Source of the DNA: Candidatus Aminicenantota bacterium
GTDB lineage: Bacteria; Acidobacteriota; Aminicenantia; JAMOAD01
DNA length: 64,000 bases
Assembly: GCA_027061995.1 (NCBI GenBank)
Contig: JAMOUT010000101.1
Span: 12,892 to 76,891, forward strand
Direction of reading: 5' to 3'
Positions within the stretch are counted from its first letter, which is position 1, and each line of letters starts with the position of its first letter. The translations under genes and the position numbers were made by a program. Shown piece by piece: positions 1-64,000 of the stretch. The notes beneath the pieces are model-generated. The model was not told the origin of the DNA and ran no database searches. It was given only the letters and a program-made list of their open reading frames with translations.

Positions 1-2
1 GG

Positions 3-539
3 GGAGGACATTTTGATATTGAAGTTGCCCATGAAGAGATAGAAACAGTTGAAGCAATAAGAGATAAAATATATTCAAACCGATTTACCCTTTTTACATA
101 CTCAAGAATTCAGGATATGTGGGATCTTTTTGTTAATTTATCTTACAAACACAATACAGACTCAAATGATATTATTTTCCTTTACGGGAGATTTTACAGA
201 AGATTTAAAGAATGGCCTTTTCTCGGAATAGGCTATCTATTCAGATTCGGTGATAGTGATTTTGATCCGTATCAATATTATGCACCCGAACAACTTCAAC
301 AACATCAAATTTACGGAACTTCACGGGGTGAATTCGGCTTTATCCATTATAGTGTAACAGCTCAAGCAGGTTACGCGAGAGAAAGAAGAGAACCTTGGAA
401 ATTCGTTTGGGGATTAAGAGCTGAAGTTGATCTTACAATATTACCTATTTTAATAATAAACGGAAGTTATATAAGACAGGATTCACCTCGCTACAGAATG
501 ACCGAATATAAAATCGGTTTGACTCTAAGAATTTTTTGA
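3..539 (+). CDS. C-terminal part of an outer-membrane beta-barrel protein (5' end outside window)
   Basis: The reading frame is open to the left edge, so the N-terminus lies outside the window. The visible 178 residues alternate polar and hydrophobic/aromatic residues in short strands (for example around KFVWGLRAEVDLTILPILII) and end in Ile-Phe. A terminal aromatic residue after a final amphipathic strand is the usual signature recognised by the BAM complex. The first internal ATG (117) is not a convincing start because coding-like sequence continues upstream. The specific family and any substrate are not recognisable. The gene converges with the deacetylase gene that ends at 556. Confidence 0.6.
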   Translation, partial: GGHFDIEVAHEEIETVEAIRDKIYSNRFTLFTYSRIQDMWDLFVNLSYKHNTDSNDIIFLYGRFYRRFKEWPFLGIGYLFRFGDSDFDPYQYYAPEQLQQHQIYGTSRGEFGFIHYSVTAQAGYARERREPWKFVWGLRAEVDLTILPILIINGSYIRQDSPRYRMTEYKIGLTLRIF

Positions 540-555
540 TATAAAACTTATTATA

Positions 556-1524
556 TTATTTTTTTCTTTTTAATTTTTCAACCGCTTCCGATACAGTGTA
601 AAATTTCACTTTTTTAGCCGCATATTTTATAAGTTCTTCAAAATATGACCTTTGCATCCCGTAGCAAGGTCCTACAATAAATTTTGTTCCTGATTTTGCC
701 ACATTCTTTAAATTATTATTATCAATTAATATCTTTCTTCCGCTAAACCCCTTTACTTTCAAATCCGTATTTTGAATTCTTGTATTTGTATCGGGAACAA
801 GACATAGAGCATTATGGTTCAATGGTTTAAAATCATCTTTTGCAATTATATAATCGTCCCCCACTGAAATAATTTCACCTTTTATATAATGATCCTCTTC
901 AAATATTTCATGACTGTAAACAAACATTATCTTATCCTGCATTTTGGCAAAATTTATCCACATCTTTACCTGTCTTAACGGAATATAATAACCCAAATCA
1001 ATAGAAGTTCCGGGATAGGATTTGTCATTATAAAGCTTATTTGTCAAAGGTAACGGACTGTATCTTCTGAAGCTATTAAATTTTTCATAGGCAATCTTTG
1101 AAGTCAACTCATTAAAAGAGTTAAAAGGGAAAACTATTGAACGGATACGATTAATACCATTTGACTGAAACTCGGATATTGATTTTTCCACCTCATCCTT
1201 TAACCATCTATCAATACCGTATTTTTCAACATATTTTGCAGAATTAAAATGATGATAAGTATGAGTTCCTATCTCCCATTTATAATAATTTTGCAATTTT
1301 CTTAAATCATCGAAAGTTAAGTATCCACTGTGAACTCTTTGGTTATTCACAAATACTGTCGCAACGCCTCCGACTTTTTGTAATTCGGGAGCAGCAATAT
1401 TAATCCAGCTCGGATACCCGTCATCAAATGCTATTGATATCCCCCCCCTCTTTTGTTGAGCGGGTAATATCATAACAAATGCTATCAGATAAATAATAAA
1501 TAAGATATAAATTCTATTTTTCAT
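556..1524 (-). CDS. Polysaccharide deacetylase family protein (CE4), exported
   Basis: A 322-residue protein with an N-terminal signal peptide (residues 1-22, cleavage near PAQ). CE4/NodB motifs are visible: motif 1 F33-D34-D35-G36 (catalytic base and metal Asp), motif 2 H88-T-Y-H-H92 (metal His pair), and a later motif-3-like Arg/Pro stretch (RIRSIVFPFN). The C-terminal ~90 residues contain a beta-rich extension beyond the core. The expected role is metal-dependent removal of N-acetyl groups from a cell-wall or exopolysaccharide substrate in the periplasm. The start overlaps the end of the upstream GH18-like gene by 11 bp, so the two are probably translated together. Confidence 0.8.
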   Translation of the reverse strand: MKNRIYILFIIYLIAFVMILPAQQKRGGISIAFDDGYPSWINIAAPELQKVGGVATVFVNNQRVHSGYLTFDDLRKLQNYYKWEIGTHTYHHFNSAKYVEKYGIDRWLKDEVEKSISEFQSNGINRIRSIVFPFNSFNELTSKIAYEKFNSFRRYSPLPLTNKLYNDKSYPGTSIDLGYYIPLRQVKMWINFAKMQDKIMFVYSHEIFEEDHYIKGEIISVGDDYIIAKDDFKPLNHNALCLVPDTNTRIQNTDLKVKGFSGRKILIDNNNLKNVAKSGTKFIVGPCYGMQRSYFEELIKYAAKKVKFYTVSEAVEKLKRKK

Positions 1525-2587
1525 ATTCCCTCCGTTTTTTCTTGTATTTCCTTATCAGGCTATACAATGAATTATCATTAGAACCGAGATACCAAAGCAT
1601 AATTTCTCCGTATTCAGCTTTTATGGCTGCTTCTATTTTTTCTTCCAAACTAATCGGATCATCAAACCAAAGTTCATCTCCGTTTTTATCTTTAATATAC
1701 GGAACTCTTGATTTTCTTTCCCTTTTTAAATTCACTGAGTTCAGATACTTTTGAGATTCTTTCCATGAGTATCTTATTATATTTTTATTTTTATGCCAAT
1801 AAAACCCTTTTAGTGCAATTGCAATAGAGGGGCATCCCTTTGCATCTCCTTCAACCCTCTCTTTTAATTTCTTAATAAATTTTGGCGTTGACCTTGGGCC
1901 GGGACCCGTAAAATTACCGTGTAAATTATAACTCATAACAATGAGATTCATTGTCCCCCAATAAGGAAGAGGACCTTTTGTCGGTTCGATGATTATTTTA
2001 AGTTTTTTATTCTCACTTTTCAATGCCGCGGATAATTCAATAAGATAATTTTGGTAACCTCTCTCTTCTGACTTTTTTATATTTTCAAAATCAAGATCAA
2101 GTCCCTTAAAACCGAATTTGTTCATGATTTTTATAATCGAATCTATATTTTTCTTTCTTATTTTATGGTTATAGAAAATTTTTCTTAATATTCCGATATC
2201 CTTTAGTATTGTTTTCTTTTTCCCCCTTCTTAAATCATTAACTATTGTTATCCAAGGGGAAAACCCCTTCTTTTTCGACAATTTTATGAATTTTATAATC
2301 TGCCTATGACTTAAACCGTCAATAACAGCCTCCCCTTTTTCATTAAGTTCAAGAGAAAAAAGTGAAATTCTGTCAAATAGATCTCCATGGGTTTCAACCT
2401 CTTCAAAACCTGAACTATCCCAATACACCACCCAACCTCCGAGACCTATCGTAGATGCAATCGCCACACCTTTTAATAAAAAAAGCGATATTAGTATAAT
2501 TACAAATTTTTTGAATATTATATTAAATATCTCTATTAGAATATTAATTTTAACTTTTTCATTATACTGATTTAAAGACATCTGCAA
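1514..2587 (-). CDS. GH18-like (chitinase-fold) glycoside hydrolase, membrane-anchored or exported
   Basis: A 357-residue protein with a hydrophobic segment at about residues 27-45, consistent with a signal peptide or anchor after a long charged N-terminus; a later start is possible. The centre carries K161-G-L-D164-L-D166-F-E168, matching the GH18 DGxDxDxE strand-4 motif with the acid Glu168 and the Asp two residues before it present. The first Asp of the motif is Lys here. Later beta strands (NLIVMSYNL and IMLWYLG) match the expected barrel positions. It probably cleaves or binds an N-acetylglucosamine-containing glycan. It is cotranscribed with the CE4 deacetylase. Loss of activity is possible given the altered motif. 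Confidence 0.65.
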   Translation of the reverse strand: MQMSLNQYNEKVKINILIEIFNIIFKKFVIILISLFLLKGVAIASTIGLGGWVVYWDSSGFEEVETHGDLFDRISLFSLELNEKGEAVIDGLSHRQIIKFIKLSKKKGFSPWITIVNDLRRGKKKTILKDIGILRKIFYNHKIRKKNIDSIIKIMNKFGFKGLDLDFENIKKSEERGYQNYLIELSAALKSENKKLKIIIEPTKGPLPYWGTMNLIVMSYNLHGNFTGPGPRSTPKFIKKLKERVEGDAKGCPSIAIALKGFYWHKNKNIIRYSWKESQKYLNSVNLKRERKSRVPYIKDKNGDELWFDDPISLEEKIEAAIKAEYGEIMLWYLGSNDNSLYSLIRKYKKKRREYEK

Positions 2588-2656
2588 TTATACATCATAT
2601 TGTTTTGCTTGACAATTTAATAAATCAATCTTTTAAATAATTTTTTAAACTTTCTA

Positions 2657-2685
2657 TTGACAAATTTTAAAATTTCATAGATAAT
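2657..2685 (+). promoter_or_regulatory. Sigma-70-type promoter for tRNA-Gly and bactofilin
   Basis: TTGACA at 2657-2662 and GATAAT at 2680-2685 are separated by 17 bp, which is close to consensus. Transcription would start near 2692, directly before the tRNA at 2694. A further TTGACA lies upstream near 2610 without a well-spaced -10. Confidence 0.75.
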
Positions 2686-2693
2686 TAACCCTT

Positions 2694-2765
2694 GCGGGCA
2701 TAGCTCAGTGGTAGAGTATCAGCTTCCCAAGCTGAGTGTCGCGGGTTCAAATCCCGTTGCCCGCT
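2694..2765 (+). tRNA. tRNA-Gly (anticodon CCC)
   Basis: A complete cloverleaf is visible. The acceptor GCGGGCA pairs with TGCCCGC, and the discriminator is T2765. The anticodon stem TCAGC/GCTGA encloses the loop TTCCCAA, giving anticodon CCC, which reads GGG. The T arm has GTTCAAATC in a GC-rich stem. The 3' CCA is not encoded, so it must be added post-transcriptionally. The bactofilin gene starts 25 nt downstream and may share the transcript. Confidence 0.95.
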
Positions 2766-2790
2766 AAAATAAATTATAAGAGAGGATAAA

Positions 2791-3291
2791 ATGGGATTTA
2801 TATCTAACAAACCAAAAAAAGTTTCAAATTCAGGTAATGATTTTGATAATCATTACTCATCGCAAGGGATATCTTCTGAAAAAACCATTATCGGTAAAAC
2901 CATTAAAATAGAGGGCGAAGTTAAATCTGACGAAGATGTTATCATAGAAGGTAAAGTAAGCGGCAAAGTGGAAGTCGGCAAAACTCTTACCATCGGAAAG
3001 CACGGTTATGTAAACGCAGAAATATCAGCTCGTATTGTCAGAATTCTCGGAAAAGTTGAAGGTGATGTAAAAGCTATCTATAAAGTTGAGATTGTTCCCG
3101 AAGGTAAACTTTACGGAAACATTAAAGCTCCTAAGATTGTTATTGCGGAAGGGGCATTATTCAAGGGAAGCGTAGAGATGAATGATAACAAGGAACTTCT
3201 TAATAAAAACAATTCTCTCGAATCACCGAAGACAACTACTGTCGAAAATAACAAACAAGGGAAAAATAATAATTCAAAAAACACTCTTTAA
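2791..3291 (+). CDS. Bactofilin family polymer-forming protein
   Basis: A 166-residue cytoplasmic protein. Residues about 35-130 are a run of short beta-helix turns with repeated Gly/Val/Ile spacing (GKTIKIEG, EDVIIEGKVSG, KTLTIGKHG, RILGKVEGDV), typical of the bactofilin (DUF583) core. Disordered, Ser/Asn-rich tails flank the core. Bactofilins polymerise without nucleotide and position cell-wall or morphogenesis enzymes. The stop overlaps the next gene by one base (taATG), so it is coupled to the lipoate ligase gene. Nearby CE4, GH18-like and PgaB-like hydrolases would fit an envelope-shaping role, but that link is inference. Confidence 0.88.
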   Translation: MGFISNKPKKVSNSGNDFDNHYSSQGISSEKTIIGKTIKIEGEVKSDEDVIIEGKVSGKVEVGKTLTIGKHGYVNAEISARIVRILGKVEGDVKAIYKVEIVPEGKLYGNIKAPKIVIAEGALFKGSVEMNDNKELLNKNNSLESPKTTTVENNKQGKNNNSKNTL

Positions 3292-4091
3292 TGAATAGAA
3301 ATAAAACATGGTATTTAATAACCGATAAAAATCATAATAATGCCGCTTATAATATGGCGGTTGATGAATTAATCTTAATAAAATCAGAAGAAAATAAAGA
3401 TACTACATTTTTAAGATTTTACGGATGGAACCCACCCTCAATTTCAATAGGAAGATCTCAGAAACATAAAAAAGTCGCAAATTTAGAACTTCTTAAAAAA
3501 TACGGAATAGACCTTGTCAGAAGGCCGACAGGAGGAAAAACTGTTCTTCATTATGATGAATTAACCTATTCAATAGCTTCATCGGATAATATCTTTATGA
3601 GTTTCACATCAATACGGGATGTATATAATTTGTTAGCGAAAGCTTTGCTTAAAGGGCTTCAAAATCTTGAGCTTGACGCCGAGATCATTAGTAAGGATCC
3701 TAAAGGATTGGTAAAAACAGATATGCCCTGTTTTTCATATCCCACCCGAGATGAAATCGTTATCAAAGGGAAAAAAATAATTGGTAGTGCACAAAAAAGA
3801 TCTAAAACCGCTTTCCTTCAACATGGTTCAATCCCTGTAAAAGACAGAAGAGAACTCTATGCGGAGATTACAGGTGTGGATAAACAGATTCTCCTTGATT
3901 CCATGACAAGTATTGAGCTTGAAATCGGAGATACTGATTTTCATATAATAAGAGACTCTTTTGTAAAAGGATTTAAGGATGAATTTAAAATTGATTTTAA
4001 GGAATATGTTTTTGATAAAGAGGATATTAAAACAATTAATTCTCTTATCAATAATAAATATTCCTCTATTGATTGGAATTACGAGCTCTAA
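3291..4091 (+). CDS. Lipoate-protein ligase A / octanoyltransferase (LplA/LipM) family
   Basis: A 266-residue BPL/LplA-fold enzyme. The signature RRPTGGKTVLH (77-87) matches the RRxSGGGAVxH lipoyl-binding loop, and KKIIGSAQKR (161-170) matches the second conserved block followed by LQHGS. Cys147 in a PCF context aligns with the active-site Cys of Bacillus LipM, favouring an octanoyl-transfer mechanism over ATP-dependent lipoate ligation. Substitution of one loop Gly by Lys83 is noticeable. Its substrate would be lipoyl domains such as GcvH or 2-oxoacid dehydrogenase E2. It is translationally coupled to bactofilin upstream, and the next ORF starts within its 3' end. Confidence 0.8.
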   Translation: MNRNKTWYLITDKNHNNAAYNMAVDELILIKSEENKDTTFLRFYGWNPPSISIGRSQKHKKVANLELLKKYGIDLVRRPTGGKTVLHYDELTYSIASSDNIFMSFTSIRDVYNLLAKALLKGLQNLELDAEIISKDPKGLVKTDMPCFSYPTRDEIVIKGKKIIGSAQKRSKTAFLQHGSIPVKDRRELYAEITGVDKQILLDSMTSIELEIGDTDFHIIRDSFVKGFKDEFKIDFKEYVFDKEDIKTINSLINNKYSSIDWNYEL

Positions 4092-5016
4092 GCTATTTTC
4101 AACAGAATATTTAATCCAAATCCATACGATAAAACAAAAAGATATTAAAGTTTTTAAAGAACAACTTATCAAATATAGAGAAATCGGTTTTTCAGGAGCA
4201 ATAATAAGAGTTTTTCAAAACAGAGATGATAGTTATCACTATATATCCCCTATATTAAACAAGAAAGGAGTTTATTTTTCAAACAATGAAAGGACTCCTA
4301 CAATATCCCCGATTATTAATAAACTAACCTCTGATTATAATATTCCCGATTTTAAAACAATTGTTTGGATGAGCACAAGAAGGATGGATTGGGTCAATGG
4401 GAAAAGATTCGGAAAATATCTTATTCTTCAGAATAAGCAAAATCAAAAAAATATTTTATCTTATTTTAAAAGTTTAGCTAATTTCAAAATAGCTGGAATA
4501 TTAATTCAAGATGACTTGGTTATAAAGAAAAAAGAGGAAAATTTTTTGGGAGTAAAAAATAAAAAAGAGATAATTCTTCAATACCTTCAAAATATAAAAA
4601 AAATTATCGGCAAAAAAGAACTTATAACAAATATCTATTATGAAGTCCCGTATAATTCGGCAATAGGAGACAGCTGGTACGGACAAAATATGGATGATTT
4701 TTTTAATGTCGGAGTTGATAGTGTTGCGATAATGCTATACCAAAAACAAATCCAAAGAGAGTTAAAATTAAATGATACAAAATTATATCAATATATAAAT
4801 AAAATCATAAATAATCTAAAACCTTATGCTGAAAAAACTTATATAAAACTTCAAATAACAGATTTTAAAACCGGGAAATTCATAAAAATAGACAGATTAT
4901 TGAAAATAATTAATCTTATCCCCGATAATTTCAAAGGGATTATATTCACCCCCGTTAGAACCGATAAATTTACATATCTCTATTTAAAATCATTAATCGG
5001 TAGGATAAAAAAATAA
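3979..5016 (+). CDS. PgaB C-terminal-like glycoside hydrolase (poly-GlcNAc hydrolase type), exported
   Basis: Up to 345 residues, with a hydrophobic signal segment at about 18-40. The ATG at 3979 has an AAAAGG sequence 8 bp upstream; an ATG at 4006 is the alternative start. The body resembles the C-terminal TIM-barrel domain of PgaB, which cleaves partially deacetylated poly-beta-1,6-GlcNAc: a W130-centred strand (VWMSTRRMDW) and an Asp pair D178-D179 in GILIQDDL match its GxxxxDD active-site block. There is no fused deacetylase domain, unlike E. coli PgaB; a separate CE4 gene lies 2.5 kb away. The gene overlaps the lipoate ligase by 113 bp if the first start is used. Assignment rests on remembered motif similarity. 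Confidence 0.55.
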   Translation: MNLKLILRNMFLIKRILKQLILLSIINIPLLIGITSSKLFSTEYLIQIHTIKQKDIKVFKEQLIKYREIGFSGAIIRVFQNRDDSYHYISPILNKKGVYFSNNERTPTISPIINKLTSDYNIPDFKTIVWMSTRRMDWVNGKRFGKYLILQNKQNQKNILSYFKSLANFKIAGILIQDDLVIKKKEENFLGVKNKKEIILQYLQNIKKIIGKKELITNIYYEVPYNSAIGDSWYGQNMDDFFNVGVDSVAIMLYQKQIQRELKLNDTKLYQYINKIINNLKPYAEKTYIKLQITDFKTGKFIKIDRLLKIINLIPDNFKGIIFTPVRTDKFTYLYLKSLIGRIKK

Positions 5017-5103
5017 ATTACGGTTAAAAAATTATCCAAAAAATTAAAAACCGGATTACTTCTCTTAAAACTTTTATCTATTATATTAAATATTAAATAA
5101 AAA

Positions 5104-5129
5104 AAGGGGGAGCAAAACCGCTCCCCCTT
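5104..5129. terminator. Bidirectional intrinsic terminator
   Basis: A perfect 10-bp stem, AAGGGGGAGC / GCTCCCCCTT, encloses a 6-nt loop. It is flanked by A-rich sequence on the left and a T-run on the right, so it can terminate both the plus-strand PgaB-like gene (ends 5016) and minus-strand gdhA (ends 5150). Confidence 0.9.
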
Positions 5130-5149
5130 ATATTTTTCAGCTTTTCCTA

Positions 5150-6508
5150 TTAAACGATTCCATAAGCAAGCATTGCATTAGCTACTTTTAAGAAGCCGGC
5201 AATATTTGCTCCATAGAGATAGTTTCCTTTATGTCCATATGCTTCAGCAGCTTCAAGTGAATTCTTATGAATACTCTTCATAATATTAAGAAGTTTTGCA
5301 TCCACCTCTTCTCTTGTCCACTGAAGTCTCAAACTGTTCTGACTCATTTCAAGACCTGATACCGCGACACCACCTGCGTTTGCCGCTTTTGCAGGACCGT
5401 AAAGAACATTATTATCAATATAAATCTTGATTGCATCAAGAGTTGAAGGCATATTTGCACCTTCGGATACACATACTACGCCGTTTTTAACGAGTGCATC
5501 AGCGTGATCTCCGTTAATTTCATTTTGAGTTGCCGAAGGAAGTGCCACATCAGCTTTAATACCTTGCTCTTTTACTACATCCCAAACACTTTTACCTGCA
5601 TAATAATCAACTCCGTATTTATCAGCATACTCTTTTACTCTTCCTCTTTTTACATTTTTGAGTTCCATTAGGAAATCCCATTTTTCCCCTTTGATACCAT
5701 CCATATCAACAACTGTTCCCGATGAATCGGAAATTGTGATTACTTTTCCACCGAGTTCATTGATTTTCTGGATTGTATATTGGGCAACATTTCCGGATCC
5801 ACTTACGATGACTGTTTTACCTGAAAAATCCAATCCTCTTGTTGCGAGCATCTCTGCCGCAAAATAAACATTACCATAACCTGTTGCTTCGGGTCTGATT
5901 AAGCTTCCGCCCCAGCCGTATGCTTTACCTGTTAGGACTCCGCCTGAATGCTCATTGGTTATTTTTTTATACATACCAAGCATATAACCGATCTCTCTTC
6001 CTCCGACTCCGATATCTCCGGCGGGAACATCCGTGTTAGGTCCGATGTGTCTGAAAAGTTCTCTCATAAAAGAATATGTAAATCTCATAACCTCTGCATC
6101 CGATTTTCCTTTAGGATCAAAATCAGATCCACCTTTTGCTCCACCCATGGGAAGGGTAGTCAAAGCATTTTTGAAAATCTGCTCAAAACCCAAGAATTTA
6201 ATAATTCCTTCATAGACCGAAGGATGAAATCTCAAACCACCCTTATAAGGTCCGATTGCATTATTAAACTCAATTCTCATCCCTCTGTTTACCTGAACAT
6301 TTCCTTCATCATCTTCCCAAGGAACTCTGAAAATAACCTGTCTATCAGGTTCCACGATTCTGTCATAAATTTTAGCTTTGACAAATTCGGGATGTTTCTC
6401 AACGGTAGGTTCAAGAGTTGTTAAAACCTCTTCGACCGCCTGATGGAATTCAGGCTGTGCCGGATTTTTTACTTTAACTTTTGCGATTACATCACTAATA
6501 ACTGACAT
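5150..6508 (-). CDS. gdhA: Glutamate dehydrogenase (hexameric GdhA type)
   Basis: 452 residues, the usual length of the bacterial hexameric enzyme. It catalyses reversible reductive amination of 2-oxoglutarate to glutamate. The active-site Lys125 lies in LPMGGAKGGSDFDPKGKS, and D165 in DVPAGDIGVGGREIGYM. The nucleotide-binding Rossmann motif is GSGNVAQY. Sequence features resemble the small NADP-type enzymes, but cofactor cannot be settled by eye. A strong ribosome site (AAGGAGG, 7 bp before ATG) and a consensus promoter precede it, and a bidirectional terminator follows, so it is a single-gene unit. Confidence 0.97.
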   Translation of the reverse strand: MSVISDVIAKVKVKNPAQPEFHQAVEEVLTTLEPTVEKHPEFVKAKIYDRIVEPDRQVIFRVPWEDDEGNVQVNRGMRIEFNNAIGPYKGGLRFHPSVYEGIIKFLGFEQIFKNALTTLPMGGAKGGSDFDPKGKSDAEVMRFTYSFMRELFRHIGPNTDVPAGDIGVGGREIGYMLGMYKKITNEHSGGVLTGKAYGWGGSLIRPEATGYGNVYFAAEMLATRGLDFSGKTVIVSGSGNVAQYTIQKINELGGKVITISDSSGTVVDMDGIKGEKWDFLMELKNVKRGRVKEYADKYGVDYYAGKSVWDVVKEQGIKADVALPSATQNEINGDHADALVKNGVVCVSEGANMPSTLDAIKIYIDNNVLYGPAKAANAGGVAVSGLEMSQNSLRLQWTREEVDAKLLNIMKSIHKNSLEAAEAYGHKGNYLYGANIAGFLKVANAMLAYGIV

Positions 6509-6572
6509 ATAATACCTCCTTTGATATTTAATTGATTTATTAAAATTCTTTGATTTGTAATGTTCATTGATA

Positions 6573-6600
6573 ATTATATCAAATTAAAATCTATTGTCAA
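6573..6600 (-). promoter_or_regulatory. gdhA promoter
   Basis: On the minus strand, TTGACA (6600-6595) and TATAAT (6578-6573) are separated by 16 bp: a perfect sigma-70-type match, leaving a leader of about 57 nt. The remaining 200 bp up to the neighbouring gene show no other clear feature. Confidence 0.85.
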
Positions 6601-6800
6601 TAATTTTTCAAAAAAAAACGGACAAACCTTATATCTTTAAACTCACTCTTTGGTTTATGATTCTTGTTTTAACTCTGTTTATTATAGAAAAGATTCTTTA
6701 AAAAAATATTCAAGTTCTATTTAAGATTTATTAGATTTCTTTCAAGATACTAAGAGAAATTCAATGAATAGTTTTCAGTTTCCGTATTCTTTTAACTTTA

Positions 6801-7928
6801 TCATAGCCCTATTATCTTATATACCGTAAAAAATTGATTTCCGGAATTATCGTATCTTATCGTATATAGTCTTTTATTTTTTATTTTTTGATAACCACTG
6901 TTTGCTTTACTATATACGGGAAGAGGAATACTACATAAAAGCCACCCTTTTTCATTAAATATCTCATGGATATAATTTCCCGAATGATTATCTATTTCAT
7001 AGGTTTGAACAAATATATAACCAGCATCCGATAAAGTCATCGTATGAAAAGGGGGAAGATATTTCGGAAAATAAAATTTGTTTTTTATCTCTTTCATGAA
7101 TCCCCGTTTAAATAATGATTCGAATTCCTTAATATATCTTTCATAAGGTTTTATTTTTTTATAATTCACTCTTATTATTTTTTTAATCAATTTACCGTTC
7201 AAATTATAAACTCTAATCTCATAACCATCCTGCTGTGAAAAAGAATATATTTTTGAGTTCCTTACCATAAAACCCATATTGCCATAAACAGCAGGTATTT
7301 TATCCCCCGTAGTAAAAGGATTATCCATCTTTCTTTTACTCAGAACCACCAATAATTTATTATCTTTTGAATATAAAACATTTTCTATAAACAGAGTTTT
7401 TTTCTCTAAAAATGATTTCTCCTTTATATAATTTCCGTTTTCCAGGACATAGAAATTCGGCGAATTATAACCAGCTCTCTTTTTCTCTTTTATAAAATTT
7501 CCTTCACTATCAAAATAAATAACTTTCATATTTCCGCTATCGCAAATAACAAGTCTCCCTCTTCCATCAAAATACATTGAAGAAACTTCCGCTATCTCCT
7601 CAGGACCTTGTCCTATTTTCCCGAAATTTTTAATAAATTTACCTTTATTGTCAAAAATAAAAATACCTGATTTATCCGAAAAAAAGTATATATACCCTAT
7701 TTTTGAAACCGCGAAAGTTCCGAATTCTGCAAATTTCTTATCTAATAATTTATCGCTGATACCTATTTCAAATTCTTTTTCAAGTTTTGGACATCTTCCG
7801 TCATTTTTTAAAAAGGAATAGTTTTTGATAATTTTAATACCATTTTTATTCTCAATTTCATAAGATTTTTCTGTTTTAGCACAGAACCCGAAAATCAAAA
7901 CAAAAATAAAAAAACACAATTTTTTCAT
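6801..7928 (-). CDS. Six-bladed beta-propeller lipoprotein
   Basis: 375 residues with a lipoprotein-type signal (hydrophobic stretch ending in FGFC, probable lipidated Cys16). The rest shows repeated NHL/propeller blades, including the typical GKIGQGPEEI loop followed by a FDGRGRLVICDSGN-like blade. Such proteins are frequent in some Acidobacteriota, Bacteroidota and uncultured relatives; their function is unknown and a binding or scaffold role at the envelope is inferred. It is the last gene of the alpha-2-macroglobulin/PBP1C operon, 25 bp after the methyltransferase gene. A second, related protein is at 62517-63644. Confidence 0.75.
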   Translation of the reverse strand: MKKLCFFIFVLIFGFCAKTEKSYEIENKNGIKIIKNYSFLKNDGRCPKLEKEFEIGISDKLLDKKFAEFGTFAVSKIGYIYFFSDKSGIFIFDNKGKFIKNFGKIGQGPEEIAEVSSMYFDGRGRLVICDSGNMKVIYFDSEGNFIKEKKRAGYNSPNFYVLENGNYIKEKSFLEKKTLFIENVLYSKDNKLLVVLSKRKMDNPFTTGDKIPAVYGNMGFMVRNSKIYSFSQQDGYEIRVYNLNGKLIKKIIRVNYKKIKPYERYIKEFESLFKRGFMKEIKNKFYFPKYLPPFHTMTLSDAGYIFVQTYEIDNHSGNYIHEIFNEKGWLLCSIPLPVYSKANSGYQKIKNKRLYTIRYDNSGNQFFTVYKIIGL

Positions 7929-7953
7929 TTTATTACTCCTTTGCTCCTCTTTT

Positions 7954-8514
7954 TTAAATATACCTTCTTACTCTTTTTTTATATTTACGATATTTTTCAC
8001 CATGAAGATTCTCAAGATATTTTTCCTCTTTTAAAATCATAAGATGAAAAAGGATGATTGTGATTATCACTGTTATAAACAAAATGAGCGATGGAAGAGA
8101 TAACAGCATACCGATTAAAACCAAATCATATGAAAGAAAATAGGGATTCCTTGATATTTTGTATAAACCTGTTTCTATAAGCTCTGTTTTTTCATTTTCA
8201 TCAACCCCTATTCTCCAGGATTTTTTCATATTCAAAGATGAGAGAATACTTATTATTAATCCCATAGAGATTAAAAAAGCCCCTATTGCCCTTAAAACAG
8301 GGGAAAAACCTATTATAAAAAGATACTTTCCTATCTCCGGAAATAAAAGATAAAACAGGAATATAACCGAAGATAAACCTGCGAAAAAAACCGAGCTGTT
8401 TACAAGCGAATTTTTCGCTTTAACAGGCTTTCTTAATTCTTTGGATAATAGATAAGCCCTTAAAAAGAAAAACAGGTAAAAAACAAATATTAAAAATATC
8501 AAAAAATATCTCAT
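7954..8514 (-). CDS. Isoprenylcysteine carboxyl methyltransferase (ICMT)-like membrane methyltransferase
   Basis: 186 residues with about five membrane segments. The C-terminal half has the ICMT/PEMT signature: TGLYKISRNPYFLSY, then a hydrophobic hairpin, then EEKYLENLHGEKYRKYKKRV, where the GxxxxxxRNPxY and EExxLxxxxGxxYxxYxxxV blocks bind S-adenosylmethionine. The acceptor is unknown; bacterial members methylate lipids or other membrane substrates. It overlaps the 3' end of pbpC by 4 bp (ATGA), so it belongs to that operon. Confidence 0.75.
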   Translation of the reverse strand: MRYFLIFLIFVFYLFFFLRAYLLSKELRKPVKAKNSLVNSSVFFAGLSSVIFLFYLLFPEIGKYLFIIGFSPVLRAIGAFLISMGLIISILSSLNMKKSWRIGVDENEKTELIETGLYKISRNPYFLSYDLVLIGMLLSLPSLILFITVIITIILFHLMILKEEKYLENLHGEKYRKYKKRVRRYI

Positions 8515-10829
8515 TGTCTTAATATGATATCATCTTTTCCGAATATTTTAATATTGATGCTTACAGGTTTTCCCTGATTCCCGTTCTCATCTATTATCTC
8601 TATCTTATGGATTCCCTGTTTAGCCGAATAAAACATTTTAAATCCTTTTCCTATGAATCTGTTATCCACAAACCAATAAACACTCATATCGGATTTAAGA
8701 GGGATTTTTCTCTTTTCAATATTTGTGTTTCCGGGGAAAATAAAAACTTGTTTATCTTCGGGAAATATTATCTTTGCTGTTTTATAATTTGACACATCTC
8801 CGCATCTTCTATCCCGAGCGGGAAGTTTTTCAAGAAGAATCCCCCTTTTACGATACCAAAAGGCTATATCCGGAGGATAAACTCTGAAAATCTTTTCTTC
8901 GTAATCCTCCTTGTCATTCATAACGGATGGACAAACTATTTTACCGGTTTTTTTGTCAATAAAAAATTTTTTATGATAGGGACATTTTTTTCGTGGAACT
9001 CTGTTTTTCAAAACCAATACCTGTTTCAGATTCTTTTCCCCTTCGATGGGAAGCATCCCCGAATACCTGCAAACCTCTATCTTTATCAAATCATTGGGCT
9101 TTTTAAACCATTTCTCTCCTCTGCCTCTGTTTTTGAGAAAATTAAAAATCTCAAATAAAAGGGGGGTGGCTATCCTTGCTCCGACAATATCGGCTGAACT
9201 TTCATTGTCAAAATTGCCGCTCCAGACCCCTACGGTAAAATCGGGATTATATCCCACACTCCAAGCATCAAAATGGCCGTAAGATGTCCCGGTTTTCCAT
9301 GCTATTATGGGGATATTTTCAATATATCTCCAGCTTTCGGGGAAATCAGGTCTCTGATGCTCTGACAGGATTTTCGAGATAAGATAAGTTGTCCCGGGGG
9401 AATAAATCTTTCTCCCTCTTAACCCCTTTTCCCCTTTCAGGTATCTTATATCATAAAGTTTTCCGCCGAGAGGGAAAACAGTGTAAGCTCTTGTAAGCTC
9501 GAGAAGATTGATACTGCATCCTCCGAGAATAATGGATAATCCGTAATTATCAAATGATTTGAGAGAATTGAATTTTAATCTTCCGAGTAGATTATAAAAT
9601 TTCTCAAGACCAACCTCTTTTAAAAGATTTACCGCGGGAACATTTAAGGATTGGGCGAGAGCTGTTTTTGCAGGCACAAGCCCTCTGTATATATCTTTAT
9701 AATTCTTAGGAGCATAAGCTTTAAACTCTATGGGGATATCTTTTAAAAGTGTATCCGTGTTTAAAAATCCGTTTTCTATCGCAAAGGCATAGAGAAAAGG
9801 TTTGAGAGTTGAACCCGGAGAACGAAGGCTTAAGAACCCTTTTATCTGCCCTCCGTTTTTATCAAAATAATCCTGAGAGCCTATGATAGCTTCAAATGTT
9901 TTTTCTCTGTTATTTATCACTACTACCGAGAGATTTTTCACCATAAGATTTTTTATGGATTGATAATAATTTTTTACTATTTTTTCAATCCCTTTTTGAG
10001 TATTATAATCTATTGTGGTTATGAGTTTTTTGTTTTTCGGGAATTTTGTTTTTAAAAAATCGGAAAAATGGGGAATATTAAAAGGTAAAGGTTTTTTTGA
10101 GGGAAAACTTTTTATCTTTAAACCTCTTAAATAATCTGCCCTGTTAAGTATTTTTTTTGATTTGAGTTTTTTCAATAGCTTTTTATAGTATTTGAAGATT
10201 TTTTTTCTGTTTTTCCCTTTTAAATTTAAAAGATTGGGATTTTTGGGGATGATGGTTAAAAGTGCAATCTCCTGAGAGTTAAGTGCTGTAACTGGTTTTC
10301 CGAAATATATCCGCGAGGCGGCTCCTATCCCCTCTATATTTGAGCCGTAAGGAGTTATATTAAGATATATCTCCATAAGCTTTTTTTTGGAATAATGAAG
10401 TTCAAGTTGGACAGCTCTTGCAGCTTCGATAATCTTTGACAATATATTTCTGTTTTTAGGCTCCATCATCCTTGCTATCTGCATTGTGATTGTAGAGCCG
10501 CCGGAAACAACTTTTTTTGCTTTTATATTATTGATAAAAGCTCTTACTATTGATAACGGATTTATCCCGAAATGATAGAAAAAATATCTGTCTTCGGATA
10601 TGAGAAAGATCTTAATTATTTTTTTCGGTATTTTGTTGTAAGGGATAAATATTCTTACTTTATCATCACCTGTCAGATAGAGTCTTGCGAGTTTACCGCT
10701 TTTATAATAAACAATCGTTGATTTTTCAGGGAAAAGTCTCTCTTTCGGCAAAGGAAAAATCCTGTCAAATAAAAACAAAATGAATAATAAAACCGCTATT
10801 ATTAAAATCGGTTTTTTATATTTTCGCAT
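8511..10829 (-). CDS. pbpC: Penicillin-binding protein 1C (bifunctional transglycosylase/transpeptidase)
   Basis: 772 residues, the normal PbpC size. It has an N-terminal membrane anchor (residues 7-22), then a GT51 glycosyltransferase domain with SEDRYFFYHFG and GGSTITMQIAR, and a transpeptidase domain with the nucleophile motif S340-T-L-K343, the SLN motif and the KTGT motif (AWKTGTSYGHFDAW). A C-terminal BiPBP_C domain contains Cys residues. It polymerises and cross-links peptidoglycan at the periplasmic face. The gene follows the alpha-2-macroglobulin gene by 3 bp, the classical pbpC/yfhM pairing. Confidence 0.95.
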   Translation of the reverse strand: MRKYKKPILIIAVLLFILFLFDRIFPLPKERLFPEKSTIVYYKSGKLARLYLTGDDKVRIFIPYNKIPKKIIKIFLISEDRYFFYHFGINPLSIVRAFINNIKAKKVVSGGSTITMQIARMMEPKNRNILSKIIEAARAVQLELHYSKKKLMEIYLNITPYGSNIEGIGAASRIYFGKPVTALNSQEIALLTIIPKNPNLLNLKGKNRKKIFKYYKKLLKKLKSKKILNRADYLRGLKIKSFPSKKPLPFNIPHFSDFLKTKFPKNKKLITTIDYNTQKGIEKIVKNYYQSIKNLMVKNLSVVVINNREKTFEAIIGSQDYFDKNGGQIKGFLSLRSPGSTLKPFLYAFAIENGFLNTDTLLKDIPIEFKAYAPKNYKDIYRGLVPAKTALAQSLNVPAVNLLKEVGLEKFYNLLGRLKFNSLKSFDNYGLSIILGGCSINLLELTRAYTVFPLGGKLYDIRYLKGEKGLRGRKIYSPGTTYLISKILSEHQRPDFPESWRYIENIPIIAWKTGTSYGHFDAWSVGYNPDFTVGVWSGNFDNESSADIVGARIATPLLFEIFNFLKNRGRGEKWFKKPNDLIKIEVCRYSGMLPIEGEKNLKQVLVLKNRVPRKKCPYHKKFFIDKKTGKIVCPSVMNDKEDYEEKIFRVYPPDIAFWYRKRGILLEKLPARDRRCGDVSNYKTAKIIFPEDKQVFIFPGNTNIEKRKIPLKSDMSVYWFVDNRFIGKGFKMFYSAKQGIHKIEIIDENGNQGKPVSINIKIFGKDDIILRQ

Positions 10830-10832
10830 ATA

Positions 10833-13800
10833 TTATTTTATTATAAATCTCCCTTTATTATTCAAGCTTCTTTTCATAGGTGAATACATAAGCTCCCCTT
10901 TGACTGGCGGCAGAACAAAATCACCTTTGCTGACAGCTCTTATGACATAATAGAAAAATCCCTGCTTTGCATTATAGTTTCCGAAAATCATCAATCTGTC
11001 ATCCCTTATATCGGTATATTCGGGGATAAAAGAGGGTTTGCCGAGCCAATTAATCGGATGCTCTCTTCCGATTCGCGGATTTTCTATCTCAAATCCTGCG
11101 GGGATTCTGTCAACTATGGCAAGATTATCCAATCGTCCCATAAAACTTGTGATAGTTAATTTTACCACTATAAGGGATGCAACGGTTGTTGAATATATTC
11201 CCCCTTCCGCGGGAATAGGGGTTCCGTCCATAGTATAATATTTTCTCTCTATATTAAATCCGTTTGAGATATTTTTGTAAAAACTGTCTTTTTTTCTTCC
11301 TGAAACCGTCAAAAACAGATAAACAGGTTCACCTTTATTGATTATTTTAATATTCTCCCCATGATAATCGGCAATATTGTAAAAACCACCTGTTTTACCG
11401 ATTTTCTTAACTGTTTTATCATTAACCATTATCTCAGCATTAATATCCGATAATCTCTCTTTTCTTAGAATTTTACCCAAGCCGAGAACAGACCATACAA
11501 GCTCCTGAGTTGTATAATAATATGAAGGTCTTTGTTTTAGCATTGCGACTATCTGTTTTGCATAAGTGAATTTTTCGGGAGAATCTGTTTCAGCCGTAAG
11601 ATAGAGCCTGACAGCATAGCTCCTTAAAGATGAGCCATAGTATGAACTCATAAAATCCATTCCCGAATTTTCTTTGAGTATTTTCTTTCCTCTCTCATAA
11701 TTTCCGAGATTTATGTATGCTCCGCCGATAAAAGCTCGTCCTTCAAGACTCATATATTTATAATAATTATCATAGTATGAATCAAGTTCTCTTTGGGTAA
11801 ATCTACCGAGTTTTGTTAAAACATATATTGTATAAGCTGATCTATTGAATTGATAAATGTAATAATTGCCCTCTTTTTGTGCGGGTTTTTTGTATCTTAT
11901 GGAATCTTTCAGATAATTAACTCCGTTTCTTAATACAAAATCTGGGATTTCGTATCCGTTTTGTTTTGCTTCATAAAGAAAATGCATCGCATAGGTTGAA
12001 CCCCAAGCAACTTCATAACTGCCCCCTGGCCAAAATGTAAATCCGCCTGAAACAGTTTGCATTGATAGAACCCTGTTTATCCCCGCATCAACATATTTAT
12101 ATATGTTTTTATCTTTTAAAATATCGGGATTTATTGTATTCAAAATATCTTTCAGATACAACAGAGGAAATACGGATGAAACCGTCTGCTCTATACATCC
12201 GTAAGGATACCTTATAAGATTTTGCATAAACCCGAGCTCTTTAATATATTCGAAATTGGATATTGAAAGATTGAGATTTACCCCCGATTTCCATTTTGTA
12301 AGATCAACGGGAACAGTAAATTCTCCGTTTTCAATCTTATAAGAGTTTACTTCCTGCTCTTCAGGCATGGAATCCTTTATCGGGATATCAATCTTTTTGT
12401 CCACTTTTGTAGAATCATCGGAAGCAATAAGCTTAAATATTGCCGCCTTTTTATTTGTGTCCATAACTGAGAACATAAGATTAAATCTAACCGAACTATT
12501 CTTTTTTATCAATATCTTGGGTGGGAGTGAGGATTCGAGTTTGAGATTATCATTTGCTAACTTTAACCTGACATATTGTGAAGTCCCTTTATTATTGAAT
12601 ATTTCAACCGGAACCGTGAATCTGTCCCCCTTTATGAGAACTCTCGGAAGAGTGGCTTCTATCGTAATATTATCTTTTATAAAAACCGTTTTTTCACCGT
12701 TTCCGAATTTTTCCCCTGCCGTTGCCACAACCATAACCCTTAATCTACCTTGGTAATTTGGAATTTTAAATTTAACTTCCCATTCACCTCTGTTATTGAG
12801 TTGTCCTATACCCGACCATAATGATACAGGTTTTACCCTTCTTACGACAGGAGGTTTACCTTTTTTCATCACTCCTTCATCTCCGGAACCAGCTCCATTC
12901 CTTCTGTAATCTGAAAGATCAGGCAAAAGCATACCGAACATATCGTATGTCCATGTTTCAAGCCTTCTTTTCCTGAAAAAGAATCCTACGGGGTCAGGGG
13001 TGGAAAAATCTGTTATTTGAAGTATCCCCTCGTCAACCGCTGCAATTGTTATATTAACAGGTTTTTTTGATTTTGTTTTAACTTTTATTAAAAGATTTTC
13101 TCCCGGTTTTACCTTTTCGGGAGTTTTTATATCTATTTTTAACAGATTTTTGTCGGGGATTATTTTCAGAGGGGCGGTTCCGAAAGCTCTCGAAGGAAAA
13201 GGATCATTATTATCGGTTTTCTTGATTATCAAAAGGGAGATATAAACATTGGGAAGATACATGTTTTTTCTGATTTTAATCTTAATATCCTGTTTTCCCC
13301 TCTTAATATCTTTCCATTTTGAATAAAGGAGCTCATTCCCCTCGACACTTATCAAAAGTTTGCCGTCAAAAGGTGCTGTAAAACCAACCTTTACTTTATC
13401 ACCTACCTCTGCAACTTTTTTATCAAGGATAAGATTCATTCTTTCGGCTGGCCTGCTCCTCTTTTCCTCTCCTCCGATATCCCACCAATAAGTGGAAAGA
13501 ATTGCATCCGTGATAGCATCACCGTTTTTATCTTTTACTCTGATTCTGTATGTTCCCCAATTAGGGGTAAAAGAGATGTTGAATTTTCCGTTTGAACAAT
13601 CCGTTTTTCCGCTGTCAATCAATTCTTCATAACTCACCCTTTTATATTTTGATCTCCATTCATCTCTATCATAATAATATACCCAACTGTAATCTCTCTT
13701 ATATATCTCAAAAACAAGCTTTTTATTCTCTTTAATCAATTTACCGTCGGAACTTAGGATAACCCCTTTAAGCTCGGTCTTTTCCCCGCTGCCGAGGTAT

Positions 13801-16268
13801 CCTGCGGGAGTTTCTATCCCTATATATTCTTTAAAAGGTGAATAAATCGAAGAAACTTTCCTTAAAACACTTTTCCCGCTATCCCCTTCACAAACTTCAC
13901 TATCCACTAAGATTTTCATCTTCCCGGAATATTTTCCTGTCGGGATTGTAACCTTTACTTGTTTTTTACCGTTTTCATCGAGTTTACCACTCTCCTCATA
14001 TATTTTGATTTGTTTAAAATCGGATATTTCTGTCCCGAAAACATATCCCGAATAATTTTTAAAACTTGTTATAATCGGAACCATGTAAGCTGTTATTTTG
14101 AATTTTCCCTCTTTAACGGGAGGTCCGAAAAGATAGTTGGCTTTAAGCGTTATTTCGGGGGTTTCATCAAGTTGAAACTCTTTCTTATTAATCTCCGCTT
14201 TAAGTTTTATTCTTTCGGGGATAAAATCCTCAAGTTTTATATAATAATATCCGATTTGTTTGTCTCCGAGAAAACATCTTACCGGATATGTTCCTGTTTT
14301 ATCATAATCAGAGAATGCTATTTTCCATTCCATCATTCCGTTTGCATTAGGCTTACCTTTCAGGATTTTTTTCAGTTTACCGTCGGGTCTGAATATTTTA
14401 AGATTAAAAGTTAAATCATTTACAGGTTTTAAATTGGAATCTCTTATTATTACGGCTATATTCGCTTTTTCTCCCGGGCGGAAAATATCTCTTTCCGAAT
14501 ATATGAATGCCTGATAACCGGATTCAGATTCATAAGGCGCTCCACCTGTATCATAATCCGAAACATCTATTTTGGAATAATCAGCATCAAGATATGTGAA
14601 ATCATCCCCTTTTTCCGCTGTGATTAAAAGAAGTTTTCCCGTGGATTTAAGATTTTCAATATTAGTAAATTCAACCGAACCATCACTTCCCGTATATGCG
14701 GAACTTCTTATCTGATTATTGATTGTAAGAAGAGATATTTTCACACCACTTATAAAATCATGATTTTTCAAATCAAGTGCCCAAACCTTAATGGTGTTTT
14801 TACCCCTTTTATATACAAGTCCTATATTTGTAAGATTCACCCAAATAGTATCAGAGTCATAACTATTGCCCGTCGGGAATATCTTTATCTCAAAAACCCC
14901 TTTTTGTTTTTCTCCCGTAAATTCTTTTAAACCAACACTTGTAATAATCTCTTTGTTTTTTGTTTTACCGAGAATTATATCCTTTTTGAAAATTTCGGAT
15001 GATACATACTCATCTGCCTCTCTTTCATCTTCCCAATTGTTTTTATAATATTTTGCATACCAAAAAGATAGATTATTGGGATATATTTTTCTGATTATGA
15101 TTCTCGCTTTTTCAATATTAACACTTTTTATTTTTACTATGGGATTATCCCCTTTCGGAAGGTATCTTCCTTTATAAAGAAAATTAAGTTCTTCCGAGAA
15201 ATCGGGGACCTTAACAAAAAATTTCTCATCCTTGTCAATCTCTTTATTATCCGTTGATTTAAGACCTTTTTTTACCGTTATATTAAACTTTTCTCCGGGT
15301 TGAAAATCAGCGCTTATTATCGCAAGTTTTCCCACTTTTCGAACGGAATATTTTATAAAAGGGGAAATACTAAAAAAGGAGGAAAAATCATTTGCTTTAA
15401 TTTCCGATGAGAATCTTAAAAGAAGTGAAAATTTTTGATTTCTCTCTTTAAATTCATATTTCACGAGTTTAAAATATCCGGGTTCAATTAATTTCAAAGA
15501 TTTAACGAATGTTTTCCCGAGAGTTAATTTATTGTTTTTTACGGTAAGTTCGGAACTTATTTTTAATATTAAGGGATACTTTGCTTTTATAATATAATCG
15601 GGAAGATTGGATATATTTATGTAAAATATTTTATTATCTTCATTTGATGAGATTTCAAAAGGGAACTCTTTCCCCGTTTCATTATCAATGAATTTCAGAG
15701 ATTCTTTCAGATTCTCACTGTCAACCGAATAATTGAAAGGTATCTCTATTTTAGCACTTTTATCATAATAATTTATTGAAATAACCGAGGGTTCGAGAAC
15801 CTTAAAATCTTCAGTTGTAAAAAAGAAATTCTTAGTCTCCTTTAATTTTACTTTATCGGTTAAACTGCCTGTTAAGGCAACTCTGTATGTTGTGGCGGGT
15901 TTATACCTTTCTTCGGGGTAAAAAGCCAAGCGGGATGAGTTTTCCCAAAAGATGGAACCTCTGACCGGGGGGTAAAGTTTAATAGGAAAATCCCTTGTTA
16001 TAAGTGTTCTGCCTTTGATTTTTTTATTAACAGGGGTTGAAAAATCTATATATACTGGAACTTGTCCTTCGGAAGGGTTTTTAAGAAGAGAAAATTTAAT
16101 ATTCACTTTATCTTCAACTTTACTTTCTATATCAACAATCTTTGTGGTGGTTCGCACAATTTTTTCGATTTCACCTCCACTCTTTTTAAAAAGTTTCCCC
16201 TTAACAAAGAGAAAACCGACTATCAAAATGATTATGATTGAGAATATTACTATATTTTTTTTGTTCAT
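10833..16268 (-). CDS. Bacterial alpha-2-macroglobulin (thioester-containing, YfhM type)
   Basis: 1811 residues, slightly longer than E. coli YfhM. An N-terminal hydrophobic segment (about 5-23) with no clear lipobox suggests a membrane anchor. Multiple macroglobulin-like beta domains follow, with conserved blocks around SERDIFRPGEKANI (MG domain) and the A2M central domain near VKPVSLWSG. The thioester motif C1358-I-E-Q1361 is intact, followed by the alpha-helical toroid domain (GGFTFWPGG). It traps foreign peptidases covalently and is thought to protect the envelope with PbpC. It starts the operon; an SD (CGGAGG) sits 6 bp before the ATG. Confidence 0.93.
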   Translation of the reverse strand: MNKKNIVIFSIIIILIVGFLFVKGKLFKKSGGEIEKIVRTTTKIVDIESKVEDKVNIKFSLLKNPSEGQVPVYIDFSTPVNKKIKGRTLITRDFPIKLYPPVRGSIFWENSSRLAFYPEERYKPATTYRVALTGSLTDKVKLKETKNFFFTTEDFKVLEPSVISINYYDKSAKIEIPFNYSVDSENLKESLKFIDNETGKEFPFEISSNEDNKIFYINISNLPDYIIKAKYPLILKISSELTVKNNKLTLGKTFVKSLKLIEPGYFKLVKYEFKERNQKFSLLLRFSSEIKANDFSSFFSISPFIKYSVRKVGKLAIISADFQPGEKFNITVKKGLKSTDNKEIDKDEKFFVKVPDFSEELNFLYKGRYLPKGDNPIVKIKSVNIEKARIIIRKIYPNNLSFWYAKYYKNNWEDEREADEYVSSEIFKKDIILGKTKNKEIITSVGLKEFTGEKQKGVFEIKIFPTGNSYDSDTIWVNLTNIGLVYKRGKNTIKVWALDLKNHDFISGVKISLLTINNQIRSSAYTGSDGSVEFTNIENLKSTGKLLLITAEKGDDFTYLDADYSKIDVSDYDTGGAPYESESGYQAFIYSERDIFRPGEKANIAVIIRDSNLKPVNDLTFNLKIFRPDGKLKKILKGKPNANGMMEWKIAFSDYDKTGTYPVRCFLGDKQIGYYYIKLEDFIPERIKLKAEINKKEFQLDETPEITLKANYLFGPPVKEGKFKITAYMVPIITSFKNYSGYVFGTEISDFKQIKIYEESGKLDENGKKQVKVTIPTGKYSGKMKILVDSEVCEGDSGKSVLRKVSSIYSPFKEYIGIETPAGYLGSGEKTELKGVILSSDGKLIKENKKLVFEIYKRDYSWVYYYDRDEWRSKYKRVSYEELIDSGKTDCSNGKFNISFTPNWGTYRIRVKDKNGDAITDAILSTYWWDIGGEEKRSRPAERMNLILDKKVAEVGDKVKVGFTAPFDGKLLISVEGNELLYSKWKDIKRGKQDIKIKIRKNMYLPNVYISLLIIKKTDNNDPFPSRAFGTAPLKIIPDKNLLKIDIKTPEKVKPGENLLIKVKTKSKKPVNITIAAVDEGILQITDFSTPDPVGFFFRKRRLETWTYDMFGMLLPDLSDYRRNGAGSGDEGVMKKGKPPVVRRVKPVSLWSGIGQLNNRGEWEVKFKIPNYQGRLRVMVVATAGEKFGNGEKTVFIKDNITIEATLPRVLIKGDRFTVPVEIFNNKGTSQYVRLKLANDNLKLESSLPPKILIKKNSSVRFNLMFSVMDTNKKAAIFKLIASDDSTKVDKKIDIPIKDSMPEEQEVNSYKIENGEFTVPVDLTKWKSGVNLNLSISNFEYIKELGFMQNLIRYPYGCIEQTVSSVFPLLYLKDILNTINPDILKDKNIYKYVDAGINRVLSMQTVSGGFTFWPGGSYEVAWGSTYAMHFLYEAKQNGYEIPDFVLRNGVNYLKDSIRYKKPAQKEGNYYIYQFNRSAYTIYVLTKLGRFTQRELDSYYDNYYKYMSLEGRAFIGGAYINLGNYERGKKILKENSGMDFMSSYYGSSLRSYAVRLYLTAETDSPEKFTYAKQIVAMLKQRPSYYYTTQELVWSVLGLGKILRKERLSDINAEIMVNDKTVKKIGKTGGFYNIADYHGENIKIINKGEPVYLFLTVSGRKKDSFYKNISNGFNIERKYYTMDGTPIPAEGGIYSTTVASLIVVKLTITSFMGRLDNLAIVDRIPAGFEIENPRIGREHPINWLGKPSFIPEYTDIRDDRLMIFGNYNAKQGFFYYVIRAVSKGDFVLPPVKGELMYSPMKRSLNNKGRFIIK

Positions 16269-16285
16269 CTTTTACCTCCGAAAAA

Positions 16286-16314
16286 ATATTATCAAAGAAT
16301 ATTTTCATTGTAAA
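16286..16314 (-). promoter_or_regulatory. Probable promoter of the alpha-2-macroglobulin operon
   Basis: Minus strand: TTTACA (16314-16309) and TAATAT (16291-16286) with a 17-bp spacer; an overlapping GATAAT gives 15 bp. It lies just upstream of the SD and ATG. The region between here and lptD (16315-16450) is less AT-rich and shows only short imperfect inverted repeats. Confidence 0.5.
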
Positions 16315-16466
16315 GGGGAGGAATTTTAACCTCAAACCCCGGCACGGATTTAAGGAAGCCGTAACGACTACTCTGTTTCATAAACCCTCTTCCATCCGTT
16401 TAATCTCTTTCTCATTCGAGGTTTTGTTGTTAAAACCAAACACTTATATTTTTCTATTATTTACTA

Positions 16467-16472
16467 TATAAT
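16467..16472 (+). promoter_or_regulatory. lptD -10 element placed 5 bp from the start codon
   Basis: TATAAT at 16467-16472, with a weak -35 (TTATAT, 16444-16449) at 17 bp. The ATG begins at 16478, and no Shine-Dalgarno sequence is visible. If used, the transcript would start at or beside the ATG, giving a leaderless mRNA. Confidence 0.45.
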
Positions 16473-16477
16473 ATCAG

Positions 16478-18601
16478 ATGATGAAAAAGATAATCCTGTT
16501 TTTGATTTTACTTCTATCCGTCTATCTCTCCCTAAGTCAAAATCTTCCGGTTATTAAAGCCAAGCAATACAGACTGGATAAAAACAAAATGATTTTTGAA
16601 GGGGAAGTTATTGTTTCTCTTGATAAAATAAAAATATTTTGCAATAAACTTGTATATGATACAAAAACAAAGATAGGAATTGCTTCGGGAAATATTCAGG
16701 TTAAAGGTGATGATTTTTTCTTTAATGTATCGAGTTTAAAGTTTAATTTTGATAAACATAATTTTGTATCAAAGGATGTATTCGCATTAATTAAACCTGA
16801 TATCTCCTTTAAAGCTGAAAAAGTTGAAAAGGTTAATAAGAAAAAATATATTTTTCATAAAGGATTTTTCACCACATGCACTCAGTGTAATCCGAGATGG
16901 AAAATAAAGTTAAATAAAGCTATTTATGTTGAAGATGATAGAATAGAGGTGATAAGCGCACTCTTTAAGATTAAGAGTGTTCCCGCTTTTTATCTCCCCT
17001 ATTTTTATTATCCGATAAAAAGCAAAAAAAGAAAAACCGGATTTTTGATGCCTTTTGTCGGTTATTCGAGTTTTAAAGGGTATATGGTAAAAGAATCTTT
17101 CTTTTGGGCGATTAAAGATAATATTGATTTAACCGTAAACGGGGAATATAACTCGCTTTTCGGAAAAGGGGTAAGCGGAGAATTCAGATCGGGAGATGCA
17201 AAAGGTAATTTTTTAAACTTTTCGGGAACATATCTAAAGGATGATAAAAATATAAATTATATAATAAAAGGTGGCAGTAAAATAAATTTTTCCGATACTT
17301 TATCGCTCTATATGAATACGAATTTTAACAGTGGTTTGAATTTTATTCAAAATTATTCGGATAGTTTTAATTATGCTTTAACAAGAAATTTTTATTCCAA
17401 TATCTATTTAAAAAAGAATATAAATAATTTAACAATCACTTTTTCTGCGGATCAAAGTGAAACTTTTTATTCTTATACCGACTCAACGAGAAAAATAAGA
17501 CACTTACCGTCAGTGAGTATTGATCTTTATAAAACAGAGATAATTCCCAAAACACTATACTTTTCTTTTAAAGCGGGTAGCAAAAATACGGGAAAATATA
17601 CGAACGAGGATTGGTTATCCGTAAATAAGTTATATTTAAACCCCTCGATAGCCTTAAATCTAAAACCGACTCCATGGTTAACATTTGATTTTGATTATTC
17701 CTTTAATAATTACTTGTATCTGAAAAGCTATGAAGAACTTAACGGGGAAAAAACAATTTCCGATAAGAATCTCTATTTTAACCAACATGAGATAAAAGCA
17801 TCTATAATAGGTCCAATTTTTTTCAAGGTTTACGATACTTCCCGGTCAAATTTGTTTTACAAGATAAAACACACGATAGAACCCTCCGTTAACTATAGAT
17901 ATGTGCAACTTGTCGATGAAAAACCCATGATAATCCCCCTTGATTGGGAAGACTATTTTTTCTATTATAATCAGATTGATTTTACTATAACAAACAGAAT
18001 TTATGCAAAAATTGATAAAGATACCCCTTCCAAAGAGATTATGAATTTCGGTTTTTCTCAATCCTATTTTTTAAATCCTTTGTATCAAAGACTATATTTT
18101 TTTCCACCTACAGGAGTTAATAAAAAGGATATCAGATGGTCTGAAAAATCAATATTTTTAAGAATTAATCCGAGTTCTAATTTTTATCTGTCTGTTAATG
18201 GTTCTTATAATCAATACTATAAATCATTTAGGAATCTGTCGGTTAGTCTTAATGCCAAAGATAGCAATGATATAATAAATGTTAATTATTCATACAACAG
18301 ATTGAAAAGATTAAGACCTGATAATATTGTCGCTGCAATGGAATTTATGAGAGGTAAAATAGAGTTAAAGCCGTCCTTTCTGCCTATGGAATTTACAACC
18401 TTTGCGGATTATAATATTCAGACCAAAGAACTTTATTCCGCCGGAATATTCTTAAAATTAAAATTTCAATGTGTTGATTTTAATTTTCAAGTAAGAAAAA
18501 GGGGGTATATAACTATCGGCTCTGATACTCAGTTTCTTTTCAGTATTGGTTTCGGAACCATAAAACCCTCTGTTTCAACTATGGATAACCTTGACTTTTA
18601 G
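16478..18601 (+). CDS. lptD: LPS-assembly outer-membrane protein LptD
   Basis: 707 residues with a signal peptide (1-20). The N-terminal OstA/LptA-like beta-jellyroll has repeated strands (EGEVIVSLDKIKIFCNKLVY, GIASGNIQVKGD). A Cys pair C134-T-Q-C137 sits at the position where LptD forms disulfides. The large C-terminal LptD barrel begins with the FYLPYFYYPIK / KTGFLMPFVGYSS block, which is strongly diagnostic. It inserts LPS into the outer leaflet of the outer membrane. Two tandem ATG codons stand at the start without an SD. It is followed by rpsU 52 bp downstream. It shows that the cell makes an LPS-type outer membrane, consistent with hldD at 52564. Confidence 0.9.
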   Translation: MMKKIILFLILLLSVYLSLSQNLPVIKAKQYRLDKNKMIFEGEVIVSLDKIKIFCNKLVYDTKTKIGIASGNIQVKGDDFFFNVSSLKFNFDKHNFVSKDVFALIKPDISFKAEKVEKVNKKKYIFHKGFFTTCTQCNPRWKIKLNKAIYVEDDRIEVISALFKIKSVPAFYLPYFYYPIKSKKRKTGFLMPFVGYSSFKGYMVKESFFWAIKDNIDLTVNGEYNSLFGKGVSGEFRSGDAKGNFLNFSGTYLKDDKNINYIIKGGSKINFSDTLSLYMNTNFNSGLNFIQNYSDSFNYALTRNFYSNIYLKKNINNLTITFSADQSETFYSYTDSTRKIRHLPSVSIDLYKTEIIPKTLYFSFKAGSKNTGKYTNEDWLSVNKLYLNPSIALNLKPTPWLTFDFDYSFNNYLYLKSYEELNGEKTISDKNLYFNQHEIKASIIGPIFFKVYDTSRSNLFYKIKHTIEPSVNYRYVQLVDEKPMIIPLDWEDYFFYYNQIDFTITNRIYAKIDKDTPSKEIMNFGFSQSYFLNPLYQRLYFFPPTGVNKKDIRWSEKSIFLRINPSSNFYLSVNGSYNQYYKSFRNLSVSLNAKDSNDIINVNYSYNRLKRLRPDNIVAAMEFMRGKIELKPSFLPMEFTTFADYNIQTKELYSAGIFLKLKFQCVDFNFQVRKRGYITIGSDTQFLFSIGFGTIKPSVSTMDNLDF

Positions 18602-18653
18602 TGAATAATAGTGTATAAATATTGACTTATAATAAATTAAAGAGGTGATATTA

Positions 18654-18857
18654 GTGGCTTATGTACAGGTAAAAGAAAATGAAAAATTTGAGTATGCTTT
18701 AAAAAGGTTTAAAAGAAAAGTTCAGCAAGAGGCTATAATCAAAGAGGTAAAAAAACACTCCATCTATTTAAAACCGGGTGAGAGAAGAAGATTAAGGAAA
18801 CTTCAAGCATTAAAAAGAATCCATAAAAAGATGAGAAGATCCTCAAACGAAGGATAA
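18654..18857 (+). CDS. rpsU: 30S ribosomal protein S21
   Basis: 67 residues from a GTG start at 18654, chosen because AGAGGTG (18641-18647) is the ribosome site for this codon and the family starts just before VQVKENE. A GTG at 18645 would overlap the SD. Family features are the VKENE...FEYALKRFKRKV segment and the very basic C-terminus (GERRRLRKLQALKR). S21 assists mRNA selection on the 30S subunit. It may be read from the lptD transcript. Confidence 0.95.
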   Translation: MAYVQVKENEKFEYALKRFKRKVQQEAIIKEVKKHSIYLKPGERRRLRKLQALKRIHKKMRRSSNEG

Positions 18858-18968
18858 TTCCAATATAAATCAAAAATTAAATATAAATTAAGATTTTTTT
18901 ATAGTTAAATCATCTATTAAATTAAAAGATTGTTTTAATTTTAAAAGTTTAAACAAATTATTATCGTA

Positions 18969-19943
18969 TCAAATTTTCACTTTTTCAAAATATCTTTTTA
19001 TTTTTTCAAGTGTTATCTCTTTTATCTTGTCAATATCACCTTCAATATAAAAACCCGAAGCATGAAAGTGCCCCCCTCCGCCGAAAGATTCGGCTATTAT
19101 ACTTGAATCCACATTATTTCTTGATCTTAAAGATACTCTGAAACTATTATCATCGTTTTGTTTAAAAAACATAACTAATTTTATTTTATGAATAGACCTT
19201 ATTATTGTAACAATATCCTCGGTTTCAACATCCGAAAGCCCCAACTCTTCCAAAAAAGATTTGAACATAAATATAAATCCTACTGTTTCATTAAAATGTG
19301 TTTCAAGAGTTCCGAGGACTTTTGATATAAGTAAGACTTTTTCTTTCGTATAATTTTCAAAAAGAAGTCTGTTAGTGTATATCGGGTCGGCACCGAGCCC
19401 GACTAATTCCGCGGCTGTTTGAAATGATTCAGCATTTACATTTGTGAATTTAAATCCGCCTGTATCGGATACTAATCCCAAATACAAAAGAGAAGCTATA
19501 GTTTTGTCGAACTCAATTCCGAGAGAAATACCCAATTGATAAACCATAATTGCAACAGCACTTTTCTCGGGATCAACCCAATTAATCTCCACTTGTCCGT
19601 CATTTGATCTATGATGATCTATCAATATCCTGAAATAATTATTAAGATTCTTTTGCCCTGACCTTGCTTCCGTTGAACACTCTATTAAAATAACAATATC
19701 AAAATCCTCAGGATAAATATCTCCGTATTCTATAATCTCGGTATTAGGGAAATATGAGATAGGTGGCTGAGGTTTATCTTTATTTATATATTTAACTTCT
19801 TTACCTAATTGTTTTAACATAAGATAAAGAGCCAAACTCGAACCTATTGAATCTCCGTCAGGTCTTATATGGGATGTTATCGCAATCTTTTTACTTTCCC
19901 CGATTTTTTTTACTATTTGTCCTATTATTTGCTCCATTTCCAC
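18969..19943 (-). CDS. nrnA: DHH/DHHA1 phosphoesterase, NrnA-type oligoribonuclease/pAp phosphatase
   Basis: 324 residues. DHH motifs: SHIRPDGDSIGS (H25, D29, D31), the second metal motif LIECST, the eponymous DHH in LIDHHRSND, and LGLVSDTGGF. The DHHA1 domain ends in GGGGHFHASGF. It degrades nanoRNAs of 2-5 nt and can dephosphorylate 3'-phosphoadenosine 5'-phosphate. It is the last gene of the nusA-infB operon, 14 bp after rbfA, a placement common for this family. Confidence 0.9.
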   Translation of the reverse strand: MEMEQIIGQIVKKIGESKKIAITSHIRPDGDSIGSSLALYLMLKQLGKEVKYINKDKPQPPISYFPNTEIIEYGDIYPEDFDIVILIECSTEARSGQKNLNNYFRILIDHHRSNDGQVEINWVDPEKSAVAIMVYQLGISLGIEFDKTIASLLYLGLVSDTGGFKFTNVNAESFQTAAELVGLGADPIYTNRLLFENYTKEKVLLISKVLGTLETHFNETVGFIFMFKSFLEELGLSDVETEDIVTIIRSIHKIKLVMFFKQNDDNSFRVSLRSRNNVDSSIIAESFGGGGHFHASGFYIEGDIDKIKEITLEKIKRYFEKVKI

Positions 19944-19957
19944 TATCTCCTAATCAA

Positions 19958-20248
19958 TTAAATTGTTTTTTCAATATATTGTTTAAAAACAAGGTTTGGA
20001 GTATATCTTAAATTAAGATTTTTTGCAATCTTTTTTCTGAAAAATCCCGAATGTATATTTAATTCCTCTATAATTTCACTAAGTTCCAATCCGAAAGAGC
20101 TTATAAAAACAGAAGCTGATGACATATCATCGGAAAGAAGAACTTCCATCACGGATATAAACCCATTGTGTTGAAAATCCAATAATTGTCTTGATAAACT
20201 TCTTCTTATAAGATGTTCTATTTTACCCTTTTTAATCTTTCTATTCAT
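19958..20248 (-). CDS. rbfA: Ribosome-binding factor A
   Basis: 96 residues, slightly short for RbfA (usually 110-130). It has the basic N-terminus, the KH-like core (SVMEVLLSDDMSSASVFISSFG) and the typical RYTPNLVFKQY segment near the end, where the family has R-x-x-P-x-L-x-F. It matures the 30S subunit (5' end of 16S rRNA) and is linked to cold adaptation. The start overlaps the DUF503 gene by 8 bp. Confidence 0.88.
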   Translation of the reverse strand: MNRKIKKGKIEHLIRRSLSRQLLDFQHNGFISVMEVLLSDDMSSASVFISSFGLELSEIIEELNIHSGFFRKKIAKNLNLRYTPNLVFKQYIEKTI

Positions 20249-20519
20249 ATATATGCTCTATATTAAGAAGTTCGAATCCTATATTTTTTTCTATAGTATC
20301 TTTTATTTGAATAAATGTTTTATCTATAATTTTTTTATCATTACTAATCATAGCAATACCGAATTTTGACCTTTGCCATAAATCAAGAAAATCAATTTCA
20401 GCAATGGAAACATTATATTTTTTAATTTTGTCCTTTATTCTATTTGTAATTTTCCTTTTATCCTTTAAGGAATGTGCATGAGGTATGTATATCTCGAAGG
20501 AGAAAATCCCTGTTATCAT
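20241..20519 (-). CDS. DUF503 (YlxP-like) family protein
   Basis: 92 residues with the family opening pattern (FSFEIYIPHAHSLKDKRK) and RSKFGIAMI later. DUF503 proteins are small alpha/beta proteins typically encoded between infB and rbfA, as here. Their function is unsettled, though a link to translation or ribosome assembly is suggested by context. The start overlaps infB by 4 bp and the end overlaps rbfA by 8 bp. Confidence 0.85.
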   Translation of the reverse strand: MITGIFSFEIYIPHAHSLKDKRKITNRIKDKIKKYNVSIAEIDFLDLWQRSKFGIAMISNDKKIIDKTFIQIKDTIEKNIGFELLNIEHIYE

Positions 20520-22570
20520 ATCTTTTGTTTTATCTTTTCTATTTTATAAGCTTCTAAAATATCGCCTTGTTTTATATCGTTAAAATTTTCTATCCTTATT
20601 CCGCATTCCTCGCCATTCCTTATTAAGTTAACATCTTTTGTATAGTGTTTAAGAGATGCAAGTTTGCCATCGAAAACCACCACTCCGTTTCTTGTTACCC
20701 TAATATTAGCATCCCTCTCAATCTTACCTTCTGTTACAAAACAACCGGCAACAGCACCTACCTTAGGAACTTTAAAAGTTTTTCTTACTTCGGCTGTTCC
20801 GAGAAAAATCTCTTTTTCAATCGGATTAAGAATACCTTCGAGAGATTTTTTAACATCATCAATCAATTGATAAATTATGGGATAAAATCTTATCTCAACT
20901 TTCTCGGCTTTTGCAAGTTCTCTCACTTTTTTATTTGCTCTGACATTATAACTGATTATAATCGCATTTGTTGTCGAGGCGAGCAGAACATCCCCTTCGG
21001 TTATGGCTCCGGTAGCCATATGCACCAGATTAAGACTTACTTCTGGATGTTTGATTTTGCTTAAACTATCCTCAATAGCTTCAAGTGAACCCTGAACATC
21101 AGCTTTTATAATTAAAGGAAGTTTTTTTACCTGTTCCCCCTTTATTTTTTTATAAAAATCATCAAGGCTCAATCTCCCCTTCAACCTTTTTTCTTTTTCC
21201 TCTTTTAGTTTTTGATTTCTGAATTCCGCTATCTGTTGAGCCTTTTCAATAGTATTAACGACCTGGAAAGTTTCCCCTGCTTCAGGCATTTTTTGAAATC
21301 CCGTTATCTCAACGGGGGTTACCATCTCAGCTTCTCTTAAAGGTTTCCCTTTATCATCAATCATTGATCTGACTTTCCCGTATGTCGCCCCCGATATGAA
21401 AGGGTCGCCCAATTTAAGTTTTCCCTCTTGAATAATAACCGATGCCGTGATCCCTTTTTTTGAATCAAGTTTTGCTTCAAGAATAAATCCTTTTGCTGGA
21501 ACATCATAACTACCCTTTAATTCACTCATTTCGGCAACCAAAAGAATCATATCCAAAAGCTCTTCCAATCCAATCTTTTTCTTAGCGGAAATATCAACAG
21601 AAACAACATCTCCTCCGTATTCTTCCACCAAAATATTGTATTTTGTCAACTCCTGCTTTACTTTCAAAGGATCAGCTTCAGGTTTATCTATCTTGTTTAT
21701 CGCCACTATCATTGGAACTCCGGCTGTTTTAGCATGATTTATAGCTTCTATTGTTTGAGGTTTCACCCCGTCGTCAGCGGCAACTATTAATATTACGATA
21801 TCTGTTATATTGGCACCTCTCAACCTTAGTTTTGTAAATGCTTCATGTCCCGGAGTATCTATAAAAACAATATGCTTACCATTATACTCAATCTTTGATG
21901 CACCTATATGTTGGGTAATCCCCCCTTTTTCTCTCTCGGCTACTTTTGTATTTCTCAGAGCATCCAAAAGGGTTGTTTTTCCATGGTCAACATGTCCCAT
22001 AACGGTTACAACGGGTGGTCTCTCTTTCAGGTTAACACCTTCAATCCGTTCCGTAATATCCTGTGCTAATTTTTCTTCAAAACTTTGTGTTTCAGCTTCA
22101 AGATTAAAAAGTGATAATATTTTCGTAGCTTCTTCAATTGAAAGACTTTTATTAACAGAAAAGATAATCCCCTGAGTAATAAGCTTTTGAATAACATCCT
22201 TGGCTTTCATGCCCATTTTTTCCGATAATTCCTTGATTGTAATCCCTTCGAAAACAGTTATAATTCCGCTCTCTTTGTTTTTCTCAAAGTATTTTTTATC
22301 CCTTTTTTTCTTATCGTTTGTTTTAGATTTTTTTATTTTACCGTGTGAAGTTTCATGTTTTTTCTCTTCTTTTACAGTTGTTTTCTTTTTCACCGATTTT
22401 TTTTCTTTATCCTTATCTTGTTTATAAAATAAAATCAATTTTTTCTCTTCATCTTCAGATATCGTCTGACTTGCGGTTTTTTTATCTATGCCAAGTGTTT
22501 TTAATGCTTTAATAATCTCTTTATTTTCTCTATTTAATTCTTTTGCTATCGCATAAATTCTTTTTCCCAT
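20516..22570 (-). CDS. infB: Translation initiation factor IF-2
   Basis: 684 residues, a compact form with a short Lys-rich linker (50-98) after the N-terminal IF2_N domain. A second IF2_N-like helix bundle lies at about 105-160. The G domain carries G1 GHVDHGKT (192-199), G3 DTPGHEAF and G4 NKID, followed by domains II to IV. It delivers fMet-tRNA to the 30S P site with GTP. It lies 1 bp after nusA, in the classical nusA-infB order. Confidence 0.97.
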   Translation of the reverse strand: MGKRIYAIAKELNRENKEIIKALKTLGIDKKTASQTISEDEEKKLILFYKQDKDKEKKSVKKKTTVKEEKKHETSHGKIKKSKTNDKKKRDKKYFEKNKESGIITVFEGITIKELSEKMGMKAKDVIQKLITQGIIFSVNKSLSIEEATKILSLFNLEAETQSFEEKLAQDITERIEGVNLKERPPVVTVMGHVDHGKTTLLDALRNTKVAEREKGGITQHIGASKIEYNGKHIVFIDTPGHEAFTKLRLRGANITDIVILIVAADDGVKPQTIEAINHAKTAGVPMIVAINKIDKPEADPLKVKQELTKYNILVEEYGGDVVSVDISAKKKIGLEELLDMILLVAEMSELKGSYDVPAKGFILEAKLDSKKGITASVIIQEGKLKLGDPFISGATYGKVRSMIDDKGKPLREAEMVTPVEITGFQKMPEAGETFQVVNTIEKAQQIAEFRNQKLKEEKEKRLKGRLSLDDFYKKIKGEQVKKLPLIIKADVQGSLEAIEDSLSKIKHPEVSLNLVHMATGAITEGDVLLASTTNAIIISYNVRANKKVRELAKAEKVEIRFYPIIYQLIDDVKKSLEGILNPIEKEIFLGTAEVRKTFKVPKVGAVAGCFVTEGKIERDANIRVTRNGVVVFDGKLASLKHYTKDVNLIRNGEECGIRIENFNDIKQGDILEAYKIEKIKQKI

Positions 22571-22571
22571 G

Positions 22572-23600
22572 CTACTCCTCTTTTTGTAAATCTATGTGCC
22601 ATCCTGTTAATTTGGAAGCAAGTTTAACATTTATCCCCTGCTTACCAATGGCTATTGCAAGCTGATCCTTAGGAACATAAACAATGGCTCTTTTTTCAGT
22701 CTCATTAAGTATTTTTATTCTACTTACCTTAGCCGGAGCCATTGCATTTTTGATATATATCTCGGGATTATCAGACCAGATTATCACATCGATTCTCTCA
22801 CCGTTTAATTCTCTTGTAACCGCAAGAATTCTATTGCCCCTCATTCCTATACAAGCCCCTATGGGATCTATGTTTTTTTCTTTAGTGAAGACCGATATTT
22901 TTGATTTTTCTCCGGGCTCTCTAACAACGGATTTTAACTCAATTGTTCCGTCGGAAACCTCGGGAATCTCAAATTCAAGAAGTTTTATTAGAAATGTCCT
23001 TGAACTTCTCGTAACTATGATCTGAGGATCCCTCTCCTCTTTATACACTTTTTTAATTAATGCTTTAATATCCTGACCTCTAACAATGTTGTCCGACTTA
23101 ATCATCTCTTTTCTCGGAAGTAAAGCTTCAACTTTTCCGATACTTATGACAACATCATCTCCGAGAAATCTTCTTACTTTTCCCGTTATTATATGATTTA
23201 TCTTCGGGGAATATTCCTTGTATATTTTCTCTTTTTCAGCGGTATTTATCTCACTGTATATAATTGTTTTGGCGGCTTGTGCCGATATTCTTCCGAGAAT
23301 TTCGGCAGGCATGTTTATTTCAATAATATCACCTATTTTAATATTCGGGTCATCTTTACTCGCTTTTTCCCAAGAGATCTCCTTAAGAGGATCACTTACT
23401 TTAGCAACCACTTTTTTCTTTGTCGAGATATTAATCTCTCCGTTTTTCCAATCAAATGACACATTTACCGGTTCATCCGTTTTAAAATAATTTGCGGCTG
23501 CAGATTTTATAGCATCTTCAATAGCTTTAAAAAAAACTTCCTTGTCGATTCCTTTTTCCGCACTAACCTGACTAATAATATCTAATAATCCTTTTGGCAT
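22572..23600 (-). CDS. nusA: Transcription termination/antitermination protein NusA
   Basis: 342 residues: NusA N-terminal domain (1-125), S1 domain (about 133-200), KH1 with GACIGMRGNRI, and KH2 with AIAIGKQGINVKLASKLTGW. It lacks the C-terminal acidic repeats of the 495-residue E. coli protein, like NusA of many other phyla. It binds RNA polymerase and nascent RNA to modulate pausing. It is the first gene of the infB operon here; rimP, which usually precedes it, is absent. Its own promoter lies upstream. Confidence 0.96.
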   Translation of the reverse strand: MPKGLLDIISQVSAEKGIDKEVFFKAIEDAIKSAAANYFKTDEPVNVSFDWKNGEINISTKKKVVAKVSDPLKEISWEKASKDDPNIKIGDIIEINMPAEILGRISAQAAKTIIYSEINTAEKEKIYKEYSPKINHIITGKVRRFLGDDVVISIGKVEALLPRKEMIKSDNIVRGQDIKALIKKVYKEERDPQIIVTRSSRTFLIKLLEFEIPEVSDGTIELKSVVREPGEKSKISVFTKEKNIDPIGACIGMRGNRILAVTRELNGERIDVIIWSDNPEIYIKNAMAPAKVSRIKILNETEKRAIVYVPKDQLAIAIGKQGINVKLASKLTGWHIDLQKEE

Positions 23601-23624
23601 TTTATCCTTCCTTTTTTACAAGCT

Positions 23625-23653
23625 ATTATAATGAAATATTAAAGAAAATGCAA
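23625..23653 (-). promoter_or_regulatory. nusA operon promoter
   Basis: Minus strand: TTGCAT (23653-23648), a 17-bp spacer, then TATAAT (23630-23625). An AAGGAAGG ribosome site lies just before the nusA ATG. Confidence 0.75.
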
Positions 23654-23702
23654 CCTTCCTATATTCGTCAAAAATAACAAATAGTAATTTTTCTTTTTTA
23701 TT

Positions 23703-25034
23703 TTAAAGAATAGCGAGATATTTTTTCAATTCATAATCGGTTACCTTTACTCTGAATTCATCCCAATGAGCCTTTTTCGATTCTATGATTTTTCCGAAGG
23801 CTGATTCTCCGAGTGCTTGTTTCAGGATATCCCCTTTTTCAGCTTCAAGAATAGCTTCAATCAAAGATCCGGGCAGTGATTCTATACCCTCCTCTTTTCT
23901 TTTAATATAATCAAATTTATAAATATTTTCTTCCTGAGGTTTCGACAATTGGTATCTCTTTTCAATTCCGGTTAATCCCGATTTTAAAAGAACGGAAAAC
24001 AAAAGATAGGGATTTGACGCGGGATCGGGAGCTCGATATTCTATTCTTGTTCCCGAAGGTTTTCCCATTCTTGTTTTCGGAACCCTGATAAGGGGAGATC
24101 TATTACTTCTTCCCCATGAGATATAAACAGGTGCTTCATATCCGGGAACAAGTCTTTTATAAGAGTTCACCCATTGATTCGTGATTAATGTTATCTCTTT
24201 TGCATGATTTAAAAGGCCTGATACATAGTATTTTGCTATATCGGATAATTTTGCTTCATCATTATCAGAATAAAAGGCATTTTTTCCCTCTTTAAACAGA
24301 GATTGGTGAACATGCATTCCACTCCCGTTTATATGTTCAACTGGTTTAGGCATAAATGTCGCATAATAACCATTGTCAATAGCTATTTTTTTCACGAGAT
24401 ATTTAGCTGTTATAAGATTATCAGCCATTGTTAATGCGTCAGTGTATTTAAAATCAAGTTCATACTGAGAAGGGGAGACTTCATGATGAACATATTCAAC
24501 TTTAATTCCCAATTTTTCAAGATGTAAAACGGTCTCCATTAACAGATTTTCTCCTGTGTCAGGAGGAACCAAATCAAAATATCCGTTATAATCTATGAAA
24601 TCAACTTCAAAAGGTTTTTTAAAATAAAAAAACTCAAGTTCGGGACCAACAAAAAACGAATATCCGAGAGATTTTGCATAATCGAGATTTTTCTTTAAAA
24701 TACCCCTCGGAGCATCACTATAACAGGAACCGTCCGGCATAACAACATCACAAAAGATCCGTGCCACTTTTATATTATCCTTATTATTGTCATTTTTAAA
24801 CGGAAGAATTTTAAAAGTGGAAAAATCGGGTTTCAAAAACATATCACTCTCTTCTATCCTTGTAAAACCTCTTATTGAACTTCCGTCAAAGGAAGCTCCT
24901 TCGTCAAGAACATCTCCTATTTGATCCTTAAATACATTAACGGTTTTAAGATTACTCTCAAGGTCAACAAACCAAAGCTGAAGAAACTTAATATTCTCTT
25001 TCTCGATAATTTTTTTTACATCTTTTGCGTTCAT
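23703..25034 (-). CDS. glnA: Glutamine synthetase, type I
   Basis: 443 residues, the length of the shorter GSI-alpha type. Signatures: FVDLESNLKTV near the N-terminus, DEGASFDGSSIRGF, the metal/ammonia segment around VEYVHHEVSPSQYELDF, the ATP-binding HINGSGMHVHQSLF, and the RAPDPASNPYLLFSVLL block. The usual NLYDLP-type adenylylation site is not seen near the C-terminus, as expected for GSI-alpha. It makes glutamine from glutamate, ammonium and ATP. It lies 23 bp after moaE, so it may be read from the moaD promoter. Confidence 0.95.
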   Translation of the reverse strand: MNAKDVKKIIEKENIKFLQLWFVDLESNLKTVNVFKDQIGDVLDEGASFDGSSIRGFTRIEESDMFLKPDFSTFKILPFKNDNNKDNIKVARIFCDVVMPDGSCYSDAPRGILKKNLDYAKSLGYSFFVGPELEFFYFKKPFEVDFIDYNGYFDLVPPDTGENLLMETVLHLEKLGIKVEYVHHEVSPSQYELDFKYTDALTMADNLITAKYLVKKIAIDNGYYATFMPKPVEHINGSGMHVHQSLFKEGKNAFYSDNDEAKLSDIAKYYVSGLLNHAKEITLITNQWVNSYKRLVPGYEAPVYISWGRSNRSPLIRVPKTRMGKPSGTRIEYRAPDPASNPYLLFSVLLKSGLTGIEKRYQLSKPQEENIYKFDYIKRKEEGIESLPGSLIEAILEAEKGDILKQALGESAFGKIIESKKAHWDEFRVKVTDYELKKYLAIL

Positions 25035-25057
25035 ATTACCTCCTCTTTCTTAATATT

Positions 25058-25462
25058 TTATAACCACTCTGATGTGGAATCCTTATAATACTCTTTTTTC
25101 CAAACGGGAAAATCATGTTTCATAAATTCAAGCAATTCCCCGACACATTCCATAGCTTCTTTTCTACCCTCTGAACTTGCAGCTATAATGATAGTATCTT
25201 CTCCGGTTTTTAATTTTCCTTTTGCCTGAAAGATAAATAATTTTTCTATCTTATTCTCGTATTCCTCTATTCTTTTTTCCACAAGCTTTTTACCCGTATC
25301 CTCATCAATCTCATATTCAAGATATAAAACATCTTTTGAATTATTCTTGTTTTTCACTTTTCCGTTAAACAAATAAAAAGCTCCTGAATTTTCAGAATTA
25401 AGATAATCCATGATCTCTTTTATATCCGGAGAAGTATGTGAAATCATAAACTTGAAATCCAT
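25058..25462 (-). CDS. moaE: Molybdopterin synthase catalytic subunit MoaE
   Basis: 134 residues. Family features: LEYEIDEDTGKKL (equivalent of LEYEaY..MA), a GxLKTGEDTIIIAASS strand, and the catalytic lysines Lys115 (FMKHDFPVW) and Lys122 (WKKEYY), with a C-terminal EWL. MoaE uses the MoaD thiocarboxylate to convert precursor Z (cPMP) to molybdopterin. The SSxHR motif reads SSEGR here, so the active-site His appears replaced by Gly99. The start overlaps moaD by one base. It plausibly serves the pterin cofactor of the AOR at 29305. Confidence 0.85.
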   Translation of the reverse strand: MDFKFMISHTSPDIKEIMDYLNSENSGAFYLFNGKVKNKNNSKDVLYLEYEIDEDTGKKLVEKRIEEYENKIEKLFIFQAKGKLKTGEDTIIIAASSEGRKEAMECVGELLEFMKHDFPVWKKEYYKDSTSEWL

Positions 25463-25701
25463 TAACCGCCCCTGTATATCGGATGAATAGATACTATATC
25501 CCCTTCCCGTATCTCTTTCTCCCCCAATGACCCGTTTATCGCAATATTGAAAATTCTTTTATCGTCAATTCCATACATATTACAAATTTTTCTTTTGATA
25601 AACTCGGTATCAATCATCTCTTTATCTTTAATTGACAGTATCTCCTCCCCCTTTTTTGCTATCTCTTTTAAACCGGCGAAATATCTTATTTTTATTTGCA
25701 T
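25462..25701 (-). CDS. moaD: Molybdopterin synthase sulfur-carrier subunit MoaD
   Basis: 79 residues with a beta-grasp ubiquitin-like pattern. It begins KIRYFAGLKEI and ends in the activated Gly-Gly (IHPIYRGG), required for thiocarboxylation. An INGSLGEKEIREGDIVSIHP block precedes the tail, as in MoaD/ThiS. It is the first gene of moaD-moaE-glnA, coupled to moaE by a one-base overlap. Confidence 0.88.
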   Translation of the reverse strand: MQIKIRYFAGLKEIAKKGEEILSIKDKEMIDTEFIKRKICNMYGIDDKRIFNIAINGSLGEKEIREGDIVSIHPIYRGG

Positions 25702-25713
25702 TTTTAGAATTGT

Positions 25714-25742
25714 ATTATATAATAAGATTGATATTAAGTAAA
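25714..25742 (-). promoter_or_regulatory. Probable moaD promoter
   Basis: Minus strand: TTTACT (25742-25737), 17 bp, TATAAT (25719-25714). The leader would be only about 5 nt and no SD is seen before moaD. An overlapping TATAAT on the plus strand (25718-25723) could serve rmuC. Confidence 0.5.
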
Positions 25743-25759
25743 CAAATAAAGAGGCAAAG

Positions 25760-27079
25760 ATGAATATAAGTTTTTTTATCTATTTTATTATAGGGTTTGT
25801 TTTCGGAGGTATAATATTATTCTTCCACATGTCAAAATTTAAAAAAATCAGCAGTATATATAAAGAGAGGATAGATGCTCTTGAAGAGGAGAATGAGACT
25901 CTCCTTGATGAACTTGATAATGAAAAAGAGGAGAGAGTTATTTTTAAAACAAAACTTGAGGAAACAGAGAAAAATCTTTTGGAGCAGAAAAAACTACTTG
26001 ATGAAGCAAATGAGAAATTAACCGAAAGCTTTAAAGCGATTTCAAATGATTTATTAAGCTCAAATCAGAAAGTATTCATTGATATGGCTGAAACTGTTTT
26101 TAAAAAATCGATTGAAGAGACAAAAGGAACATTAAAAGTAAGTGAAGTGAATATTGAAAAAATCATCAATCCGTTAAAAGAAAATATTGAAAGATACAAT
26201 GTATTTCTAAGGGAAGCTGAGAGAAAGAGAGCGGAAGAATTCGGTAATTTAAGCACACAGGTTAAGAATCTTATGATTCTTAATCAGAATTTGCAAAAAG
26301 AGACATCAACCCTTTCAAGTGCTTTAAAAGCTCCCAAAACAAGGGGGAAATGGGGAGAGCTAACTCTCAGAAACCTTGTAACAATGGCGGGAATGTCGGA
26401 GTATTGTGATTTTGAGGAACAAGTTCATTATCAATCCGAAGGAAAGACGCTCATTCCCGATATGATTGTTAATTTCCCCGATAAAAGAAAGATCGCAATA
26501 GATTCCAAAGTTCCTTTTGATGCATATTTCAGGGCAATAGAATCAACGGATGATGAGTTATCCGAAAAATTTTTCAAAGAACACGCGAGAACAATAAAAG
26601 AACATATAAAAAAACTCGGTAAAAAAGAGTATCAGGAAAGAGGTGGAGACAGTTTTGATTTCGTTGTGTTGTTCTTACCCGCCGAATCATTCTTCAGCGA
26701 AGCATTAAAAAGAGATAATAATATTATTGAGGAGGGGATAAAACAAAAAGTTATCATAGCAACCCCCACAACTCTTCTCGCACTTTTAAGAACGGTTGCT
26801 TACAGCTGGAGGCAGTATAAGATGGTTGAAAATGTAAAAAAGATATCGGAGACAGGACGAGAGTTATATAATAGATTAAAGGTGTTTTCAGGACATTTCG
26901 CCTCAATTGCAAAAAATTTATCTCAACTTAATGCAAGTTTTAATAAATCTGTCAGCTCTTGGAAAAGCAGAGTGATTCCGCAGGTTAAAAAATTAAATGA
27001 ACTCGGAATCTCGGATAGCAGCGAAAGTCTATCCGAGATAAATCCAATTGATTCTGTTCCCGAACAACTTAAAGAATAA
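25760..27079 (+). CDS. rmuC: DNA recombination protein RmuC
   Basis: 439 residues: an N-terminal membrane segment (4-22), a long coiled coil (about 30-190, rich in Glu/Lys heptads), then the RmuC nuclease-like domain with KTRGKWGELTLRNL, DMIVNFPDKRKIAIDSKVPFDAY and LLRTVAYSWRQ blocks. RmuC limits inversions between short inverted repeats. An AGAGG site lies 7 bp before the ATG. It converges with recO, with 8 bp between the stop codons. Confidence 0.95.
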   Translation: MNISFFIYFIIGFVFGGIILFFHMSKFKKISSIYKERIDALEEENETLLDELDNEKEERVIFKTKLEETEKNLLEQKKLLDEANEKLTESFKAISNDLLSSNQKVFIDMAETVFKKSIEETKGTLKVSEVNIEKIINPLKENIERYNVFLREAERKRAEEFGNLSTQVKNLMILNQNLQKETSTLSSALKAPKTRGKWGELTLRNLVTMAGMSEYCDFEEQVHYQSEGKTLIPDMIVNFPDKRKIAIDSKVPFDAYFRAIESTDDELSEKFFKEHARTIKEHIKKLGKKEYQERGGDSFDFVVLFLPAESFFSEALKRDNNIIEEGIKQKVIIATPTTLLALLRTVAYSWRQYKMVENVKKISETGRELYNRLKVFSGHFASIAKNLSQLNASFNKSVSSWKSRVIPQVKKLNELGISDSSESLSEINPIDSVPEQLKE

Positions 27080-27087
27080 TATTATCT

Positions 27088-27819
27088 TCAACTCAATTGT
27101 TTTAATGAATTAATATTTATTTCACCGTTGATATTAACAATTTTTAATAAAAAATTCATTATCTTTTTTTCATTATCAAATTTTACCGATATAAAATTTA
27201 TGGGGGGCATTGATTTTGATACTTTTAAAAAATTATTTATGGATAACGGGATTTCAATACTATTCTTTGTTTTGCATTTACCACATAATATTTTGCTTCC
27301 GTCGGATGAAAGATAAAATTTATTAAAACTTTCATATTTTTTTCCGCACTTATAGCAAGTATCAAATTCGGGAAGATACCCCTCTATCCTTAAAAACCAA
27401 ACAAGAAAATAATTAAATAATTTCTTCACCTGTTGTTTGTTTTCTTTAAGAGTTTTTATTACGGCTTTTAAGAGCCTTAACATTTTATCCTGTCTTATTC
27501 TTTGAGGTGTAAGTTTAATTATTATCTCAATTATTGCCATAAGATAATTATAATTATCAATAGTATCAAAAATAGGTGTATTATTCTCTATTAGATTGAC
27601 CTTTTCCAATATGGGAAATTCAGAATTTTCTTTTTCATAAAGATTCATCTCAATCTCATTTAATGGTTCAAGTGAACCACCGAATCTGTTTTTCCCTTTT
27701 TTCGCCCCTTTTGCCACAGCTATGAAAAGTCCCCTTTCTTCCGTTAATAGATAAATAAGTTTATCAAGCTTTTGGGAATCTCTGTAAAAAAGGGTAAATC
27801 CTTTATCCGTTTTTTGCAT
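27088..27819 (-). CDS. recO: DNA repair protein RecO
   Basis: 243 residues: an N-terminal OB fold (FTLFYRDSQKLDKLIYLLTEERGL...), a helical middle, and a zinc ribbon C-Y-K-C ... C-G-K-C at about 170-200. RecO acts with RecR and RecF to load RecA at gaps. It lies 3 bp after mgtE on the same strand. Confidence 0.9.
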   Translation of the reverse strand: MQKTDKGFTLFYRDSQKLDKLIYLLTEERGLFIAVAKGAKKGKNRFGGSLEPLNEIEMNLYEKENSEFPILEKVNLIENNTPIFDTIDNYNYLMAIIEIIIKLTPQRIRQDKMLRLLKAVIKTLKENKQQVKKLFNYFLVWFLRIEGYLPEFDTCYKCGKKYESFNKFYLSSDGSKILCGKCKTKNSIEIPLSINNFLKVSKSMPPINFISVKFDNEKKIMNFLLKIVNINGEININSLKQLS

Positions 27820-27822
27820 TTA

Positions 27823-29202
27823 TTATACATGATAAAAAGCTTTCGCTAATTGCAAAAATATAAAAAACCCGAAGGTATCCGTAAACATTGAAACAAACAT
27901 ATTCGAGGAAAGGGCGGGATCTATACCGCTAACTTTGAAACTCATCGGGATAATCGTCCCCATCAAAAGTCCGTTTATTATATTTATGGATATCCCCAGT
28001 CCGAAAATCAATAATGTTATAGGCTCAATGGGTTTTCCGAGTAATTTATAAGCCAAATCAATAAATATGGCACCGAAAGTTCCCACGATTATCCCTAACA
28101 GTAAGCCGAGGAAAGAATGTTTTATCAATAATCGTTTTCCTATCTTCCAATCAAAATCCGCTATTGAAAGTTCACGAACAACAACTGCATTGGTCTGATT
28201 ACCTGCCACACCTCCGAGTGCGGCTACAAGAGGCATTAGAGCTGCCAAAACTATCACATCTTTTATCACCCCTTCAAACATTGTTATTACTATAGCGGAA
28301 AAAAAGGTAGTTAAAAGAGCAAGAAGAAGCCAAGGCAATCTCTTTTTAAGACTTTCCGGAAGAGGATCCTGAATTCTTTCACCACTTACAACACCCGCCA
28401 TTTTATATATATCTTCAGTTGCTTCTTCATTAATAATATCAAGAACATCATCAACGGTGATAACACCGACAAGGTGAAGCTCATCATCGACAACAGGGAT
28501 GGCAACAAGATTATACCTTGCAACTTTTTTAGCCACCTGTTCTTGATCCGTGTCTGTTTTAACGAAAATAGGATCTTTAAGCATTATATCTTTTAATTTT
28601 GTGGAAGGGGGAAAAAGTAACAATTTTTTCAGAGAAACAACCCCGGTCAATCTGTTATTTTCATCAACAACATACAGATAAAAAGGGATTTCAACATCTG
28701 CTGCAAGCTGAATTGCTGCAACAGCATCCGATATTCTCGTATTTTCTTCCAGAGCATAGAAATCGGTTGACATCATTCTTCCCGCAGTATCTTCTTCATA
28801 CTGCAAAAGTTCTTTCACATCCTCCGATTCCTCTTTACTCATACATTTTATAATTTTCTCTTTTATATCTTCGGGGAAATGGGATAACAGATCAACCGCA
28901 TCATCCGATGAAAATTTATTTAATATCAAAGATATCTCTTTCGGCTCAAGATTTTTCAAAAGTTTTACAGCATCTTCAGTGTCTATTTCACTTAGGACAG
29001 TTGCAAGTTTTTCAATATCTTTTGTTTTTAAAAGGTCAAAAAGTATCTCTTTATTTTCAAAAACAAGCCTGTCAAAAATATATGCTATATCTTCCGCTCT
29101 AAGTTTTGACAAAAAATTCCATAATCTTGTTTTTGCCCCTGTATTTATATATCTTCTCACTGAAGAAACAAGTATATCAAAGTTTTCATTCTTATTTTTC
29201 AT
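27823..29202 (-). CDS. mgtE: Magnesium transporter MgtE
   Basis: The frame opens at a TTG (29229), but the ATG at 29202 better fits the family N-terminus, giving 459 residues. MgtE_N superhelix (about 20-125), two CBS domains (about 130-255) and five membrane helices (about 280-459) are present. GGVAGNQTNAVVVRELS marks the conserved pore region. It is a Mg2+-gated Mg2+ channel in the inner membrane. It is possibly cotranscribed with recO downstream. Confidence 0.93.
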   Translation of the reverse strand: MKNKNENFDILVSSVRRYINTGAKTRLWNFLSKLRAEDIAYIFDRLVFENKEILFDLLKTKDIEKLATVLSEIDTEDAVKLLKNLEPKEISLILNKFSSDDAVDLLSHFPEDIKEKIIKCMSKEESEDVKELLQYEEDTAGRMMSTDFYALEENTRISDAVAAIQLAADVEIPFYLYVVDENNRLTGVVSLKKLLLFPPSTKLKDIMLKDPIFVKTDTDQEQVAKKVARYNLVAIPVVDDELHLVGVITVDDVLDIINEEATEDIYKMAGVVSGERIQDPLPESLKKRLPWLLLALLTTFFSAIVITMFEGVIKDVIVLAALMPLVAALGGVAGNQTNAVVVRELSIADFDWKIGKRLLIKHSFLGLLLGIIVGTFGAIFIDLAYKLLGKPIEPITLLIFGLGISINIINGLLMGTIIPMSFKVSGIDPALSSNMFVSMFTDTFGFFIFLQLAKAFYHV

Positions 29203-29304
29203 CCCTTTTTTTATCACAATTATCAACAAAAGTAAAGATAATATCGACTATATTGCAAAAAATCATCCTTTTAATTGTTTATCTTGAAATATATAGTCCT
29301 ATAA

Positions 29305-31050
29305 TCAGGAATTAAATTTTACATCCCAATTCTTTAATCTGTAATAATCTTTTAAAAGAGAGATATATTCCCCTTTTGTTAAAGAGTTTTTATCGAACGG
29401 ATTTTTAAAAAATATATCAGGAAGCATATCATCATCAGGTTGTTTCATCCCCTCCCTGATATTAAATCTCCTCGCCATATCCGTTATATCGGTAGCAATC
29501 TCTTTTAATCTGTTTTCACTATATTCCATACCCATGGTTATATATAAAATCGTTTTAATCTCATCATAATAAACAATATCTCTGAAAAACCGACAAAGGA
29601 TAAGAGTATCGTATATAGTCAGCCTGTTTTCATACTCAATGAGAAGTTTTGCTTTTCCTTTAATTTCCTCGGGAGAAATTATTCCCGCAAGTTCCGGTTT
29701 GTAAAAAGTGGTTCTAAGATGACATGCACCTCTGTCCGAAACACCGAATGAAAGCCCCATCCCTTTTAATACTCTCGGATCATAACCGGGAGGCTCCAAC
29801 CCTTTTACATGAATCGCTATCTCTTCAAGACCCAATAGTTCGGCAGCTCTTTTAACTCCATGGGATAAAATCTCCCCTACCCCCTTTCTTTTTGCAATCA
29901 GATTTAAAAGTTCGATAATACCGTCCACATCCCCATACTCTATTTTAAAATCTATTTTCCCCCTTTTGTTCGCTTCAACTGCAAAAGAGGTTATGTTTGC
30001 AGCTGTTATCGTATCTATCCCCAATTTATCGCAAACATCATTAATATATGAAATCTCCCTTAAATCATCCACAAGATTCAAACCTCCGAAGCCATTTATT
30101 GTTTCATATTCAGGACCATCAAGAGAAACTCCCTTTCTTCTCCCGTCTTTCACTTTGCTTTTTCTTGTGCATCCTATAAAACAATAACCGCATGATTCAG
30201 CTTTAACGGCAAGGGTGTTTATTAATGCATCACCATTGATTTTATCTGTAAAAGGAACGCTCCCCTTATGCCAATACTCCGTGGGAAAAGCATTAGCGTT
30301 CGTAGTGTATCCGACCGTAATTGATGTTCCGTATTTTCTATATGCCTTAAAACCCGTAACTTGTTTTCCCCTTTTTAAAAGAGCTCTGTTATATTCTTTC
30401 AAAATCTCTTTTGAGAAAATCTCTTTTTCACTGTTTCCGTAAAAAACTATTGCTTTCAGATTCTTGGAACCCATGACAGCTCCTATACCCGTTCTCCCGA
30501 GACTTCTTCCGAAATCATTATTAACATAAGCAAAACTAACAAGATTTTCTCCCGCCACCCCTATTGTTATGGCTGAAGCATTAAATTTATTATATTTCTC
30601 TTCAAGTATTTTTTCCGCCTCAAAAGCATCAAGACCTCTTAAACTTTCATCCTCAATAAATTCAACTTTTTTATCGGTTATTACAAGATATCCGAATTTA
30701 TCCATTTTCCCGTTTATAATAATCGCATCATAACCTGTCCTTGCCAAATTAACAAAAGCTTTCCCCCCCGCATAAGATTCAGCATAAAATCCCGTGAGAG
30801 GTGATTTTGTAAAAGCGGCAAACCGATTTGCACCCCAGATGTTTGTTCCGATAACAGGACCTATTGTAAAGATCAACCTGTTTTCAGGAGACAAAGGATT
30901 AACACCCTTAGGATTCTCTTTTAATAAAAGATATGTCCCCAACCCTTTTCCCCCGATATAGTTTTTATATATCTCTTCATTCGGATATTCCATATAACTC
31001 TTTTTCAGACCGAGTTCTATTTTTATTATTCTTCCGAAGTTGCCTTTCAT
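29305..31050 (-). CDS. Aldehyde:ferredoxin oxidoreductase family tungsten enzyme
   Basis: 581 residues. The N-terminal AOR domain has NYIGGKGLGTYLL and FTIGPVIGTNIWGANRF; the middle holds SYAGGKAFVNLARTGYDAIIINGK. The 4Fe-4S ligands are C287-x2-C290-x3-C294 plus a C-terminal Cys in TLILCRFF. Family members oxidise aldehydes to acids at a tungsten bis-pterin centre and pass electrons to ferredoxin in the cytoplasm. It is 9 bp downstream of the nitrilase gene and is the last gene of the long operon; in that context an aldehyde formed after transamination is a likely substrate (inference). Confidence 0.9.
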   Translation of the reverse strand: MKGNFGRIIKIELGLKKSYMEYPNEEIYKNYIGGKGLGTYLLLKENPKGVNPLSPENRLIFTIGPVIGTNIWGANRFAAFTKSPLTGFYAESYAGGKAFVNLARTGYDAIIINGKMDKFGYLVITDKKVEFIEDESLRGLDAFEAEKILEEKYNKFNASAITIGVAGENLVSFAYVNNDFGRSLGRTGIGAVMGSKNLKAIVFYGNSEKEIFSKEILKEYNRALLKRGKQVTGFKAYRKYGTSITVGYTTNANAFPTEYWHKGSVPFTDKINGDALINTLAVKAESCGYCFIGCTRKSKVKDGRRKGVSLDGPEYETINGFGGLNLVDDLREISYINDVCDKLGIDTITAANITSFAVEANKRGKIDFKIEYGDVDGIIELLNLIAKRKGVGEILSHGVKRAAELLGLEEIAIHVKGLEPPGYDPRVLKGMGLSFGVSDRGACHLRTTFYKPELAGIISPEEIKGKAKLLIEYENRLTIYDTLILCRFFRDIVYYDEIKTILYITMGMEYSENRLKEIATDITDMARRFNIREGMKQPDDDMLPDIFFKNPFDKNSLTKGEYISLLKDYYRLKNWDVKFNS

Positions 31051-31059
31051 TTTATCACC

Positions 31060-31851
31060 TCAATATGTTTGATTTATTATTCGTTTCAGTTTTTCTCTAT
31101 ACTTTAAAAAGTGATTGTAGTTTAAAGTAACACCTTTTAATCCTTTCTCCCTCACCACTTTCACCCGCTCTTTCGAAATAATCTCGGTTAAAATTATTTC
31201 ATCGTTTTCCACCCTCTGCAACTCTTCCCCCTCAGGTCCGTAAATTGCGGATTTTCCAACAAGATAATTATTGACCCCGTTAAAACTCGCAACATAAGCA
31301 TTGTTTAATATTGCATAGGATTTGGCTATATTTAATTCCAACTCTCTGTCAGAGGTTGTGGTATAGTGGGGATAAATTAAAAGTTCCGCTCCTTTTAATA
31401 CCATGGCTCTTGCAATTTCAGGGAAAAAGATATCATAGCAGATACCAATACCTATTTTAATCTTTCCCTCGAAATCAAAAACAAATATATTCTCGCCATG
31501 TTCAATCAATTCAAAAGGTTCCCATGGAAACATCTTATCATAGTTTCCCATAATTTCACCATTTTTATTAATAACATAAAGTCTATTAAATATTTTTCCT
31601 TTTTCTTTTACATACATTGAACCCGGAATCACCCATATTTGATTATCCTTTGCAATATTTTTTAATTCTTCAATATATTTATTATCCAAAACAATAATAT
31701 CCTTTTGAGCACCTTGAATGGCAAGTTCGGGAAAAATGATGAGTTCGGTTTTATAAAGTTTCGAGCTTCTCAACACAATTTCTTTCATTTTTTTCAAATT
31801 TTCTTCATAATTACCCGGCTTTATTCTCATCTGTGCAAAAGCAATTTTCAT
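31060..31851 (-). CDS. Carbon-nitrogen hydrolase (nitrilase superfamily amidase)
   Basis: 263 residues from the ATG at 31851, preferred over an upstream in-frame start at 31899 because AGGAGG lies 6 bp before it and it forms an ATGA overlap with the preceding stop. The catalytic triad is Glu42 (FPELAIQG), Lys106 (NYDKMFPWE) and Cys138 (GICYDIFFPEIAR). It hydrolyses an amide, carbamoyl or nitrile bond; omega-amidase or carbamoylputrescine-amidase-like roles are possible. It sits between the exported GATase1-like protein and the AOR. Confidence 0.88.
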   Translation of the reverse strand: MKIAFAQMRIKPGNYEENLKKMKEIVLRSSKLYKTELIIFPELAIQGAQKDIIVLDNKYIEELKNIAKDNQIWVIPGSMYVKEKGKIFNRLYVINKNGEIMGNYDKMFPWEPFELIEHGENIFVFDFEGKIKIGIGICYDIFFPEIARAMVLKGAELLIYPHYTTTSDRELELNIAKSYAILNNAYVASFNGVNNYLVGKSAIYGPEGEELQRVENDEIILTEIISKERVKVVREKGLKGVTLNYNHFLKYREKLKRIINQTY

Positions 31852-33059
31852 TTTGACCCTCCTAATATTTCCTTGAAAACTGTTTTTAAGAAAATCCACC
31901 CACTCTTTTTTACCGCTTCACCACTTCTCAGAGGAAATTTAGTTTCATCCTTAGAACTTTCTGCTATCATTTCAGGATGAAAACCGAGTAGAACAACTTT
32001 TCCTTTTCCATAATTAAAATCAAATGCAGCCAACCTGTTTTTGGAATAATACGCAATAGGATTAAACTTCCCTTTTACTTTAAAATAGGGTCCTCCCAGA
32101 TAATACATATTTTTAACAATTCCGTTTTTAAATTTAATTTTTGCTATCCCGGCCATAGGCCAATGAGAAATATCGTCCAAAGGGCCTATCGCAGAATCAT
32201 AGAATTTGAGTATCCCTTTGTATTTCACACCTTTCCAAACAATATTTTTCGCTCCGAAATATGCTCCGGCACAGATTCCCAAATAATTTCCCCCGTTTTT
32301 TATAAAATCAATAATGTTTTCAGCTCCTTTTTTACCAATATCCCTTGAGTAATAGCCTGCCCAACCACCCGGAAAATAAATAACCTTTATATTTTTAAAT
32401 ATTTTACCGTTTATTACATCTTTTGCACCCATTGTTTTGTAAGATATTTTCGCCCATTCAAAAAATTCCTGAGACGCTTGTAAATTTTTGTAATAAGCCC
32501 CCGAGTCAATGTATATCCCAACATCAACCTTACCCTTTCTATTAACCGGCACTCTAACTTCTGTCAAAAGTTCGTTTTCAGGAGTATTCCGAGGAATGTT
32601 TAGATAAACCTCGGAATAATTTCCTACGACAGTTAAATTATGCTTATCTATATAATTATTTAAAATACCATAGGCTCTTAAAATATGTTTATAACTACCT
32701 TTATAAATTATATAAGCGACAAGTTCTGATCTCACCCTTTTAAATTTCACAATATCATCTGAGCACGGGGGATAAACACCCGGAAAATATACGGGAATTC
32801 TCGCCTCTGATCTTGAAAATTCCTTCGAGGTAAGTGAATTACTAAGATATACAACTTCACCGTAACCATTGATTTTATAACCAAAATCAATCAAATAATT
32901 ATAAATTATATTGAATTTCCCACTTAAAAGAGAATAATCTCCCCTATGTTTAATATAGGCTACAAACCTCGTATCAGTAAATTTAACTCTAACTTGTGAA
33001 AAAGAGAAAATATGTAAGATTAACAATATATTAAAAACAAACAATATTTTTTTATTCAT
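31848..33059 (-). CDS. Exported protein with two GyrI-like domains and a GATase1-like (BPL_N type) domain
   Basis: 403 residues with a signal peptide (1-21). Residues about 25-91 and 105-172 are two related units with the GyrI/SOUL-type pattern (FVAYIKHRGDY...SEARIPV and LVAYIIYKGSY...TEVRVPV). Residues about 178-395 form a class I glutamine-amidotransferase-like domain: a strand ending in FPGGW, the nucleophile elbow G261-I-C263-A-G, and H361-P-E363, so Cys-His-Glu is complete. It most resembles the BPL_N family. The substrate is unknown. The start overlaps the aminotransferase gene by 8 bp. An exported ligand-binding enzyme acting on a peptide or amide is the best inference. Confidence 0.7.
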   Translation of the reverse strand: MNKKILFVFNILLILHIFSFSQVRVKFTDTRFVAYIKHRGDYSLLSGKFNIIYNYLIDFGYKINGYGEVVYLSNSLTSKEFSRSEARIPVYFPGVYPPCSDDIVKFKRVRSELVAYIIYKGSYKHILRAYGILNNYIDKHNLTVVGNYSEVYLNIPRNTPENELLTEVRVPVNRKGKVDVGIYIDSGAYYKNLQASQEFFEWAKISYKTMGAKDVINGKIFKNIKVIYFPGGWAGYYSRDIGKKGAENIIDFIKNGGNYLGICAGAYFGAKNIVWKGVKYKGILKFYDSAIGPLDDISHWPMAGIAKIKFKNGIVKNMYYLGGPYFKVKGKFNPIAYYSKNRLAAFDFNYGKGKVVLLGFHPEMIAESSKDETKFPLRSGEAVKKSGWIFLKTVFKEILGGSK

Positions 33060-34353
33060 ATTCTTTTTCGACCTCCATGATCAAGCTTACAAGAATATCA
33101 AGAGCTTTGTCAAGATATTTATTACTTATTGTAAGAGGCATAAGAGTTCTTATAACATTACCGTAAACTCCGCAGGATATTAGTAAAAGCCCCTTTTCTC
33201 TTGATTTTGAAATTAATTTTGACACAAATTCCTTGAATGGCTCTTTTGTTCTTTTGTCTTTAACAAATTCAATCCCAATCATAGCCCCTTTTCCTCTTAT
33301 ATCCGCAATATATTTTGATTTTGTTTTTATTTCACTTAATCTTTCAATTACCCTTTCTCCTATTAATTTCGCATTATTCCAAAGTTCATTTTTTTCCATG
33401 AATTTAATTGCCGAAAGTGCGGCGACACAGGAAACAGGATTTCCTCCGAATGTCCCACCAAGCCCCCCTTCCTGAATATTTTCCATTAATTCTTTTTTAC
33501 CTATAACCGCTGAGAGCGGAAGACCTCCTGCAATAGATTTTCCCAAAGTTATCATATCATAATCAAGTCCTGTTTGTTCCCAGTAAAACATCGTTCCCGT
33601 TCTACAAAAACCGCTTTGTATCTCATCAACAATAAGTAAGATTCCATATTTTTTCGTGATTTCCCTTAGTTTTTTTAAATATTCAAGTGGTGCCGCGACA
33701 AAACCGCCTTCACCTATTAAGGGTTCTATTATAACAGCCGCAATTGTTTCAGGATCAAAATACTTTATAAAGTGTTCTTCCAGGATTTTTATATAATAAT
33801 CCGCACACTCCTTTTCACTTTGAAAATCTTTTTCCCCTCTAAAACAATAAGGATAAGGAACTCTATAAACTTCGGGCAAAAACGGTCCGAAACCTTTTTT
33901 ATAAGGATTTACCTTTGATGTCAAAGAAAGTGTTGATATTGTTCTCCCGTGGAATGCATAATCAAAAGTTAAAATTCCCGATCTTTCGGTATAATGTCTT
34001 GCTATTTTCATGGCATTTTCAACAGCTTCTGCTCCGGAGTTTAATAATATTCCCATTTTATCAAATTGTCCGGGGGTGATTTTCACTAATTTTTCCATCA
34101 ATTCAATATAAGGGGTATGCATATATGTATGAAAGCAAGCATGAGTGAATTTATCAACCTGCTCTTTTATCGCTTTTGCAACTTCTTTATTGGCATTCCC
34201 AACATTTAGAACTCCTATTGAGCCTGTAAAATCTATATACTCATTCCCAAGGTTATCATATAATAAAAAATCCTCGGCTCTATCCATAATAATTTTATGC
34301 ACATTATATACAGCCTTTGGAATAATTTCATCTCTTTTTTCCTCCGGTTTCAT
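33052..34353 (-). CDS. Class III PLP-dependent aminotransferase (4-aminobutyrate aminotransferase-like)
   Basis: 433 residues, the full family length. Lys272 in ITLGKSIAGGLPLSAV is the PLP Schiff-base residue. D243 in IVDEIQSGFCRTG binds the pyridine nitrogen, and NSGAEAVENAMKIAR binds phosphate. It transfers the amino group of an omega-amine (GABA, putrescine, ornithine or similar) to 2-oxoglutarate or pyruvate, yielding an aldehyde. An SD (GGAGG) precedes the ATG. The pairing with an AOR in one operon fits aldehyde oxidation. The exact substrate cannot be read. Confidence 0.9.
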   Translation of the reverse strand: MKPEEKRDEIIPKAVYNVHKIIMDRAEDFLLYDNLGNEYIDFTGSIGVLNVGNANKEVAKAIKEQVDKFTHACFHTYMHTPYIELMEKLVKITPGQFDKMGILLNSGAEAVENAMKIARHYTERSGILTFDYAFHGRTISTLSLTSKVNPYKKGFGPFLPEVYRVPYPYCFRGEKDFQSEKECADYYIKILEEHFIKYFDPETIAAVIIEPLIGEGGFVAAPLEYLKKLREITKKYGILLIVDEIQSGFCRTGTMFYWEQTGLDYDMITLGKSIAGGLPLSAVIGKKELMENIQEGGLGGTFGGNPVSCVAALSAIKFMEKNELWNNAKLIGERVIERLSEIKTKSKYIADIRGKGAMIGIEFVKDKRTKEPFKEFVSKLISKSREKGLLLISCGVYGNVIRTLMPLTISNKYLDKALDILVSLIMEVEKEYE

Positions 34354-34404
34354 TTAATCCTCCTAAAATATGTTTTATTTAAAAATCCACGATGATATCG
34401 CCTT

Positions 34405-34438
34405 TAGCAGGAGGGGGATTTATCCCCGCTTCCTGCTA
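34405..34438. promoter_or_regulatory. RNA hairpin between TonB receptor and aminotransferase genes
   Basis: TAGCAGGA...TCCTGCTA arms with an inner GGGGA/TCCCC stem form a strong imperfect hairpin in a 96-bp gap within the operon. No T-run follows on the minus strand, so it is more likely an mRNA-stability or processing element than a complete terminator. Confidence 0.55.
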
Positions 34439-34449
34439 TATGGCTTGCT

Positions 34450-37400
34450 TTAAAATTTAAAATTTAAGGAAAAGTAAACAATTCTTTGTCCGAGAGCTGT
34501 TACTTTTTTCTTCCATCCCGGATGAACATTCAATATTGTTCCGTCAGGATTTATTGTAAGATGTGTTCCATATCTCTGATAAAGAAGCGCACTCCCAAAA
34601 AGATTCATTATATCCATTGAAAAAGTAAATACAGATTTATTCCCGAGTTTAAACTCTTTCAAAAGTTTAATATCCAACTGATTAAAATCAGGGCCTCTAT
34701 GCGTTCCAATCGGTTCCGCCAATACTTCGGGTTTATACCATGTAGGCACATTCGGTAAAGAATTATTTACAACTATCACACTTCTTTGAATCGGAAGTCC
34801 CGACATATATCTGTAATTAAAACTGAAGAATATATTAAACGGGATTTTAAAAGTTCCTTGCAATTTCACAAGAAGAGGTCTGTTAAAAGTGGGATCAGAG
34901 CCTTGACGATTCACCATATAATTGGGATCATCAAAGGCTGTGCTCACGCCATTTGTCTCGTAAAAAGCATTTCCCAAAGTTGCTTCGGCTTTTGAGAGAG
35001 TAACAGAGGCGAGCATCTGCCATCCGTGGGATAAAGCTTTTCTTAATGTAAATTCAAGTCCTTTGTATTTTCTATAAGCTTCTTTTGGATTTGTAACTTT
35101 AAATATTGACGGAGCAAGACTATTCACAAGAAAATATACTTCATATTTTTTATCATCTGATGTCCCTAAAACACCATCCCAACCGGGGTCCACAACACTC
35201 TGTTTTACAAAATCAGAAGATTTCTTACCATAATCCGTATCTTCTATTAGATCACCATCATACCTATCAATATAACTGACGGAAAAAGAAAAATCCTTAA
35301 AAAGTTGTCTTTCAAAAGTTATGATAAATTCCTTAGTGTAAGGTGGTTTTAAATTAGGATCTATTCTGTCTTTCGGATGTTTGTAACCGCCCCATGCCCA
35401 CATAGGTTCATAGTAGTCTGTCGTATCAAACTTATCATTCCAATTTGAATCATACCAGTAAAAGGCAATGTATGGGTAATACATCGGATTAATATCGGAT
35501 GCATACTGAATATTCATATAGGAGTAATATTTTCCGTAAAAACCTTTTAGTGCTGTTTTACCGTCACCAGTAAGATCAATGCTAATACCAAGCCTCGGAG
35601 AAACGGTTTTCCAAGTCATATAATCCTTTACTTCAGGATAACTTCTCGGGGCGAAAAAATCAAGACCATAACCATATGCAGACATCATTGTGCTCATCCA
35701 ATATGAATTCTTTAAAAATGTGTTCCACTCGGGAGAACCGGTTGTTTGTTGAGCTGGTATTCGGGCATTTGAATAATCATATCTCAGACCGAAATTAAAA
35801 TATACCCTACCATTAAACAATGAAAAATCATCCTGGAAATAGGCACTGTATCTGCTGGTTCTGTCTTTTTGAATACTGTTACCGGACTTTGTTCCGATTG
35901 ATCTTGCATAGAACTTACCCGCTCCCCACCACCATATTGAAAACAGATGATTACTTCCGTTTTCGGTAAAATATTCGGCAGGTAGTAAATCACCAATATT
36001 CCCCGGCATCCAAGTATCCCAATCATCTTTTGCAAACTCTATTTCGGCTCCGATTTTTATTTTATGATCTGCACCCAATAAATTACTAATGAATTTTGTG
36101 AGGGATGCCATGGTTTGAAATCTTCCCCTATTATATACCTCATTCATCCAATATCCTTTATAGAATAGACCTTTTGAGATATCATATGCTCTATAGCCTG
36201 TCCCATCTCTCATCAGAAGCGGAAAATATTTATGGATATAGCCTGTCCTAAAATCAAAATTCGTATTTTGATTAATCGCCCAATTTAACTTCAAATAAGC
36301 TGTTATATCTTTTTCATGATCCCAATTCGGGGCCGCTTCAGGAAGATACTTCCATCCTATATAATAAGGACTACCGTTTACAACAACTCCCTGATGAACA
36401 TCCCATCTCGGCTCATATGCATTTATATAGTTGAAAACAGTATCAAGTTTTAGATTTTGAGAAAGATTTGAAGTGAATTTCATAAAGATATTATGCTCTT
36501 TATGTGTAACAGCATCTTTTGATTCAAAGCCGGCCGGAGTATATTTCCATCCGATATATCTATATGATGAAAAAAACCAGAGTTTGTTTTTTACAATCGG
36601 TCCGCCTATATTAAGTGCCATATCATTATTATAATTTGTCTTCAAAGGGGTATATTCAACTTTTTCTTTCTTATAAATATCCATTCCCGGTTTATCAGAC
36701 GCAAGAGAATCAAGGGTAAAATAATAGTTAAGTTCTCCCATCAGATTATTGTTTCCCGACTTAGTAACAACATTAACATAAGAACCGGTTCCCTCTCCCA
36801 CTTCAGCGGGATGTGCCGCTGTTTGAAGCTCTACCTCTTCAATGGCATAATAATTGATATTAGTCGAAAGATATCCGTGCCTCGGATCATTCATCATGAA
36901 ACCGTCAAATGCATACACATTATCTCTTATTGATGAGCCATGAGTTGCAAAAGCTCTCGAATATGTAACATTATCGGTAACAACTCCAGCTGCAGAAGCG
37001 ATGATGTCATATACATCCTTTTTAAGCGGAATCTCCTCTATGAGTTCTTTTGAATATGTTGTTGATCTTTTTGAACTTGAAGCATCAAGTAGAATAGGTT
37101 TCGCTTCCACAACAACATTTTCGGAAACTTTTAACGGAAGTTTGATTTTTAATGTGTAAGTTTTACCCACATTAATTCTTACATTTTTTACTTCAACAGG
37201 GGCAAATCCGGATAATTCCGTTTTCACATTATAAATTCCGGGAGATAATTCAAGAAAAACAAACTCCCCTTTTTCATTTGAAATATAATGTTTTGTTAAG
37301 GTATCTCCATTCACCATAACCATTGCTCCCGGAATCGGCTTGCCGTTTTCATCAACAACCTTTCCTTTTAACACTCCTGTCTGCATCTGAGCATAAATTA

Positions 37401-37461
37401 CAGAGGAGAACAAGAATGCTAAAATTAAAAGGAAAAGAAGCGATTTTTTTTGTTTTTTCAC
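34450..37461 (-). CDS. TonB-dependent receptor with N-terminal carboxypeptidase-regulatory-like domain
   Basis: 1003 residues with a signal peptide (1-24). Residues 27-112 are a CarboxypepD_reg-like beta sandwich (GVLKGKVVDENGKPIPGAMV). Residues about 115-240 form the TonB plug (EEIPLKKDVYDIIASAAGV, then SYVNVVTKSGNN), and the rest is a beta-barrel ending in Phe. It imports a ligand across the outer membrane using proton-motive force. The start codon is GTG with AGGAGG 5 bp upstream, and that SD lies inside the end of the small membrane-protein gene. It is part of the symporter-aminotransferase operon, so the ligand may be the substrate of that pathway. Confidence 0.9.
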   Translation of the reverse strand: MKKQKKSLLFLLILAFLFSSVIYAQMQTGVLKGKVVDENGKPIPGAMVMVNGDTLTKHYISNEKGEFVFLELSPGIYNVKTELSGFAPVEVKNVRINVGKTYTLKIKLPLKVSENVVVEAKPILLDASSSKRSTTYSKELIEEIPLKKDVYDIIASAAGVVTDNVTYSRAFATHGSSIRDNVYAFDGFMMNDPRHGYLSTNINYYAIEEVELQTAAHPAEVGEGTGSYVNVVTKSGNNNLMGELNYYFTLDSLASDKPGMDIYKKEKVEYTPLKTNYNNDMALNIGGPIVKNKLWFFSSYRYIGWKYTPAGFESKDAVTHKEHNIFMKFTSNLSQNLKLDTVFNYINAYEPRWDVHQGVVVNGSPYYIGWKYLPEAAPNWDHEKDITAYLKLNWAINQNTNFDFRTGYIHKYFPLLMRDGTGYRAYDISKGLFYKGYWMNEVYNRGRFQTMASLTKFISNLLGADHKIKIGAEIEFAKDDWDTWMPGNIGDLLPAEYFTENGSNHLFSIWWWGAGKFYARSIGTKSGNSIQKDRTSRYSAYFQDDFSLFNGRVYFNFGLRYDYSNARIPAQQTTGSPEWNTFLKNSYWMSTMMSAYGYGLDFFAPRSYPEVKDYMTWKTVSPRLGISIDLTGDGKTALKGFYGKYYSYMNIQYASDINPMYYPYIAFYWYDSNWNDKFDTTDYYEPMWAWGGYKHPKDRIDPNLKPPYTKEFIITFERQLFKDFSFSVSYIDRYDGDLIEDTDYGKKSSDFVKQSVVDPGWDGVLGTSDDKKYEVYFLVNSLAPSIFKVTNPKEAYRKYKGLEFTLRKALSHGWQMLASVTLSKAEATLGNAFYETNGVSTAFDDPNYMVNRQGSDPTFNRPLLVKLQGTFKIPFNIFFSFNYRYMSGLPIQRSVIVVNNSLPNVPTWYKPEVLAEPIGTHRGPDFNQLDIKLLKEFKLGNKSVFTFSMDIMNLFGSALLYQRYGTHLTINPDGTILNVHPGWKKKVTALGQRIVYFSLNFKF

Positions 37462-37462
37462 T

Positions 37463-37702
37463 TTAACCTCCTTTTTTATTGTGTTCTTTCATTATTTTGA
37501 TAATTTCAATAGTCCCTCCTATAATAGTAGCAAGCCATATAAGTGGAAGGGAATATATCAAAAGATAGATCATTGCCCCAATCATATTTCCTAAGAAGAA
37601 TATATAATAAAGCACAAAAAGGATGAAGATTATTATCCACCCTACTTTTTTTGTTATCTTTAATTCTCCGAAAAACAATCTAATAATTTTCTTTAAACCC
37701 AT
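37463..37702 (-). CDS. Small two-helix membrane protein, unknown
   Basis: 79 residues: an amphipathic basic N-terminus, then two hydrophobic helices (about 20-40 and 44-68) and a Lys-rich tail. It overlaps the symporter gene by 10 bp, and its 3' end holds the SD of the receptor gene, so it is tightly embedded. The position directly after a sodium:solute symporter suggests an accessory subunit, like the small DUF-type partners of other SSS or acetate permeases, but no family is recognised. Confidence 0.7.
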   Translation of the reverse strand: MGLKKIIRLFFGELKITKKVGWIIIFILFVLYYIFFLGNMIGAMIYLLIYSLPLIWLATIIGGTIEIIKIMKEHNKKGG

Positions 37703-39168
37703 GGTATCTCCTTCCAGAGAGTCTTATTAACGATTTCATCGGGTTCTTGTTGATCAATATAGCTGATAAAAACCATAAATATTAAAGAAACGAATAGCCC
37801 TATATGAACAAAGTGAAATCCTCCGACAATAGCATTAGGAGAACCTTTCCTATACCACGCAAATAATGAAAAAACAAAAGAGGATATTAAACCGGAAATA
37901 AGAGAATAGTAAGCCCCTCTGGAAGTTCCTCTTTTCCAAAACCATGCTGCAAAAACAGGAACTAATAATCCAGAAACAGCAAGTCCTTGTCCTATTATCC
38001 ATAGCGGGATAAGAAAAGGAACCCATAAAGCCGTCGCTATACCAAATAAGGTTGTTACAATAACAGCTATTCTTGAAATTTTTATATGATCATATTTTTG
38101 AGTTATTTTTGTTTTTTTAAGGAAATCATTATACATCAGTGTAGCACCGTTTAACAGAAAAGAGGAAGCACAGGACAAAACAGTCATGAGAAAAGACACA
38201 AGTAAAAACAGACCAATTGCAGGATGAATTACTTTTGTAATGAAGTAAAGATATATTTGGTCCCCCTGAATTGAGGCGGGGAGTGAAATTATGTTAGCTT
38301 TTGCAGCGGACTCTATCAGCATCCCCCCTATAAAAGATATGGCTCCCCATGGAGATGATAAGGATACCGCAACCATTGCATCAAAAGATGTTTGTGCACT
38401 TTTTGCCATATATGCCCATTGATAAAGCCAAGGATCAACAAGATAAAATAATCCCATTGTTATAATCCAGACAGTAAAAATAGAGAAATCAGTATTATAA
38501 GCATTTAGTTTTTCAGGGGATAAAAATTTGTGTAAATTTGAAAAAGACGCACTTATTCCACCATTGTAAAATATTGTAGCTCCAAAAAATATTAATAAAC
38601 CGGCACCTTGAAGTATTGACTGAATCCATTGTGCTGTTATGGCTGAATATTGTCCCCCTGTTACAGTATATACCAAGATCAAAACAGCACTAATTATAAT
38701 TCCGTATTTCATATTTAATCCGAAAGCCACCTTAAAAACGATTCCGAGAGCCACAAATTGAAGACCGGCGATAAACACTGGCCTTAGATAACTAATGAAA
38801 GAGGACAGTATTCTTATTTTCTCCCCGTATCTGGTTGCAAGAAAATCAGGTAAAGTATAAGCTTCATTAATTCTACCGAAAACATTAAGTTTTTTTGCAA
38901 AAGCAAAAGCAAAAATAGGTAATGTTAATCCTGACACCGCAATGAGCCACATAGAGGAGTAGCCGTCATTATATCCGTATCCTACAAATCCGGCGGTAGA
39001 TGCCCCCCCTATTGCCGCTCCCGTATAAGCTCCGAAAAAAAGCCAAAATCCTATATTCCTTCCCATCAACAAAAACTCTTTTGGTTTTGAAACTTTAGAA
39101 AATTTAACCCCAATAAACAAAAATAGAAAAAAGAGAATAATTAAGGCTGTTATTGAAACAACACTCAT
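37693..39168 (-). CDS. Sodium:solute symporter (SSS family)
   Basis: 491 residues with about 13 membrane helices. Typical blocks are FLLMGRNIGFWLFFGAYTGAAIGGAST near the N-terminus (substrate/sodium region), YTLPDFLATRYG after helix 2, and VYTVTGGQYSAITAQWIQ in the middle. It imports an organic solute with Na+. The start is 1 bp after the regulator stop, so both share one mRNA. The substrate is likely the one handled by the downstream aminotransferase/amidase genes; amino acid, amine or carboxylate cannot be distinguished. Confidence 0.9.
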   Translation of the reverse strand: MSVVSITALIILFFLFLFIGVKFSKVSKPKEFLLMGRNIGFWLFFGAYTGAAIGGASTAGFVGYGYNDGYSSMWLIAVSGLTLPIFAFAFAKKLNVFGRINEAYTLPDFLATRYGEKIRILSSFISYLRPVFIAGLQFVALGIVFKVAFGLNMKYGIIISAVLILVYTVTGGQYSAITAQWIQSILQGAGLLIFFGATIFYNGGISASFSNLHKFLSPEKLNAYNTDFSIFTVWIITMGLFYLVDPWLYQWAYMAKSAQTSFDAMVAVSLSSPWGAISFIGGMLIESAAKANIISLPASIQGDQIYLYFITKVIHPAIGLFLLVSFLMTVLSCASSFLLNGATLMYNDFLKKTKITQKYDHIKISRIAVIVTTLFGIATALWVPFLIPLWIIGQGLAVSGLLVPVFAAWFWKRGTSRGAYYSLISGLISSFVFSLFAWYRKGSPNAIVGGFHFVHIGLFVSLIFMVFISYIDQQEPDEIVNKTLWKEIPWV

Positions 39169-39169
39169 G

Positions 39170-39958
39170 TTAAAAAGTGGGAGGAGTATTTATCCAAATT
39201 ACAACAGTCATATTATCAGTGGGATTAATCCATTTGTGAGGCCTTGAGCTATTAAAATATAAGCTATCTCCCGGTCCCAGTATATGCTCAATCTTTCCTT
39301 CTATAATAATTTTCAATTTCCCGGATAGAACAAAAATAAACTCTTCACCTTTATGACAATAGAACTCTTCACTACCCGCTCGCGGTTCGATATAAAACAT
39401 ATGAGGTTCCATTGCAGTATCCCCTTCTGCAAGAAGCTCCATCCTAACTCCTTTTATATCCATGAAGATTGATTTTCTCTCCCCCGCCCTTATAAGCTCT
39501 CTCGGTTTTCCCTCAGCCGAAAAAAAGTATAATGTATTTACATTTAAGGCATTAGCAATTCTTTTTAAATTTACAATCGAAAGATTTGTCTTACCCTGTT
39601 CTACCTGGTTAAGAAAGGAGATTGAAAAACCTGCTTTCTTCGAAAGTTCTTTTACAGAAACTCTGTTTCTCTGTCTTAATCTTTTTATTTTATCACCTAT
39701 TCTTTCCCTATTTAATGCTTCTTTCCCTATTTCTTCATCTTTACCTATTTTAAGAATCTCTTTAATGGCTTCACTCTTATAACCCTTATCCTTAAGTTCT
39801 TTGACCTTCCTAATAATATTTAAATCACCTTCGTCAAAAAACCTAAATCTACCTTTGGATCTTTTGCTCTTAATCAACCCCTCTCTTTCCCAGAACCGAA
39901 TTGTGGAAGTGCTTACTTTTAATATTTTTGCTATATCACCTATGAAATATTTTATCAT
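39170..39958 (-). CDS. Transcriptional regulator with MerR HTH, XRE HTH and cupin domains
   Basis: 262 residues. Residues 1-70 form a MerR winged helix (YFIGDIAKILKVSTSTIRFWEREGLI, then GRFRFFDEGDL). About 87-142 is an XRE/Cro HTH (KIKRLRQRNRVSVKELSKKAGFS, NQVEQGKTNLS). About 160-262 is a cupin (HKGEEFIFVLSGKLKI, LGPGDSLYFNSSRPHKW). XRE-cupin proteins such as PuuR sense small metabolites; the extra MerR domain is unusual. It is the first gene of the operon and is probably autoregulatory with the symporter as its immediate target. Confidence 0.88.
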   Translation of the reverse strand: MIKYFIGDIAKILKVSTSTIRFWEREGLIKSKRSKGRFRFFDEGDLNIIRKVKELKDKGYKSEAIKEILKIGKDEEIGKEALNRERIGDKIKRLRQRNRVSVKELSKKAGFSISFLNQVEQGKTNLSIVNLKRIANALNVNTLYFFSAEGKPRELIRAGERKSIFMDIKGVRMELLAEGDTAMEPHMFYIEPRAGSEEFYCHKGEEFIFVLSGKLKIIIEGKIEHILGPGDSLYFNSSRPHKWINPTDNMTVVIWINTPPTF

Positions 39959-39963
39959 CCTAT

Positions 39964-39992
39964 AATATAATTACAATTTTTATCTTTGTCAA
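39964..39992 (-). promoter_or_regulatory. Promoter of the regulator-symporter-receptor operon
   Basis: Minus strand: TTGACA (39992-39987), 17 bp, TATATT (39969-39964). Only 5 nt (ATAGG) separate the -10 from the ATG at 39958, so the mRNA should be leaderless or nearly so. Confidence 0.7.
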
Positions 39993-40240
39993 GTCTTTTA
40001 TTTTATCATTTTTTTCAACCCTTTTCGTCCCTTCTTCTCTTACTTTGTAATATTTTTCTAATTTTATATTCAATTACAAGCTTTATAAAAGGTTGATAAA
40101 TCAGAGTTCGGACTTGAATTTATGCAAAGTATTAAAAACTAATATAAAAATTAATAAATTTAAAATTATCAGAATTTTGCAAATAATGATTAAACACCTT
40201 TCAATTCGTTAAATCTCAGATTATTAATATGGAAATTTAT
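39993..40240. other. Intergenic region between divergent regulator and kinase genes
   Basis: Very AT-rich spacer of 248 bp with no convincing ORF, RNA gene or strong inverted repeat. It may contain operators for the flanking promoters, but none can be defined by eye. Confidence 0.5.
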
Positions 40241-40269
40241 TTGACACAAAATATTTATTATGTTAGTAT
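40241..40269 (+). promoter_or_regulatory. Probable promoter of leader ORF and sensor kinase
   Basis: TTGACA (40241-40246), 17 bp, TAGTAT (40264-40269). The expected start near 40276 precedes a ribosome site and the short ORF at 40301. Confidence 0.55.
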
Positions 40270-40300
40270 TTTTTACAGTTGTAAATATTTAGAAGGGAAA

Positions 40301-40411
40301 ATGTATTCATCTAAAATAGCTGACATTAAAGGGAAAGAAAGGGAATCAAATAGTTATAAACATATAGAACCACGCTTTATATTTTTAGTTATTTTAAACA
40401 ATGGAAATTGA
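40301..40411 (+). CDS. Possible 36-residue leader peptide coupled to the sensor kinase
   Basis: The ATG at 40301 has AGAAGGG 3-4 bp upstream. The ORF ends at a TGA (40409-40411) 8 bp inside the kinase gene, which has no SD of its own. This arrangement suggests translational coupling. The peptide (MYSSKIADIKGK...) has no recognisable domain. It could equally be untranslated; confidence is low. Confidence 0.35.
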   Translation: MYSSKIADIKGKERESNSYKHIEPRFIFLVILNNGN

Positions 40412-43229
40412 AAATAAAAATAATATTATTCAATTCATAAAAAAATGGGGATTTTTTTTCATTCTTACTTTTGCCATAAGCACTCTTCTCATTGATATTT
40501 ACGATAGCTACAGCTCATTCAAAAATCGTTCCAAACAGATGCGAGAAAATTATGTGGCTCAACAAAAACGGGAGATAAAACAACAAGTTATTCAGGTTGT
40601 TAATACCATTCGTTTTCAATTATTATTACTTGAGAAAAGGATGAAAAACATCACAAAAGAGAGAGGGGACCTGCTTTTTAATCTGATCAATAGTATTTAT
40701 ATGAATAATAAATACAAAAAGAGTGATAAGGAGATAAAGGAAATAATATTAAACAACTTGAGAAAAATTAAATTTAATATTGGAGAAGGTTGTTGTTTTA
40801 TTTATTCTTTATCCGGAAAAGTTGTTTTATATCCCGAAAACCCATCGCTTGAAAGAAAAAACCTACAAAAAATAAAAAATCAAACAGGGGAATTTATAAT
40901 TAAAAAATATTTTACAGAGGTAAAAAATAAAGGGGAAATAATTAAATCCGAATTTTATAATAAAGCTTATTCAGAAGAAGGTAAATATTATAAAAAAATC
41001 ATTCACCTAAAATTATTCAAACCTTTTGGTTGGATTATAGGAAATTTCGTATATATCGGTAGTATTGAAAAAGAGATGAAAAAAGAGCTGTTAAAAAACA
41101 TCAGTAAAATAAGATTCGGCAAAGAGGGGTATATTTTCATAAACAGATTTAACGGGAATACATTAGTTTCAAACGGGAAAATATTCTCCGGAAAGAAAAA
41201 ATTGTGGGAAATTTTTAATAAACATCCTGATAAGATGAAAGATATTTTTAAAAAAGAGTATAATGCAGCCTTAAAACCGGAAGGTGGCTATATCTATTAT
41301 ACATTCATTAAACTAACAAGTCCTAATAAGGAATCTCCAAAAACCTCGTTTGTTTTCGGCATTCCGGAATTAAAATGGCTCGTTGGTTCGGGAGTATATC
41401 TTGATGATATTGAAAGTGATATTTTAACCATGCAGAAAAATTTATTACACGATATAATAAAAAAAATGTTCTGTTTTTTATTAATAATAACAGGGGTCAT
41501 CTTTATTTTCCTGTTCTTATTACAAAAATTAACCAATAAGCTTAAAAATGATTTTAACCTGTTTTTCTCTTTTTTTAATCAAGCGGTTTATTCAAGTAAA
41601 CCGATAGATATTGACGAAGTCAGATTTCAAGAATTTAAAACAATGGCAATTAACGCCAATAAAATGTTGGAAGAGAAAAACAGGTTTCAACAAGCATTAT
41701 TAAATGAAAAAGAGCAACTGTTTGTAACAATTCGGTCAATCGGAGACGGAGTTATTACCACAAATAAAAAAGGTGAAATTAGAATCATGAATAAAGTCGC
41801 TGAAAAACTAACCGGATGGAAACTAAAGGATGCGGAAGGGAAAAGTTTGGATAAAATATTTAATATTATTAATCAAAATACGGGAGAAAAAATAATAAAC
41901 CCGGTGGATAAAGTATTAAAAAAGGGGGATATTATAGAATTTGCAAATGATACTGTTTTAATTTCAAAAAATAAACGGAAGTATAATATAGAAGATAGCG
42001 CAGCCCCCATAAAAGACAAACAAGGTAAAATACTCGGGGTCGTGTTGGTATTCAGGGATGTATCAGAAAAATTAAGAACCGAAAAACAACTTATCAAGGC
42101 AAAAAAATTGGAATCCGTAGGTATTCTCGCAGGAGGAATCGCACATGATTTTAATAATATATTAATGGGAGTTTTCGGAAATCTTGAAATTGCAAAATTA
42201 AAAACCAAAGATAACCACCCCGCTTATAAATTTATAGAAACCGCAAATAATGCTCTCGAAAGAGCAACCAATCTGACAAATCAATTACTAACCTTTGCAA
42301 AAGGGGGAGATCCTATATTAAATGTTGTTGATTTGGAATCAATTGTAAAAAAAACAGTTGATTTTAATCTTGCCGGAAGTAATATAAAAACGCACTATAA
42401 ATTCCCCTCACAAGGATTATGGAGAATAAAAGCTGATAAAGGGCAAATCAGTCAGGTTATTTCAAATATAATCATCAATGCTAAAGAGGCTATGCCTGAA
42501 GGGGGAAACATCTTCATTTATGCCGAAAACATTAAGAATACCGATAAAACATTAAAACTCAATTTACAAGAGAATTTCGTAAAATTGTCAATAAAAGATG
42601 AAGGGATAGGGATTTCTAAAAAACACATTGATAAAATTTTTGATCCCTATTTTACAACTAAGCAAACAGGGAGCGGCTTAGGACTTGCTACGGCTCACAG
42701 TATTATCAAAAAACATCAAGGGGAGATAAAAGTTGAGTCAACGGTGGATTCAGGAACTATTTTTACCATATATATACCCGCAGTAAAAGATAAAAAAATA
42801 TTAGGAAAAAAATTTAAGAAAGTGATATCTCATACAAAGAAATTTAAAAATTGTAAGGTCCTTATTATGGATGATGAGGAGATTATACTGGATGTAGCAA
42901 GCGAAATGTTTAAATCACTCGGATGTGAAATTGAAACAGCCGCTGATGGTAAAGAAGCAATTGATAAATTTAATTTATCAAAAAAAGAAAACAAAACTTT
43001 TGATTTAATCATAATGGATTTAACTATTCCGGGTGGATTAGGGGGAAAAGAAACCATAAAAAAGATATTAGAGATTGACCCCAAAGCAAAAGTTATTGTT
43101 TCAAGCGGTTATTCCACGGATCCTATAATGGCTAATTATAGAGAATACGGGTTTAAAGGAAGGCTCGTGAAACCATTTAAATTAAATGATTTAAAAAGTG
43201 AGTTGTTAAAAATTTTAATCGAGTATTGA
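40401..43229 (+). CDS. Hybrid sensor histidine kinase with Cache sensor, PAS and receiver domain
   Basis: 942 residues: TM1 (about 17-33), an extracytoplasmic Cache-type sensor (about 35-345, with RFGKEGYIFINRFNGNTLV and ELKWLVGSGVYLDD typical of Cache_2), TM2 (about 353-373), PAS (about 430-550), HisKA with His582 (GILAGGIAHDFNN), HATPase with N and G boxes (DEGIGISKKHIDKIFDPYF, GSGLGLATAHSI), and a C-terminal receiver with Asp873 (LIIMDLTIPGG). It autophosphorylates and may relay internally to its receiver. No partner regulator is adjacent. The Cache domain suggests sensing of a small organic ligand, possibly that of the divergent transport operon (inference). Confidence 0.9.
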   Translation: MEIENKNNIIQFIKKWGFFFILTFAISTLLIDIYDSYSSFKNRSKQMRENYVAQQKREIKQQVIQVVNTIRFQLLLLEKRMKNITKERGDLLFNLINSIYMNNKYKKSDKEIKEIILNNLRKIKFNIGEGCCFIYSLSGKVVLYPENPSLERKNLQKIKNQTGEFIIKKYFTEVKNKGEIIKSEFYNKAYSEEGKYYKKIIHLKLFKPFGWIIGNFVYIGSIEKEMKKELLKNISKIRFGKEGYIFINRFNGNTLVSNGKIFSGKKKLWEIFNKHPDKMKDIFKKEYNAALKPEGGYIYYTFIKLTSPNKESPKTSFVFGIPELKWLVGSGVYLDDIESDILTMQKNLLHDIIKKMFCFLLIITGVIFIFLFLLQKLTNKLKNDFNLFFSFFNQAVYSSKPIDIDEVRFQEFKTMAINANKMLEEKNRFQQALLNEKEQLFVTIRSIGDGVITTNKKGEIRIMNKVAEKLTGWKLKDAEGKSLDKIFNIINQNTGEKIINPVDKVLKKGDIIEFANDTVLISKNKRKYNIEDSAAPIKDKQGKILGVVLVFRDVSEKLRTEKQLIKAKKLESVGILAGGIAHDFNNILMGVFGNLEIAKLKTKDNHPAYKFIETANNALERATNLTNQLLTFAKGGDPILNVVDLESIVKKTVDFNLAGSNIKTHYKFPSQGLWRIKADKGQISQVISNIIINAKEAMPEGGNIFIYAENIKNTDKTLKLNLQENFVKLSIKDEGIGISKKHIDKIFDPYFTTKQTGSGLGLATAHSIIKKHQGEIKVESTVDSGTIFTIYIPAVKDKKILGKKFKKVISHTKKFKNCKVLIMDDEEIILDVASEMFKSLGCEIETAADGKEAIDKFNLSKKENKTFDLIIMDLTIPGGLGGKETIKKILEIDPKAKVIVSSGYSTDPIMANYREYGFKGRLVKPFKLNDLKSELLKILIEY

Positions 43230-43249
43230 AGAATTATTATTCGATTTTA

Positions 43250-43921
43250 TCAATTCCCTTTAATCAAATCGGGTCTTTTGTTTTTTGTAATCTCAATAGA
43301 TTTTTGTTTTCGCCATTCATCTATAAGTTTATGGTTACCCGATAATAAAACTTCGGGAACTTTCCTTCCCATAAAATCCCTCGGTTGTGTATATTGCGGA
43401 TAATCCAGAAGCTCGGTTTCAAAAGATTCATTAATAACACTCTCCTCCTTTCCCACTACCCCTTTTATATGTCTTGATATAGCCTCTATAAGAACAAGCA
43501 CCGCCGCATCTCCCCCTGTGATTATATAATCCCCTATGGAAATCTCCATATCAACAAACTCTTTTACCCTTTCATCAACCCCCTCATATCGCGGACTAAT
43601 AAAAACAAGATTTTTATCCATGGAGAGTTTTTTCGCCATTTTTTGATTAAATTTTTTTCCTGTCGGAGATAAAAGGATGACTTTTGAATCTGTTTTTTTT
43701 ATGAATTTTAAAGCATTGTAAATCGGTTCAACCATGAAAACCATCCCGCTACCACCACCAAAAGGCCTGTCGTCAATCTGTCTGTGTTTGTTATTTGAAT
43801 AATCTCTCAAATTATGAATATGCACTTCTACAATTTTATTCTCAATCGCTTTACCGATAACTCCGAATTTTAAAGGAGTTTTATAATAATCGGGGAAAAT
43901 CGTTATTATATCAAATATCAT
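43250..43921 (-). CDS. trmD: tRNA (guanine-37-N1)-methyltransferase
   Basis: 223 residues from the ATG at 43921, chosen because the family starts MxFDIITIFP and AAGGAGG lies 8 bp upstream; the in-frame start at 43960 lies inside the kinase gene. SPOUT motifs: RPFGGGSGMV, SPRYEGVDERV and the knot sequence SIGDYIITGGDAAVLVLIEAISR, then LDYPQYTQPRDFMG. It methylates G37 of tRNAs to prevent frameshifting. It is not in the usual rpsP-rimM-trmD-rplS operon but 3' of a kinase gene that it overlaps by 11 bp. Confidence 0.96.
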   Translation of the reverse strand: MIFDIITIFPDYYKTPLKFGVIGKAIENKIVEVHIHNLRDYSNNKHRQIDDRPFGGGSGMVFMVEPIYNALKFIKKTDSKVILLSPTGKKFNQKMAKKLSMDKNLVFISPRYEGVDERVKEFVDMEISIGDYIITGGDAAVLVLIEAISRHIKGVVGKEESVINESFETELLDYPQYTQPRDFMGRKVPEVLLSGNHKLIDEWRKQKSIEITKNKRPDLIKGN

Positions 43922-46688
43922 TATTACTCTCCTCCTTAATTTCATGAACGGGGAAAACAATCTTAAATTTTGTTCCTATGTTCGGTTTTGAGTGAACAAA
44001 GATATCACCATTGTGTTCTTTTATAATATTATATGTTATGGAAAGTCCGAGACCCGTTCCTTTTTCCGCCTCCTTTGTTGTAAAAAAAGGATCAAAAATA
44101 AACGGAATATCCTCTTTATCAATACCCCTCCCTCTATCCATTATTTCAAGATTAACCAATTTATCCCGTTTATAGATTTTGATTCTAACCTCCTCCCCTT
44201 CCAAAGAGGCATCTATCGCATTAATAACAAGGTTTATTATCGCCTGCTGTATTTTAACTCTGTCACCTTTAATCAAAAGATTCTCCCCTTCGATAATAAA
44301 TTTTATTCTCTTTTGTTTAATTTTATGTTCAAGGATTGTTTTTAATTCTTCTATAGCTTCATATATGTTAAAAGGAACTTTTAATCCCTGCCCCTCTCTT
44401 GAAAAATTCAAAAGACTTCTTATAAGATTTCTCATCCTCTCGCTCTGCTCCCTTATTTTAGATGCTATCTCTTTTTGTTTTTTGGTTTTTGCCGTTGACT
44501 CAAGTATTTGAGAATAGCTTGATATTCCGGTCAAAGGGGTGTTAATTTCATGGACTATCCCCGCCGAAAGCAAACCGAGAGACGCTAACTTTTCCCTTGT
44601 AATCAATTCCCTTTCAAGGTTAAGTTTTTCCGTTATATCGGACAACAGCACAATTTTTTCATCACCTTTTTTATCAAGATTAAAAACACTTGCTTCAAGA
44701 TTTTTTCTATTTTTATTGTTATCCTTAAAATTAAACCTGAAAAAAGATTCATTAAGATTATGATTTACTATTTTCTCCCCTATATCATTACCGAAAACAG
44801 CCTCCAATCTTTCTCCAACGGCATTCTCTTTTTTTAAACCGAGTAATTCCTCCATATATTTGTTCCAATGCTTAATTCTTCTCCCTTTATCAACAACAAA
44901 TATCCCAACTTTAACATTCTCAAGAATATTATCACTGAAATCCTTTAAAGATCTTATCTCTTCTATCCTGTTTTCAAGTGATGAATATAATGAAGCATTT
45001 TCTATGGCAAGAGATATCGAGGGGGCGATAGCAAGGAGCAATGACCAATCCTCAGTTGTCAGATAGCTCCCGTCGATTTTTTTACTCATTGATAAAAATC
45101 CTATTATCTTTTTTTGGGAAACAAGTGGTAATATATGAAAAGCCTCTATATTATTCAATTTTATTTTATCAAGTCTTTCAAGCCATCTTGTTTCATCAAT
45201 AGAATAAAACCATAAAAAATCATTCGTCCTCATTTTTTCGAGAAAACCCTCGGAAAAGAAAATTCTCCCGAGAAGAGTTTGTTGCTCTTGTGTCATACTA
45301 TTTAGTAAGATAAAATCTCCGGATTTTTCCTCAAAAAGATAAAGAGAAGCTTGTTTTAACAGTAAAGCGGATGTAAGAATCTCCAAAAATCTCGAACTCA
45401 ATACTTTAAGATTTTTCTCGTAAGTTACTATTTTTGAAAAACTTATAAGATTCTCCCTTTCAAAATATGAACGACGATAAAAGAGTTTATTCGATAGTTC
45501 TTCAAGAAAAGTATATAGAGGGTTTAAGACAAGAACTCCGAGAAGAATAGCGGCAGCTCCTATGGTAATTCCTCCTTGAAAATCGGGAGCAAAGTTCACT
45601 ATTATAAAGACATAAAAAGTAAACACTATGACAAAACCCAAAACATATACGAAATACTTCTTGGCTATTATTTCAAAATCCATAAGTTTATAACCTGAGA
45701 TAGCATAAGCGAAGGTTAAAGGGATTACCAATTGAAAAAGAACTATGAATTGCGCCCATTCGGGAGGAGCCGGGTTTGAGAAAAAAGGTAAAACATAGAA
45801 TAAAAAAAACGGAACAAATCCCGCATTTATACCCCAAAAAATCCATTTTAGTTGATTTTTATTGTAAATAGTATCCGATTCTTTGTATCTTTTCCAAATA
45901 AAAATCAAAGTTAATAAAAACACTATACTAAAATATCCGAGAGAAATTTTTGAGAACAGATTTTGTATAAAAGTTTGGTCAAGACCGGATAATTTTTCCA
46001 AAGTTTGCGTATAAATAATAATATACAAAGCGGTCAAAAAGCCACTAAAAATATAAAGAAAATCTCTGAATTTATTGAATTTCTTATACTCTGTCGGAAA
46101 AGTCAGAAAAAAATGGAATAAAATCGGAGGAAAAAGAAAAAAGGAGATCTTATCTATCCAAAAAAATATCTGATCCCAGAAATCAAAAGAACTGGTCGGT
46201 GAAAATACATAAACAGAATAAAAAGTTAAACTTACAAGAAAAAACAGATTTTGGGAGTAAGCTGTTAAGCTTGACGGAAGGAAAAGGATATAATATCCGA
46301 TAAAAAGTGTGGCAAAACCGATTAATAAAAGGTAAAAGTAAACCATCGGGATTCTTTTTACTATTATGGCTCCTTGGGAATAAAGAAGATTTTTCCCCCT
46401 CGCCAAATAGTAAATGGATTTTTCACCAATCTTTTTATTTGCCAAAGCTTGCTGATAATCAAGGGGGGAATTAATCGGAATATTATCAATTTCCAATAGT
46501 GTATCCCCTTTTTTCAAAGGGGGAAAAAAGTTGTGTTCCTTTATAATTTTTTGAACCCTTAAGGAACCATTGGCGTATTCCCAAATAATTCCGTCATAAG
46601 TTTCTTTATAAGTAACTTTTTTATAAATATTAAATATCCCGAGAGATATGAATAATATAACAATAAATGATGTTATTATTTTTCTCAT
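43911..46688 (-). CDS. Membrane sensor histidine kinase with PDZ-like, multi-TM, GAF and PAS domains
   Basis: 925 residues. TM1 (about 5-22) is followed by a PDZ-like periplasmic unit (about 35-110, LKKGDTLLEIDNIPI). About eight membrane helices follow (115-375), then a GAF domain (about 405-575), a PAS domain (about 590-690), HisKA with His713 (LLSAGIVHEINTPLTG) and an HATPase domain (DRGRGIDKEDIPFIFDPFFTT, GTGLGLSITYNI). There is no receiver domain and no adjacent response regulator. The PDZ/multi-TM input differs from textbook kinases. It is coupled to the outer-membrane protein gene upstream by an ATGA overlap. Confidence 0.85.
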   Translation of the reverse strand: MRKIITSFIVILFISLGIFNIYKKVTYKETYDGIIWEYANGSLRVQKIIKEHNFFPPLKKGDTLLEIDNIPINSPLDYQQALANKKIGEKSIYYLARGKNLLYSQGAIIVKRIPMVYFYLLLIGFATLFIGYYILFLPSSLTAYSQNLFFLVSLTFYSVYVFSPTSSFDFWDQIFFWIDKISFFLFPPILFHFFLTFPTEYKKFNKFRDFLYIFSGFLTALYIIIYTQTLEKLSGLDQTFIQNLFSKISLGYFSIVFLLTLIFIWKRYKESDTIYNKNQLKWIFWGINAGFVPFFLFYVLPFFSNPAPPEWAQFIVLFQLVIPLTFAYAISGYKLMDFEIIAKKYFVYVLGFVIVFTFYVFIIVNFAPDFQGGITIGAAAILLGVLVLNPLYTFLEELSNKLFYRRSYFERENLISFSKIVTYEKNLKVLSSRFLEILTSALLLKQASLYLFEEKSGDFILLNSMTQEQQTLLGRIFFSEGFLEKMRTNDFLWFYSIDETRWLERLDKIKLNNIEAFHILPLVSQKKIIGFLSMSKKIDGSYLTTEDWSLLLAIAPSISLAIENASLYSSLENRIEEIRSLKDFSDNILENVKVGIFVVDKGRRIKHWNKYMEELLGLKKENAVGERLEAVFGNDIGEKIVNHNLNESFFRFNFKDNNKNRKNLEASVFNLDKKGDEKIVLLSDITEKLNLERELITREKLASLGLLSAGIVHEINTPLTGISSYSQILESTAKTKKQKEIASKIREQSERMRNLIRSLLNFSREGQGLKVPFNIYEAIEELKTILEHKIKQKRIKFIIEGENLLIKGDRVKIQQAIINLVINAIDASLEGEEVRIKIYKRDKLVNLEIMDRGRGIDKEDIPFIFDPFFTTKEAEKGTGLGLSITYNIIKEHNGDIFVHSKPNIGTKFKIVFPVHEIKEESNNDI

Positions 46689-47761
46689 AAACTAAATTTT
46701 CTGATCCCCCAAACATATAATACTCTGTCTTTATTTATATATAAATCAAGAAAAATCTCAGATTCAAGAAAAGGGAGATAGGTATTCAACATAATTTTCG
46801 GAATAAATCTATAGTATAATCTTCTAAAATATACAGGATTATTCTCACAATTAAAAAGAAAAGGATATTCCACACCTATTTTCGATACCCCTATCTTTTT
46901 CATAACTCCCATTTTAAGATACAGTGAATTGTTTTTTACATACTTTGAATCAAAAAGATACCCTCCCGAAAGAAAACCTGTAAAATCATCATCATTTTTT
47001 ATAAAACTCAACTCATATAAATTAAATGAATCAGTTCCTATTTTAGAATGGTTTTGCAATATTTTAAGTTCATAATTATCAATTTTTTTAATAAGTGAAA
47101 ATGTTTCAAATAATTCATTCTGATTATATTCTTCCCTTTTCGTCAAGCCGTATTCGGGGGATAAGGGTTTTTCACCATTTGACAGAGACAATCGGGTTTT
47201 TAACCCTTTCACCCATTTAAACAAAAGCTGTGTATTAAAAAACTCCCCCCCTGTTTTATTAATATCTTTTCCCAACCCGAAATCAAAATTCAAACGACCT
47301 GTTTTAATATTTCCGTTAAAAAAAAGAATAGTCTCTTTCAACCTATTATAACCGGAGTTTATCACACCAATCTCAGAGTTAAAACCTCTGTTTTTATAAG
47401 TTAAAGGTGTTATACTAAAACTCGAACCACTACCTGTGTGATGCAATTCAAGCACTGAACTCCCTATCACTGGTTTTTTTATTATCTCCCGCTCCTCCTT
47501 TTCAAGGATGTGTTTTATCGAAGCTTTGAATATTAGTTTGAATTTTCTCCTTTTCTTCGCCAAATAAATCCTATTTCTGACTTTTATATAATTAATCGCA
47601 AGAGTTCTGTCCCTTTTCATTATGGATGTTGTTGTCAATTCTTCTTTATCAGCTTTTCTATCTCTCATCAAAGTTGATATATCTATTTTTTTCTTTTTTG
47701 CAAAAGAAGGTATTACAATGATTAGAATAGATAAAAGAATTATGATTTTATTCCTAAACAT
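46685..47761 (-). CDS. Predicted outer-membrane beta-barrel protein, unknown family
   Basis: 358 residues from the ATG at 47761, chosen because it begins a clear signal peptide (MFRNKIIILLSILIIVIPSFAK); an upstream in-frame start at 47797 adds a non-signal-like extension. A Lys/Arg-rich segment (about 25-90) precedes many short amphipathic beta strands (GSSVLELHHTG, SFSITPLTYKNRG, LYLKMGVMKKIGV), ending RKFSL. No family is recognised. It overlaps the kinase gene by 4 bp, which suggests the kinase and this envelope protein are functionally linked. Confidence 0.6.
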   Translation of the reverse strand: MFRNKIIILLSILIIVIPSFAKKKKIDISTLMRDRKADKEELTTTSIMKRDRTLAINYIKVRNRIYLAKKRRKFKLIFKASIKHILEKEEREIIKKPVIGSSVLELHHTGSGSSFSITPLTYKNRGFNSEIGVINSGYNRLKETILFFNGNIKTGRLNFDFGLGKDINKTGGEFFNTQLLFKWVKGLKTRLSLSNGEKPLSPEYGLTKREEYNQNELFETFSLIKKIDNYELKILQNHSKIGTDSFNLYELSFIKNDDDFTGFLSGGYLFDSKYVKNNSLYLKMGVMKKIGVSKIGVEYPFLFNCENNPVYFRRLYYRFIPKIMLNTYLPFLESEIFLDLYINKDRVLYVWGIRKFSL

Positions 47762-47969
47762 AATATAAATAGTAATTAATTTTTTATCAAAAGTCAATAT
47801 TACCTACCTACCCCTAAACCTTGAATAAAAACCGCAGAAACAGTGAAAAAACATCGAAAAACATTCCCTTTCATCGGTTCCTACCAAATATAAAGCAAAG
47901 CAGTCAAAGCGATAATATGAGCCTCTAAGCAAAGTGAATATCTTGTAATCCGGAAAATATAATGGTAAA

Positions 47970-48049
47970 GCTTAGCATTAACGGAACAAGCAGTCATTCA
48001 ATCCCGAAAGTATCTATCTGTAATAAAACAGCTAAAGTTCCGTTTTTTT
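47970..48049 (+). ncRNA. Candidate small RNA ending in an intrinsic terminator
   Basis: The arms AACGGAAC (47980-47987) and GTTCCGTT (48037-48044) pair perfectly and are followed by seven T residues (48043-48049). An inner hairpin CTGT-aataaa-ACAG lies just before the right arm. TATAAT at 47958-47963 could be a -10, with a weak -35. No protein gene on this strand lies upstream, so a terminator here implies a short non-coding transcript. The family is not recognised. The rest of 47762-48130 holds no credible ORF. Confidence 0.35.
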
Positions 48050-48135
48050 AAAGAGCAAACACCTTTAAAACCCTAACAAAACAAAAAAATCAGAACTAAA
48101 CACTCAGAAGTCTCGGAGGGCACTTCCCGTTTCTC

Positions 48136-48164
48136 TTGACAATATCTTGCTATTCTGTTATTTA
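48136..48164 (+). promoter_or_regulatory. Probable promoter of the tol operon
   Basis: TTGACA (48136-48141), 17 bp, then TATTTA (48159-48164) preceded by TG at the extended -10 position. The first ATG in the tolQ frame is at 48171, six bases later. Confidence 0.55.
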
Positions 48165-48170
48165 TATCAA

Positions 48171-48881
48171 ATGTTATTAATGATAAATGAAGCTTTACAA
48201 ACACAAAACAGTGTTAATGTTTTTGATTTTTTTTCTCAGATCGGTCTGGTAGGCAAGATAGTTCTAATATCACTAATCTTTTTCTCAATCGTTAGTTGGG
48301 CGATAATTTTTTTTAAATGGAAAATTATTAACGGGGAAATCAGAAAATCCAAAAGATTTTTATCCAAATTTCACGATGTCAGAAGTATGCAGGATAAATA
48401 CAGAGTAGCTAACAGAAACAAAGGGAATATTTTATCCGACTCTTTCAGGTATGCTTACGAGGAAGCGATGAATCAAATAAGAGGCAAGGAAAAAGATGCA
48501 CCCCCCGAAACAAATAAACTTGATATTGAATCAATAGAAAGAGCTATGCTGTTAAAAATAAATGAGGGGATAAGCAGAATTGAAAATAAATTGAATTTTC
48601 TTGCGACAACAGCCTCGGTTACCCCTTTCATAGGACTTTTCGGAACAGTTTGGGGGATAATGGATGCTTTCAGACAGATAGGTTTGCAAGGATCCGCTGA
48701 CCTTGCCACGGTAGCACCCGGAATTTCCGAAGCTTTAATTAATACGGCAGCAGGACTTTTTGCAGCTATTCCCGCAGTTATAGCTTATAATTATTTTCTC
48801 AAGAAAATAAATGAAACATCTTCCATTTCCGAAAATTTTGTTCTTGAAGTAGCGAATATATTTCAAAAAATAAAATATTGA
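48171..48881 (+). CDS. tolQ: TolQ/ExbB-type proton channel protein
   Basis: About 236 residues from the ATG at 48171; the next ATG is 48180, and an upstream TTG at 48147 would lie inside the promoter. The MotA/TolQ/ExbB domain has TM1 (about 21-42), a cytoplasmic loop, and two further TM helices with the conserved block [25 protein letters not shown] and [25 protein letters not shown]. With TolR it forms the stator that uses the proton gradient to energise TolA. No SD is visible. The stop is 1 bp from tolR. Confidence 0.9.
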
Positions 48882-48882
48882 T

Positions 48883-49302
48883 ATGAGACGAATATCAAGA
48901 TATAAAAACAGAATCAATCAATCCCTTTCTGAAATCAATGTAACTCCCCTTGTTGATGTTATGCTTGTTTTACTTATCATATTCATGGTAACAGCTCCCA
49001 TGATGAAATCCGGAATGAAAGTTAATTTACCTCAAGCTGAAGCAAAAGAGATAAAAAAGGTAAATGATGTTGTGATTTCAATTACAAAAAGCAGATATAT
49101 ATATGTGAATAAAACAAATGTTAATGTAAAACTATTAAAAAACACATTGATTAATATGTTCGGAAACAGAAAAAATAAAGTTGTTTTTTTGGAAGCGGAT
49201 TCTTCCGTTCCCTATGGGTATGTTGTTTTCGTGCTTGATGAGATTAAAAAAGCGGGAATTGAAAAAGTAGGTGTCATAGTCAGACCCAAAAAGAAAAGAT
49301 AA
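48883..49302 (+). CDS. tolR: TolR/ExbD-type stator protein
   Basis: 139 residues. A single N-terminal TM with the proton-carrying Asp25 in [20 protein letters not shown], then a periplasmic ExbD/TolR domain ([53 protein letters not shown]). It is the partner of TolQ. The stop and the next start overlap by one base (taATG). Confidence 0.92.
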
Positions 49303-50084
49303 TGGCTCAAAAAGAGAAAAAAACATTTGAAATCGCCGTAGGTATATCCATTTTACTTCATATATTTATTTTCGGATTATTAATAGAAAAGCCATTCGCA
49401 TCACCGCGAAAAAAGAAAATCACCTATTATGTTGATTTAATGAATTTTTCTCCGGGAGGAGGGGGGATTAAAAATTCATCAAATTACAAAAAAATCAAAC
49501 CTATCAAAAAAAAGCCTGTAAATAAAAAAAAGAAAATATCTATGAAAGAACTTACGGCTGAAAAACAAAAATCTAAAAAGAAAAGGGATTTAACATACTC
49601 AAAACCGGTGAAAAAAATAAAAAAAAGAAGGAATAAAATCAATAAAAGACCTATCAAAAAAAGAAAAATAATAAGGAAAACCCCTCTTGAAGAGGTTTAT
49701 GAAAAATTCAAAAAAGAGAAACAGAGTAATGATAATGGTGGAGTGGGTTTCGGAATAGGTTCGGGCAATGGAAATGGTTCCATGATAGGAAATTTTCCGT
49801 ATGCCTATTATATAGAAATTGTAAAAAACAGAGTATCTTCAAACTGGATAACCGCCACAGGCAATTTTACCGTTAGAACGAATTATATTGTTATTGTCAG
49901 TTTTACAATAATGAAAAACGGGAGAATCAGAGATCTTATCGTTGAAAAAAGCTCCGGTATAGATTCTCTTGATACTTCAGCCTTAAGAGCTGTAAAATAC
50001 TCCGTTCCTTTCCCCCCCTTACCGAAATCCTATGATAAAAAAGATTTATCCGTATTTATACAATTTGTCCTAAATAAAAAGTAA
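49302..50084 (+). CDS. TolA/TonB-type energy transducer
   Basis: 260 residues: an N-terminal TM helix (about 12-29), a very Lys/Arg-rich periplasmic linker (50-150) and a Gly-rich hinge ([14 protein letters not shown]), then a TonB/TolA C-terminal domain (about 165-260) with [43 protein letters not shown]. Its place between tolR and tolB argues for the TolA role, although the C-terminal domain is of TonB type and could also serve the TonB receptor. Confidence 0.85.
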
Positions 50085-50098
50085 ATAGAGAGGAAGAA

Positions 50099-51388
50099 AT
50101 GAAAAAACATATGATAATTATCTTTCTGATTTTCATCTGTCTGATTTTTTTCTGGCAGAGCAAACTGTTTTCCCAAAGAGTCGGGATTACAATTGAAAAA
50201 GGTGTGGCTGCAATATCCGTCGCAACACCTAAGCCTATCTTTAAAACAAAAAAGGATATAGCGATAAAAACGGGAAATTATATTTATGGTGTTTTTAAAG
50301 ATGATCTCAGGTTTTCATTGGTTTTCAGTTTGGTTCCCGAAGGATTTACCTCTTATATCCGTCCTTTGAATCCGAAACAGATATTTTTTAAAGATTGGGA
50401 ATCCATAGGGGCTAAGATACTTGTTGTAACCGAAGTAAACGAGGACACCGATGATAATATAATTTACTCTATAACAGTATATGATGTAAAAACATCAAAG
50501 ATGATATTCGGAAAAAAATACAGGGGAAAAATTAAAAGCGGAAGACTTATAGCTCACAAAGCGGCTGACGAGATGATGATTAATTTCGGAGAAAAGCCGG
50601 TTTTTTCCTCTAAAATAGTATTTGTATCATCAAGAGACGGAAATAAAGAGATTTATATGATGGATTATGACGGTAATAATCAAACAAGACTTACAAAAAA
50701 CAGATATATTGATATATTACCGGCAATCTCTCCCGATAAGAAAAAAATAGCATATACCTCTTACAGAAGCGGAAAACCCGATTTATATATACAATATCTG
50801 TATGAGGGCATTTTAAAAAAGATTTCAACAGGTGGAGTTAACTATGGCGCTAAATGGAGTTGCGATGGTAAATATCTTGTTTACACATCCTCGAAAAGCG
50901 GAAATGCGGAGATATATATTGCGGATTCCAACGGCTCAAATTCCCAAAAAGTTACTTTTTCAAGATGGGTTGATTCATCTCCCGATCTTTCTCCGAGCAA
51001 TAATGAGATTGCATTAACATCCGATAGAACAGGCTCTCCTCAGATATATGTAATAAACAGAGACGGAACAAACATAAGAAGAATAACTTTTGAAGGAACT
51101 TATAATGATTCACCCGCTTGGAGTCCCGACGGAGAAAATCTTCTTTTTGTTTCAAGAATAGAGGGAAGATTTGATATTTATAAATACAATTTCAGAGCTC
51201 AAACTTATTCAAAATTAACTAACAGAGGAAGAAATGAAAACCCTTCATGGAGTCCGGACGGAAGACATATAGTATTTTCCTCGACAATAAACGGGACACC
51301 TCAGATATATATTATGGATTATAAAGGAACAAGAAGAATAAGATTAACATATAAAGGTAAAAACACAATGCCTTATTGGTCAAAATGA
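50099..51388 (+). CDS. tolB: Tol-Pal system beta-propeller protein TolB
   Basis: 429 residues with a signal peptide (1-25), an N-terminal TolB alpha/beta domain (about 30-165) and a six-bladed PD40 propeller with repeated SPDGxxIxFxS motifs ([42 protein letters not shown]). It is periplasmic and links TolA to Pal during envelope constriction. SD GAGAGGAAG precedes the ATG. No pal gene follows; a glycosyltransferase gene overlaps its stop instead. Confidence 0.95.
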
Positions 51389-52134
51389 AGATAAGCTTTT
51401 GCACCATAATTCTAAATGAAGAAAAAAACATAAAAGCTCTCATAGAAAATATTAATGAAATCGCTGATGAGATCATTGTTATTGACTCTGGTTCAACCGA
51501 CAGAGGGTTAAAAATAGCAAAAGAGATGGGGGTAAAAGTCCTTTATAATGAATGGATTGATTATACCTCACAAAAAAATTTTGCAATTTCAAAAGCTTCC
51601 AATGAATGGGTTTTTGTCCTTGATGCGGACGAGAGATTATCGGATGAACTGAAAAAGAATATTAAAATTATAAAAGCAAAAGAGACTGATAAAGATGGTT
51701 TTCTTATAGCGAGAAAATCTTTTTATCTCGGCAAATGGATAAATCATTCCGGATGGTATCCCGAAAGAAGGATAAGATTTTTCAAAAAATCAAAAGGGAG
51801 ATATTACGGAAGATTCGTTCATGAAGGGTTGGCTTTTGACGGAAAATCGGAAATATTATCGGGAGATATTCTCCACTACTCATATAAAGATGTCAATGAC
51901 CATATGGAACGATTAAATAAATACTCTTTTCTCGGAGCAAAAAGGAAGAAGGAGGAAGGTAAAAAATTCTCTTTCACGAAACTTTTTTTATCCCCTTTTA
52001 TCAGATTTATTACCCATTACATTGTAAGATTCGGTTTTCTTGATGGATTTCAAGGGTTTTTAATAGCTGTTTTTTCAGGTTATTATGTTTTTTTAAGAGA
52101 GATAAAACTTTGGGAACTTAGTAAAAAAGATTAA
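51385..52134 (+). CDS. Family 2 glycosyltransferase (WaaE/KdtX-like)
   Basis: 249 residues from the ATG at 51385, which overlaps the tolB stop as ATGA; an in-frame start at 51376 is less likely. The GT-A fold has [28 protein letters not shown] and the metal-binding D-A-D in [34 protein letters not shown] is typical of the lipopolysaccharide-core WaaE-like subgroup. A C-terminal membrane-associating helix is present. It probably adds a hexose to the LPS core, consistent with hldD nearby. Confidence 0.85.
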
Positions 52135-52147
52135 ATATAATTTTGTT

Positions 52148-52567
52148 TTAATTCTTTTCTATTATATCTTTGTATTTTCCGTTCTTAGGGTCGTATTTGA
52201 ATTTACCGTCAGCATAAATTAAATCATCAATAGTGGATTTTTTCCCGTCTTTTCCCACAATCATTATCATATACCCGTCAATACCTGTTTTTTTATATAT
52301 TATCTTATTACCCCAAGGATCTTTAACAGGTATCTTTTTATCATAGGTTTTTAAGATAATCGAACTTAGTGAATCAATAGATTCCGCCTTAGGTGAAAAT
52401 CCCCAATCTATTACATATGTTTCCACACCTTCGACGATCTCTTCGATTGAATTATATGCTTTTCTTGCATCATCTCTGCTAAAAAAGCCTATGAAATTAT
52501 TAAACGGCCCTACATAAAGGAAAATTATGATAAATAAAAAAGCTACAACTATAATTATTTTTTTCAT
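52148..52567 (-). CDS. Membrane-anchored protein with GspG-like C-terminal domain
   Basis: 139 residues: an N-terminal TM helix (4-20), a helical segment, then DPWGNKIIYKKTG and a GKDGKKSTIDDLIYADG stretch resembling the calcium-binding C-terminal half of type II secretion pseudopilin GspG. The prepilin peptidase site (GFTLIE) is absent, so it is probably an anchored derivative and not a pseudopilin. Its start overlaps hldD by 4 bp. Function unknown. Confidence 0.6.
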   Translation of the reverse strand: MKKIIIVVAFLFIIIFLYVGPFNNFIGFFSRDDARKAYNSIEEIVEGVETYVIDWGFSPKAESIDSLSSIILKTYDKKIPVKDPWGNKIIYKKTGIDGYMIMIVGKDGKKSTIDDLIYADGKFKYDPKNGKYKDIIEKN

Positions 52568-53574
52568 TTTAAATCTCTATATTTTTTTTCCGCTATATAT
52601 CTATTATCAGTAAGATAATTCACAACATAATCCTTAACAGCAACTTTAAAATCGGTTATATCTTTATCATATCCTAATTTTCTGATTTTTGATATATCCG
52701 CCTTTGTTAAATATTGATATTGACTCTTAATATTTTGAGGGATATCTATATATTTTATAACAGGTTTTTTACCTACGGATTCAAAAACTTGCTTCACTAA
52801 GGTGTTCCAACTTGTTGTTTTTCCCGAACCTATATTAAAAATACCTGTTAATATATTATTATCAAAAAAGAATAAAACCATATTTACGGCATCCTTAACA
52901 TAGATAAAATCTCTTAATTGTTCACCATCTTTATATTCGGGATTATATGATTTGAATAATTTAACTTTACCTGTTTTTATAATTTGCTCATAAGCTTTGA
53001 TAATAAAACTTCTCATATTCCCTTTATGATATTCGTTCGGCCCGAAAACATTAAAAAATTTAAGTCCCGTAATTTTATTCAATAATCCTGTTTTTTTAGC
53101 ATAAACATCAAAAAGATGTTTTGAATAACCATAGATATTAAGAGGCCTTAATGTTTCAAGATATTCCTCATTATCTGAAAAGCCTCTACTCCCGTCACCA
53201 TAAGTAGCCGCACTTGACGCATAAATGAATTGTATATTATTTTTAACCGCAGCTTCAGCCAATAATTTTGTATATCCGAAATTATTATTCATTAAATAAT
53301 CCGCATCATCTTCGGTAGTATCGGAACATGCCCCGAGATGGAAAATGGTTTTTATATTCCACGAGGAAATCTTATCTTCTTTAACCAACTCTCTGAATCT
53401 GTTTTTTTCATAATACTCCGTGAAATCAAGTCCTCTGAGATTTTTCCATTTTTCGGTTTTTCCGAGAGAATCAACAACTATAATATTGGTATATCCTCTT
53501 ATATTTAAAGCATATAATAGATTAGAGCCTATAAATCCTGCTCCTCCTGTTAATATTATCAAATCCTTTTTCAT
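52564..53574 (-). CDS. hldD: ADP-L-glycero-D-manno-heptose-6-epimerase
   Basis: 336 residues, an extended SDR. GGAGFIGS (10-17) binds NADP, HLGACSDTTE is the HldD-specific motif, and YASSAATYGDG plus YGYSKHLFD provide the Ser/Tyr/Lys catalytic set. It converts ADP-D-glycero- to ADP-L-glycero-D-manno-heptose for the LPS inner core. It is in the same orientation as the rRNA methyltransferase gene. Confidence 0.93.
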   Translation of the reverse strand: MKKDLIILTGGAGFIGSNLLYALNIRGYTNIIVVDSLGKTEKWKNLRGLDFTEYYEKNRFRELVKEDKISSWNIKTIFHLGACSDTTEDDADYLMNNNFGYTKLLAEAAVKNNIQFIYASSAATYGDGSRGFSDNEEYLETLRPLNIYGYSKHLFDVYAKKTGLLNKITGLKFFNVFGPNEYHKGNMRSFIIKAYEQIIKTGKVKLFKSYNPEYKDGEQLRDFIYVKDAVNMVLFFFDNNILTGIFNIGSGKTTSWNTLVKQVFESVGKKPVIKYIDIPQNIKSQYQYLTKADISKIRKLGYDKDITDFKVAVKDYVVNYLTDNRYIAEKKYRDLK

Positions 53575-53625
53575 ATTAATTTAATATATTCTAATTTTTT
53601 TATTTAATCAAGTAAATGAAAAAAA

Positions 53626-54768
53626 TCAATAAATATCAAACCTAACTAATCTACCGTCAAGTCCACCGTTGGACAAAACCTTTTTCCACTTTGCTCTTAG
53701 CCCTATTTTTTTTATATATTCTCTGTTCCCGAAATATATATAAGCGGATGAATTTTTACACTTTTGTTTTAAAAAATCACCGAGATTTTTATAAAAAGTA
53801 TCAAGGTTTTCCCCTTTTTTCATTCTTATTCCATACGGGGGATTACAAACAATAATACTATCCTGGATTTTGTCTATCTTGAATAAATCTTTCTGTTCAA
53901 TAATAATCTTCCTCTTTTTATCCAATGCCAAACAATTGTTTTTAGAAATTTTAACGGCATTACCGGAGATATCACTCCCCGATATCAAACCTCCGGGAAT
54001 ATCCTTTATTTTTTTCAACTCCTCTTTTTTCACCTTATCCCATATAGCGGAATCATAATCGGGAAGTTTCTTAAAACCAAAGTTTTTTCTTAATATCCCG
54101 GCAGGTGTGTCGGTTACTTTAATAAAAGCTTCACATAGCAATGTTCCCGATCCGCAAAAAGGATCATAAATGGGGACATCCCCTTTCCATTCGGAATATT
54201 CGATTATGGCGGCTGCCAAGATTTCAGACATAGGGGCTTCAACAGCCTCTTTTTTATAACCCCTTTTATGCAAAGCCCCGCCGGAGACATCAACACTTAT
54301 TATTGCTCTGTTTTTATCAATAAACAGATCAAAATATACATCAGGGTTAAATTTTTCAACCGATGGTCTTTTTCCCTGTTTTTCCGTAAAATAATCGGCA
54401 ATAGCATCTTTTAATCTTAATGCTGCAAATTTTGAATGCTTTATATTACTGTCTATGACTATTGCATTGATAGCAAATGTTTCATTCACGGATAAAAAAT
54501 CACCCCATTCTATCTGTTTTCCTGTTTTATAAAGATATTTATCGGAATGAACTGAAAAAGATATAACGGGAGCAAGTATCCTACTTATAAATCTTGTTTT
54601 GAAAACTATTTTATAAAGGATATCCTTTTCAGCTTTAAAATATATCCCCCTGTAAACCGGTTTTATATTCGCAGCCCCGAAGGAATTAAGCTCCCTCTCT
54701 CCTAACTTTTTAATATCTTCCGAAATTCGTGCAAAATATCTCTTTGTTTTCATATATTGATGTTCCAT
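53626..54768 (-). CDS. THUMP-domain class I rRNA methyltransferase (RlmL N-terminal/RlmKL type)
   Basis: 380 residues: an N-terminal ferredoxin-like and THUMP region (about 8-160) and a Rossmann methyltransferase domain with DPFCGSGTLLCEAF (SAM motif I) and the catalytic NPPYGIRMKKGENLD. Such proteins make m2G in 23S rRNA (G2445 in E. coli). The second, RlmK-type domain of E. coli RlmKL is missing, as in many bacteria. The start could be ATG 54768 or 54753; no SD discriminates. Confidence 0.9.
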   Translation of the reverse strand: MEHQYMKTKRYFARISEDIKKLGERELNSFGAANIKPVYRGIYFKAEKDILYKIVFKTRFISRILAPVISFSVHSDKYLYKTGKQIEWGDFLSVNETFAINAIVIDSNIKHSKFAALRLKDAIADYFTEKQGKRPSVEKFNPDVYFDLFIDKNRAIISVDVSGGALHKRGYKKEAVEAPMSEILAAAIIEYSEWKGDVPIYDPFCGSGTLLCEAFIKVTDTPAGILRKNFGFKKLPDYDSAIWDKVKKEELKKIKDIPGGLISGSDISGNAVKISKNNCLALDKKRKIIIEQKDLFKIDKIQDSIIVCNPPYGIRMKKGENLDTFYKNLGDFLKQKCKNSSAYIYFGNREYIKKIGLRAKWKKVLSNGGLDGRLVRFDIY

Positions 54769-54777
54769 CCGCGTAAG

Positions 54778-55290
54778 TCAACTCCCTAATTGATACAATA
54801 GTTTAAAGGTTAAACCATACAATACGGAGATTAAAATCATTACAACCGTTAAAACAACAACATATTTTAATCCGAAATACAAAATCATCATAGGTAAAAG
54901 TTGTAATTTTACGGCGCGATTAAATATGAAAACAGCTATTATCTCCCCTTTAATCCCATTATCTTTTAATTCTTTTAAAATCGGATACCAAAGATACACG
55001 GAGCCTGAGGATAAAATTCCGCTTAAAATCGAAACTCCCCATAAAACAAAAGTTTTCTGTTTTTTAAATAATTCGGCCATCTTTTTTACGGGAAACAATA
55101 ATTCAAGGAAAAACATGAATATGAAAATCAAAGCTAAAACAGGTAGTATTTTTTTCATAAGATTAAGAATATTACTGTTTAATACTTTGGTCTTATCAGG
55201 ATATATTAACAATAATAGAATATATAAGATAACCGAAAACAATAAGAATATATAATTATACTTTTTATTTTTTTTCTTTTTCTTATTCAT
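54778..55290 (-). CDS. Half-size permease subunit (DUF318/ArsP-like), second half
   Basis: 170 residues with a Lys-rich N-terminus and about five hydrophobic helices. The segment LSGILSSGSVYLWYPILKELKDNGI followed by FIFNRAVKLQLLPMMILYFG resembles half of a DUF318/ArsP-type permease. It overlaps the preceding half-permease gene by 4 bp, so the two are likely subunits of one heteromeric carrier. Family assignment is by pattern only. Confidence 0.55.
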   Translation of the reverse strand: MNKKKKKNKKYNYIFLLFSVILYILLLLIYPDKTKVLNSNILNLMKKILPVLALIFIFMFFLELLFPVKKMAELFKKQKTFVLWGVSILSGILSSGSVYLWYPILKELKDNGIKGEIIAVFIFNRAVKLQLLPMMILYFGLKYVVVLTVVMILISVLYGLTFKLLYQLGS

Positions 55291-55706
55291 AGGACACCCA
55301 TAATAAAAACCGTTATAAAAGCAACTATTATTGAAAAAATAAAACTTAACAAATTCCTTAGAATTGAAAACTTTTTACCGAGAAACATCATCTCCGCCGG
55401 AATTTGAACAAACCCGACCGTTATCCAGGAAACCAAGAATGCTGTAACAGCAATAAGACCGACTCCGTTTTTTAGTAATTCCCCGCCTATAATATAACTG
55501 TTTATCGGATTTCCGGCAAATAAAGAACCAAAAGCGGCTCCGATTATCGGATCAAATGCATTATGGTGAAAAAGTGTGTTCAAGAATTTTTTCGGAACAA
55601 ATGTATTAAATATTCCCATAAGAATAATAACTCCAATTATTATGGGAGAAGCAAATATAATTGAATTAAAAGCTTTTTTAAAAGCTTGTTTAATCTTTAA
55701 AAACAT
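55287..55706 (-). CDS. Half-size permease subunit (DUF318/ArsP-like), first half
   Basis: 139 residues with about four membrane helices. GAAFGSLFAGNPINSYIIGGELLKNGVG and FLVSWITVGFVQIPAEMMFLGKKF resemble the conserved proline/glycine loops of DUF318 permeases. It lies 10 bp after the membrane-anchored protein gene and overlaps its partner by ATGA. The substrate is unknown; metal(loid)s are one possibility for the superfamily. Confidence 0.55.
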   Translation of the reverse strand: MFLKIKQAFKKAFNSIIFASPIIIGVIILMGIFNTFVPKKFLNTLFHHNAFDPIIGAAFGSLFAGNPINSYIIGGELLKNGVGLIAVTAFLVSWITVGFVQIPAEMMFLGKKFSILRNLLSFIFSIIVAFITVFIMGVL

Positions 55707-55716
55707 CGAATCTCAC

Positions 55717-56373
55717 CTACCTTCCTTTTATTATTGACAGTGATTCAACATAAACAATTTCGCATGCATGATTTCCCGTATCATCTCTTGTTAATGAACT
55801 CTGCCAACTCCATCCGTCATCCCCGTTAACATTAACAAGATACCCATCCATCTTAATTATTTGCCCTTTTTTTACATTTTTTAAAATAGATGTTACTACA
55901 CTTGTTGCCGGAATTATATGCATATTCGCACTATGAGTCTCTATCTCTTTACGAGGAATTGGAAACTCCTTAACTCTCCAATGATACCATCTTCCCGATT
56001 GAGATATCTTTATTTTTTTAAGAATAGACTCATCAGACATTCTTCCCCAACCAAGGGCAAGATCGGTAGGGGAAAGATCCGTTTCCCTCCCATGGTGATA
56101 ATCCTTCTTTGATAAAACTTTAGCTTCAATACTGAACTGCGAAAGCAGAGTGATATTATATTTCTTAAATCTGAATGTTTCGGGAGTTTCCAAATCAGTT
56201 TGCACGGGCTCATCCGGAGCAAAAACTCCGGGGCCTAAATGAACGGAATTATCCCTTGTGAAAAAATATACTGCAACAGATAGAATAGCAATTATAATCA
56301 CCGGTTTAAGATATTTTTTTAAATCAATCTCCTTTTGTTTTTTCTTATAAAAAGATCTTCCTTTTTGCTCCAT
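55717..56373 (-). CDS. Membrane-anchored conserved hypothetical protein
   Basis: 218 residues: a basic N-terminus, one TM helix (about 23-40), then an extracytoplasmic domain with striking conserved-looking motifs, DYHHGRETDLSPTDLALGWG, SGRWYHWRV, SANMHIIPA and DDGWSWQSSLTRDDTGNHACE. The density of His/Trp/Asp residues suggests a binding or catalytic site, but I do not recognise the family with certainty. It is the first gene of the operon with the two half-permeases. Confidence 0.65.
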   Translation of the reverse strand: MEQKGRSFYKKKQKEIDLKKYLKPVIIIAILSVAVYFFTRDNSVHLGPGVFAPDEPVQTDLETPETFRFKKYNITLLSQFSIEAKVLSKKDYHHGRETDLSPTDLALGWGRMSDESILKKIKISQSGRWYHWRVKEFPIPRKEIETHSANMHIIPATSVVTSILKNVKKGQIIKMDGYLVNVNGDDGWSWQSSLTRDDTGNHACEIVYVESLSIIKGR

Positions 56374-56411
56374 TATTCACCTCCTTTATAAAGCTTCAAA
56401 GCTTAAAGTTA

Positions 56412-56445
56412 CAAGCCTCAGGGCAGCTTTTTGGGCTTAAAGCTA
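56412..56445 (+). repeat. Left inverted-repeat arm
   Basis: Its reverse complement TAGCTTTAAGCCCAAA-AGCTGCC matches the right arm with one mismatch in the first 24 positions, then with small indels to the end. Confidence 0.8.
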
Positions 56446-56501
56446 TTGAAACCCAAAGTATAAAGCCTCGAAGCTTCAAAACCACAAGCCTCGAAGCTTT
56501 T

Positions 56502-56858
56502 TCAATCTTTGTTTTTCGTCTTTTCTATCAAAGAATATAACATTCTTCTTATCTCTTCATCTCTTTTATTTAATTCTTCGTATTCTTCCACTGTTATATA
56601 TTTTAAATCTCTACTCAACATCATTTGATATAACAATTCCTCACAACTTCCATATGCTATCTTTACATATCTTAAAAACTCCTTCTCACTCCCTCCTCCC
56701 CCTTCCTTTAGATTCATCGGTATTGAATACGATGCTCTTCTCATCTGAGCAACAAGTCCGTATATCTCATCTTTTGGATAATTTTTTGTTATTTCATATA
56801 TTCTCAATACCAATTTATGGGACTTTTTAAAAACTTCATACTTATTTATATCTCTCAT
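56502..56858 (-). CDS. Four-helix-bundle protein (23S rRNA-intervening-sequence/S23 family)
   Basis: 118 residues. The family pattern is clear: YEVFKKSHKLVLRIYEITKNYPKDEIYGL, then QMRRASYSIPMNLKEGGG and EFLRYVKIAYGSCEELLYQ, giving four amphipathic helices. Proteins of this family occur inside 23S rRNA insertions and as dispersed chromosomal copies; their biochemical role is not established, though they are basic and may bind nucleic acid. No strong SD precedes the ATG. The gene is surrounded by inverted and direct repeats, unlike any other gene in the window. Confidence 0.88.
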   Translation of the reverse strand: MRDINKYEVFKKSHKLVLRIYEITKNYPKDEIYGLVAQMRRASYSIPMNLKEGGGGSEKEFLRYVKIAYGSCEELLYQMMLSRDLKYITVEEYEELNKRDEEIRRMLYSLIEKTKNKD

Positions 56859-56996
56859 CTTTCTCTTTATTATTCATTATCATTTTAGCTTCGATGCTTG
56901 GAGGCTTTATGCTTTTGGCTTTTAATTGTTTTCCCATTCCATAACTCCAAATATAATATATACAATATTAGAGAGATTTTTGCAAGGCATCTGAAA

Positions 56997-57032
56997 AAGC
57001 CTCGAAGCCTCGGAGCATCAAAGCCTCGAAGC
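56997..57032 (+). repeat. Direct copies of AAGCCTCGAAGC (right cluster)
   Basis: Two exact copies (56997-57008, 57021-57032), the same 12-mer as at 56463-56474 and 56486-56497 on the other side of the four-helix-bundle gene. Confidence 0.85.
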
Positions 57033-57075
57033 TATTTAAAATCATGCAAACTTTTGCAAAAGCTTTATGCTTTAT

Positions 57076-57112
57076 TAGCTTTAAGCCCAAAGAGCTGCCT
57101 TTGAGGCTCTTG
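57076..57112 (-). repeat. Right inverted-repeat arm
   Basis: Complementary to 56412-56445. The two arms bracket the four-helix-bundle gene and the 12-mer repeats. Confidence 0.8.
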
Positions 57113-57189
57113 GCTTTTGGCTTCTTTTTACAATACTTGTTTTTTTTTAAATAATATTTTAAACTATTAAATTATAAGGAGGTTTTTAA

Positions 57190-57774
57190 ATGGTAAATAA
57201 TTTAAAAGAATCATTGGTTACTTTAAAAGAAAATTTTAAAGCGATTCAACAAGATGAAAAAGATAAAAATAAAGCATTCAAAAAATTTCTCGATCTTTTG
57301 TCCGAATTTCTTCAGAAATCATTCGGTCTTGAGGAGGATGAAGTCTCGGTTCTAATTACCGATAAAAAAGAATCCATTATCTCTTTCGTTAAACCAAATT
57401 ATCTCGTAAACTCCGGAATGATTCCCTTAACATCCCAAGATTCAGTCGCAGCTCAAGCGATTAACAATTCAAAAGCAAAAGTTTTAAATCATATAAAAAA
57501 GAAAAGACACTCTTCCATCTTTGAGCATGTTAAACACCCTTCAAAGACTGTTTATCCCGTTCAAAAATTAATGGCTGTCCCATTGCTGTTAAACGGGAAA
57601 AAATACGGAGTTATAGAGTTAATGAGAAAAGGGTTAACCGCTTCAGACTCAGGGCCCGATTGGACGGAAGATGACCTAAAGAATATGGTCGAAATAGTAA
57701 AAGAGATTGTGTCATTTTTCGCTTATTTCAAACCTGAAGACTATAAACCAACATTAGTTGAAGATGAAAAATAG
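57190..57774 (+). CDS. GAF-domain protein
   Basis: 194 residues: an N-terminal amphipathic helix (1-45), then a GAF domain (about 30-180) with VSVLITDKK, DSVAAQAINNSKAKVLNHI, and the typical VQKLMAVPLLLNGKKYGVIELMRKG strand pair. It probably binds a small molecule or mediates dimerisation; there is no output domain. AAGGAGG lies 7 bp before the ATG. Its 3' end overlaps pyrE by 11 bp. Confidence 0.85.
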   Translation: MVNNLKESLVTLKENFKAIQQDEKDKNKAFKKFLDLLSEFLQKSFGLEEDEVSVLITDKKESIISFVKPNYLVNSGMIPLTSQDSVAAQAINNSKAKVLNHIKKKRHSSIFEHVKHPSKTVYPVQKLMAVPLLLNGKKYGVIELMRKGLTASDSGPDWTEDDLKNMVEIVKEIVSFFAYFKPEDYKPTLVEDEK

Positions 57775-58303
57775 ATTAAAGAAAATAATACTTGAAAAAT
57801 CGGTTTTTTTCGGAGACTTTACCTTGTCATCAGGAAAAAAATCAAAATATTATATTGATGCCAGAATATCAACCCTATTTCCCGAATCATCATATCTTAT
57901 AGGTGAAATAATCTATAAAATGCTTGAACCATGGACAGTTGATGCCATCGGGGGATATTCCATAGGCGCTGATCCGATAGTTACAGCTGTTTCCATAGTA
58001 AGTTTCCTTAAAGAAAATCCAATACCCGCTTTTATTATAAGAAAAGAGACAAAGCAATACGGTAGAGGTAAACAGATAGAGGGTAACTTTAAAGAAGGGA
58101 TGAAAGTAGCTGTGGTTGATGATGTTATAACCACGGGAAACTCCATAATAAACGGAATAAAAACAGTCAAAAACAATGGAGGGGAAGTTGTAGTGGCGAT
58201 TTCCGTTATAGACAGAGGGGAGGGAGGTAAAGAAAAGATAGAAGCAATGGGAGTTCCATACATACCGATTTTCACCTTAGAAGATTTAGATATAAAAAAT
58301 TAA
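57764..58303 (+). CDS. pyrE: Orotate phosphoribosyltransferase
   Basis: 179 residues from the ATG at 57764; a TTG at 57758 is the less likely alternative. Type I PRTase signatures: FGDFTLSSGKKSKYYIDAR, GGYSIGADPI, IIRKETKQYG and the PRPP loop VAVVDDVITTGNSI. It converts orotate and PRPP to OMP in pyrimidine synthesis. It overlaps the GAF gene; no other pyrimidine gene is near. Confidence 0.95.
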   Translation: MKNRLKKIILEKSVFFGDFTLSSGKKSKYYIDARISTLFPESSYLIGEIIYKMLEPWTVDAIGGYSIGADPIVTAVSIVSFLKENPIPAFIIRKETKQYGRGKQIEGNFKEGMKVAVVDDVITTGNSIINGIKTVKNNGGEVVVAISVIDRGEGGKEKIEAMGVPYIPIFTLEDLDIKN

Positions 58304-58360
58304 AAGTAAATATATATAATTTCCTAATATAAATAATATTTAGAGGATTGGATATTTATA

Positions 58361-61030
58361 ATGGATGATAATTTTTTTCTTGATAATCTTCTGTTGCCAG
58401 CCGTTAAAATAAAAGATAATAAAATATTAGATTATAATAAAAAATTCATATCCGATTTTGTAATAAAACAAGATATTTTAAATTCGGATATCTCCCGCAT
58501 TATACATGAAAAAGATAAAGTTAAATTTGAAAAATTTATAAAAAGTAAACAATTAAAAATAAATTGCAATATAAAAAAAGGAAAAGTTTTCAGCCTATGT
58601 GAGATACAAAAAATATTCTATGATGATAAAACAAAAGAATCAATTATAATTCTAAATTCCATATCAGGAAGTATTACCGAGAATAAAAATGAAAAAGGGT
58701 TTATAATCTCCATCCTGAATGAAAAAGAGACCCAACTTGATTTTGTTGTTAATAGTTTGGATTCCTTTATATGGCAAGCTTATCTTACTGAAAGCGGCGA
58801 ATATAGACATTCTGTAATGTCAAAAGGTTTAAAAAAAATATCCGGATATAAACCTGAAGAACTAATAAATAAATCCATTGAGTGGGATGACTTTGTTTAT
58901 CCTGAAGACTTACCTATTATTCAGAAGATGAGAAAGACAGCTTTGTCAGGTCAAAAAGTTGATTCTGAGTACAGGATTATATCAAAAGCGGGTAAAATAA
59001 AATGGGTGAGAGATATCGCAATCCCATACAAGGAAAAAGGTAAATTAAAATATTTAAATGGCTATTGTATTGATATAACAAAAGAGAAAGAAAGAGAAAT
59101 AGAATTAAAAAAGATAAAAACCGCAATTGAAGCTGCTAATGAAACCATCATAATAATGGATAACAAAGGGATAATCCAATATGTAAATCCCGCTTTTACA
59201 AAAATTTCCGGTTATTCTTATAAAGATGCGATAGGAAAAGATATAAGAATCTTCAGAGGGGGTAACCTACCCCAGAAATATTATGATAGATTGTGGAAAA
59301 CTATTCTTTCGGGAAAAAGATGGCAGGGGAAACTGATAAAAAAGAGGAAGAACGGAAGCACACATGTGGTATCAGCCTCCATCGTTCCCATAAAAAACAG
59401 GAAAAAAGAGATAACAAATATTCTTACAATACATAAAGATATTACAAAAGAGGAAGAATTAAACGAATTATTTAAAGAGATAGTCGAAGCTCTTGGGGAG
59501 ATAGGACTTTCATTTATTATTATTCAAGATAACAATGAAAAGATGGGCATAATAACCTATGCAAATGAACTTTTTATGAAAATAACCGGTTACATGAAAA
59601 AAGAGCTAATAAATAAAAAATCATTTTTTGATTTTATAAAAGACGAATTAAGAGAAAATTATAGAAAGAAATATATCCAAAGTAAAAAAATAAGAAATCT
59701 TTCTCTCACCTTTAAAACCCATTTTCTAACCAAAAAAGGGAGATTATCAGTGGAGGTCATAACCACAAAAATAGAATATCTCGGAAAGCCCTCTTATTTT
59801 GTAATAATTAAAGATATTACAAAAGAGGAAGTATATGAAGAAAATATGAGACAAGCACAAAAATATGAAGCTTTGGGAAATCTTACAGCGGGTATAGCTC
59901 ATGATTTTAACAATATTATAGGGGGGATTCTCGGGTATATAACCCTTCTTAAAAAAGATGTTAAAGGAAATAAAAAAGCGGAAGATAAAATCAAAATAAT
60001 AGAAAAAACAGGAACTAAAGCCACGGAACTTATTAAACAACTTCTCGGTTTTTCAAGACGGGGAAAATACGAAGCAAAACTTATAAATATCAATAAAAGT
60101 ATTATTAATATGCTGAAAATACTTGATAGAACTTTGTCAAAGAACATAGAGATTAAAAAATCTTTAGATAAAAACATAAACTCAATATATGCTGACCCAT
60201 CTCAAGTTGATCAAATCATAATGAATCTGTTAATAAATTCTTCTCAGGCGATGAAAGAGGGAGGAACAATATACATAAAAACAAAGGAACAAATGATTGA
60301 TTTTGAATTTGTTAAACAGCACCCCTACGCCAAAAGGGGTAAATATATGGTAATGACAATAAAAGATACGGGAACGGGGATGAGTAATGAAACTTTGAAA
60401 CATGTTTTCGAGCCCTTTTTCACGACTAAAAAGCCAGGGGAAGGAACAGGTCTTGGGCTTTCAACAGTATATGGAATTGTAAAAAATCATAATGGTTTTA
60501 TACTAATAAACAGTGCGTTAAACAAGGGAACCGAGATTAAAGTTTATCTACCGTCAACAGGAAAAAAAATATTTGAAAAAGAGGAAAAAACCGAAGAGGA
60601 GAAAGATAAAAATAACGAAGGTGTAAAAGAGAAAAAAAACGAGAATAAAAAAGAGAATAAAAACAATGATTTCATCAAAAAGAAAATACTTATTATAGAT
60701 GATGAGAAAATCATAAGACAGATGTTAGAAGATTTTCTTTCAGGTAATAATTATAACACTGTTTGTGCGGAAAATGGTTTTATAGGTGTTAAAATATATA
60801 GGAAAATGAAACCTGATCTAACAATATTAGATATGAGAATGCCTGTTATGAGTGGAAAGGAAACTTTTAAAACAATTCGTAAAATCAATCCCAATGCAAA
60901 GATAATCATTATTACAGGTTATTCCCTTGATAATGATGTTAATGAAATATTAAAGGAAAAAGCGGTTGCATTTATTAAAAAACCATTTAAACTTGAGCAA
61001 ATATTAAAATTAGTTGAACATCTTATATAA
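58361..61030 (+). CDS. Hybrid sensor histidine kinase with multiple PAS domains
   Basis: 889 residues with no membrane helix, so a cytoplasmic sensor. A degenerate PAS-like start is followed by PAS domains at about 120-245 (RHSVMSKGLKKISGYKPEEL...), 255-365 (IIIMDNKGIIQYVNPAFTKISGYS) and 375-490. HisKA carries His514 (GNLTAGIAHDFNNIIGG). The HATPase has DTGTGMSNETLKHVFEPFFTT and GTGLGLSTVYGI. A Lys/Glu-rich linker leads to a receiver with Asp824 (LTILDMRMPVMSG). SD AGAGGA lies upstream. Confidence 0.92.
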   Translation: MDDNFFLDNLLLPAVKIKDNKILDYNKKFISDFVIKQDILNSDISRIIHEKDKVKFEKFIKSKQLKINCNIKKGKVFSLCEIQKIFYDDKTKESIIILNSISGSITENKNEKGFIISILNEKETQLDFVVNSLDSFIWQAYLTESGEYRHSVMSKGLKKISGYKPEELINKSIEWDDFVYPEDLPIIQKMRKTALSGQKVDSEYRIISKAGKIKWVRDIAIPYKEKGKLKYLNGYCIDITKEKEREIELKKIKTAIEAANETIIIMDNKGIIQYVNPAFTKISGYSYKDAIGKDIRIFRGGNLPQKYYDRLWKTILSGKRWQGKLIKKRKNGSTHVVSASIVPIKNRKKEITNILTIHKDITKEEELNELFKEIVEALGEIGLSFIIIQDNNEKMGIITYANELFMKITGYMKKELINKKSFFDFIKDELRENYRKKYIQSKKIRNLSLTFKTHFLTKKGRLSVEVITTKIEYLGKPSYFVIIKDITKEEVYEENMRQAQKYEALGNLTAGIAHDFNNIIGGILGYITLLKKDVKGNKKAEDKIKIIEKTGTKATELIKQLLGFSRRGKYEAKLININKSIINMLKILDRTLSKNIEIKKSLDKNINSIYADPSQVDQIIMNLLINSSQAMKEGGTIYIKTKEQMIDFEFVKQHPYAKRGKYMVMTIKDTGTGMSNETLKHVFEPFFTTKKPGEGTGLGLSTVYGIVKNHNGFILINSALNKGTEIKVYLPSTGKKIFEKEEKTEEEKDKNNEGVKEKKNENKKENKNNDFIKKKILIIDDEKIIRQMLEDFLSGNNYNTVCAENGFIGVKIYRKMKPDLTILDMRMPVMSGKETFKTIRKINPNAKIIIITGYSLDNDVNEILKEKAVAFIKKPFKLEQILKLVEHLI

Positions 61031-61076
61031 AAGAACCCTTTCTTAAACATATCATGAAAAATTACGATATAAAAAC

Positions 61077-61598
61077 ATGAAGCTAACATCAATTTCTATT
61101 AAAAACAATTATAATTATATTAATCTTAGAAAGGTGATAAAAGACAACAATATAACAATAAAAGATAATATAGTAAGCATAATATCAGATTCTGAAATCA
61201 TTATTAAATTTCGTTTTTATCAAAAAATAACAATAACCGATTCCAAAGAGTTTGACAATCTTATGGCAACAATAGAATCAATGGCGATTGAGCTTACCAA
61301 AATAGCAAAAGAAAAAGGGAGAAAAAGGATTACGGTTGTTTTTACCGACCCGAACAGCGCCGTTAAAATAGCAAGTTTTGAGCATGGAAAATACTTTAAA
61401 CAATATCTTTCAATAGCAAACATGATAATGTTATCGGATGAAATAATTTATCGAAATGATAAAGAGATAAAACATTATACTATAACACCCAAAATTGTAG
61501 ATTATTCGATTAAAACCAAAACAGAAGTTTATGAACCGAGAGATTTATCACTCAAGATAACCAATAAAATCATTCATAAATTTTATATGACAGAATAA
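61077..61598 (+). CDS. Hypothetical protein, unknown
   Basis: 173 residues with no signal or TM helix; an alpha/beta pattern with a long helix (NLMATIESMAIELTKIAKEKG) followed by a strand RITVVFTDPNSAVKIASF. No family recognised. It starts 46 bp after the sensor kinase and may be cotranscribed. It converges with ispF, with the stop codons adjacent. Confidence 0.65.
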   Translation: MKLTSISIKNNYNYINLRKVIKDNNITIKDNIVSIISDSEIIIKFRFYQKITITDSKEFDNLMATIESMAIELTKIAKEKGRKRITVVFTDPNSAVKIASFEHGKYFKQYLSIANMIMLSDEIIYRNDKEIKHYTITPKIVDYSIKTKTEVYEPRDLSLKITNKIIHKFYMTE

Positions 61599-62081
61599 TC
61601 AATCTCCCTTTAAAAGAACTATGGCGTAAGCTTTTATCGCTTCCCCCTTTCCTATCTCCCCTATTTTTTCATTTGTTTTGGCTTTTATACTGATATTTTC
61701 CTCGGATATTTTTAATGCTGCAGAAAGATTTTTTTTCATTTTATCAATATACGGGTTTATTTTCGGTTCTTCCGCTACTATCGTGCAATCAAGGTTTGTT
61801 ATCTCATATTTTTTATTATTCATAATCTTAACAGTTTCTTCTAAAAGTATCATGGAATCAATGTCTTTATATTTAGAATCATTATCGGGAAAATGAGAGC
61901 CTATATCCTTTTCCCCCATTGCTCCCAAAATAGAATCTATTATGGCATGAATTAAAACATCTCCGTCTGAGTGAGCTATAAACATTTTATGATACGGGAT
62001 TTTAACACCTGCAATTACAATAAATTCTCCGTTCTTCTCAAGTCTGTGAATATCATAACCTAAACCAATTTTTATTCTCAT
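61599..62081 (-). CDS. ispF: 2-C-methyl-D-erythritol 2,4-cyclodiphosphate synthase
   Basis: 160 residues, normal length. Metal ligands are D10 and H12 (GLGYDIHRL) and H45 (AHSDGDVLIHAIIDSILGA); the substrate loop is DIGSHFPDNDSKYK, and IVAEEPKINPYIDKMK is conserved. It is the fifth step of the MEP isoprenoid pathway. ispD, often fused or adjacent, is absent here. Confidence 0.96.
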   Translation of the reverse strand: MRIKIGLGYDIHRLEKNGEFIVIAGVKIPYHKMFIAHSDGDVLIHAIIDSILGAMGEKDIGSHFPDNDSKYKDIDSMILLEETVKIMNNKKYEITNLDCTIVAEEPKINPYIDKMKKNLSAALKISEENISIKAKTNEKIGEIGKGEAIKAYAIVLLKGD

Positions 62082-62516
62082 TTTTTCACTATTTTTATTG
62101 TAATATATTTTTAGGAAAATTCAAAATCATTAAATATAAACCCCAAAAATCGGATAATAAAGATAAAAACATTGGCAAGATAGCGAGAATATCATAAAAG
62201 AGTATAAATGGGATATAGGGTTGAGGAAGTTTTCATCGGGAGATGGACACAGGAATGGAATAGTGTTTTTATTCGGAGCAATAGCTCAGAGTTCAATAAG
62301 ATATTTTTTGTCCCCCTTTTTCAGGATAACTCACTTTGAGCGTTTGTATAATAATAAATATATTAATATAAGAGTGCGAAAAAAAGCAAAAAGGTGTAAA
62401 ATTAAGAATAAAAGAGAGAAAGAGAAAATGAGAAAAAGATTAAAGATAGAGATATTATTAAAGAGGATTGGAGGAGGAGAATCTTCGAGGCTTTTCAGAC
62501 GCAACTTATATAGCCC
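62082..62516. other. Gene-poor region with possible gene relic
   Basis: 435 bp without a convincing gene. A 43-codon frame (ATG 62208 to TGA 62339, MGYRVEEVFIGRW...) and a purine-rich tract (62380-62480) may be remnants. The end contains CTTCGAGGCTT (62483-62493) followed by TTCAGACGC, matching in inverted orientation the repeat at about 56987-57007. Confidence 0.4.
62483..62502 (-). repeat. Remote copy of the four-helix-bundle flank repeat
   Basis: CTTCGAGGCTTTTCAGACGC differs from the reverse complement of 56987-57007 by one T deletion and one substitution over about 20 nt. Confidence 0.55.
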
Positions 62517-63644
62517 TTAAAGCCTAAATCTATACCTATGAATCACCTGAGGGACCACATCTCCTGTCTTTTCATCAACTCTGTCTGCCTCAACCACATA
62601 TACATATCCGTCCTTTACATATCTTATATATCCTTTAAAAGGGATTCTTACCCCCTTAGCTATTGTTTTACCGTTAAATGTGTGTATATTGATAAAAGAA
62701 TCTTCGGAATTATATTTTTTATACTTTAAAAGCCTTACAAAAAAATACCTGTTATTTATAGCTGCTGCATATGTAGGTGCAAACTTACTCTCCCACCATT
62801 TTTGATTTTTCTTTGTTAATCCGTAGGGAGTCTCTCCATAAGGAAAATGCCCTTTGAACGGAAAATATTTTGTCTCTTTTTCCGCAGTATATGTTTTTAC
62901 GAGTTTTAAATTATAATCATATTGGTATATCTTGTATTTATTAGGGAAAATATATAAAAATCCGGTTTTATCGGAAAGTTCGGATATTCTGAAAGCACTG
63001 AATACCGTAATAAATTTTTTAAGAGGTATATCATCCGGCATAAATGCTGAGCTTATCATCTTACCATTCATATCATACTTATGAATGACATAATTATCAG
63101 AAGTATAGGGAGCCGTAGCTATTATTTTATTATCCGGACTTATGAAAAAATTTATGAAAGGGTCTTTTAAACTAAATTCCCTTTTATAATTATACCCCGG
63201 ATAGGAATAAATTATGATTTTATACTTACCCTCATCCCTTATGTAGAGATTATCCTTTAAATCAAAACACGGATTAATAGGAACTAAATACTCGCCGGGG
63301 CCTTGCCCTTTTCTTCCTATCTGTTTTACAAAGCTCCTTTTCTTGTCAAAATAATAAAGCTTCCATTTTCTTGCATCTTTAAAAATATACTCACCCCTTG
63401 AGTTTATCGCAAATCCCCTCACATCAACAAGCTCATCCTCTTCACTCAAACCCTTGAATTTTATTATCTTATGATCGCTAAACACCTCTTCCCACTTCGT
63501 ATATGCTTTGGGATTATCTTTTATTATCACATTCTTATCATCACCCTTTGTTTTCCTCTCACATGATACAAAAATCACCGCTACAACCAAAATAAATAAA
63601 AATTTCACGAAAAAACTCAAACCCCAATCTTTTCTCTTACCCAT
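62517..63644 (-). CDS. Six-bladed beta-propeller lipoprotein
   Basis: 375 residues. The signal peptide ends in a lipobox VIFVSC (Cys about 28). Propeller blades include VDVRGFAINSRGEYIFKDA, the hallmark loop GRKGQGPGEYLVP and DLKDNLYIRDEGKYKIIIYS. It is a paralogue-like relative of the 6801-7928 protein with the same length and the same GQGPxE loop. AGGAGG lies 8 bp before the ATG. Function unknown; envelope-located. Confidence 0.78.
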   Translation of the reverse strand: MGKRKDWGLSFFVKFLFILVVAVIFVSCERKTKGDDKNVIIKDNPKAYTKWEEVFSDHKIIKFKGLSEEDELVDVRGFAINSRGEYIFKDARKWKLYYFDKKRSFVKQIGRKGQGPGEYLVPINPCFDLKDNLYIRDEGKYKIIIYSYPGYNYKREFSLKDPFINFFISPDNKIIATAPYTSDNYVIHKYDMNGKMISSAFMPDDIPLKKFITVFSAFRISELSDKTGFLYIFPNKYKIYQYDYNLKLVKTYTAEKETKYFPFKGHFPYGETPYGLTKKNQKWWESKFAPTYAAAINNRYFFVRLLKYKKYNSEDSFINIHTFNGKTIAKGVRIPFKGYIRYVKDGYVYVVEADRVDEKTGDVVPQVIHRYRFRL

Positions 63645-63805
63645 TCTCTAAACCTCCTCATATATTCATCAGAACATATTGGTTTGTATATGTCAATAAT
63701 ATTTAATTTTTTATCCGTAAATAATATTATCGTAAAGTCATTTGTTCCGAGTTTTTTTACTATGTTTTCCTCCTTAATATTAATCAATTTCTTAACATTT
63801 TTCAA
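63617..63805 (-). pseudogene. Possible remnant of a small redoxin-like or unknown gene
   Basis: 62 codons from a TTG with no SD; a stop lies just upstream in frame (63812-63814). The sequence FTIILFTDKKLNIIDIYKP vaguely resembles the last strands of thioredoxin-like proteins that can precede propeller lipoproteins. It overlaps the lipoprotein gene by 28 bp. It may be a truncated gene or chance; nothing recognisable is seen in 63815-64000. Confidence 0.3.
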
Positions 63806-64000
63806 TAAAATTTAGAAACCGAAAAATCATCTGTAAAAATACCTAAATATAGCTTCTTCTTTTCCCTTTTCTCATCCTAATACCGTTTTCTTTAATAAGA
63901 TACGAAGCTTTTTATAAATAAATATTATATTGGTAATTTTACAATTTGATTAATTCTATTTAATAGCAGCTTATTCATCTTCTCATTTGAAAAATTAGGT

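Follow-up and report, generated by a model that had tools for sequence, protein, structure and literature searches.

A run of eight genes in a 64,000-nucleotide stretch of DNA from a Candidatus Aminicenantota bacterium (the whole stretch is here called the window) is a genuine unit, and these eight genes occur together far beyond chance. We consider it probable (roughly 0.6) that this operon encodes a regulated anaerobic pathway in which an amide-bound omega-amino acid resembling GABA or 5-aminovalerate would be imported, hydrolyzed at its amide, transaminated and oxidized. An earlier sequence-only reading had proposed a single route from import to acid, and that proposal is supported by comparative evidence: the conserved gene set, the promoter at its head and the replacement of its last enzyme by an aldehyde dehydrogenase (ALDH) in relatives. 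The two refuting conditions set out in that reading leave it standing.

Organization and conservation of the operon

The source genome (2.36 Mb in 104 contigs, 95% complete) carries the unit on the minus strand from 39958 to 29305, as eight open reading frames ordered 5' to 3' as REG, SSS, SMP, TBDT, AT, GAT1, NIT and AOR (Table 1). Gaps of 1 bp separate REG from SSS and SMP from TBDT, and one of 9 bp separates NIT from AOR; SSS overlaps SMP by 10 bp, AT overlaps GAT1 by 8 bp and, given the most likely NIT start at ATG 31851, GAT1 overlaps NIT by 4 bp. The only wide junction is the 96 bp between TBDT and AT. The open reading frame coordinates thus bear out the order and tight spacing described earlier, and Pfam agrees with the earlier domain calls for seven of the eight proteins, the 79-residue SMP having no family; what those calls had overlooked is the GyrI-like N-terminal domain of GAT1. 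In profile comparison every enzyme of the operon stays below the curated equivalog cutoffs, which precludes naming the substrate.

Table 1. Features of the operon, in order of transcription
Feature	Coordinates	Strand	Description	Basis
Head promoter	39964..39992	-	TTGACA-17-TATATT	11/12 consensus bases; best on that strand
REG	39170..39958	-	262 aa; MerR_1 + HTH_3 (XRE) + Cupin_2	Pfam
SSS	37693..39168	-	sodium:solute symporter (SSF), 491 aa	Pfam
SMP	37463..37702	-	membrane protein, 79 aa	no known family; conserved ATIIGGT-E motif
TBDT	34450..37461	-	TonB-dependent-type outer-membrane receptor, 1003 aa	CarboxypepD_reg+Plug+OMP_b-brl_4
Hairpin	34354..34449	-	96 nt, between TBDT and AT	folding + four-genome alignment
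AT	33052..34353	-	class III aminotransferase (Aminotran_3), GABA-AT type	Pfam, 1sf2 match
GAT1	31848..33059	-	GATase1/BPL_N protein with N-terminal GyrI-like domain, probably exported	Pfam
NIT	31060..31851	-	nitrilase-superfamily amidase	Pfam (CN_hydrolase 128 bits)
AOR	29305..31050	-	tungsten-type aldehyde:ferredoxin oxidoreductase	AFOR_N 222 bits + AFOR_C 332 bits, whole protein

The complete set recurs in unchanged order, at 65-83% identity, in genome G151 (locus L006). In genome G150 (locus L005) one contig breaks off after REG to NIT, NIT and AOR follow on contig C176, and the set is complete only across contigs (L005/L051+L083); in G102 the genes from REG to AT precede a contig end. The genes upstream differ, being a divergent hybrid histidine kinase in the window and a chemoreceptor with a ZnuABC-type metal transporter in L005, and the co-occurrence in relatives for which the sequence-only reading had suggested a search is therefore found against different backgrounds. 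More distant Acidobacteriota retain a core of regulator, Na+ symporter, aminotransferase and exported GATase1 protein. Two genomes, G047 and G152, both of genus g3 from a different family within the class, have REG-SSS-SMP-TBDT-AT-GAT1-NIT at 30-62% identity, and partial clusters are present in G004 and G154.

Among the uptake genes, SSS is present in every cluster examined; its closest model is PutP, yet it scores far under the PutP cutoff. SMP adjoins SSS in L005, L006, L044-L046, L048 and L050 and is a probable small partner of the symporter. TBDT is 82-87% identical within family f1 and 51-52% in genus g3, and a search for it gave no match in L048, L049 or L103.

The promoter at the head of the operon, which had been predicted to be its single one, is near-invariant across four genomes despite their differing upstream genes. 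Only 5 nt separate its -10 box from the REG start codon (ATG), and a leaderless operon mRNA is therefore probable. The -10 box is overlapped by an inverted repeat, TTGTAAT-TAT-ATTACAA; it is perfect in three relatives and has two mismatches in the window, and on the one argument of this conservation it is a candidate operator. As a regulon-wide site the same repeat was ruled out, its matches in the window occurring at chance level, without enrichment. The putative regulator itself is kept in L005, L006, L050, L044-L046, L048 and L049, and it scores 63 bits against the PuuR model (cutoff 211). The gap between TBDT and AT folds at -29.1 kcal/mol, better than its shuffles (z -3.0), in keeping with the hairpin noticed there earlier; a similarly shaped hairpin can be drawn in three relatives, with only one compensated pair in the alignment.

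The proposed aldehyde-oxidizing step

AOR is a member of the tungsten AFOR family: it keeps the cluster cysteines C287, C290, C294 and C486, and its E316 and H444 align to E313 and H448 of Pyrococcus furiosus AOR. A tungsten bis-pterin cofactor and ferredoxin-dependent aldehyde oxidation are predicted for it, the tungstate-binding WtpA encoded in the genome being an indirect pointer. Its R476 and R487 align, the stretch between them being ungapped, to R481 and R492 of P. furiosus formaldehyde oxidoreductase (FOR), which are reported in the 1999 structure paper to contact glutarate and hold its far carboxylate. If that role is right, the arginines predict a dicarboxylic semialdehyde as the substrate, matching the product of a GABA-type aminotransferase. 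Glutaric dialdehyde is the substrate for which FOR shows the lowest Km, and the FOR crystal contains glutarate (PMC12096430). All nine members of the clade to which the window AOR belongs (100/100 support) have the arginine pair, as does a FOR-like paralogue at G000:C46; both positions are Leu in P. furiosus AOR, 9mqx and 9g7j, and among the remaining Aminicenantes AORs examined most keep a single one of these arginines and none keeps the pair. In the tree AOR groups with the FOR-like paralogue at weak support (79/71) and on long branches. A predicted structure (AlphaFold, single sequence) had a pLDDT of 33, too low to use. Members of the same clade also occur in G247, G249, G252, G155, G207 and G179, where no operon gene turned up in the surrounding stretch read, so the clade is not confined to this pathway.

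The position of AOR is not always held by AOR. In G047 and G152 the last gene of the homologous cluster encodes instead a 474-residue NAD(P)-type ALDH, which overlaps NIT by 4 bp; in G004 an ALDH lies at the start of another contig. The genomes as a whole follow the same division: those with the AOR-type operon (G000, G150, G151 and G102) have no PF00171 (Aldedh) protein and four to seven AFOR proteins, and those of the ALDH type (G004, G047, G152, G154, G144 and G046) have four or five PF00171 proteins and no AFOR protein. The Aldedh family model was positive in 14 of 14 control genomes, and the window's own genome gave zero with that model and no match with the g3 ALDH protein as query. G149 contains both families, and the operon was not detected there. 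These genomes are related and so count as a handful of lineages, not as ten independent cases, and the exclusion may in part be a product of genome-wide gene loss. The family counts, together with the swap at one position, make it appear that the operon's aldehyde step employs whichever oxidizing enzyme the lineage possesses. AOR is confined to the window's family, and the wider module carries ALDH; the oxidation of an aldehyde, assigned to this gene at the outset, thus gains support from an ALDH standing in the AOR position where AOR is missing.

Probable transamination and amide hydrolysis

The closest solved structure to AT is that of Escherichia coli GabT (1sf2; E=1.6e-109, 370 bits), and AT residues I46, R137, E215, K272 and R402 correspond to GabT I50, R141, E211, K268 and R398. 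These five substrate residues are retained in seven of the seven clusters aligned. Against the GABA aminotransferase equivalog TIGR00700 the protein scores 484.9 bits, narrowly short of the 506.65 cutoff, and for this reason we say that AT works like a GABA aminotransferase, as judged from its residues, and do not file it as GabT. An apparent selenocysteine in distant AT homologues was rejected, the in-frame TGA being a normal stop codon that the alignment had overrun.

GAT1 matches BPL_N in Pfam, without a sequence match in the PDB, and has the motifs of a class I glutamine amidotransferase-like hydrolase, namely a nucleophile Cys within GxCxG and a His-x-Glu. Its putative triad of C263 (in GICAG), H361 and E363 is invariant in seven homologues at 30-79% identity, and its N-terminus, judged by eye, resembles a signal peptide; because of these two features GAT1 is probably a periplasmic cysteine hydrolase. 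Across 396 genomes of the phylum, GAT1 gave a match at E<=1e-40 in 7, which marks the module as rare. Its predicted structure (AlphaFold, three sequences) had a pLDDT of 34, too low to use.

NIT combines the nitrilase domain with an invariant Glu-Lys-Cys triad (E42, K106 and C138). The nearest models are aliphatic amidase, formamidase and N-carbamoylputrescine amidase, each of which it matches under the cutoff (79 bits against the 410 required for the last). Outside the class, in the genomes G144, G046 and G389, an M20 deacylase of the ArgE/DapE type directly follows GAT1, in the place of NIT, and SSS sits divergently beside AT or REG. G144 also has an ALDH downstream of its AT-GAT1-M20 core; in G046, beyond SSS, lies an ALDH that resembles SSADH, scoring 539 bits against the PRK09406 model, whose cutoff is 730. 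That a nitrilase and an M20 enzyme, which are unrelated amide hydrolases, are found at one position suggests that amide hydrolysis is a real step of the pathway.

A proposed pathway, its alternatives and known systems

From the gene content, its conservation, the promoter, the catalytic and substrate residues, the AOR-to-ALDH and NIT-to-M20 replacements and the presence of RnfC and WtpA we infer an order of steps, a substrate, a direction, energetics and a mode of regulation. TBDT would carry the conjugate into the periplasm, where GAT1, by way of its Cys-His-Glu triad, would cleave or trim an amide; SSS, with its small partner SMP, would import the GAT1 product in a Na+-coupled manner, and NIT would hydrolyze a remaining amide. 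With 2-oxoglutarate as acceptor, AT would then remove the terminal amino group and leave a semialdehyde of the succinic or glutaric type that retains the far carboxylate, and AOR, holding that carboxylate through R476 and R487, would oxidize the aldehyde to a dicarboxylate of the succinate or glutarate type and reduce ferredoxin. Energy conservation through reduced ferredoxin is possible since the genome encodes RnfC (557 bits) and a WtpA-type tungstate-binding protein (282 bits, cutoff 243); Rnf could convert the reduced ferredoxin back to an ion gradient, which could support Na+-driven uptake by SSS. A search of the genome for tungstate uptake of the TupA type (PF12849) found none. REG would act on its own promoter and thereby on the whole operon.

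Other assignments of the same genes are conceivable. The operon could be part of a Davis-type lysine degradation, or a polyamine route, with NIT resembling DavA (5-aminovaleramidase) or N-carbamoylputrescine amidase, AT resembling DavT and AOR resembling DavD; its order of enzymes indeed equals that of davA-davT-davD, in which an amidase is followed by an omega-aminotransferase and semialdehyde oxidation (PMC5020477). We regard this as unlikely: the weak match of NIT to the N-carbamoylputrescine amidase model speaks for it only until set against the score required, the cluster contains neither a lysine monooxygenase nor an arginine decarboxylase, the initial Davis step requires oxygen, and the exchange of NIT for an M20 enzyme fits an N-acyl or N-carbamoyl substrate better than a primary amide. 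That same exchange would be accounted for by catabolism of beta-alanine or N-carbamoyl-beta-alanine, given that ureidopropionases are known in both the nitrilase and the M20-type families; NIT or M20 would then be of the ureidopropionase type, AT a beta-alanine aminotransferase and AOR or ALDH a malonic semialdehyde oxidase. This is distinctly improbable, however, since malonic semialdehyde is usually handled by a CoA-acylating dehydrogenase, the ALDHs of the clusters either fall under the malonic semialdehyde dehydrogenase model or do not have it among their best, and the residue set of AT is GABA-type.

Two further possibilities would break the pathway apart or turn it around. AT could be one of the amino-acid racemases or epimerases that share its fold type, and AOR a detoxifier of unrelated aldehydes, the two having only a promoter in common. 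Racemases of the family do align to AT at 255-267 bits, but GabT aligns better and with every substrate residue retained, and the AOR/ALDH swap tracks the cluster, which leaves this reading very improbable. Least probable of all is an AOR working in reverse, so that AT would aminate the aldehyde made from an acid and the operon would serve biosynthesis or electron disposal. Acid reduction driven by low-potential electrons is within the reach of some AORs, but the operon is headed by uptake genes and the ALDH that relatives place at the same position is in practice an oxidizing enzyme.

Keeping to an import-to-acid pathway for an amide-bound omega-amino acid, we also put forward a wider generalization, tentatively and slightly on the doubtful side of even: Acidobacteriota may possess a hitherto undescribed catabolic module for amide-bound omega-amino acids built of exchangeable parts, with a nitrilase or an M20 enzyme at one step and, at another, an ALDH or a tungsten AOR whose two arginines suit it to dicarboxylic semialdehydes, the anaerobes recovering electrons as reduced ferredoxin. 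If so, a FOR-type tungsten enzyme would gain a genetically defined physiological role. A literature search, with subscription journals mostly outside it, returned no description of the cluster, either under AOR and omega-amino-acid pathways or under Aminicenantes. Many tungsten aldehyde oxidoreductases have no established physiological substrate, and according to a recent review even that of the best-studied FOR is still deduced from bound glutarate and Km values (PMC12096430). Gene context, the same-position swap with ALDH and active-site residues here assign an AOR clade to one pathway step, which makes its substrate directly testable, and they suggest a route to omega-amino-acid use in an uncultured anaerobic lineage in which an aldehyde dehydrogenase gene was not detected.

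Among known systems, the E. coli Puu pathway (PuuR, PuuP, PuuD, PuuE and PuuC/GabD), which breaks down gamma-glutamylated putrescine, similarly clusters an XRE-cupin regulator, a GATase1-like protein that may be an amide hydrolase, a GABA-type aminotransferase and aldehyde oxidation. In contrast to Puu, the operon has no gamma-glutamylputrescine synthetase or oxidase, its GATase1 protein is BPL_N-type and probably exported, it adds a TonB receptor and a Na+ symporter, and a tungsten AOR replaces the ALDH. A glutamine synthetase at 23703-25034, considered as a PuuA-like partner, is GlnA (482 bits, cutoff 429) and falls below GGputSyn (267 bits, cutoff 650). With the GABA-shunt genes gabT-gabD and with davT-davD the operon shares the succession of an omega-aminotransferase and a semialdehyde-oxidizing enzyme, which in genus g3 is an ALDH; it differs in having AOR in place of the dehydrogenase and in uniting uptake and amide-hydrolysis genes in one unit. 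AOR, finally, has its family and cofactor residues in common with P. furiosus FOR (1b25, 1b4n) and AOR (1aor) and is overall nearer to the latter (323 bits, against 275 for FOR), yet it carries the FOR arginine pair; unlike either it is bacterial, forms a separate clade and is co-operonic with an aminotransferase and importers.

Regulator start and intergenic hairpin

The start codon of the regulator gene REG lies 5 nt downstream of a −10 box, and the spacing is similarly short in three relatives; because the two stand so near each other in all four, the sequences suggest that REG mRNA is leaderless. The stable hairpin between the receptor (TBDT) and aminotransferase (AT) genes recurs in three relatives with similar shape and different sequence.

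A small membrane protein beside the symporter

SMP has no match in Pfam or NCBIfam. Proteins of this type adjoin an SSS-type sodium:solute symporter in most of the operon clusters compared, which makes SMP a candidate for a small subunit in transporters of this family.

Features at the operon and related loci
Location	Feature	Remark
Window 39958-39992	REG start codon and −10 box	
Window 37463-37702	SMP, two-helix membrane protein	79 aa; motif LP-IW-ATIIGGT-E
Window 34354-34449	TBDT/AT hairpin	z −3.0
Window 40401-43229	Hybrid histidine kinase	dCache_2
L005 93-1766	Chemoreceptor	dCache_2
L006 15317-16686	EstD-like esterase (G151)	two ORFs
L049 13286-15730	ORF beside G046 cluster	814 aa; two BPL_N/GATase1-like regions
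G000:C46:34994-36739 (L001/L085)	Second AOR of host genome	QRIRGGLFEFIVSCRFPW
L077 1026-5090	Operon-clade AOR locus (G249)	family f6

Other AORs and neighbouring genes

A second aldehyde:ferredoxin oxidoreductase (AOR) of the host is FOR-like in appearance, with both arginines (FOR positions 481 and 492) present. Operon-clade AORs also occur in family f6 (L077, L078 and L080), at none of these loci beside the operon, and perhaps represent another use of this clade; one in G249 (L077) has as its neighbours a ThiS-like protein and a ferredoxin oxidoreductase of the POR/indolepyruvate type.

Different types of sensor, both with dCache_2, lie upstream of the operon in the window and in L005, an arrangement that may be coincidence. 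In G151 the operon is closely followed by the EstD-like esterase, whose sequence is divided between two ORFs, perhaps by a frameshift. G389 carries a match similar to the two-region ORF of G046, at a contig end.
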